IMG/VR virus record: IMGVR_UViG_3300044634_000382 | Span: 1 to 33,680 of that record | DNA length: 33,680 nt | Source: a virus | Direction: 5' to 3' (one strand) | In this document: positions 1 to 33,680 of the stretch, one piece after another | Numbering within the stretch: the first letter of the stretch is position 1 | How the letters are laid out: each line of letters starts with the position of its first letter | Notes under the pieces: model-generated | What the model was told of the DNA's origin: nothing | Databases searched by the model: none | What the model saw: the letters and a program-made list of their open reading frames with translations, nothing else | Program-made: the position numbers and the translations under genes

Positions 1-333
1 GATGGTGTCATAGTAGTCCTTGAGTAGCAGCTCTGGCGAGTTGACTTCGTTAGTGTTCTTGAAGTAGGTGTCATGGTTACCGACAAACATGTGCATGTCG
101 ATGTTTGCCTGCGCTAACTTGTCGAAGAAGTATTCCCGCGACCTCTTGAGGGTATAGAAGTTTACATACTTACGACGATCGAACAGATCACCCAGCTGGA
201 TGACTGTGCCGATACGGTGCTTCTCCATATAGGGGAAGAATACATTTGCATAGAACTTTTCATAGTAGTCATGAAAAGCTTGATTATCATTACGAACACC
301 AAAGTGGGTGTCACCAAGAATAGCTACTTTCAT
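1..333 (-). CDS. gp47: Recombination endonuclease subunit gp47 (SbcD/Mre11-like), 3' part outside window
   Basis: The first 111 codons of a calcineurin-like metallophosphoesterase; the reading frame runs off the left edge of the window. Visible metal-binding motifs, in order: GDTHFG near residues 8-13, GDLFDRR near 48-54 and GNHD near 85-88. These are the first three phosphoesterase motifs of the Mre11/SbcD/T4 gp47 family. T4 gp47 pairs with the ATPase gp46 to resect DNA ends for recombination-dependent replication. The ATG at 333 overlaps the TAA of the upstream sigma-factor gene (TAATG), so translation is probably coupled. gp46 would be expected further left. Identity is strong from the motifs and from the uvsY-uvsW-55-47 order. 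Only the C-terminal part is missing, because of the window edge. Confidence 0.92.
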   Translation of the reverse strand, partial: MKVAILGDTHFGVRNDNQAFHDYYEKFYANVFFPYMEKHRIGTVIQLGDLFDRRKYVNFYTLKRSREYFFDKLAQANIDMHMFVGNHDTYFKNTNEVNSPELLLKDYYDTI

Positions 334-875
334 TAATCAGCATCTCCTAGGATAGATTCAATACCTACCAATTTTGCCTTTGCTTTAGTTTTAGGCTTCA
401 TCTTACTCTCCATCTCTGCTAGCTTGTCAGAGTCGATTGTATGATACTGACTGAAGAACTTACCGGTCGGATCGTCTACTAGCTCATTCATGATAGCAGA
501 GTTCTCGAACGACTTGGCCTTGATGTAGGCCTGCTTCTTCTCTTTCTGGATCCTTTGTAGGAACGCATAGTAGATGATCTGAGTGAAGTATGCAAAAGGA
601 TTGCTAGACTTGTCAGGATCGAAGTTGTGTAAGTATCTAATGCAGACCTCAATGCCATCAGAGATCATCTCATCCTTGTACGTATAGGATGAGAAGTTCG
701 GCTTGGTAGCCAGCTTGGTAGCAATCTTAAAGATACACTCTCCAATGTACTCAGGAATCTTAGGACGGCGCTCTTCTTCGAGGGTTGCAGCCTTGCAGCT
801 GTTGATGAAGTGAATCATCTCTCCGTAGAGACGCTTGTTGTCTACGTAATGTGCTCTTTGCTTTTTCTTAATCAT
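333..875 (-). CDS. gp55: Late-transcription sigma factor gp55
   Basis: A 180-aa protein resembling the T4 late sigma factor gp55, a minimal sigma-70-family protein that directs host RNA polymerase to TATAAATA late promoters when tethered to the sliding clamp. The middle section, about residues 60-115, looks like sigma region 2, with the aromatic-rich helix NPFAYFTQIIYYAFLQRIQK followed by a basic patch. There is no region 4, as expected for gp55. The C-terminus ends in a short hydrophobic-acidic segment (IESILGDAD) that could be a clamp-binding tail; this is inference. The ATG at 875 overlaps the stop of the upstream 122-aa gene (ATGA). The many NATAAATA boxes in this window are its likely targets. 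Confidence 0.88.
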   Translation of the reverse strand: MIKKKQRAHYVDNKRLYGEMIHFINSCKAATLEEERRPKIPEYIGECIFKIATKLATKPNFSSYTYKDEMISDGIEVCIRYLHNFDPDKSSNPFAYFTQIIYYAFLQRIQKEKKQAYIKAKSFENSAIMNELVDDPTGKFFSQYHTIDSDKLAEMESKMKPKTKAKAKLVGIESILGDAD

Positions 876-1240
876 TGTAGTTTGATTCTTCCACTGATCA
901 ACGATAAAATCTCTTCTGTAGTGATACCATGATCACTAGCTTGTTCTGGATTCTGTGACGTGTTTAAACTATCACTATAATACTTATCCACTGCTTTCGT
1001 ATAATAGTCAACAGCTTTCTGCGAACATTTGGATGTTGCAACAACGTGCCGCATGTAGAGTATAGTTTCTTTACCATCCTCCTGAGACATGAAACGGGCA
1101 AGTCTCGAGTAAACATCATTCTCTCTTTCAGCATACTCAATACGTAGAGGCTGTCTTACTCGTAGCTGTCTGTCATCATGATCGATGAACTCAGCAACGA
1201 GTTCTTCTCCTGAATCTAATAATATAGTGATAATGCTCAT
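872..1240 (-). CDS. Conserved hypothetical protein between uvsW and gp55, possible Sm-like beta-barrel
   Basis: 122 aa; I do not recognise a named family. The N-terminal 35 residues (ILLDSGEELVAEFIDHDD, then RQLRVRQPLRIEY) alternate in a way that suggests a small twisted beta-barrel of the Sm/LSm kind. The rest looks helical and is rich in charged residues. Its start overlaps the end of uvsW by 4 nt and its TGA overlaps the gp55 ATG (ATGA), so it is co-translated with the late sigma factor. Position next to gp55 makes a role in late transcription or RNA handling conceivable. It shows no clear C-terminal DFLL clamp-binding motif like that of T4 gp33, so I do not call it gp33. Confidence 0.75.
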   Translation of the reverse strand: MSIITILLDSGEELVAEFIDHDDRQLRVRQPLRIEYAERENDVYSRLARFMSQEDGKETILYMRHVVATSKCSQKAVDYYTKAVDKYYSDSLNTSQNPEQASDHGITTEEILSLISGRIKLQ

Positions 1241-2703
1241 TTCAATCCTACTGTGTATATCTTGAAGTCGAAGTTCTCTTTTTCATAGATCTTCGTTCTG
1301 TCGATGAAGTGTTTAAACGTGAAGTTGGTTGCGCTCTTGTACGAAAAGTCGTCGACGATGTCGTATAGGATTGCTTCTTGTTTTGTCTGATGCTTACGAA
1401 GCATTCTACCGATAGACTGCAACACCTTGATCTTCGACTTCGAAGGAGATGCAGCAATCATATGATGTAGTTTGTTAATGCTTACGCCCGTGGATGTCGT
1501 ACCGAGTGAAGCCACGATGATAGCGTTCTCTTCATCTTCGACAGCAACTCGAATAGCTTCTCTGTCTTGTCCGGAAACACTACCATCGATATAAAACACG
1601 TTACTAATCCCAGCATCGCGTATGGAATCAGATATGGCTTGGCCGTGACTAATAACCCTAAAGAATACAAGTTTGTTTCCTTTCAGAGACAGCGCCAGGT
1701 TCTTGATGAACTTTGTTCGCTCTTCGTTTGTGATAATGAAGTCGATCTCTTCCTGGTATGTCTTGCCCTTGAGATCCTTACATACCTGCTCGGGATACTT
1801 GAGCACGATACACTTGATCCTGAGATTAGAGACATGCCCACTCTCCATCAGATCCTTGGTAGTGACGACCTGATACTGAGGACCAAACAGACCTTCAATC
1901 GTCACTCTGTTTAGAGGAGTATCGTCTAACGTTCCTGTAGTCCCGAAGCGAAACTCACAGTTGTCAAGGTTAGAAAGGATCTTAGTTAGAGTGGCGGCCT
2001 TACATGTATGAGCTTCGTCTCCTACAACAACACCGAACTGCTGATACCATTGCTTAGACATCTTCGTCTTACCGTTGTCCATCGACTGCCACGTAGTGAT
2101 AACCATGTCCTCTGGAATGTCATTCGACTTGTTCAGCTTATCAGTAGACACATGGATCGTGCCCTTGTAGCCATATTCTCTAAAGTCATTCTCCATCTGT
2201 CTCACCAGACCGATAGTAGGAACAATCACCAGACCCTTATGACCGAATCGCTGATACCATCTCATGATGATATAGATCATCAGCGACTTACCTGACGAGG
2301 TAGGCGACAGAAGTGTTCGGCGCTTTGATCGTAGGCACTTGACAACACTCTTGATCTGATAGTCTCTGGGGGTGAATCGCTCAGGTATATCCAAAGTTTT
2401 GATAAACTCTAGAACCTCGTTCACAGAGACGTTATCGTACTGCAATTGGGGATCATAGGAGAACGCATAACCACGCTCGTCACAGAACTTCTTGATATGT
2501 CTTGCTAAGCCAGCATACACCAACGCAGTAAGTCTATTGACCAGGCGGATTTTACCATCCCAGACTCTAGCCTTGTACTTTGGACTGAACCTGTAGTTCT
2601 CTGCAAAGAATGTAAAGTGATCCGCCAGCTCCATCAGCGTTGATGGGTCTGCTACGATCTTACAGTGTACTGAGTTGACGTATTGTAGATGTACGGTTTC
2701 CAT
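1237..2703 (-). CDS. uvsW: UvsW RNA-DNA/DNA helicase
   Basis: 488 aa when started at the ATG at 2703, which follows an AGGG box and lies one base after the upstream stop. A longer frame to 2748 would overlap the upstream gene and lacks support. The N-terminal 100 residues match the UvsW substrate-recognition domain, including the WDGKIRL motif. Superfamily 2 motifs follow: SPTSSGKS (Walker A, 133-140), GDEAH (box II, 228-232), GTTGTL (motif III) and QSIGRMLRKH (motif VI, near 430). In T4, UvsW unwinds R-loops and branched recombination intermediates and switches replication from origin-primed to recombination-primed mode. It sits with uvsY, gp55 and gp47. No broken motif is seen. Confidence 0.93.
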   Translation of the reverse strand: METVHLQYVNSVHCKIVADPSTLMELADHFTFFAENYRFSPKYKARVWDGKIRLVNRLTALVYAGLARHIKKFCDERGYAFSYDPQLQYDNVSVNEVLEFIKTLDIPERFTPRDYQIKSVVKCLRSKRRTLLSPTSSGKSLMIYIIMRWYQRFGHKGLVIVPTIGLVRQMENDFREYGYKGTIHVSTDKLNKSNDIPEDMVITTWQSMDNGKTKMSKQWYQQFGVVVGDEAHTCKAATLTKILSNLDNCEFRFGTTGTLDDTPLNRVTIEGLFGPQYQVVTTKDLMESGHVSNLRIKCIVLKYPEQVCKDLKGKTYQEEIDFIITNEERTKFIKNLALSLKGNKLVFFRVISHGQAISDSIRDAGISNVFYIDGSVSGQDREAIRVAVEDEENAIIVASLGTTSTGVSINKLHHMIAASPSKSKIKVLQSIGRMLRKHQTKQEAILYDIVDDFSYKSATNFTFKHFIDRTKIYEKENFDFKIYTVGLK

Positions 2704-2704
2704 A

Positions 2705-2896
2705 TTAGACCCTAGTAATGGCGATGCCATATCCCATACCAGGAACATACATTACTCGAGAATGTTGTTCATCCTCAACAAGTTTTTCTACTGGACAACC
2801 CATAGCTGCAAGATCAGCAATTGCCTCTTCGCGAGTTCGACGCAATTCTCCAAACTGATTGCCGCCATCCCACCATTGTGCTTGATAAAAATACAT
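2705..2896 (-). CDS. Small conserved-looking hypothetical protein between uvsY and uvsW
   Basis: 63 aa starting MYFYQAQWWDGGNQFGELRR. The ATG at 2896 overlaps the uvsY stop (TAATG), and its TAA is one base from the uvsW ATG, so the gene fills the gap exactly. That fit is the main argument that it is real. A GGTAGGA box precedes it. The sequence has a WWDGG turn, an Arg/Glu-rich helix (LRRTREEAIADLAAMG) and a C-terminal strand region with MYVPGMGYGIAITRV. No transmembrane segment or known motif is seen. Function is unknown; the location implies expression with recombination genes. Confidence 0.7.
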   Translation of the reverse strand: MYFYQAQWWDGGNQFGELRRTREEAIADLAAMGCPVEKLVEDEQHSRVMYVPGMGYGIAITRV

Positions 2897-3330
2897 TACA
2901 TTCCTACCTTAAACTTTTCAAAGTCGATGGCAGATTTGATCAGGAATCCTCTATTAGTCAATGAGCGAATAATGGAGTCTAGCATTTCAACCTTCTCCTG
3001 CTGAATACCAATCTTCAGTGTCAGGGTGATGATATCATCATCTGCATCGATGTAGTTGTTGACTTCAGACTTAATCACTCGACCGACAGGAGGTAGTTGC
3101 CATCCTCTTTCATGTGTTTCGGGTGTTGGTCCTTGGGTGAAAAACTCGTGCTTCTCTAGCTTGAGCTTCTTGAGCTCGGTCTCAAACTTACGGAGACGGA
3201 GACGCTCTTGGCTAAAGATATTGTAATACTTGCTGTGGAGAGATGGGATGCGCAGAGCTTCGTGCGAGAGCTCTGTGTGATCGATCTTAACATCTTGCGA
3301 CCACAGATTCTGAATATCTTCAATCTTCAT
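2896..3330 (-). CDS. uvsY: UvsY recombination mediator
   Basis: 144 aa from the ATG at 3330 (MKIEDIQNLW), preceded by AGGAAGATAAGG. The open frame extends upstream to 3390, but those residues overlap the promoter and have no ribosome site. The opening resembles T4 UvsY (MRLEDLQ...), the length is close to T4's 137 aa, and the C-terminal SLTNRGFLIKSAIDFEKF matches the T4 end (IKSRGFAIKHIQDMRAF). A central basic helical stretch (RLRLRKFETELKKLKLEKHE) is suited to binding single-stranded DNA. UvsY loads the UvsX recombinase onto gp32-covered DNA. It is the first gene after the sigma-70-like promoter at 3362-3390 and is followed without a gap by the 63-aa gene and uvsW. Confidence 0.9.
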   Translation of the reverse strand: MKIEDIQNLWSQDVKIDHTELSHEALRIPSLHSKYYNIFSQERLRLRKFETELKKLKLEKHEFFTQGPTPETHERGWQLPPVGRVIKSEVNNYIDADDDIITLTLKIGIQQEKVEMLDSIIRSLTNRGFLIKSAIDFEKFKVGM

Positions 3331-3361
3331 AACAAACCTTATCTTCCTAAAACTACTTCTC

Positions 3362-3390
3362 AGTATACTAGATTTTAGAACAAAGGTCAA
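3362..3390 (-). promoter_or_regulatory. Sigma-70-type (early) promoter for uvsY operon
   Basis: Read on the minus strand: TTGACC (3390-3385), a spacer of exactly 17 bases, then TATACT (3367-3362). Both hexamers match the bacterial consensus at five of six positions. The site lies 32-60 bases before the uvsY ATG and directly abuts the stop codon of the preceding tail gene. It would let host sigma-70 polymerase transcribe uvsY-uvsW-55-47 early, independently of the late structural genes upstream. Confidence 0.75.
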
Positions 3391-3918
3391 CTAGATTTTT
3401 TGGATAGTGAAGTCTCTTAGAGCAAAGGTAGCAGAAGCAGAAATGTATTCGATATCCGATAACGTCGAATCAACTTCAAGATCCGTAAGCGAGATAGGGA
3501 AGCAGTCACGCATCGTGAACTCTACGTTACCATTCATTGCGCTAGTCAGGAATGTCAGGCCAATGTCAGACGTTACAGTATCCTTCTGCTCGTCTTGGGC
3601 CTTGTACGGTCTGTTCTGCAAGGTGTACTGATCGAACTTCTCTGGCTTACCAAGTGCAATCATCCAGTTATAGATCTCAAGATAGTTATCGAGATTCTCG
3701 TTTACCTTGAACGTGACACTCAGCTGTCCGAACTCCAGATGTTCACCTGGCCTTGGGATCTGAACGAAGGGGTTAGGTTGAAACGCTACGGGCAGCGTAA
3801 GAGTAGGAAGTGACACTCTCTGAACCATGAACTCGACAGTAGGAGCACGCGAGAGTATAAACTTATAGCCAGTAGGCGACAAGAAGTTAAGATTATCTGG
3901 TTGATTGTTTACTGACAT
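3391..3918 (-). CDS. gp3: Tail tube-fold protein in the gp3 (tail completion) position
   Basis: 175 aa. The middle part aligns by eye with the tail tube protein gp19 in this window: VQRVSLPTLTLPVAFQPNPF parallels IRATTLPSSTINPIEIPYFG, and FGQLSVTF...YLEIYNWM parallels FDTWAVTV...RHTMEQWH. It is therefore a member of the tail-tube fold. The position between gp23 and uvsY is where cyanophages carry gene 3, the tail completion and sheath stabiliser protein. The length equals that of T4 gp3 (about 176 aa). It has its own late promoter (3937-3944) and a good AAGGAG site. Alternatives are a second tube protein or a gp54-like tube initiator. The fold is well supported; the specific name rests on position. 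Confidence 0.72.
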   Translation of the reverse strand: MSVNNQPDNLNFLSPTGYKFILSRAPTVEFMVQRVSLPTLTLPVAFQPNPFVQIPRPGEHLEFGQLSVTFKVNENLDNYLEIYNWMIALGKPEKFDQYTLQNRPYKAQDEQKDTVTSDIGLTFLTSAMNGNVEFTMRDCFPISLTDLEVDSTLSDIEYISASATFALRDFTIQKI

Positions 3919-3936
3919 ATTGTACTCCTTACTCTA

Positions 3937-3944
3937 TATTTATC
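3937..3944 (-). promoter_or_regulatory. T4-type late promoter (GATAAATA) for the gp3-position gene
   Basis: Minus-strand GATAAATA, one base from the T4 late consensus TATAAATA, 19 bases before the ATG at 3918 and just downstream of the gp23 terminator. It would restart late transcription for the tail gene. Confidence 0.6.
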
Positions 3945-3947
3945 AAC

Positions 3948-3978
3948 AAAAAAAGAGGGGGATCTTTCGACCCCCCTC
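3948..3978 (-). terminator. Rho-independent terminator after gp23
   Basis: On the minus strand GAGGGGGGTC, loop GAAA, GATCCCCCTC, then seven T. The arms (3969-3978 and 3955-3964) form a 10-bp GC-rich stem with one G-T pair, closed by a stable GNRA-type tetraloop. It starts 32 bases after the gp23 stop codon, the usual place for a terminator that isolates the very abundant capsid message. Confidence 0.88.
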
Positions 3979-4010
3979 CCGTAGTTTGGTTGGTTACCCA
4001 ACTCTTATGA

Positions 4011-5330
4011 TTACATAAGGTTGTTAACAAGCACACGACGATAGTACTTGTTCGAATCCTTGGTAAGAGCACCAAGACCTTCTGAAGTACCGTCTGCGAA
4101 TGGATTCGCGACCATGCCGTAGCGGGTCTTGAAGCCAATCTTTGGCTGGAAGTTGTCTTGATCGACTGCACGTACCATTTGTAGTGGAACGTATGGGCAG
4201 TAGAACAGACCGGCGTCGAACGCTGACGAACCCTTATAACCAACTGTCAGGTAGTTACCTGTGGTATATGGATCGATGTAAACGCGCATACGACCGTTAA
4301 GAACACCAGCAAAAGTATTGCCTGTGTCGTCTACGTTCAGGTTGTTCGAGTTAAGCGCAGGCGCATAATCGAGAACGCCAGCCATCTGAAGTGCAGATGC
4401 AACGTCCGAAGAACAGATAAGGATGTTACCCTTACCACGTCTTGTGCCCTTGGCGATCTGGTTAGCTTCACGCTCAAGCTGGAACATAAGACCCTTGAAC
4501 TTTTCAACAGACCAACGGCCGTTTGAGTCAGTGTCAAGATCGAAGATACCTGCTGTAGTTGTGCCTTCCGAAGCACCACGCTCTGCTGTGACGTTGATCG
4601 TGCGAACAACTTCACGGTTGATTTCCGAAAGGATTTCAGCCGAAAGAATGTTTGCAAGTTCTGTCTCAGCGTCAAGACCGTGAATTGCTTTCAGATCCTG
4701 TGCAAGCTCAAGCGAGTATTCTGCTTTCAGAGCGCGTGAGCGAGCTGTAACAGTAACCTTCTCGATCGAGAATGCCATTTCAGGAATTGAAACAGATGAG
4801 TTGCCCCAGCCTTCTGCATAAGCTGTGTTAACACCACGAACATAGTTGTATGTGTTTGATTCAGCGTTGTTTGCAGTACCTGGAACAGTACCAACGTGAC
4901 GGTAACCAGGAAGGTTAACTGAAGAGTTGCCTTCTGGGTTTGCCGAGAAGCCTGTGTTAGCTTCGTTGTAGAACGCTTCTGTTCCACCCTGCGTTGCGTA
5001 ACGAGCACGCATTGCGAAGATAAGACCAGTTGGACCTGTCATTGGCTGAACGCCGCAGATGTCGTAAGCTACAAGGTTTGGCATCGAACGACGAACAAGT
5101 GAGATAAGCACTGGATCGAAGTTGTCAACAGATGAACCTGTTGCGTTGACTGGTGTAGCTTCTGCAAGCAGATTCTGAGCACCAAAGGTTTGTGTTGATT
5201 CACGAAGAGCAGCTTCTGTGTTCTCAAGAATCTGAGCTGTTACTGCACGACGATGTGAGTCTTTAATTGGGTCAAGGTCGGCGTGTTCTAGAACAGGCTT
5301 CCACTTGTTTTGTACTTCCTCAGCTAGCAT
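4011..5330 (-). CDS. gp23: Major capsid protein gp23
   Basis: 439 aa, T4 gp23-type HK97-fold major capsid protein, somewhat shorter than T4's 521 aa but typical of marine T4-like phages. Family features: the opening LAEEVQNKWKPVLEH, the QNLLAEATP segment, the VQPMTGPTGLIFAMRARY segment and the C-terminal PFADGTSEGLG...NKYYRRVLV. The sequence LLAE (54-57) followed by ATP fits the (L/I)-x-E cleavage rule of protease gp21, which would remove about 57 residues during head maturation; this is inference from the T4 rule. The ATG at 5330 follows a very strong AGGAGGG site and a perfect TATAAATA late promoter. The gene is followed by a strong terminator. No gp24 vertex paralogue is seen nearby. Confidence 0.96.
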   Translation of the reverse strand: MLAEEVQNKWKPVLEHADLDPIKDSHRRAVTAQILENTEAALRESTQTFGAQNLLAEATPVNATGSSVDNFDPVLISLVRRSMPNLVAYDICGVQPMTGPTGLIFAMRARYATQGGTEAFYNEANTGFSANPEGNSSVNLPGYRHVGTVPGTANNAESNTYNYVRGVNTAYAEGWGNSSVSIPEMAFSIEKVTVTARSRALKAEYSLELAQDLKAIHGLDAETELANILSAEILSEINREVVRTINVTAERGASEGTTTAGIFDLDTDSNGRWSVEKFKGLMFQLEREANQIAKGTRRGKGNILICSSDVASALQMAGVLDYAPALNSNNLNVDDTGNTFAGVLNGRMRVYIDPYTTGNYLTVGYKGSSAFDAGLFYCPYVPLQMVRAVDQDNFQPKIGFKTRYGMVANPFADGTSEGLGALTKDSNKYYRRVLVNNLM

Positions 5331-5365
5331 TTTTATCCCTCCTAAATGGATTATTCTAGTATTAT

Positions 5366-5373
5366 TATTTATA
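5366..5373 (-). promoter_or_regulatory. T4-type late promoter (TATAAATA) for gp23
   Basis: Perfect TATAAATA on the minus strand, 36 bases before the gp23 ATG, in the short gap after gp22. Together with the strong ribosome site it fits high late expression. Confidence 0.8.
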
Positions 5374-5378
5374 AAAAC

Positions 5379-6386
5379 TTATTTCTTTGTAGTTCTGCCG
5401 ATTGCCGAAACATACTGTTGCATGCCAGCTTCAACTACTACGTTTGTTTGTTCAGTTAGCTCTTCGAGCGAACCAACAGCCGTTTCTTCAACTACTAGTG
5501 AAGAAGCAGTTGCTTTCTTCTCTGTGAAGTAGTTTTCTTTGACCAGTTCAACCTTCCTGCGGTAGGCGTCTGCGTCAGAGTATTCTAGGCCTTCTGCAAG
5601 AGTGCGAAGCTTTTCTACCTGAGTAGCCGCTAGGCCTTCTGCAACCTCATCAAAGATAGCTTCTTTTTCAGCTTCTTCAACTAGCTTAGTGAGTTCGATC
5701 TTTTCGTTGATTTCCTCATTCAGCTGTCCTTCGAGTTCAGCAACACGTGCTTCGAGAGACTCGACAACGTTTACTGTTTCTTCTGGAACTTCTACCATGT
5801 GCTCTGCAAAGAGAGCCTTTACACCGTCGATGAACTTATCAGCTGCTTCAACCTTCAATGAAGATTCGATAGCAATCTGGTTGTCTTCGAACCACTGCTC
5901 AGCAACATAGTCCATGTACGTATCAATCTTCGAAGCAAGCTCTTCTTCAACGCGCTCTGCAACTTCTTGCACAGCTTCTTCGTATTCTTCTTCGATGCGA
6001 GCTACTTCAAGACCAACGCGTGCATTAACAGCAGCTTCGAAAAGGGTCGATGCCTTTTCGCGGAACTCTTCCGAAAGATCGTCATTAGCAAAAAGCTCTT
6101 CAACGTCTTCCTTCATTGCACCCTTAGCAGCAACCGATGCCTTGTTTGCAGCTGACTTGTCAACAGCACCTGGTGTTTTATTCTTACCGTACTGGTCAAG
6201 CACTGCCTGGAACTTATTGATTTCTTCTTTCGACATACCGCCCATCGCAGCAACAACAGAAGCCATAAGCTCTGTCTTACCCACGTCACCAGCAACCGAG
6301 CCAGCACCTGGCTTCAGTGTATCAGCGGCAGCTGTCTCGTCGAGAACTACATTCTCTTCGATTTCAGTTGATTCTTTAATTGCCAT
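5379..6386 (-). CDS. gp22: Prohead scaffold (core) protein gp22
   Basis: 335 aa located between protease gp21 and capsid gp23, exactly where T4-like phages encode the main internal scaffold. The composition is strongly helical, acidic and Ala/Glu/Val-rich, with long coiled-coil stretches at about residues 100-260 (for example RIEEEYEEAVQEVAERVEE and VNVVESLEARVAELEGQLNE). T4 gp22 (269 aa) assembles inside the prohead and is degraded to small peptides by gp21. Several (L/I)-x-E triplets are present as possible cut sites. The ATG at 6386 follows AAAGGAG and a late promoter. The family call rests on composition and gene order more than on residue motifs. Confidence 0.88.
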   Translation of the reverse strand: MAIKESTEIEENVVLDETAAADTLKPGAGSVAGDVGKTELMASVVAAMGGMSKEEINKFQAVLDQYGKNKTPGAVDKSAANKASVAAKGAMKEDVEELFANDDLSEEFREKASTLFEAAVNARVGLEVARIEEEYEEAVQEVAERVEEELASKIDTYMDYVAEQWFEDNQIAIESSLKVEAADKFIDGVKALFAEHMVEVPEETVNVVESLEARVAELEGQLNEEINEKIELTKLVEEAEKEAIFDEVAEGLAATQVEKLRTLAEGLEYSDADAYRRKVELVKENYFTEKKATASSLVVEETAVGSLEELTEQTNVVVEAGMQQYVSAIGRTTKK

Positions 6387-6424
6387 TCTCTGACTCCTTT
6401 TAGATATAATCTTATCTAGTTGTA

Positions 6425-6432
6425 TATTTATT
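6425..6432 (-). promoter_or_regulatory. T4-type late promoter (AATAAATA) for gp22
   Basis: Minus-strand AATAAATA in the 50-base gap between gp21 and gp22, 38 bases before the gp22 ATG. Confidence 0.6.
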
Positions 6433-6436
6433 GTAC

Positions 6437-7090
6437 TTAGATTTTTGATATTGAGTTAATGAAATTCTCGAAGACTTTCAACTTTTGGGTCTCCAGATCG
6501 CGTGAGCGAACTGCCTGCTCGACCTGTAGTTTAGCATGTTGAGCGATGAGCATATTGTTTTCCCAGATCCACTCTACGCCTTCCATGATACCGTTTACGA
6601 ATGCATCAGGAGCCGAAGGATCGGCAACAATATCTGCAGCTGTCGCAAGGTGGAAGTCATCTTGTACTTCGTTCACACCTTCTTTATTTAACTTGATAGA
6701 ACCCATGCCACGAGTCGATACGCCTAGCTGGCCACCTGACTCGATAATACCACGGGCGATGTTACCCATAGGAGTGTCTGTAATCTTCGCACGGCCAATG
6801 AAGTTGGATCCGTCTTGCTTTAGAGATTCAATAATGTGAGAGATACGATCGAGGTTGATCTGAGGACCATCTGGATGACCTAGCTCGCCGAACGCACGAC
6901 CCTTTTGAACGAACTGCTCATTGTATCTGTTGACTTCTCTTTCGAGCACTGCCTTTGGATACACACGACCGTTGCGGTTCTTAATTTCTGACTGAAGGAA
7001 TACACCTTCAATGTACATAGTCTTCTTTCCGCTTTCCGTCTTCTCGGTTACGTACTTGATTGACTCGTTCAGCTCAGTGATCAGTTTCAT
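6437..7090 (-). CDS. gp21: Prohead core protease gp21
   Basis: 217 aa, close to T4 gp21 (212 aa). It is the head-maturation serine protease that cuts scaffold and capsid proteins before DNA packaging. Visible family features: IEGVFLQSEIKNRNGRVYP near 27-45, the catalytic-histidine motif GELGHPDGP with His72, and the catalytic-serine motif GVSTRGMGS with Ser125. The ATG at 7090 follows AAGGA. It lies between the core-protein genes and the scaffold gp22, as in other T4-like phages. All expected catalytic residues appear intact. Confidence 0.94.
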   Translation of the reverse strand: MKLITELNESIKYVTEKTESGKKTMYIEGVFLQSEIKNRNGRVYPKAVLEREVNRYNEQFVQKGRAFGELGHPDGPQINLDRISHIIESLKQDGSNFIGRAKITDTPMGNIARGIIESGGQLGVSTRGMGSIKLNKEGVNEVQDDFHLATAADIVADPSAPDAFVNGIMEGVEWIWENNMLIAQHAKLQVEQAVRSRDLETQKLKVFENFINSISKI

Positions 7091-7100
7091 CTGTCAGTCC

Positions 7101-7502
7101 TTAGTTCTGCTGGTATTCGGATACGAAGTTGCCAGTCTTTTGTAGCTCGAACGTGATAAAGCTATTAGCTGAGCCAACTAGATTGACTACTACGTTAGCA
7201 GCCGGATACAAGTTAATAGGCATTCCGCAACCAGCATATTCGTGCTGACCTGTTGAGTCGTATACCGCCACTAGGTTCGCGCCGCGAAGGATCTGAATAG
7301 ATCCGTTGCCATCACATCCCCATACTGCTTGGGTAATATAAGCTCCCGTAAGAGTTTCATTACCGACAGCTACGCAGACGCTTGTGCCGTTGACATTGGT
7401 CGTAGATGAGTTACCAGCTACGATAATGTTGCCGCTGTTTGAAGAAGCAACGTGAACAACAAGTGAAGTGTTCTTCTTGTTAGATGTGATGACTGCTGGC
7501 AT
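7101..7502 (-). CDS. Hypothetical beta-rich protein in head cluster (possible capsid-associated protein)
   Basis: 133 aa; no family recognised. The sequence is Asn/Val/Gly/Ser-rich with alternating strands (SLVVHVASSNSGNIIVAG, VAVGNETLTGAYITQAVWGC, NVVVNLVGSANSFITFELQK), few charges and three Cys. This resembles a small all-beta decoration or structural protein. It begins with a TAATG overlap with the preceding core gene and ends 11 bases before gp21. T4 itself has no gene between 68 and 21. A capsid decoration or head accessory role is inference from location and composition only. Confidence 0.72.
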   Translation of the reverse strand: MPAVITSNKKNTSLVVHVASSNSGNIIVAGNSSTTNVNGTSVCVAVGNETLTGAYITQAVWGCDGNGSIQILRGANLVAVYDSTGQHEYAGCGMPINLYPAANVVVNLVGSANSFITFELQKTGNFVSEYQQN

Positions 7503-8281
7503 TACTCACCTCTATTTTCGATAGCGAAGGCGACCATCTTTTCGAGGCCTTCTTCTGTGGCGCATGCTGCAGCAAACTTAACTTGGTTATCTTCGTGCAG
7601 CTTATCAAATGCTGTCTTCATAGTTTCTTGGAGACGTGGCGAAAGACCGCTAATAGCTGTGTCAAGATCTTCTGCGACCTTCTTAGCAGTTGCTGTAGCG
7701 ATGGCCATCTTCTTGCCCATTGGCATTTTTGGATTGTCGCGCTTGATAGCCTTGGCCACTTCTTCGCGCTTCTTCATCTCTGCAGGAGTCAATGTCTTTT
7801 CTTCAAGCTCTACTTCTTCGTGCATCGAGTATTCGCCACGCTGTGCTAGGCGATCATGGATATCCTTGAGCTGGCTGTGTACTTGCTCGATGTCGCCTAC
7901 ATGGCCCCAGTTAGGGCCCTTTGCGTTCGAGTAGTGAGCCTTGTGCTTATTAGCAGCTTCTTTGTGAGCATTGAGGTGATCGTTGATCGACTTCATCAGA
8001 CCTTTAGCAGAAGCATGAGTCGCTGCATAACGGTCCTTAGAGGTCATGCCTTCTCTTAGCTCTGTTTCTTCGTACACAGCTTCATCAGTGCCCGGATCAT
8101 AACCCTTGCGCTCTTTTTTGCGCTCGACAGTCTTGATGTTGGTAGCCTTAAAGACATCGTCCTTATTGCCAGCGCGATCCTGCTTAACTTCGGCTTCGTG
8201 CTTGTCAACAAAACGCTGTTCGTCAGGTGATTTTACCTTACGATAGCCTGTCTGTTCAGCAAATTGTTTAAGCGTCTTCAT
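7502..8281 (-). CDS. gp68: Prohead core protein in the gp68 position
   Basis: 259 aa, in the place of T4 gene 68 but longer (T4 gp68 is about 141 aa). It begins MKTLKQFAEQ, an opening shared by many T4-like core and internal-head proteins. The rest is helical and highly charged. Residues about 160-205 (LTPAEMKKREEVAKAIKRDN, then a GKKMAIATATAKKVAED segment) form a Lys/Ala-rich helical module. The triplet LEE near 158-160 fits the gp21 cleavage rule. The ATG at 8281 overlaps the end of the acidic gp67 gene by 14 bases. The role, scaffold core protein packed in the head and cleaved by gp21, is inferred from position. Confidence 0.72.
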   Translation of the reverse strand: MKTLKQFAEQTGYRKVKSPDEQRFVDKHEAEVKQDRAGNKDDVFKATNIKTVERKKERKGYDPGTDEAVYEETELREGMTSKDRYAATHASAKGLMKSINDHLNAHKEAANKHKAHYSNAKGPNWGHVGDIEQVHSQLKDIHDRLAQRGEYSMHEEVELEEKTLTPAEMKKREEVAKAIKRDNPKMPMGKKMAIATATAKKVAEDLDTAISGLSPRLQETMKTAFDKLHEDNQVKFAAACATEEGLEKMVAFAIENRGE

Positions 8282-8564
8282 CGGTGTCGTCCCCGTCTAA
8301 GTCTAAGTCGTCGAGATCTTCTAGGTCATCGTCTAAGTCAAGATCGTCGTCGAGATCAACATCATCCAGGTCTAAATCATCGTCCTGTGGATCGAATTCT
8401 TCTTCTTCAGCTTGTGCAAAGACACTTTGCTCGAAGTTGGCACGAACACCGTCCATCTGAGCTTCGATCTTTGCGCGTAGAACAGAATCAAAAGCGTCTG
8501 CAACTCGCAAAGGCTGCGAAGCCGCGCTGAAATTAAGAATGTCTGTCGTTGTATAGTCTGTCAT
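8268..8564 (-). CDS. gp67: Acidic prohead core protein gp67
   Basis: 98 aa. The first 50 residues are helical (SQPLRVADAFDSVLRAKIEA), and the last 45 are almost entirely Asp, Glu and Leu (patterns such as DLDLDDVDLDDD). T4 gp67 (80 aa) has the same layout, a helical head and a polyacidic tail, and the same position after the portal gene. In T4 it helps shape the prohead core and is cleaved by gp21. The acidic tail is encoded by imperfect short repeats of Asp codons. The ATG at 8564 is preceded by GGAG and by a late promoter overlapping the end of gp20. Confidence 0.82.
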   Translation of the reverse strand: MTDYTTTDILNFSAASQPLRVADAFDSVLRAKIEAQMDGVRANFEQSVFAQAEEEEFDPQDDDLDLDDVDLDDDLDLDDDLEDLDDLDLDGDDTDEDA

Positions 8565-8581
8565 AAAAACTCCATTCTAAC

Positions 8582-8589
8582 TATTTATG
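8582..8589 (-). promoter_or_regulatory. T4-type late promoter (CATAAATA) for the gp67-68-x-21 group
   Basis: Minus-strand CATAAATA, 18 bases before the gp67 ATG. The gp20 stop codon TAA is part of the box, so coding end and promoter are merged. Confidence 0.6.
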
Positions 8590-10108
8590 TTCCTCTAGGT
8601 TGCGTCTGTGCGGCCTGCTCTTCATCATCGGATTGGATGATTCCAGCGGCCTTCTCATCTTCAACTTGCTGGTTGATTTCTTTCATGTCTTCTTCTGTCT
8701 GATGAAGAACGTTCTTGCGAACCCACTCATTCGAATAATACTTACCAACATAGTCATCAATGTCTCTGAGCATCGAAACACGGTCACGAAGGATTTCTGT
8801 TTCTTTCAACTCAGCAAAGTAGTTATCTACAGAGTAATCGAATCTAATAGCACGTTCGAACTCAGGCCACTCTTCTAGCGTCACGATGCCCTTAAGGACA
8901 AGCTGACGCTCTAGGATCTTTGTAAAGATCTGGGAGAACCTCATTCTCAAACGCTCTACGAACTTTGAAAACTTGATTTCGTCTCTTGAGATTTCAGTCG
9001 AACGACCAAGGTTGTATACTGTCTCTGGTTCCAGTCTGCCGATAGGAACGTTCAGTGACTTGTATAACTTCTTTTGGAAGTACACGATATCATCAATCTG
9101 GCTAAGGTTTTGACCACCTGGCAGGGTAGTAATTTCTGTTCCCTTACCACCTTCACGACGCGGCAACCAGAAGTCTTCTAGCATCGTCATAAACTTACGG
9201 TCGTCTCTAATTTCACCAGTGTCAGAGTTGTAAACAACTTTGTTCTTAAAGCGGACCATCATATCACGGACGTATTGCTCTGCCTTCATCTTAGGAAGGT
9301 TGCCAACGTCGATGTAGAAGATTCTACGCTCAGGAGCACGAGATATACGATAGATTACCAATGAATCTTCAAGCGAACGAAGCTGGTTCAGAGGCTTGAT
9401 TGCCTTATGCAGATAAGAAAGAACAAGGTCTCCGTTAGGATTGACCATTCCACTCATCACATTAACAATTGAATCCTTGGCAATCTTGACACCCTGAGCA
9501 TTCGATGTAGTAGCTCCAGGAGCCTTTACAAAGCCCTTGTCGCTATAGATGTAATACTCTGCGCCATCTTGAACCACAGGAACACCGTTCTCGGTCTTCC
9601 TTTTCTTTTGCTCACGAATCTTACGGATGTGCTTAGGATCAATGTAGCGAAGCTCTTGGATCCCTTCCCTTGGATTTGCGTTGTCAATGATTACATGGTA
9701 GTATAATCTACCATCAACATACCACTTTCTGAATGTCTCATAGCTGTATTCATTGAAATGTAGTAAGCCGAGGATGTTTTTGAATTCCTCGGTAATTAGA
9801 TTTTTGATTCTATCTGGCTGCTCGAGATCATCAAGATTGATTGTAACTGGCTCTTGGTCGGGGTTGCCAACAATAGCTTCATTTACCACATCGTCGATAG
9901 CGGTTTCGACCTCAGGATGCATAGCCATTTCTCGATACCGTGTAACGAGTTCTGTCTCTGTCCTAATAGAACCGTCGAGATCGACGTAAGTCCCGTAGAC
10001 TCCGCCGCTCTGTACGACCATAGCCCCGTCATCGGTTTGCTTGGGAGCAAACGAGACGGGAGCCTGGTCTTCTATCTTCTTTTTAATTTCGAAGCCAAAT
10101 AACTGCAT
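8585..10108 (-). CDS. gp20: Portal vertex protein gp20
   Basis: 507 aa, near T4 gp20 (524 aa). Family segments include the TRYREMAMHPEVETAIDDVV stretch near residue 55-75, RKWYVDGRLYYHVIIDN near 128-144, RYIDPKHIRKIRE, SLVIYRISRAPERRIFYIDV near 245-265 and FWLPRREGGKGTEITTLPGG near 310. gp20 forms the dodecameric ring at one capsid vertex through which gp17 pumps DNA and to which the neck attaches; it also starts head assembly. The ATG at 10108 lacks a good ribosome site (only GAAAGTG upstream) and no NATAAATA box stands before it. It may be expressed mainly by read-through from gp19. Confidence 0.95.
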   Translation of the reverse strand: MQLFGFEIKKKIEDQAPVSFAPKQTDDGAMVVQSGGVYGTYVDLDGSIRTETELVTRYREMAMHPEVETAIDDVVNEAIVGNPDQEPVTINLDDLEQPDRIKNLITEEFKNILGLLHFNEYSYETFRKWYVDGRLYYHVIIDNANPREGIQELRYIDPKHIRKIREQKKRKTENGVPVVQDGAEYYIYSDKGFVKAPGATTSNAQGVKIAKDSIVNVMSGMVNPNGDLVLSYLHKAIKPLNQLRSLEDSLVIYRISRAPERRIFYIDVGNLPKMKAEQYVRDMMVRFKNKVVYNSDTGEIRDDRKFMTMLEDFWLPRREGGKGTEITTLPGGQNLSQIDDIVYFQKKLYKSLNVPIGRLEPETVYNLGRSTEISRDEIKFSKFVERLRMRFSQIFTKILERQLVLKGIVTLEEWPEFERAIRFDYSVDNYFAELKETEILRDRVSMLRDIDDYVGKYYSNEWVRKNVLHQTEEDMKEINQQVEDEKAAGIIQSDDEEQAAQTQPRGT

Positions 10109-10138
10109 GTTTCACTTTCTTATAATATTATATATCGC

Positions 10139-10684
10139 TTAGCCGATTAGACCGGTATTACCACCATCTATTTCGAACCAATCGTATGCAAATGTGACTG
10201 AGAAGTTTTCGATCTGATCAGTCGAATCCCAATCAAGGTCAATGGTTGAGATTTCCGTTGGGAAGATACCATTGAACTTGTATCTGCGAAGCTCTGCGCC
10301 GTCCTTACCATACTGAGTTACCAGAGCAGTCGACTTGTAGTTAGACGGCGATGAGTCAGCATTGAGGTTAAGGTTGGTTTGCAGCGAATTGATTTGGTTG
10401 TGCCACTGTTCCATTGTGTGACGAATACGGAAGTCTTCGTCGTTCATAACCGTAACAGCCCATGTGTCGAACGTACGATCACCAGCAATCTTGATCTTAC
10501 GACCGAAATATGGAATTTCGATTGGGTTGATTGTTGATGAAGGAAGGGTTGTGGCACGAATCAAGAACGGTGCGATTGCATCTGATTCGTTGTTGACTGG
10601 GTTTGTCAGTTCAACTCGGAACAGGGTGGGACGAGCCCCACCCAGCCTCAGACCTGCTCTCATCTCGTTGATATTAAAAGGCAT
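10139..10684 (-). CDS. gp19: Tail tube protein gp19
   Basis: 181 aa (T4 gp19 is 163 aa). The opening FNINEMRAGLRLGGARPTLF, the IRATTLPSSTINPIEIPYFG loop and the C-terminal DLDWDSTDQIENFSVTFAYD are typical of the T4 tube subunit. Hexameric rings of it stack to form the inner tube through which DNA is ejected. It follows the sheath gene gp18 directly, with its own late promoter and an AAGGAG site. A probable paralogue of the same fold lies at 3391-3918. Confidence 0.93.
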   Translation of the reverse strand: MPFNINEMRAGLRLGGARPTLFRVELTNPVNNESDAIAPFLIRATTLPSSTINPIEIPYFGRKIKIAGDRTFDTWAVTVMNDEDFRIRHTMEQWHNQINSLQTNLNLNADSSPSNYKSTALVTQYGKDGAELRRYKFNGIFPTEISTIDLDWDSTDQIENFSVTFAYDWFEIDGGNTGLIG

Positions 10685-10705
10685 TTATTGATCTCCTTGT
10701 ATCTT

Positions 10706-10713
10706 TATTTATC
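10706..10713 (-). promoter_or_regulatory. T4-type late promoter (GATAAATA) for gp19
   Basis: Minus-strand GATAAATA, 22 bases before the gp19 ATG, in the 31-base gap after gp18. Confidence 0.62.
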
Positions 10714-10715
10714 TC

Positions 10716-13037
10716 TTAGCCAACGATCTCGGAGAATTCAATACCGCTTCTTACAGCAACAAAGTTCAGCTGGATGAAGTTGATCGAACGTGCTGGCTTC
10801 ACATAGATGTCGCCAACGAAGCGGTTCGAGTCAATAACTTCTGCTGTATTGTTTGTAGCGTCACAAACAACCTTGAAGTCTGTAATACCGCGGCGACCCT
10901 GAACATCCCTTAGGAATGGCTCAACGAGGTTGCGGAACTGTGTACGTGTGAATTCGTCGTTGAATTCGAACATCAGCGACTTAGCAGCACGAGCAATCGA
11001 CTTTTCAAGAACGATGAAGAGACGACGAACATTGATGCGATCAAATGCCGATGGCTTAGCAAGTAGCGTCTTATCACCAAACAGAATCGTGCCTTCACCA
11101 GGTGAAGAGATTACTGGGTTGATGCCGTTCTTGTAAAGAAGATCTCTTTCAGCCTTTGCAGGATTGAAAGCGAGCTTGATTGAGTTACGGATCTGACCGC
11201 GATTCGTACCAGCTGGCGAATACCATGGATCGCGTGAGTTGTCTGTAACAACACAGAGACCAGCAATATCACCATTCAATGGAACGTAACGATTAACATC
11301 GTTGTACTTGTCGTACATGTACTTATAACCCGAATCCATCACTGCAAATGAGGATGAACGAACTGAGTTACGGAAGTCGACGATGTTCTGAGCTGCAGCA
11401 GTTGTCTGGTTAACAACGTCTGCTTTCTGAGGCGAAACGAATACAACACAGTCCTTACGAACTTCTGCAATGTTATCGATCAGATAGTTAGCTTGCTGTT
11501 CACCATTTGTACCACCACGAGTAGAACCTGTTAGTAGTAGAGAGATGTCTACTTCTTCTGCCGAAGCAAATAGATCATATGCACGAGCGGTGTCTGCAAA
11601 TGGAACAGTTGATTCATCGTTATCGACACCACCTACAAACGAGACTGTCAGTGGACGTGCGTTTGTTGATGAGGCAATTGCTGTTGTATTAGCCGAAGTA
11701 GCGTTTGCGCGATCCGATGCCCACCAAACATACTGTGACTGCTCATTAAGAACTGTCTTATAGTAGTTTGTCGAACCATCAGAGTTCTTAGCATCAGTAA
11801 CACGGGACAGACCCTTGTAAACTTCAAGAACAGTGCCTGGCGAACCAGTGAAACCACCATCTTCGTCAACAACTACAGCGTGAAGCTCGTCAACAGCTGA
11901 GGTGTTACCTGTAGTTGACTGAGACTGGAACAACGAAGTACCAGGGGCAGTATCAACTTGGTTGAAATATTCCCAGTAGCGTGTTGTTGTGTTCGCGCTG
12001 ATTGCAGTCGATAGCTTTAGTGGAGCATCGAAGGAAACAGTGAATGTGATACGATCAAGATCGCCATAATTGATCAATGCGCTACCAACAGTCGAAGCTT
12101 CGTTAGCTGGATTTAACGCCGAAGCAATTACGAACGCTGTCGAGTTAACTACCGTAACAGATCCAGACACATTGAAGTTAGCGTTTGAGTAACCTGTAAC
12201 GGCTACTGTTTCACCAACTGCAAGACCTGCAGGAATTGCGCCTGATGTGTAAATCAAAGCTGTGGTGTTCGAAATAGCGCCAGATGTAGCAAATGTATAG
12301 TTAGTAGCCCCAGCAGGAGTGCCGATCGAAGTTACCTTTAGCGACTGCTTACCAATTGATGTGTTACCAAACTCAACAACGTCACCTGCAGTCAGAAGAG
12401 CTGCAAGACGAGTAGCTTCTGTGTTTGCTTGTGCTACAGTAACACCAGTACCATTCGTGTTAGCCACGGTTACGGTTGCGGTGTTAGATCCAACTGCAAG
12501 CGCCAGAAGCGAGTTACGATAGCTTGTGTTACCAGCAAAGTCCACAGATGAAGAATATGCGTCTACCGAATCGCAGACAGAAATCTTAAGCGAGTTACCA
12601 AGCGCACCTGGCCACTTTGCGATGTACTCGACGTCTCCGTTGAATGTGCCATCCTTAGTATCATAGTCGTCTTGGTTCTTAACAGTAGTCGCAACGTTTG
12701 CAAGACCGCCCGCACCTGTGTTAGCAATGGCTGAAAACACAGATGATGTGTTTGCAGCACGCGAAACGTAGAGAGCATTCGAATAGCCAAGAAAGCTAGC
12801 TGCTGTGAAGAAGGTTTCTGGGTTGATAGAGCTTGGTTTACCAAACTTTCTCACCAGATCGTTTTCTGAAGTTACAAGCGAACGAACGCCAACTGGGCCC
12901 CAGCGAAACACACCAGCAATAGCACCTACAGTGGTGGAAGTTGCAGGAACTACCGTTGTAAGATCGATTTCTGAAATATTAATGCCTGGGCTTACTTGGT
13001 ATCCGCCACCGCCTGAACCAAAATTTTGTACCGCCAT
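10716..13037 (-). CDS. gp18: Contractile tail sheath protein gp18
   Basis: 773 aa, clearly longer than T4 gp18 (659 aa). The N-terminus (PGINISEIDLTTVVPATSTT, then GAIAGVFRWGPVG) and the C-terminal assembly domain (INVRRLFIVLEKSIARAAKS ... EFNDEFTRTQFRNLVEPFL ... GIEFSEIVG) are typical of contractile sheath subunits. Extra length sits in the middle, Ser/Thr/Asn/Ala-rich part, about residues 160-480. This includes a segment near 263-308 (GLAVGETVAVTGYSNANFNV) that resembles the short beta module often found repeated in phage tail proteins. Such insertions usually project outward from the sheath. The ATG at 13037 follows AAGGGAG and a perfect TATAAATA promoter. Confidence 0.94.
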   Translation of the reverse strand: MAVQNFGSGGGGYQVSPGINISEIDLTTVVPATSTTVGAIAGVFRWGPVGVRSLVTSENDLVRKFGKPSSINPETFFTAASFLGYSNALYVSRAANTSSVFSAIANTGAGGLANVATTVKNQDDYDTKDGTFNGDVEYIAKWPGALGNSLKISVCDSVDAYSSSVDFAGNTSYRNSLLALAVGSNTATVTVANTNGTGVTVAQANTEATRLAALLTAGDVVEFGNTSIGKQSLKVTSIGTPAGATNYTFATSGAISNTTALIYTSGAIPAGLAVGETVAVTGYSNANFNVSGSVTVVNSTAFVIASALNPANEASTVGSALINYGDLDRITFTVSFDAPLKLSTAISANTTTRYWEYFNQVDTAPGTSLFQSQSTTGNTSAVDELHAVVVDEDGGFTGSPGTVLEVYKGLSRVTDAKNSDGSTNYYKTVLNEQSQYVWWASDRANATSANTTAIASSTNARPLTVSFVGGVDNDESTVPFADTARAYDLFASAEEVDISLLLTGSTRGGTNGEQQANYLIDNIAEVRKDCVVFVSPQKADVVNQTTAAAQNIVDFRNSVRSSSFAVMDSGYKYMYDKYNDVNRYVPLNGDIAGLCVVTDNSRDPWYSPAGTNRGQIRNSIKLAFNPAKAERDLLYKNGINPVISSPGEGTILFGDKTLLAKPSAFDRINVRRLFIVLEKSIARAAKSLMFEFNDEFTRTQFRNLVEPFLRDVQGRRGITDFKVVCDATNNTAEVIDSNRFVGDIYVKPARSINFIQLNFVAVRSGIEFSEIVG

Positions 13038-13080
13038 GTTAGTCTCCCTTAAGAGGTTCTTATAGTTTAGTTGCTTATCA

Positions 13081-13088
13081 TATTTATA
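13081..13088 (-). promoter_or_regulatory. T4-type late promoter (TATAAATA) for gp18
   Basis: Perfect TATAAATA on the minus strand, 44 bases before the gp18 ATG, within the 61-base gap after gp17. No terminator hairpin is seen in the gap. Confidence 0.78.
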
Positions 13089-13098
13089 AATTAATAGA

Positions 13099-14721
13099 CT
13101 ACAGTGTCATCAGCCGCTCAAACGAGGCTGTCTCGGGCGTCACTTCTAACACCTCTGTGTAATCATGATCATGGCCTGTATCGAGGAACCCGAAAGGAGT
13201 CAATTCATTTTCCATATCTTCCTCAGATTTCTCTCTGAGTTTGAGCAATGTATTAATGTCTGTTAAATCTTTGAAGTATTGCTGATCCGACATCCAAGCA
13301 AACAAGACGAGACCCATTACAAGGTCGTCGTTACATCCTGGTTCTGCTTCGTATGAGTGACCCTTCTTAGAGAATCTTGACAATTCGTAAATAGTGTTGT
13401 GATCGTTGATGATCAGCTGGTGCTGCTCGACAAGTAGCTTCAACATTGAGCAGCCAATTGCCTTTACAGTCTTTGTTGTTCGTACTCCTCGTTCGGAGTT
13501 CTTGAATCCACTAGAGATTCTCTTCCCTCTTGCACCAGCATTTTCGGTGTATACAAGTAGTTCGCTTTCGTAGTCGTAATGAAGTGAGTCTGCTACCTGA
13601 GCGCCTACATCATTAGACTCGACTAGAATAACTGCATCGTTATACATCTTAGATATATTATGTATGGTTCCTGCATAATCAAGCGGAGTGATCATGTTGT
13701 TTTTGAAAACACATACTTGTTGATACGGCATTTCTGTAGTATCAATAACTTGGAAGGCAGAATAGTCTAACCCCTTGCCCCTCGATACGTCTACTACTAT
13801 GACGTATTTATGTTCCTTCTCAGGCCTGTAGTATTGAGTCAACCCACCCTGATCCGCAATAGGAACCCGAGCCACAAGAGTCTTCAGACATGCACCCGAG
13901 ATCAGTGTGCCAGATGAACCTTGGAAAGCACACTCAAATTCCTGAGCAAACTTCTCGTAGTCCCAATCCATTGCTCCAAGAGTTTCTTTGTGCCATTCTG
14001 CACCACGGCCTGGAACCTGTTGCCATGGCACTTCCACAAACTGGTATCCGTTAGTGCCTGCCTTTGCCCCTTCACATGTCTTGTAGAAGTGGTTCAAACC
14101 ATTCGGCGTTGAGGTGAATAGGATCTTAGTTGTTTCACCAGATGAAATCGTAGGGAAAACCGAAGCGAAGAACTCGTCCCAGTTCTCAACGAACGCAGCT
14201 TCATCGATGTACAGAAGCGAGATCGACTTACCACGAATAGCTGATGAGCTTGTCGCAGCTGCAATAACCTTACAACCATTCTCTAGTGAGATGGAACCCT
14301 TGTTCCACTCATCTACACCCTGCTGCAACCAATCAGGCAGGGCTTCATAAGCCAGCTTGATACGGTCGAGGATTTCTCTTGCAGCATCACCTTTGTTAGC
14401 GAGTAGCGCTACTGTCTTGTGGTCATTGAAGAGAATATAGTGTAATATAATCGCAGCCGCTGTAGTAGTCTTACCAGCCTGGCGACTGGTGACCACTGTA
14501 ACACGGCGGTTGTTAGTGAGCTTAACAATGATTTCTTTTTGGTAGTCATACAACCTTATCGGAATGAATCCGTGATCAACGTGAACAATCTTGATGTATT
14601 TCTCTGCGAAGTAGATAGGATCCTGAGCACACTTGAGCCACTCCTGGAGCATCTCTTGCGTCCATTGGATCTGCTTTCTTGACTTCTTAAGTAGTGGGTT
14701 ACCGTTGTAACCCCTGTCCAT
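13099..14721 (-). CDS. gp17: Large terminase subunit gp17
   Basis: 540 aa from the ATG at 14721, which follows the gp16 stop by one base. A GTG at 14733 is an alternative start. ATPase motor motifs: SRQAGKTT (Walker A, 79-86), LLYIDE (Walker B with catalytic Glu, 169-174) and TSTPNG (coupling motif, about 203-208). The nuclease half has an RNase H-like start, YVIVVDVSRGKGLDYS, with Asp311, then ILVESNDVGAQVADSL and a later acidic motif (GCNDDLVMGLVLF). The enzyme cuts concatemeric DNA and packages it through the gp20 portal. T4 gp17 is 610 aa; the catalytic core is complete. Confidence 0.96.
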   Translation of the reverse strand: MDRGYNGNPLLKKSRKQIQWTQEMLQEWLKCAQDPIYFAEKYIKIVHVDHGFIPIRLYDYQKEIIVKLTNNRRVTVVTSRQAGKTTTAAAIILHYILFNDHKTVALLANKGDAAREILDRIKLAYEALPDWLQQGVDEWNKGSISLENGCKVIAAATSSSAIRGKSISLLYIDEAAFVENWDEFFASVFPTISSGETTKILFTSTPNGLNHFYKTCEGAKAGTNGYQFVEVPWQQVPGRGAEWHKETLGAMDWDYEKFAQEFECAFQGSSGTLISGACLKTLVARVPIADQGGLTQYYRPEKEHKYVIVVDVSRGKGLDYSAFQVIDTTEMPYQQVCVFKNNMITPLDYAGTIHNISKMYNDAVILVESNDVGAQVADSLHYDYESELLVYTENAGARGKRISSGFKNSERGVRTTKTVKAIGCSMLKLLVEQHQLIINDHNTIYELSRFSKKGHSYEAEPGCNDDLVMGLVLFAWMSDQQYFKDLTDINTLLKLREKSEEDMENELTPFGFLDTGHDHDYTEVLEVTPETASFERLMTL

Positions 14722-14722
14722 A

Positions 14723-15124
14723 TTAGGTATCACCGGACTTGAGATCCTGTAGCATCTTCTGTAGCTCGGCAGTCGAGCCTACAAATAAATTGTTGTTGAC
14801 AGTCTTGTTCTCATCCGAGTCGGATGGCTTGCCTTGCAGCTTCTGCTTCTTAATCTGAAGGTCTGCAATGCCTGAGCTTACGTCCGCAAATGTCTTGATA
14901 AGAGAGTTAAGGACTTCATACGCCTTTGGATGCTGAGACTGCTGAGCAATCTGGATCATGTCCTCGACTGCAGCTTGGCTCTTTACGACTGCATCATAAA
15001 GATTCTCTCTTGCGAAATCAAGGTCATTTTCCTGTTGACTATCATCACGTTTTGGGGGATACTGGGTTATATCCCTATAAGGAGTAATAGGATTCAAGCC
15101 GAGAGCATCATCTATTTCGGACAT
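14723..15124 (-). CDS. gp16: Small terminase subunit gp16
   Basis: 133 aa, in the gp15-16-17 order and of the usual size (T4 gp16 is 164 aa). The central part is a long helical hairpin (NLYDAVVKSQAAVEDMIQIA ... KAYEVLNSLIKTFADVSSGI), the oligomerising coiled coil of T4-type small terminases. The C-terminus is polar and ends with a TAELQKMLQDL helix. gp16 regulates the gp17 motor and recognises DNA. The ATG at 15124 overlaps the gp15 stop (TAATG), and its own stop lies one base before gp17. Confidence 0.87.
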   Translation of the reverse strand: MSEIDDALGLNPITPYRDITQYPPKRDDSQQENDLDFARENLYDAVVKSQAAVEDMIQIAQQSQHPKAYEVLNSLIKTFADVSSGIADLQIKKQKLQGKPSDSDENKTVNNNLFVGSTAELQKMLQDLKSGDT

Positions 15125-15963
15125 TACATGTTCTCCGTGAAGTCAATCAGGAACCCGTAGTTATCGGTTTCCTTAATATTACCAGGCGAAACAGATAGCG
15201 CTGCGTTTGATGTCGGCAATCCATTGGCCGTCAGACCCGGAAGAATGTTGATAATTGCAGAAGGTGTGTTCAGAGTATTAGCAACAACCTCTTGACCCTT
15301 TGCAGGTATGCGAATGTTGACGTCGATATCCTTAATCACCTCACCCTTACGAGTCGGACCAAACAAGTAGCCTTTCACAGTAAACGTCAGAGTATGAATT
15401 AGAGCTCTGCGCTGTGTGAACTCTCCTTCATATGTATCTTCTGTAGAAATGTCGTTGAAGATGATTGGGATGTCATACTTGCCGTTGATGTCAGGCATCA
15501 GGTTAATAGTAGCAGTCCACTCTGGTGTAAAGTATGGAAGGATCTGCTCGATAATCTTTGTGCCATCTTCTGCATTCTTTACCATGATGTACAGCTGGAA
15601 GGTGAAGTCATATGGCACAGGAGCATACTGATACTGCATCTGATCGTTGTCAGTCGTCACCTTATGGATCTTGTTGATCGTGTTCATCTTACGATCGGGA
15701 GCATAAGACATCGTGACCATCTCGAAGGCCATCCGAGGAAGCACAGTAGCAATTGGCTGATTCAGAGCAGAGCTACCACGACCAACGTCCATGTTGATGC
15801 GCGCAAGATACTTGTCTTTTGGTCCGTACGAAAGAGGAATCTTTAGAGTCTGAACAGTTGCGCCAGTAGAGTTCTCTCTGTTGATAAACATGTTATCGAA
15901 CAGCGTTCCGAACAGAATGATGTACTTACGAATAGTGTTGTGTGACCATGTTTGACCGAACAT
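15124..15963 (-). CDS. gp15: Tail sheath stabiliser / tail terminator gp15
   Basis: 279 aa, close to T4 gp15 (272 aa). The N-terminus MFGQTWSHNTIRKYIILFGT parallels the T4 opening MFGYFYNSSFRRYATLMGDL. Further shared segments are KIPLSYGPKDKYLARIN, TVLPRMAFEMVTMSYAP, the IIEQILPYFTPEW motif and the RRALIHTLTFTVKGYLFGP strand. In T4 a gp15 hexamer caps the finished tail and docks it to the head neck (gp13-gp14). Start and stop both lie in TAATG overlaps with gp14 and gp16. Confidence 0.93.
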   Translation of the reverse strand: MFGQTWSHNTIRKYIILFGTLFDNMFINRENSTGATVQTLKIPLSYGPKDKYLARINMDVGRGSSALNQPIATVLPRMAFEMVTMSYAPDRKMNTINKIHKVTTDNDQMQYQYAPVPYDFTFQLYIMVKNAEDGTKIIEQILPYFTPEWTATINLMPDINGKYDIPIIFNDISTEDTYEGEFTQRRALIHTLTFTVKGYLFGPTRKGEVIKDIDVNIRIPAKGQEVVANTLNTPSAIINILPGLTANGLPTSNAALSVSPGNIKETDNYGFLIDFTENM

Positions 15964-16700
15964 TATGCGGTCCCTTCACTGAATGGATCAACTTCTGACC
16001 AGTCAAAGATGTCATCAGCTTCTGCTTGAATCTCTTCGTTGTCGGAGTTGTAATCGTGTGTTTGTGAATCAAGATTATAGGCAGCTTCTACAATATGGTA
16101 GCCATCTTGATCTGTAATAGCATATCCATCCTGAGTAAGGATACGGAATGCAGACATATTGGTTGTGAACTCACGCTCGATATTATCGATAGCGTCGATA
16201 CCTGTAGCAAGTCTTTCGCCTGAGTATTCATATACTTCGCAGACCATGTCGTAGACTTGTAGTCCACCTAGCTGGAAGAAGATAGCTCTGTCGCTGACAT
16301 ACTTAATTTGGTATATCTGAGGTCTGCCAGGGTTCAGCGTAAAGTAGATCAGATCGCCTTCACGTGGTACATCCTTGCCAATGTAGCTACCGATTTCGTC
16401 GTTGAAGGTTCTCTTCGCAATAGAGAATGTTACCTGATCGCGGATCTGCAGACCAAACTTCGAAAGGAATACACCATCCCCTTCATACCCATCAACTGAC
16501 TTAATGTATACGTCGACGAGATATGCAGAGTTGTAGATTGAAAGGGAGTCTTCACCGTAAATCTCATCCAGATCTTCGATCTGTCTTGGGCAATAGTAAA
16601 CATCGTTGCCGTACATTCTGACAGATTCAACTACCAGATCGTCGATCAACTGCTGTTCGTTAGAGGCACCAAAGTTATTGAAATACAGTGAAGCTACCAC
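15963..16700 (-). CDS. gp14: Neck protein gp14
   Basis: 245 aa (T4 gp14 is 256 aa). The family hallmark is VVESVRMYGNDVYYCPRQIE followed by DLDEIYGEDS, near residues 23-52, nearly the same as in T4 (SIQMRGVDVYYVPRE...LDEIYGEDS). gp14 with gp13 forms the connector between the filled head and the tail. The start is a GTG at 16700, three bases after the gp13 stop, with GGAT just upstream; no in-frame ATG is available near the conserved N-terminus. The stop overlaps the gp15 ATG. Confidence 0.93.
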   Translation of the reverse strand: MVASLYFNNFGASNEQQLIDDLVVESVRMYGNDVYYCPRQIEDLDEIYGEDSLSIYNSAYLVDVYIKSVDGYEGDGVFLSKFGLQIRDQVTFSIAKRTFNDEIGSYIGKDVPREGDLIYFTLNPGRPQIYQIKYVSDRAIFFQLGGLQVYDMVCEVYEYSGERLATGIDAIDNIEREFTTNMSAFRILTQDGYAITDQDGYHIVEAAYNLDSQTHDYNSDNEEIQAEADDIFDWSEVDPFSEGTA

Positions 16701-16703
16701 AAG

Positions 16704-17447
16704 TTATCCAATCATGTCAGTAACAGGAAGACTGAAGGAAGAGATCATCTCATCTTCCATCTTCTGGAGTTCGACAGTAGCATCGTCGTAAATCTTTTCG
16801 CCATTGAACTGGACGCCGCCTGGAAGTTGCATTCCAGTAAACTTAGTCAGGTTCGAACCCCACTGTCTCTTAATCAGAGCAGTGGTGTAGTTCTGAAGCC
16901 ATCTGTCGCCCCATGCATCAGTATAGGTATTAGGATCAATAACTTCGTAGGCTTCTACTAATAGAAACACACCTATGTCAAGTGTGCCCCAATCCATGTC
17001 GATATACAATTTGTTTGTATGGCGGTTGAATCGTAGAGGCTGCTTACCAACAAGAAGTTCTGTGATAAGACCAAGATGTTCCATAACCATATAGTAAGGA
17101 ACCATCGAAACAGATGTCAGTGTATAGAGATCGTTCAGTGCAATCTGATAACGGATATTGAACATATCATCAGACGTCATCGAAGGATCGCCGATAGAAA
17201 ACACGTTTACCGCTCCCAGAACGTTCTCTGGCAGCGTGATGTACTTGTTGTTCATGTCTGTCTGAGTGACCTGATGCTTGTAGTAGATCTTCTCGGTGCC
17301 ATCAAAGTGATAGTCCCAGTAATACTTGAGAGCTTCATCGATACGATCTTCTACCTGATCGTCGTCGACGTTGATCTCGATTACTGGTTTACCTAGCTTA
17401 CGGAGGCAATATTCTTTGAAAGCGGCTCTTGTTGTGGGCACAGCCAT
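16704..17447 (-). CDS. gp13: Neck protein gp13
   Basis: 247 aa, beside T4 gp13 (309 aa) in the 13-14-15 block. Recognisable segments are TTRAAFKEYCLRKLGKPVIE, the VDDDQVEDRIDEALKYYWDY helix and WLQNYTTALIKRQWGSNLTK near 180-200, typical of the gp13 head-completion family. It attaches to the portal after packaging. The ATG at 17447 has an AGGA 11 bases upstream and a late promoter whose sequence overlaps the end of the preceding oxygenase gene. It is the first gene of the neck-packaging operon. Confidence 0.92.
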   Translation of the reverse strand: MAVPTTRAAFKEYCLRKLGKPVIEINVDDDQVEDRIDEALKYYWDYHFDGTEKIYYKHQVTQTDMNNKYITLPENVLGAVNVFSIGDPSMTSDDMFNIRYQIALNDLYTLTSVSMVPYYMVMEHLGLITELLVGKQPLRFNRHTNKLYIDMDWGTLDIGVFLLVEAYEVIDPNTYTDAWGDRWLQNYTTALIKRQWGSNLTKFTGMQLPGGVQFNGEKIYDDATVELQKMEDEMISSFSLPVTDMIG

Positions 17448-17476
17448 AGTGTCTCATTCCTCGGTTTCTTTTTGTC

Positions 17477-17484
17477 TATTTATC
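17477..17484 (-). promoter_or_regulatory. T4-type late promoter (GATAAATA) for the neck/packaging operon
   Basis: Minus-strand GATAAATA, 30 bases before the gp13 ATG. It includes the TAA stop of the upstream oxygenase gene. Confidence 0.62.
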
Positions 17485-18049
17485 GAAACTTAGGACCTTG
17501 GATCCAAGACACCAGCGAACGGCGCTCGCCTTTGGTGACTGCAGTCACTCTATGATTCAAGAACGAAGGAAACACCAGGACCGAGCCCTTTGCCTTGATC
17601 TGATCTGCAGGCACTTGTGCATACTGAGAGTCTAGCTCGAAGTCGCCACCCTCATATTCAGAAGGATCGGATAGCTGAATCACGATCGAAAGTTTACGGT
17701 CGTATGCGGTAGGGTTTGCCCAGAACGTATCACAGTGCCAATCATACTTGCCTTTTTGCTCGGCAGTATACTTTGTGTACTGAATGTCTGGAAGGTAGTT
17801 GATATCGAAACCGAATGCATTCCTATTGGCTTCATTTGCATAATACCATAGCGTCTCTGTGACAAACCGACTCTGTCCGTCATTTGGATTGATCCACCTG
17901 ATCTCACTTGATCTGGCATCATTGTTGAATGTGGATCCATCAAACCCAAGGCCAGCATTTGCTGTGGGGTATTGATCACCAATGTCGATAATACTTTGTA
18001 CTTGCGCATCACTCAACGAAGCGTGCCAAAATTGCCATAACTGATTCAT
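17480..18049 (-). CDS. Fe(II)/2-oxoglutarate dioxygenase, prolyl-4-hydroxylase/PiuC type
   Basis: 189 aa from the ATG at 18049, which overlaps the upstream stop (ATGA) and has AGGA nine bases before it. A TTG at 18070 is a weaker choice. The double-stranded beta-helix iron site is complete: His105-x-Asp107 in YDWHCDTFW, His166 in FPSFLNHRVTAV and the 2-oxoglutarate-binding Arg of KGERRSLVSWIQGP (176-177). The SIVIQLSDPSEYEGGDFEL stretch is typical of prolyl 4-hydroxylase-like enzymes. These enzymes use O2, Fe(II) and 2-oxoglutarate to hydroxylate a substrate; the substrate here is unknown. Similar genes are common in cyanophages. Neighbours are a second oxygenase, a sulfotransferase and a desaturase. 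Confidence 0.88.
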   Translation of the reverse strand: MNQLWQFWHASLSDAQVQSIIDIGDQYPTANAGLGFDGSTFNNDARSSEIRWINPNDGQSRFVTETLWYYANEANRNAFGFDINYLPDIQYTKYTAEQKGKYDWHCDTFWANPTAYDRKLSIVIQLSDPSEYEGGDFELDSQYAQVPADQIKAKGSVLVFPSFLNHRVTAVTKGERRSLVSWIQGPKFR

Positions 18050-18666
18050 AGATTCATATCCTCGGGCCAAAAATTAATCATCATACTCTTTCTCTCACCT
18101 TCAACTACTGTATTTATCCAGTGAAAATATCTACTACCCTCGAAGTATATAATGTCGTTATCTCGAGGCATGAATGTTTCGTGGGGGCTATTCTTAATAG
18201 TTTCTGCATCAACCTTCATTGGCTCTGAACAATCAAACCAGTCTAGATCAGATATACAAAGCTCACCACCAATTGTATTACCGACCTTAAGATAACAACC
18301 TATTGTTATAGGTGACATTATAAGACTCTTATCTACTGTATGAAGCCAGGATGAGTCCTGTACAACCGACCCTGCTCTTATAAGGTGATTATAATCACAG
18401 TGGGGTTGAAGACTTTGTCCACTAACTTGATGTTGGAACCAATACTCAATAATCTTACCTGTGCAATCGTATTGCTCTACTTCAAGGAGTTTAAGAACAG
18501 CGTATTCGATCTGAGTCTTTGGCTCGTTCCATTTGAAGAAGTTTGTATAATCTTCGAGATTTATAGTCGTTGGTTTTGATTCAAAGTAGGGAGCTGTTAG
18601 GAATACGGCCGCAAGCTCAGGACTCAGCACCGACTTCTTCGTAATCTTTGATTGACCATGGGACAT
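18046..18666 (-). CDS. Second Fe(II)/2-oxoglutarate-dependent oxygenase
   Basis: 206 aa from the ATG at 18666, which has AAGG eight bases upstream; the open frame reaches 18687 but only with a TTG. The iron-binding facial triad is visible: His89-x-Asp91 (LQPHCDYNH) and His182 (SRYFHWINTV). Arg192 in VEGERKSMMINFWP is the likely 2-oxoglutarate anchor. It lacks close similarity to the neighbouring oxygenase outside these motifs, so it is not a recent duplicate. It overlaps the sulfotransferase gene by 50 bases and the next oxygenase by 4. Substrate unknown; prolyl/aspartyl or small-molecule hydroxylation are both possible. Confidence 0.82.
   Translation of the reverse strand: MSHGQSKITKKSVLSPELAAVFLTAPYFESKPTTINLEDYTNFFKWNEPKTQIEYAVLKLLEVEQYDCTGKIIEYWFQHQVSGQSLQPHCDYNHLIRAGSVVQDSSWLHTVDKSLIMSPITIGCYLKVGNTIGGELCISDLDWFDCSEPMKVDAETIKNSPHETFMPRDNDIIYFEGSRYFHWINTVVEGERKSMMINFWPEDMNL
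18111..18118 (-). promoter_or_regulatory. Possible internal late promoter (GATAAATA) before the PiuC-type oxygenase
   Basis: Minus-strand GATAAATA inside the coding sequence of the second oxygenase, 62 bases before the ATG at 18049. It may be chance: a similar octamer occurs inside gp17 with no gene start after it. Confidence 0.3.
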
Positions 18667-19426
18667 TGTTGAACCTTCCATTAACAAATGCTACATTCTC
18701 TTTAAACGTTTTTGTGCTACAGAACGCTTCGATGAATCCTTGAGGAGCGCACTGCCCGTACGTTCCTTTATTTACCGGCTCTGTATCAATGGGTTTACGT
18801 GCTATGCCAAGTCTATCACAAACAAGATCCATGTTCGTCTGTTCGAACAGATCTTCAAAGAAGAAGTACAGGGGTTCATCAAACACACTATCAAGCGCCT
18901 CTATTGTTCGCTTGTACTCGGGTGCAAGATATGATCCTACAAACAGCTGAGCAATGGGATGCATTTGAAAATCATACCTACTCGAAAGATCAGATATGTT
19001 TTCTATAATTGCTGCTTTCGTAGGATCTACACGCGCCCAGCCTGATCTCTTATGATAGTAGATGTAATCATAAAACATGTTCCAGCAAGACCAAGCGCGA
19101 TCGATTGGATTACGCATTATGTAAACTGGTACAACATCTATTCCTTTATCTGCCAAGCCGTCTTTAAAAAATCTATAGACATTATCACTACTACCCTCAT
19201 AGTGAGTGAAGTCCCCAGTCGGCTTGTCTAGAGATGCAACATGGTCGAACCAAGACTTAATGTCTTTCTTGAACTCGTGAGACTTTGTGAGAGTCGGAAC
19301 AAACGTATCACGCTCGATGATGTTTAACTCTTTCCCACATGATATAAAATCAGGGTGCGTTTCAAAGTATTTGTAGAACCAGGTAGTGCCGGCTTTTTCA
19401 GCACCAACATTCATTAGAAACTTCAT
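18617..19426 (-). CDS. Sulfotransferase (PAPS-dependent, heparan-sulfate type fold)
   Basis: 269 aa. The N-terminal MNVGAEKAGTTWFYKYFETH, residues 5-24, is the 5'-phosphosulfate-binding loop of PAPS sulfotransferases. VYIMRNPIDRAWSCW, residues 101-115, is the 3'-phosphate-binding motif (R-N-P...R-A-x-S). The C-terminal NGRFNNVPWSIKDYEEV is plausible for this family. It would transfer sulfate from PAPS to a hydroxyl or amino group of a glycan, lipid or protein. The acceptor is not known. No signal peptide is seen, so it should act in the host cytoplasm. The ATG at 19426 overlaps the upstream stop (ATGA). A cell-surface or virion glycan target is inference. Confidence 0.85.
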   Translation of the reverse strand: MKFLMNVGAEKAGTTWFYKYFETHPDFISCGKELNIIERDTFVPTLTKSHEFKKDIKSWFDHVASLDKPTGDFTHYEGSSDNVYRFFKDGLADKGIDVVPVYIMRNPIDRAWSCWNMFYDYIYYHKRSGWARVDPTKAAIIENISDLSSRYDFQMHPIAQLFVGSYLAPEYKRTIEALDSVFDEPLYFFFEDLFEQTNMDLVCDRLGIARKPIDTEPVNKGTYGQCAPQGFIEAFCSTKTFKENVAFVNGRFNNVPWSIKDYEEVGAES

Positions 19427-19971
19427 GCAGCACTCGGATCGACTAACGTGTATGTTATCAACTCGCTGTCAAACGTTTCGAATGTCCAGTTTGGAGATGA
19501 TGGTGTCATTGAATGTGTAGCAGTTGATTCAAGTTGATAACAAGACAATAGATCTATGGCAGCTGGTATGTTCGATCCTACAGGAAAGTAAGCACTGACA
19601 CGGGAGATGTTGTGCGATGTGAGAAAGTCGTAGCGCGCCTGAGAAATATCATCACGCCATGCCCATAAAGTGCTTCCATCTTTGTTGGGACCTAAAAAGG
19701 AGAATCTGCTGTAAAGTGTACTATCTACAACGTTACCTATATTGTAAAAAATAGTCAGATCATCGTCCATCATTTTCATTACAAAAGCAGACGGAGTTCT
19801 CAAGATTGGTTGCAGCATTTGCTCTAAAAAAGATATCTTTAGTTGTCGTGTATCAGCTTCAACAGGAAACTTCATATTTTGTTCCAGTTGTTGAAATGAA
19901 ACTTCAATTAAAGGTCTTAAATCTTCCATAGTTAAAGAAGCTGCGTCTATCTTACTAAACGTGTACGCCAT
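19423..19971 (-). CDS. Unknown protein in the accessory cassette
   Basis: 182 aa, family not recognised. The N-terminal half is helical (LTMEDLRPLIEVSFQQLEQN). The middle is beta-rich with aromatic residues (DLTIFYNIGN, STLYSRFSFLGPN). The C-terminal part has a stretch, RYDFLTSHNISRVSAYFPVG followed by SNIPAAIDLLSCYQLE, that loosely recalls the end of a GNAT acyltransferase, but no acetyl-CoA-binding signature is clear. The ATG at 19971 has AGGAAACAG upstream and lies 17 bases inside the desaturase gene; the stop overlaps the sulfotransferase start. It is therefore co-expressed with both. Acyltransferase function is a low-confidence guess. Confidence 0.7.
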   Translation of the reverse strand: MAYTFSKIDAASLTMEDLRPLIEVSFQQLEQNMKFPVEADTRQLKISFLEQMLQPILRTPSAFVMKMMDDDLTIFYNIGNVVDSTLYSRFSFLGPNKDGSTLWAWRDDISQARYDFLTSHNISRVSAYFPVGSNIPAAIDLLSCYQLESTATHSMTPSSPNWTFETFDSELITYTLVDPSAA

Positions 19972-20686
19972 TTCTGTTTCCTATCAAATTAGCGCAGAAT
20001 ACATGAAACTTACCGACATGATTCCATGTGCTATGATGTTGCTTGTGATCTCCATCTCCAAAGCTAAACAAGTGTAGCCAAGGAGACTTTTTTGCGCCGG
20101 TTTCATTGTCATGTGCATAAGTAAATATGAGAGACGTGGTAATCATGTAAGCATTTGGAATCAACCATACGAATACAAGGCCATTGACACCAGCTACGAT
20201 GAATGCAAGTAACGGTAAAGATAACATAACAGACCAGTAGCCTATTGGTTTTTCTAACCAATCTATCACTTTATCTTTGAATAGCCTCTTGAAAACAAGT
20301 GCATGCTTGCGTTCATACTTTGTTACTCGGTGATACCAAAAGAATAGAGCCTTCCATCCCTTATGTTTAGGACTGTGAGGATCATGTTCTGTATCCGCAT
20401 AAACATGATGAGCATAGTGAGCAATTGCCCATGAACGAGGCGGATGAAGTGTAGCCTGCATTCCAATCCAATACAGTAACAGTTGTACCGGTCTTGAAAA
20501 TTTAAACGTGCCATGACATACACCATGGTGATAAGCAATACTCATTCCGTACATAGCAAGCATGAAACTTACTGCTAATGAAATACCCCACCACCATAAA
20601 GGTGCTGTAGCAAAGAATAATGCATACAACAACCCTATAAAAGACACAACTTGTATTACTGTGTGGTAAAAACGTCTATACATCAT
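19955..20686 (-). CDS. Membrane fatty-acid desaturase (delta-9/stearoyl-CoA type)
   Basis: 243 aa integral-membrane di-iron desaturase. All three histidine boxes are present: HHGVCH (53-58), HYAHH (90-94) and HKQHH (214-218). There are hydrophobic segments at about 10-50, 68-80 and 155-190, giving a four-helix arrangement with the His boxes in the cytosol. It introduces a cis double bond in acyl chains of membrane lipids. At 243 aa it is a compact bacterial/cyanobacterial-type enzyme. Desaturases are known as auxiliary genes in cyanophages. The start shares bases with the stop of the 183-aa gene, and the gene heads the enzyme cassette. It is likely to alter host membrane fluidity during infection; this is inference. 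Confidence 0.9.
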   Translation of the reverse strand: MMYRRFYHTVIQVVSFIGLLYALFFATAPLWWWGISLAVSFMLAMYGMSIAYHHGVCHGTFKFSRPVQLLLYWIGMQATLHPPRSWAIAHYAHHVYADTEHDPHSPKHKGWKALFFWYHRVTKYERKHALVFKRLFKDKVIDWLEKPIGYWSVMLSLPLLAFIVAGVNGLVFVWLIPNAYMITTSLIFTYAHDNETGAKKSPWLHLFSFGDGDHKQHHSTWNHVGKFHVFCANLIGNRNGVHV

Positions 20687-21237
20687 TAGAATTTGATTAG
20701 GCAGTGAATCGTTCCTGAAGTCGGCATGTCGTAATTTACAATTGCGAAGCTATTAGCTTGGGCGTTGAATGAACGTGATGTGTTGGCTAATACAACACGT
20801 GAAATATCTCCCCCCTTATAGCCAGCTGTGATTGAGGCGTTGCCAGGCCAATTATTAGCGTTATTGTCTTCTCTTAAAGCTACAACTGTAAGACCTGGGT
20901 CATATAAGTTATCTTCATATAAGGCTTCTAGAAAGCTAGCTGCTGCAAACTGAACCATACCATTTGATTCATTTGGACTAATAGATCCCATAACACCTAT
21001 AAGAGTAGGTTGAACGCTCCAACCATCGTTGTTTGCACTAAAGTATTTGGTAGATTCGTAAAAACGAGCAGGGTTAATTGTAAACCCCTCGCTATCATAT
21101 AGATCACTAAAAGCAATGGCGCCCGAACCCCCGTATCTGTCGCGCATCTCGGACATAGAGATAGAACTACCTGTAGCACGATTGATGTGCGTACGCATAT
21201 CATTCATTGAGATGGCGCCAGATGCGGGGGTCGGCAT
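20686..21237 (-). CDS. Probable virion-associated protein with repeated ISM-x2-MR motif
   Basis: 183 aa. The first 50 residues contain three short related units: GAISMNDMRTHI, SSISMSEMRDRY and GAIAFSDLYDS. Such (A/S)I-S-(M/L)-x-D-(M/V)-R units occur at the N-terminus of many phage tail-associated proteins. The remainder (about 55-183) is beta-rich (GFTINPARFYESTKYFSAN, GWSVQPTLIGVMGSI). The ATG at 21237 has AAGGAT upstream and lies three bases after the 67-aa gene. The precise role is unknown; a fibre- or baseplate-associated protein is the most likely guess. Confidence 0.68.
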   Translation of the reverse strand: MPTPASGAISMNDMRTHINRATGSSISMSEMRDRYGGSGAIAFSDLYDSEGFTINPARFYESTKYFSANNDGWSVQPTLIGVMGSISPNESNGMVQFAAASFLEALYEDNLYDPGLTVVALREDNNANNWPGNASITAGYKGGDISRVVLANTSRSFNAQANSFAIVNYDMPTSGTIHCLIKF

Positions 21238-21240
21238 TTC

Positions 21241-21444
21241 TTATCCTTGCGGTTGACCCAGCTGTGCCTGAGCCTGCTGGAAGAGTTTCTTTAGAACAGG
21301 ATCCACAATGCGGTGTGGGAGTTCCTGTAGTCCACCCATGATGATGTTCAATTCATTGACGTCCACTGTAAGGTTTACAGTAGGAGCTGGTTGAGCCTGT
21401 TGGTTTTCAACTAGCTTCGAGTCGAGTTCTGGATTAGTAGCCAT
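21241..21444 (-). CDS. Small hypothetical protein, Gln/Pro-rich ends
   Basis: 67 aa from the ATG at 21444 (MATNPELDSKLVENQQAQPA), which has a strong AAGGAG eight bases upstream. The open frame extends to 21519, but that part overlaps the previous gene and lacks a ribosome site. A Gln/Ala/Pro-rich N-terminal segment is followed by VNLTVDVNELNIIMGGLQEL and a helix ending in QQAQAQLGQPQG. Small proteins with this layout are common beside fibre genes in marine T4-like phages. Function unknown. Confidence 0.68.
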   Translation of the reverse strand: MATNPELDSKLVENQQAQPAPTVNLTVDVNELNIIMGGLQELPHRIVDPVLKKLFQQAQAQLGQPQG

Positions 21445-21461
21445 GATATATTCTCCTTGAA

Positions 21462-21860
21462 TTATGTATTGGCAATTGGGGTTGTGGTTGGAACAGTATT
21501 TGATCCTGGAGGAGCCCATGGAAGGGCATCTGAATTGACTTCGACCATCGGACGAACGATAGCGTCAATCTGCTTCTGGATCTGCTCATCGATGTGAGCC
21601 TTGTAGCCAGGGTTTCCGTTGACCACAGCCTGGATCCAACCAAGAACCTGAGCCTCGGTAAGATCTTCGTATGTGGTAAATTCTTCTGGATCCACCTGAT
21701 CTGGTTCGAACGGTGTTGCGCCGTGGAACGTACCAGAGTTATCATCTTCATCCGTACCGGTGCATTCCCAGTGCGTCTGAACGATAATGTCGTTGAGTTC
21801 TGCAGAAGGATCGTCCTGCTTCTTCAGACTCTTAATTTTCCATGTATATGTAAGTGCCAT
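21462..21860 (-). CDS. Conserved marine-phage hypothetical protein, acidic
   Basis: 132 aa beginning MALTYTWKIKSLKKQDDPSA. A short beta-rich N-terminal part (IVQTHWECTGTDEDDNSG) is followed by the acidic FEPDQVDPEEFTTYEDLTEA stretch and a C-terminal Pro/Thr tail (PWAPPGSNTVPTTTPIANT). I recognise the layout as one often found next to fibre genes in cyanophage-like genomes, with no assigned function. The ATG at 21860 is one base from the fibre stop, with AGAGG upstream, and a TATAAATA box sits in the end of the fibre gene. Confidence 0.72.
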   Translation of the reverse strand: MALTYTWKIKSLKKQDDPSAELNDIIVQTHWECTGTDEDDNSGTFHGATPFEPDQVDPEEFTTYEDLTEAQVLGWIQAVVNGNPGYKAHIDEQIQKQIDAIVRPMVEVNSDALPWAPPGSNTVPTTTPIANT

Positions 21861-21861
21861 C

Positions 21862-24800
21862 TTAACCTCTGTTGTTTTGAATGGAGTTGATTTTGTCTTC
21901 TAGCTTATTTATATGAGTTTGTTGCTCTTTAATTGCTTCGATCAAGAGTCCGACCATGTTGCCATAACGTACGGCTTTAAATGTTTCGGTTCCTGCGGGG
22001 TCTGTAGCTTCATAGATTACTTCTGGTAAAACTTCCTCTACTTCTTGAGCAATCACACCAGTTGAACGGGATCCATCTTTTTTGTAGTTAAAGTTTACAC
22101 CGTTTAGTGTAAGTAGTTTCTCGAGTGCGTTTGGAATGTTTTCAATATTGTATTTTAGATTTATATCAGATGGAGAACCGTATGCTGTAATGTCCCCAGA
22201 AGCAATTACTGCACCGCCGCTAGTAAGTGCAACCACGGCTCCACCAGTTCTATTGCCGCTGTGGACACGAACTCCATTGGAGAAACGCATTGCGCAGTAA
22301 CCATCATTTAGGTCTACAATATCTCCATCATCTGCAAGGATAATACCTTGCCCTGTTACGTTGCCAACGGATACGTGAATTCCACCAGCAACAGTCAAGG
22401 CGTTCGCAGCTGTGCTCGAACCGTCAAAATAATATGCGGTATTGTTACTGTCATAGAAGATTGGTGCGCGTGACGAAGCGGCTGATTCTGAGTATCTACC
22501 AGCACCGAATACCCAGAAGTTATCGTTGGAAGCTGAACCCGACCAGTTCTGTACAACAAGATCGTTACCACTACCACGAACAGAAGCGTTTGGAGTGCTA
22601 TCCGGCGAGGTGTCTGTATTGAAAGCTACTCTGACGTTATTGCCATTAAGCCAGATTTCGCCATTAGCCCAGATTACACCCTGTGTAACCGATGTGGCCC
22701 CACCGAGCGCAATAGAGGACATAACAGAGCTGCCGGCAGGGTCTGTGTAATACGTAGTGTTATTGCTATCGTAGAAGATAGGTCCGCGTGACGATGTTAG
22801 CGCCGTGAAGTTGCCCGACATATCTAGTTGAATTAAGCTGTTTGAAGCTGACCACCCACCAATACGGAATACGTTGTCGCTGTCGAGGCCCATGTTAACC
22901 GCGAATACACCAGCACGGTGGAACGCCATTGTAGCGCCTAGACCACCGGTAGCATATGCTTGCAGTGGAGCGCTATTATCTGATGTATTTCTGTTAGATA
23001 GAAAATAACCAAACCCAGTAATTATTGTACTAATGTTGGACGCCGCGGCATCAGCAAAATTCCAATAATACGCAGTGTTGGTGCTATCATAGTAGATAGG
23101 TGCGCGTAGCGAGGCAGCGCCTTCAGCATAATCCCCAGCGATTGTCAGGGCTAAAGAGTTACCGCACCAGAAATTGAATGTACCACTGGAAGAACCACTT
23201 GACTGGAACTGCACATTTGTTGCCGCAACACTAGGCGTAGGTGCCCCACTGTATCCGGTCCTGATCCAGAGGCTTTGGGTGCCCGTAGTGCTGATTAATT
23301 GAAAGCCACCGGTGGTATTTTGGTTAACTTTAAACTCACCAAAAACATTCGAACCAGCATTTGGATCGATGTAATATGCAGTGTTGCTATAATCATAAAA
23401 GATTGTTGCACGCATCTCACTCGAAGCAACAACTCTACCGCTCCCCCAGTTTGTCCCACCTGCTGATAATCCACATAACATCGAGCCGTTAATGACTTGG
23501 TGATGCCACGTGGCGCTATCTGATAAATTCCATACCGGACCATAGCTTTCAGTTAAGCGAGCACCAGTGGCATTGCCCGTAGACGCGCCAGAATTGACAA
23601 GAGCAAGTGTTCCGGTTAAGTTAATTCCTGCACCGGCGCTTATTGCACTGCTAAAGGTTTTCACACCTGCAAGTGTTTGATCACCGCTTGTAAGTCCTGT
23701 GGAACCAGTAAAGCCAATCGGACCTTGTGGCCCAGTAGCTCCTTGAGCGCCCTGAGCCCCTTGCGGACCTTGTGGCCCAGTAGGTCCGGCAGGACCTTGA
23801 GCCCCTAGCGATCCGGTAAAGCCAATTGGACCTTGAGGACCTGTAGGACCTGCAGGTCCCTGAGGACCGGTAGCACCCTGAGGTCCTTGAGCACCCAATG
23901 AACCAGTAAAACCGATTGGACCTTGTGGACCTGTAGGACCGGCAGGTCCTTGTGGACCAGTCGCACCCTGAGGTCCTTGAGCCCCTAATGAACCAGTAAA
24001 GCCTATTGGACCCTGGGGACCCGTAGGGCCAGCAGGTCCTTGAGCCCCTTGTGGACCTTGAGCACCTAATGAACCAGTAAAGCCTATAGGACCTTGCGGT
24101 CCTGTAGCCCCCTGAGGCCCCTGCGCGCCAAGCGATCCGGTAAAGCCAATTGGGCCCTGAGCTCCTTGAGCCCCTTGCGATCCAGTAAATCCGATTGGTC
24201 CTTGAGCACCTTGAGCACCCTGAGGCCCCTGGGCTCCTTGTGCTCCAAGTGAACCAGTAAACCCAATAGGTCCCTGAGCACCCAGCGATCCAGTAAAACC
24301 GATTGGTCCTTGTGGACCAGTAGCACCCTGAGGTCCTTGAGCACCCAATGACCCCGTGAAGCCAATTGGACCTTGAGCGCCTAGTGAACCAGTGAAACCA
24401 ATAGGACCTTGCGATCCAACGAATCCGGTATCACCCTTATCACCTGTTCTGACAAAAGTAACAATAACATCTAGGTTATTTGCAAACGATGTAGCTCCAC
24501 TCAACCAGGCTACTGGAACAGAGAAGCTATTTGCGCCATGAGAGTGTGCGCCAACAATAGTAAAATCAGCAGAGTTTAATGTATTAGCTTGTTCAAAGGC
24601 TTTGAACGTGCCTTTAACTGCAGATGTCGAATCATCAATTGTTTGCAAGAAGTTGTAGTTATTAGCACTAAGTTGATCAAGAAAATTGATATAAAGTGTG
24701 TTTGCTGTAGATAGATTTGAGTTATTGAAGGCCATGAAGCCGCTTGCAGGAGTAGTATTTGTAGTATTACTGCTGAACAGATACTCAAAGGAAGCTCCGC

Positions 24801-25593
24801 CGAAGTCTCCCTTGTCCCCTTTCGATCCTGTGAAACCAGTAGACCCATTGAAACCAGCTGGTCCTTGAGCTCCAAGAGATCCAGTAAAACCAGTTGCACC
24901 TAGAGATCCTGTAAATCCAATTGGACCCTGAGCTCCAAGAGAACCAGTAAACCCAATAGGACCCTGCGCACCCAACGAGCCAGTGAAACCGATAGGACCT
25001 TGTGGTCCTGTAGGTCCTTGTGGCCCCGTAAGACCAATAGGTCCTTGTGGTCCTGTTGCTCCTTGAGCCCCTTGTGGGCCAGTACTACCAGTAAAGCCTA
25101 TTGGACCTTGAGGTCCAGTGGCCCCTTGTGGTCCTTGTGCCCCCAGCGATCCAGTAAAGCCAATAGGACCCTGAGCACCTAATGAACCTGTGAAGCCAAT
25201 AGGACCCTGATCACCTAATGAACCAGTAAATCCAATTGGACCCTGATCACCCTGAGGTCCTTGTGCACCTAGTGATCCGGTAAATCCAATTGGACCTTGT
25301 GCACCCAATGAGCCCGTGAAGCCTATTGGACCTTGTGCGCCTAATGAGCCCGTGAAGCCTGTAGAACCTTGAGGACCGGTGGCACCCTGGGATCCTGTGA
25401 ATCCAGGATTGTTCGACCAGTATACTGCGGATCCGTTTGATACAAGACCCTGGCCAGCAGAACCAACACTACCGTTGGCTGAGATGCTGGTTGTCGTTAA
25501 GGTGTTAGCGGTTACGTCACCATTCGTCTCAATAACAGAGACGTTATTTCCTACAGCAAGGCCATTCCTTGCAATGAACTTTTTATCGGCCAT
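21862..25593 (-). CDS. Collagen-like tail fibre protein with S74 chaperone (third in transcription order)
   Basis: 1243 aa. Order: a short N-terminal segment with the linker [20 protein letters not shown] (41-60), a first Gly-X-Y run (about 64-270), a globular insert of about 130 aa ([12 protein letters not shown]...[17 protein letters not shown]), a second Gly-X-Y run, the linker [18 protein letters not shown], then four copies of an [11 protein letters not shown]-type module separated by beta domains. The C-terminal 102 residues are an S74 intramolecular chaperone. SDINLK holds the Ser1142/Lys1147 pair used for self-cleavage, and [13 protein letters not shown] is the conserved core. The protein should form a trimeric, host-binding fibre. 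The N-terminus is short, so attachment may use an adaptor. The ATG at 25593 follows AGGG. Confidence 0.88.
21906..21913 (-). promoter_or_regulatory. Late promoter (TATAAATA) embedded in the end of the fibre gene
   Basis: Perfect TATAAATA on the minus strand, 46 bases before the ATG at 21860. It lies inside codons for Thr-His-Ile-Asn at the C-terminus of the upstream fibre. It probably drives the small genes and perhaps the enzyme cassette. Confidence 0.6.
23690..24447 (-). repeat. Collagen-like Gly-X-Y coding repeat, fibre at 21862-25593, second run
   Basis: Tandem 9-base units encoding Gly-Pro-Gln, Gly-Pro-Ile, Gly-Phe-Thr, Gly-Ser-Leu and Gly-Ala-Gln, in higher-order units such as [15 protein letters not shown]. 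The peptide is highly regular, but synonymous codons vary from copy to copy. Confidence 0.9.
24797..25404 (-). repeat. Collagen-like Gly-X-Y coding repeat, fibre at 21862-25593, first run
   Basis: About 200 codons of Gly-X-Y, dominated by the unit [12 protein letters not shown]. It ends at [11 protein letters not shown], where a globular insert begins. Confidence 0.9.
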
Positions 25594-25626
25594 CGAGTTC
25601 CCTATCCCTCAGATGCTACTTTTGTT

Positions 25627-28600
25627 TCACTTTTTCAGTGAATTGATTTCTTGTTGCATGTTATTTATATGAGTTTGCTGTTCCTTGATGGCTTCAATTA
25701 GCAGAGGAACAATGCGCTCATAGTCTACTGTAAGATAACCACGACCAATAGGAGCTCCGGTTACAACTTCTGGCAATACTGCTTCTAGTTCCTGAGCAGA
25801 AACACCGACTTCTCTTGCTGGTTTGTATCCAAGTTTCTGTGCAGTCTCATTCGCCTCGTAATAGAAACCATTTAGTTTACAAACTTTATCAATTGCGTTG
25901 GTGATATTCCCAAACTTGGTTTTCAGTCTATCATCAGAATAGTATGCAATGATGTTACCAGCAGCGCGGATGGAGTCCCCGGTAGTATTGAAGTCGGCAT
26001 AGTAAGCTGTATCATTCTGGTCGTAAAAAATTGGAGATCGTGCGGATCCATCTATAACAGTATAACCACCTGTGCCGCCTGTAAGAGTTAGTGCAACAGC
26101 TGTATCATTACCAACCCCACCACGAGCTTTTAGGTTTGCCTCCATGTACACAGTCCCAGAGTTGAAATACGCTCCTCCAGGAAAATGAATATAACTTGAT
26201 GCAGTAATATATGGATTAGACGGGCCAAATGTGATATTGCCGTTAAGGCTTAACGCAGTTGCACCGGTGCCATCAAAGTAAAACGCTGTGTTGTCATTAT
26301 CGTAGAATATATTAGCATAAAGATTGCCAGAATAACCATTGTTATAAAGAGCGAACCGGTTCCACGCAGTAGTGCCACTTGCATTTGTCGATCTATAGAA
26401 TATACTGTTACTAAAGAAGTCAGCAGCAATCTGCATTGAGTAATAGTTTGCATCGTTGCTATGTGTAGCAGCAATCATGTGCATCCAGCTACCATTGTAC
26501 GGCCAGCCTTCAGCTGTGGTAGGAGTATCATGTTCGTAGAAACCAGAGTCAACGCGAGTTGATATATCTGCTCTGTTGGTAGAGTCCCCTGCAAATGTAG
26601 TCTGTGTACCAAAGGTCCCCGTTGGACCAGTAGGACCAGTCGGCCCCGTAGCTCCTTGTGCACCCTGAGCACCTTGCGGACCTTGTGGGCCCGTAGGTCC
26701 CGCAGGACCTTGCAATCCCTGAGGACCAGTAGGACCAGTTGGTCCTAGTGATCCAGTGAAGCCAATAGGACCCTGCGGTCCAGTAGGCCCAGCACCGCCT
26801 TGTGGGCCTTGTAGTCCTTGAGGCCCCTGTGGACCAGTTGCGCCTTGAGCTCCAAGAGATCCAGTAAATCCAATTGGGCCTTGAGGACCAGTTGCACCTT
26901 GTGGACCTTGTAGTCCTTGAGGCCCCTGTGGACCTTGAGGTCCTGTGGGCCCGGTAGGACCTATCGCCCAAGATGATGAACTTGTGCTGGATGTATAGGT
27001 GCCGCCATTAGGAATGTTAACTTGTCCAGGCATCCACTTAATCGCCGCATCGTCACCATTGGTAGAGGCTATACACAACCATCCCTCGCCAGGATCCCAT
27101 GTTGAGTTTAAATAGTTAGTTACTCTAAATCTTGTTTGATCTGAAGCCTGACTTTGCCCAGGTGTTACCTGATACCACAACGCTTCCCACGCAGCTAGGG
27201 GCACACCTGAAGCCGTTGCAGTAACAGTTGTTGTGACATTTGATGGGTTATAATACGTAACTGTTCCAGAAGTAGGACAATTAATGTCAATATATCCATC
27301 AGAGCTGAACTCTGTTCTTTCCACAGGAATAGCTATGACTCGGGCGGTCCACTTGATGAAGCTACTAATCCACGAAACAGTTCCTCCACCCGAAAGAACA
27401 TAATTAGCCATAAACGTATTATATTCAGTTGGTCCTTGAGGTCCTGTTGGTCCGGTCGGTCCTATTGGGCCTCCTGGGCCTTGTGGACCTTGGGGTCCTT
27501 GCGCGCCGAGCGAGCCCGTAAATCCTATTGGACCCTGAGGTCCTTGAGGACCAGTAGGACCTGGTGGGCCAATAGGACCTTGTGGTCCCAGCGAACCTGT
27601 AAAGCCAATCGGACCCTGTGGTCCAATGGGACCTTGTGGTCCTAGCGAGCCAGTGGCACCTTGAGATCCAGTAAAGCCAATAGGCCCCTGAGCACCTTGT
27701 GGTCCTTGCGCACCAAGTGAACCTGTAAATCCAATCGGACCTTGTGCTCCTTGTGGGCCAGTAGGTCCTTGAGCTCCTTGTGAACCTGTGAACCCTATAG
27801 CTCCTTGTGGTCCTTGTGGACCAGCTGGGCCTTGGGCTCCTTGAGATCCAGTGTATCCTAAAGGACCTTGAGCGCCAGTCGATCCATTGAAACCAGTCAC
27901 CCCTTGAGGACCTAGATCACCTTGTGAACCTGTAAATCCAATAGGACCTTGAGGACCAGTCGGACCAGTTGCACCTTGTGAACCAGTAAAGCCTGCACCC
28001 TGCGATCCAGTGAAGCCAATTGGACCCTGAGTTCCTTGTGGTCCTACTACAGTCGACGCTGATCCTGTGAAGCCAATACTTCCTGTGAATCCTACGTCAC
28101 CTTGTGAACCAGTGAATCCAATAGGACCCTGAGGTCCAACAACACCCTGTGAACCTGTGAATCCTATTGGACCGATAGAACCAGTGAAGCCTATGTCTCC
28201 TTTTGATCCAGTGAAGCCAGTCGAACCAGTGAAACCAGTATCGCCGCGGTTTCCAGCCACAAGAAATGAAACGACAACGTTTGTAGCATTAGCAAGAGGA
28301 GTGGTATTACCAGAAACATATGCTACAGGAACGTCGAAGTGGTTACCATGATCGGTATGTGTGCCGGTGATATTGAAAATTATAAAATTAGCGGAATTAG
28401 CTTCTTCGCTAAGTTTAATAGAACCTTTAATATCAGATGTCGAATCATCGATTGTCTGAATGAATGCAGTTAGATCTGTATCGTTTCTATCAACAGTAGA
28501 GATACCCATCACAGTTGCTTGAGATGGGTTTGTGTTTGTTAGTAGAACATAGCCATCTTCAATGTTTTCAATGAAGATGTCAGTAGACCATTGGTAGTAA

Positions 28601-28779
28601 AAGGATGCACCACCAAATTCACCAGGTTCACCTTTAGAGCCAGTAAAGCCTGCTCCCGAACCCCAGTATGTGGCCGATCCGTTAGATAGCAGAGCCTGAC
28701 CAGCAGACCCGACAGTGCCGTTCGCAACGAGTCCCTTGACACCAATAGGGTTGAAGAAATATTTTGTATCTTTAGCCAT
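25627..28779 (-). CDS. Collagen-like tail fibre protein with S74 chaperone (second in transcription order)
   Basis: 1050 aa. Order: N-terminus with the linker [20 protein letters not shown], a short Gly-X-Y piece, a globular insert related to that of the fibre at 21862 ([15 protein letters not shown] ... [16 protein letters not shown]), a long Gly-X-Y run, a different globular insert of about 150 aa (27428-26966), another Gly-X-Y run, a beta domain, two IFYD-type modules and a C-terminal S74 chaperone. The latter begins at SDDRLK, with Ser948 and Lys953 as the self-cleavage pair. Its last 100 residues are nearly the same as in the fibre at 29995. The ATG at 28779 overlaps the preceding gene by 8 bases. 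Confidence 0.88.
25662..25669 (-). promoter_or_regulatory. Late promoter (TATAAATA) embedded in the end of the middle fibre gene
   Basis: Perfect TATAAATA on the minus strand, 69 bases before the ATG at 25593. It lies in the same Thr-His-Ile-Asn codons as the box at 21906-21913, so promoter and coding end appear to have been duplicated together. Confidence 0.55.
26610..26966 (-). repeat. Collagen-like Gly-X-Y coding repeat, fibre at 25627-28779, C-terminal run
   Basis: About 115 codons of Gly-X-Y with many GPT and GPQ triplets, ending in three or four GPT triplets before [11 protein letters not shown]. Confidence 0.9.
27428..28249 (-). repeat. Collagen-like Gly-X-Y coding repeat, fibre at 25627-28779, main run
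   Basis: About 270 codons of Gly-X-Y, mixing [14 protein letters not shown]-type units with [11 protein letters not shown] units. It is briefly broken at [11 protein letters not shown] and contains one GPP triplet ([10 protein letters not shown]), rare in these fibres. Confidence 0.9.
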
Positions 28780-29998
28780 TCGTTAACTCTATCAGGGTTG
28801 TGTTGCTTACGCGAACTGGAACATAGCTAAACTCAGATGGTATTGTGGCAAAGCTGAGAGCAGTGACTTCTGTATTATATGTAGCCGTCTGCTGAACAGG
28901 GGTAGCACCATTATAACTATATATCGTGGTGTTAGATGTGTATGAATACGCAACCTTGTTTACTGCCTGTTGAGCTCCACAGTTAACCGTGTTTATGAAA
29001 ACGTTATTAGAGCTGTCCACAAACACTCTGTTGGAGTCCATTACAGCAACATTGGATCCTGCAGCAACAGCCGACCACTTGAAGTAGAATGTCCCATTAG
29101 ACTGATTGTATGTCTCGAATGGATTCAGCTGCTTGATAGAAGGTGTTCTGTATCTGAGCTCTGTTCCTACTACACCGAAGCCATACGAAACAAACACAGT
29201 ATTCGATGTTGCAGTGAAGTCGATTGTGTAGGTAGTCTCTGTGGTTGTCACTTCTCTGATAGCAATGTCTTCTGCAGCAATAGAAGATCCTACCGAGATA
29301 GCAGCAGCCTGTCCTTGCACTGCAGAACCGTTATAGACCACCGTAGAAGGGACAAAGAAGGCGTTTGCTTGTACTCTGTAGCGCTGGTTAGGGACAACAG
29401 AAAGTTGTATGTATTGTGAATTTCTATGTTGACCTGACGACTGAATTACAGTATAATCTCCATTGGAGCCCAGGAAAGAACCATTGAATGAAACCAGAGA
29501 GTTGGCACTATACAGCTCGGCCCCTGTCATTCTAGGACCTAGCGTGTTCGCTGTAACAAAGGCGTTTGCGTCCCCAAAGAAGTTGTTGTTTGCAGCACGT
29601 GCTGTCATGTTATTGGCAGCGCCTTCGAAGTAGATTCCTACTCCTTCGGTGTGGCGGATGTTCTTTCCAGAGACCGTGTGCTCTGCATACAGATCAGCAG
29701 GAGTGACTGTCTTCACCATTGTGAACGTGGTAGGATAGACAGAAGGAGTGCATTTGATCTCGCCGACATAATTGTTGACAGATGTAGTGATCTCATCTGG
29801 TCTTGCACCACTGACAGACATACTATCCTGAATCTCAGAAGTAGTAATACCATCTGTTGTAATTATCATCTGAGACACAGAAGAGTCACTCCTGGACACT
29901 ACATGAATGTCCAGGGTGATCATTCTATCCTCTGCTAGATCAAAAGTATCTAGCACCTGAGGAGAGGTAGAGTTTGCTACGTATACAGTAGTTGTCAT
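28772..29998 (-). CDS. Beta-rich virion protein between fibre genes
   Basis: 408 aa, not assigned to a named family. It starts [20 protein letters not shown] and is Thr/Ser/Val/Asn-rich with no collagen run and no S74 domain. About residues 165-300 ([20 protein letters not shown] ... [17 protein letters not shown]) resemble a jelly-roll carbohydrate-binding module by pattern. The last 100 residues repeat short strand motifs ([20 protein letters not shown]). The ATG at 29998 overlaps the stop of the upstream fibre (ATGA), and the gene overlaps the next fibre by 8 bases. It is therefore made together with them, perhaps as a fibre adaptor or a glycan-binding part. This is inference. Confidence 0.72.
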
Positions 29999-32900
29999 CT
30001 TGCTTTCAACATTTCAACTTCGGCACTGAGTTCTTTGATTGCTTCGATAAGAAGAGGAACGACACGCTCGTAGTCCACAGTCAGATATCCATGACCAATA
30101 GGAGCATCTGTCACCACTTCAGGAAGAACCTCTTGTAGTTCCTGTGCCGAGACTCCGACCTCTCTCTTTGGTTTATAGCCAAGTTTCTGTGCAGTCTCGT
30201 TTGCTTCATAATAGAAACCATTCAGCTTGCGGACTTTATCAACTGCATTAGTGATATTTCCGAACTTAGTTTTCAGTCTATCATCGGAGTAGTATGCAAT
30301 GATGTTACCAGCTGCACGAATAGAATCACCAGTAGTGTTAAAGTCAGCATAGTAGGCTGTATCATTACTATCATAGAAGATAGGCGCACGAAGACTGCTT
30401 CCGGCTTGAAGACTGTTGTTGACGTATACGTTGCTGCCGCCGAGTGGATCGCTTCCGTTATTGACTGACATAACCTGAGTAGACATATCATAGTCAGTAT
30501 AGAAGCGCACACCATTATAGGTAGGGTTTGCTCCAATTTTTATGCCGGTGTGGAACGCAATACGTAGGTCAGGGAACGGACTATTCCACGCACCACCTTC
30601 ACGATAAATTGCATAAGCCGTACTGCGGTCACCGCCGAAATACACACCAAACTGGTGATCATCTGAAACAGCTGCTATGTTAGTAAGATAATAGCTTTTA
30701 GTTTCCCACATAACGCTAGTGGCATCTGGATTAGCGTAATAAGCAGTGTTATTGCTGTCGTAGAATATTGGAGCACGAAGGTCTACGTTGTTTGTAAATG
30801 ATGCAGAATTTATGGCTATTTGATTCCAAGCATCATAATCAGTATCCCAACCTGTACGAACCCATAGCCCGTTACCATCAGTTCCATTATGTGGAGCGTA
30901 TAATTGGAACTTAGCTTGTCCGGTACCGGCCATGCTAAGTAGAACCCCGTACATGTATGCACCTGGTCTATTTGAACCAGACCCGTTAGTTACGATTCTA
31001 TAGCTAGCTTCTGATCCATCGATGTAAGTGTTCCAGTCTTCAGATGTTACAGCATCTCTGAAACGAATATAGGTTGTATCGTTTCCGCTGCCAACTAGCG
31101 TACCAGCACCAGCGTTCAGCGTGACTGTAGCACTATTAAAGTTAAACTTTAGTACATCTGATGCATCATGATAGATACCACAATGGGAATACCCAGCGCG
31201 ATGCAGACCAATCCCAGCCGTGCCAGAAGTTGCTTGAACTTCGAGTTGCAAGCCATTGTAGTAGTTAGCCGGAGATGCAATATTGTTGGCAATGATTAGG
31301 TCAAGAAGGTTTGTAGTATTATTACCATCAACATAATAAGCAGTGTTATCACTATCATAGAAGATGGGTGCTCTTGCAGAGGAGCCATCCACAAGAAAAT
31401 AGTCCCCACCAACAACCCTGGCTCTCCAGTTACCGCTTTGATTTAGAAATCCGATGTTATTGGACTGGTCGTAATAAATATAACCGCGGACTGTTCCGTT
31501 GTGGGTGTCCCTAAATCGAATGCCTTGGCCATTGATATTGCCACCACCCATATTCCAGTAATTGCCGGCATCCGAATACCAATGCTGGCCAGTAGATTGG
31601 TTGTACAATCCATTACCACTGCTATTACTTCTAAACCACCCTCTAGCATAATAATCGTTTGTTGTTAGATCAGTATTCAACACGCTAGCAGATGTCGGAT
31701 CGATATAGTAATTAGTGTCGTTGCTATCGTAGAAAATAGACGCATACGCTGGATTTGTGTTATTAGTACTAGATGTAGGAGGAAAAACAGTGTGCGCAAC
31801 ACTCACTGTATGGTACGTAGAGGCTTCTAAGCTGATTACCCAACCAGCATCCCAACGAGTATATTCATAATTAGTATAACCTACCTGAACATCTGTAATG
31901 AATACTTGAGGATATGACCACGCCGAATCTAAGTTGCCAATAATAACATACATGTTAGTACCATCATAGGTAAATCTAACATTCTGGGCCGTGCGATTAG
32001 CTGTGGTCATATACGCAAACGTATTGTACCATAGTCCGGAGCTTGTATGACCACCACAATAGATATCAAATGATAAATTATCATATGTGTATATACGAAC
32101 AGTAAATCGCAGCATTGGGTATACTGTTTCTGGTAGCTTTATCTTAAAAGCGCCAGTCACACTACCAGTTGATAGATATGTACCGCCACCAGGGTGTATG
32201 TTACGTAAACCGGACACGTTGTCGCTAACAGCAGCCTGAGTTAGTATGCTGCTACTAAACGTTTTAACTCCTGCAAGTGTCTGATCGCCACTTGTTAAAC
32301 CGGTCGGACCAGTGGCACCCTGCGGTCCAGTAGCTCCTTGCGCGCCCTGTGCACCTTGCGGCCCCTGTGGACCAGTTGGACCAGTTGGACCTGCAGGACC
32401 TTGTGGTCCAGTAGCCCCAAGTGAACCTGTAAAGCCAATTGGACCCTGCGGCCCAGTAGCTCCTTGCGCCCCCTGAGCACCTTGAGGACCCGTAGCTCCT
32501 TGTGGACCTGAATTCGGACTTGTCCAGTATACTGTGCTTCCGTTAGTGGCAAGAACCTGACCAGATGATCCGTTAGAGTTGTTAGCTGTTACAGTATTGA
32601 CTTTAGCAACGTTTAATATAGATGTGCTAGCAGGGTCGATATAGTATCCAGTGTTGTCACTATCGTACATAAGGGTCGCCCTTATGTCACTGGGGAAATA
32701 AGTATTTTTAAGCTCGTCTACACTAAAAATTGTACGCTTCGATGCAGGATAGCCACCCCAAATCTGCATATTGTATAGAGCAATAGGAAGATAAGCGTAT
32801 TCGCCTGTTGTCGTCCATGTTGGCTGGAAGTCAATGTAGACAGTTTTATAGTGGCTTGTACTTCCAGCAGCATCAATAAACGGTAGTGTATTAAACGGCA

Positions 32901-33680
32901 AGTACATATGCCCAGGCCACGACCCAATTTGAGTGCTGCTATTAGTGACTTGAATAAATGTATTGTCGGCTCTTATTGCACTTATTTTAACAGTTGTAGA
33001 ATGAACGTGACCCGCCCAGTACATGTAAAGAGCATCAAGGAACACATAGCTTCCGTTGTTTATCACTTCAATTCTAAAATATGGAGTGTTGTTTGGAATA
33101 TTAATATTAGACGCAGCGTTACCTCCTACAAACTTTCTTTTCTCTGTATCTGAAAAGCTAGTGTATTCGGTCCATGTACTTCCGTTTGTTGAAGTATAGA
33201 ATTTGATGTTGGCAATCGGATAGAATGCAGTTTTGTTATCAAACTGCTCTTGGAACAAAGCCATTTCGGTAACAGTTGGAGTTCCAAGGTTGTTGGTCGG
33301 CACACCAGTATTACGCTGGAAGTATCTTCCAACATATGTGTTGTCGAATGTTTTTGTACCAGTTATTGTTTGATCGCCGCTTGTTAAACCAGTAGAACCA
33401 GTAAAACCAATAGGACCCTGTGGGCCCGTAGGACCAGTTGGGCCAGCAGGTCCTTGAGGACCTTGTGGGCCAGTAGGTCCTGCTGGACCTTGAGCACCCA
33501 ACGAACCAGTAAAGCCAATTGGACCTTGTGGTCCCGTAGGGCCAGCTGGGCCTTGAGGACCAGTTGCACCCTGAGGTCCTTGCGCACCCAGAGATCCAGT
33601 GAATCCAATTGGTCCTTGAGGTCCAGTGGCCCCTTGAGGCCCCTGTGCCCCTAATGATCCAGTGAAGCCAATATTACCCT
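29995..33680 (-). CDS. Collagen-like tail fibre protein with S74 chaperone, 5' end outside window
   Basis: At least 1227 aa. The open frame runs off the right edge inside a Gly-X-Y run; a TTG near 33501 is only an internal Leu codon, not a start. Order of the visible part: Gly-X-Y run, [16 protein letters not shown] linker, a globular domain with [20 protein letters not shown] and [17 protein letters not shown] (a module I know from cyanophage fibres), an IFYD module, the linker [17 protein letters not shown], a second Gly-X-Y run, a second TGLTSGDQT linker, and several beta domains interleaved with four more [11 protein letters not shown] modules. The S74 chaperone of 97 aa starts at SDDRLK, with the Ser/Lys self-cleavage pair. 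The start codon cannot be seen. Confidence 0.88.
32288..32507 (-). repeat. Collagen-like Gly-X-Y coding repeat, fibre at 29995, inner run
   Basis: About 70 codons of Gly-X-Y between the NGSTVYW linker and TGLTSGDQT. Confidence 0.88.
33378..33680 (-). repeat. Collagen-like Gly-X-Y coding repeat, fibre at 29995, outer run (continues past window)
   Basis: About 100 visible codons of Gly-X-Y, using the same [15 protein letters not shown] unit as the fibre at 21862. It continues beyond the right edge. Confidence 0.88.

Follow-up and report, generated by a model that had tools for sequence, protein, structure and literature searches.

A conserved, probably late four-gene enzyme set at a T4-like aquatic phage cargo hot spot and its possible role in acyl-linked surface chemistry

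The window analysed here is a 33,680-nucleotide stretch of DNA from an uncultured bacterial virus (IMG/VR record IMGVR_UViG_3300044634_000382, positions 1 to 33,680). Inspection of its open reading frames bore out the earlier note's description of a five-gene overlapping run at 17480-20686; the genes are on the minus strand. In the order of transcription, these genes encode a 243-aa membrane acyl desaturase (19955..20686), a 182-aa protein with a predicted GNAT fold (19423..19971), a 269-aa PAPS-dependent sulfotransferase (18617..19426), and two Fe(II)/2-oxoglutarate oxygenases, A (18046..18666) and B (17480..18049). Successive genes overlap by 17, 4, 50 and 4 bases, counting from the start codons that are backed by relatives, ATG 18666 for oxygenase A and ATG 18049 for oxygenase B, and not from upstream TTGs. 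(The two frames stay open to TTG 18687 and TTG 18070, respectively.) The ATG at 18666 is preceded by a Shine-Dalgarno-like GGAAGG. Downstream, a gap of 32 bases separates oxygenase B from the cassette's border, a minus-strand neck gene for a head-tail adaptor (16704..17447; phrog_211, 2.3e-41). Upstream, a 183-aa gene on the same strand (20686..21237) overlaps the desaturase start by one base of its stop codon, and a gene of similar size precedes the desaturase in two relatives (L084 and L132).

The earlier note called the family assignments solid. By sequence, this holds for the desaturase and oxygenase B, which pass their Pfam cut-offs, whereas the sulfotransferase scores 19.1 bits and oxygenase A 24.1 bits, each short of a cut-off of 27. 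These two owe their confirmation to conserved motifs and, for the sulfotransferase, to its predicted fold as well. The desaturase scores 48.9 bits against the curated PF00487 (FA_desaturase) cut-off of 29.7 (E 9.4e-13), and its closest profile match is SCD1, Acyl-CoA desaturase 1 (4ymk, 8.5e-13), which places it among SCD/DesC-like enzymes. Its diiron boxes are all present: HxxxxH (H53/H58), HxxHH (H90/H93/H94), the single H192, and a second HxxHH (H214/H217/H218), nine histidines that are invariant in six divergent members. Hydrophobic segments span residues 6-32 and 147-188.

In the sulfotransferase, the motifs VGAEKxGT, the 5'-phosphosulfate loop, and YIMRxPxxRxWSxW are invariant, as are R105 and S113 of the 3'-phosphate R...S motif among 16 members. 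The AF2 model (pLDDT 79.8) matches NDST1 (8ccy) with Z 15.9 over 226 residues, 3rnl with Z 15.7, and 3-OST with Z 15.2. The predicted fold and PAPS-binding motifs are those of the heparan-sulfate N- and 3-O-sulfotransferases and of the sulfotransferase domain of a cyanobacterial olefin synthase (4gox; VIA Z 13.8-15.9 for the group), although sequence identity to these enzymes is only 11-18%. Taken together, motifs and model confirm the assignment as a PAPS-dependent sulfotransferase with an NDST/3-OST-like predicted fold.

The 182-aa protein, for which the earlier note had no family, is predicted to adopt the GNAT (N-acyltransferase) topology. Its AF2 model (mean pLDDT 93.6) matched 366 PDB chains at E <= 0.001 in Foldseek, nearly all of the best 50 being GNATs (1tiq at 8.5e-8), with VIA Z up to 11.4 over 152-155 residues. 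It is homologous to its positional counterparts in relatives (hhalign probability 95.6, E 1.1e-8). The Q/RxxGxG/A loop that binds the acyl-CoA pyrophosphate between strand 4 and helix 3 is not recognisable in this protein, the position being occupied by PNKDGST in the window and by xxGSR in most relatives. For this reason, it is named here a GNAT-fold protein rather than a GNAT acetyltransferase, and acyl transfer by it is a guess.

Oxygenase A matches 2OG-FeII_Oxy_3 at 7e-5, and its HxD...H iron triad and 2OG-binding arginine (H89, D91, H182 and R192) are invariant in 18 members. It also has a weak match to WelO5 (2.7e-4). In WelO5-type halogenases, glycine replaces the Asp/Glu iron ligand; since Asp91 is invariant, oxygenase A is not of this type, and a hydroxylase-type centre is indicated. 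Oxygenase B matches the same Pfam family at 1.2e-15 and belongs to phrog_61 (1.7e-31), a family matched in 369 phage records.

How well is the set conserved? The earlier note had proposed looking for all five genes in the same order among relatives, and four of them do recur: desaturase, 182-aa protein, sulfotransferase and oxygenase A stand in that order in about 15 IMG/VR clusters (defined at 90% identity), in which identities fall as low as 27% for the desaturase, 37% for oxygenase A and 46% for the sulfotransferase. The gene overlaps within this core are conserved among relatives as well, and purifying selection acts on each of its four genes (dN/dS 0.07-0.29 among relatives). Because many independent contigs repeat the same reading frames, gene order and overlaps under this selection, the arrangement is not one of chance. 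Oxygenase B, on the other hand, shifts position or is missing in relatives; it is mobile cargo from a common phage family, outside the conserved core. The idea of a selected functional set is therefore strongly supported for the four core genes, kept together in order in divergent phages, and not for the fifth.

Within the core, oxygenase A adjoins the sulfotransferase in every examined IMG/VR contig that bears this sulfotransferase, and independent scans always found the 182-aa gene with the desaturase where the contig reached far enough. (The 182-aa scan used a profile of closer relatives; one of all relatives was too diverse.) L349 keeps the desaturase and 182-aa genes with the sulfotransferase and oxygenase A cleanly absent, and L016 likewise has the first pair without the other two core genes. 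Since partners are never apart and these two keep the first pair alone, the module consists of two inseparable pairs. Evolutionary distances correlate strongly between sulfotransferase and oxygenase A (r = 0.92) and between the 182-aa protein and sulfotransferase (r = 0.84); the desaturase tracks the other core genes less closely (r = 0.54-0.66), which suggests that it has been exchanged partly on its own. The maintenance of one gene order across distantly related aquatic phages makes it very probable that the four core enzymes work together.

The cassette is flanked by fibre-side genes on one side and by the first neck gene on the other. This site is a general hot spot for cargo, at which most neck-containing relatives hold other genes. 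T4-like cyanophages likewise carry variable metabolic cargo within the structural gene module, but their hyperplastic region lies between g15 and g18 (PMC2984593, citing Millard et al. 2009), whereas the cassette is upstream of the first neck gene. A T4-type late-promoter motif, TATAAATA, is found on the minus strand at 21906..21913, ahead of a run made up of a 132-aa gene, a 92-aa gene, the 183-aa gene and the cassette; no such motif occurs inside the cassette. Given that the motif precedes the fibre-side genes and that the set itself has none, the cassette is probably expressed late, together with those genes. In eleven cassette-bearing relatives, the same motif precedes the neck gene by 34-42 bases. 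In freshwater relatives, the cassette run also takes in glycosyltransferases, DUF6065 proteins and extra 2OG oxygenases, an assortment that suits surface chemistry. No RNA families or tRNAs were found.

DNA-level searches matched only the neck gene in phage collections and nothing in plasmid collections, and protein searches of cultured phages gave no match for the sulfotransferase, the 182-aa protein or oxygenase A. The only INPHARED match of the desaturase was to Pelagibacter phage Mosig (MT647606; 29%), where an FA_desaturase gene lies beside one for an Asp/Arg-hydroxylase-domain protein and close to genes for a dioxygenase and an N-acetyltransferase-domain protein. Mosig differs in gene order and in having an aminotransferase, an FMN reductase and a peroxiredoxin instead, with no sulfotransferase in the stretch seen. 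Stand-alone desaturases, proposed to alter host membrane lipids, are known from cyanophages (Roitman et al. 2018 ISME J, as cited in PMC12285232 and PMC11480375) and from sea-ice and brine viruses (PMC7300359), and distant ones also turned up in the searches for relatives; the desaturase described here is instead a fixed member of a four-gene operon, alongside the GNAT-fold protein, the sulfotransferase and oxygenase A. Pattern scans of some 85,000 bacterial and archaeal genomes found no relatives of the sulfotransferase or oxygenase A, and hence no source operon from which to borrow a function, although scans of this kind, built on short conserved peptides, may overlook distant relatives. The portal is closest to that of Stenotrophomonas phage DLP6 (57.5%), followed by Synechococcus phage S-RIM8 (56.0%). 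A cyanophage origin found no support: psbA (Photo_RC) is absent from eight related records, including the cassette-bearing G001 (128.8 kb). The literature search found no paper linking phage, sulfotransferase, tail fiber, oxygenase and desaturase; one paper has a sulfotransferase and a desaturase, named separately there.

What might the enzymes do? The reading preferred here, with a probability of roughly 0.4, is that the four core genes form a tightly linked, probably late-expressed enzyme operon at a cargo hot spot of T4-like aquatic phages and act on a single acyl-containing product of the infected-cell envelope or the virion surface. The desaturase would introduce a double bond into the acyl chain of a host acyl-CoA or acyl-ACP, and the GNAT-fold protein, as the desaturase's constant companion, might hand that acyl group over to an amine or assist in doing so. 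Oxygenase A would hydroxylate, and its own constant partner, the sulfotransferase, would add sulfate from host-made PAPS. Neither APS kinase nor acyl carrier protein domains were found in the records examined, so PAPS and acyl donors would be host-derived. The outcome would be a surface that is negative, more fluid or masked late in infection. The sulfotransferase most resembles glycan enzymes and singles out no lipid. Desaturation, hydroxylation and sulfation as successive steps of one pathway, as the earlier note envisaged, are a hypothesis, and its specific end point, a sulfated, hydroxylated, unsaturated acyl compound (for instance an N-acyl sulfolipid) on the infected-cell envelope or virion, is doubtful. 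We know of no phage with surface chemistry of this kind.

The two pairs might instead merely travel together, the desaturase pair serving membrane fluidity and the hydroxylase-sulfotransferase pair acting on a glycan or small molecule. The behaviour of L349 and L016, the looser history of the desaturase and the stand-alone desaturases of other viruses all fit this idea, which is nevertheless unlikely, since in all other clusters the four-gene order and overlaps are kept beyond what mere neighbourhood at a hot spot would explain. Looser still would be five unrelated host-derived genes gathered at a hyperplastic site with no joint function. The many other genes found at this site in related phages and the mobility of oxygenase B-type genes are what such a collection would produce, and independent carriage, the outcome that the earlier note took as telling against a single pathway, is indeed seen for oxygenase B. 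It is not seen for the core genes save for the first pair in L349 and L016: the four keep the same order in divergent phages that come from different samples, and neither the sulfotransferase nor the 182-aa gene was found alone. For the core genes this explanation is largely refuted, and it is highly improbable.

The enzymes might also decorate the virion, hydroxylating, sulfating or glycosylating fibres or other virion proteins for adsorption or masking, with the desaturase in a separate membrane role. The cassette is packed against fibre-side genes and shares their putative late promoter, and freshwater relatives have a protein of the GlcNAc-transferase family PF11397, whose eukaryotic members modify proteins, along with a GT2 and several 2OG oxygenases. 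However, it is not obvious what a membrane acyl desaturase, a constant member of the set, would contribute to the modification of proteins. Of the 320 Gly-X-Y triplets in the collagen-like fibres, 136 have proline at X, whereas the eight commonest Y residues, which cover 315 of the triplets, do not include proline; the X-Pro-Gly sites of a classic prolyl-4-hydroxylase are therefore essentially missing. Canonical collagen prolyl 4-hydroxylation of the fibres was rejected on these grounds (other fibre sites could still serve), and virion decoration as a whole seems rather improbable.

Viral cargo genes have mostly been described singly, whereas here four enzymes of unrelated families keep their order and overlap in divergent phages. 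This constancy is strong evidence of one joint function and provides a defined gene set that can be tested. If the product proves to be a surface compound bearing sulfate or acyl groups, it would show that phages have a pathway dedicated to remodelling the host or virion surface, and this would bear on superinfection, on grazing, and on the lipids and sulfur dissolved in natural waters.

The enzyme genes form one overlapping run on the minus strand of this complete virus record (33,680 bases). As the earlier note had described, there are five ORFs at 17480-20686: in reading order, a desaturase (20686-19955), a 182-aa protein (19971-19423), a sulfotransferase (19426-18617), oxygenase A (18666-18046, from the ATG common to relatives) and oxygenase B (18049-17480, from an internal ATG), with successive overlaps of 17, 4, 50 and 4 bases. 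The desaturase is itself overlapped by 1 base by the upstream 183-aa gene. Three collagen-like fibre genes flank the set upstream, and neck, sheath-stabiliser, terminase, sheath, tube and portal genes follow downstream.

Is this one conserved set? That proposal holds for the first four genes, whose order is kept in 15 clusters, but not for oxygenase B, whose position varies. Scanning with the neck protein found 80 related loci, several of which have these enzymes in the equivalent place, and further scans used profiles of the sulfotransferase, oxygenase A and the desaturase; the scans rely on short conserved peptides and the contigs are partial. The sulfotransferase was found at 194 loci (contigs counted more than once, many being the same phage repeated), or 18 clusters at 90% identity, all from one collection; 15 show all four core genes, one is the window itself and a few are fragments. 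Oxygenase A lies immediately downstream of the sulfotransferase in every case, and the 182-aa gene and desaturase lie upstream, in the same order, wherever the contig is long enough. Overlaps are kept in relatives, notably that of sulfotransferase and oxygenase A (14-50 bases), and these two also show the best agreement between distance matrices (r = 0.92), the lowest being desaturase versus neck (r = 0.35). The dN/dS ratios are 0.09-0.22 (desaturase), 0.21-0.29 (182-aa protein), 0.07-0.15 (sulfotransferase) and 0.09-0.15 (oxygenase A).

Searching independently with the 182-aa protein yielded 64 loci, 54 of them with all four genes and nine on contigs that end before the desaturase. The remaining locus, L349, has the desaturase and 182-aa genes alone: at 3540-3550 the other two are cleanly absent as a block, the flanking gene families are unchanged, and no sulfotransferase of the core family lies elsewhere in its 57.8 kb record. 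Another related locus, L016, has the desaturase and a frameshifted 182-aa gene. Since both loci keep these genes without the sulfotransferase and oxygenase A, the core is two inseparable pairs. In L016, a single ORF (802-1905) runs from the beginning of the 183-aa gene into a truncated desaturase; the frameshifted gene and a different 2OG oxygenase come after it, an arrangement suggestive of recombination or decay at this position.

Because most neck loci carry other cargo there, the site is a hot spot hosting one conserved module among other things. Oxygenase B, a phrog_61-type enzyme matched in 369 phage records, follows oxygenase A in three related loci (L001, L002 and L085); in freshwater-type relatives (a presumptive label, read from sample codes), a related gene lies far upstream. 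These relatives also carry, upstream of the core, a PF11397 GlcNAc transferase together with two proteins resembling DUF6065 (PHROG 7084 matches both, Pfam one), and, before the neck gene, GT2-like and DUF6445 genes on the minus strand. The former group precedes the core at 3739-6226 of L144, as in many relatives. Directly upstream of the desaturase these relatives have a 177-aa protein that begins like a sulfotransferase, Sulfotransfer_1 being matched in a single member and no better than E 0.1. Proteins of 177-197 aa at this place (L144 6226-6756, with counterparts in about 12 clusters) have a sulfotransferase-like P-loop start (PRCGAT) and no confident family assignment.

The family calls, which the earlier note considered solid, stand for the desaturase (Pfam FA_desaturase, 9.4e-13; Acyl-CoA desaturase 1 by profile, 8.5e-13), in which nine histidines in the SCD arrangement are invariant. 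The sulfotransferase scores under the Pfam cut-off, but both PAPS motifs are invariant and its predicted structure matches NDST1, a bacterial sulfotransferase and 3-OST (Z 15.2-15.9). Its invariant Glu77 is aligned by profile to the FEKSAN stretch of NDST1, the glutamate of which we take to be catalytic. Both oxygenases are Fe(II)/2OG enzymes, and the iron triad and arginine of oxygenase A are invariant. No family was found by sequence for the 182-aa protein, which is modelled as a GNAT fold (AlphaFold2, pLDDT 93.6) with no recognisable canonical acyl-CoA loop. Its positional counterparts are homologues by hhalign (probability 95.6, E 1.1e-8), although most share only 16-22% identity with it.

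When are these genes expressed? Exact copies of TATAAATA, the T4 late-promoter consensus, occur four times in the window (1.2 expected), all close to a gene start and on the minus strand, which is the coding one: at 25662-25669, at 21906-21913 (about 45 bases ahead of a 132-aa gene), at 13081-13088 (ahead of the sheath gene) and at 5366-5373. Eleven relatives with the cassette have the motif 34-42 bases upstream of their neck gene; this lends it credibility as a promoter in this clade, and the four copies are likely to be T4-type late promoters. As there is no further copy between 21906-21913 and 13088, motif placement suggests that the enzymes are probably transcribed late, together with the fibre-side genes. 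The fibre region (21862-33501) encodes three collagen-like proteins with 320 Gly-X-Y triplets, in which proline is the commonest X and Y is mostly glutamine or threonine; with the proline at X, the fibres are unlikely to undergo canonical collagen prolyl-4-hydroxylation. Between two fibre genes lies a 408-aa protein (28772-29998) with a 26% relative in L072, another related locus, and no PHROG match at E 0.001.

Viral desaturases alone are already known (PMC7300359; also Roitman et al. 2018, as cited in PMC12285232 and PMC11480375), as are T4-like hyperplastic regions, which likewise hold metabolic cargo but at g15-g18 (PMC2984593). No description of the four-gene operon was found in the literature searched, nor relatives of the sulfotransferase, 182-aa protein or oxygenase A among 50,697 phage records, nor of the sulfotransferase or oxygenase A in bacterial genome scans with short conserved peptides. 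In Pelagibacter phage Mosig the desaturase belongs to another kind of cluster, which includes Asp/Arg-hydroxylase-domain proteins, a dioxygenase and an N-acetyltransferase-domain gene; the pathway may be analogous.

What, then, does the module make? The main rivals to an envelope or virion-surface compound are decoration of virion proteins, to be weighed with the late, fibre-side expression suggested by the motifs, and two independent pairs, to be weighed with L349 and L016 on one side and the 15 four-gene clusters on the other. Such a compound is the reading we favour, at roughly four chances in ten; its steps past the family assignments we infer. The acyl desaturase and its constant GNAT-fold partner would account for the acyl chain of this product, and the hydroxylase and its constant sulfotransferase partner for its hydroxyl and sulfate, while late expression and surface-type neighbours (glycosyltransferases and further oxygenases) would place it in the envelope or on the virion.
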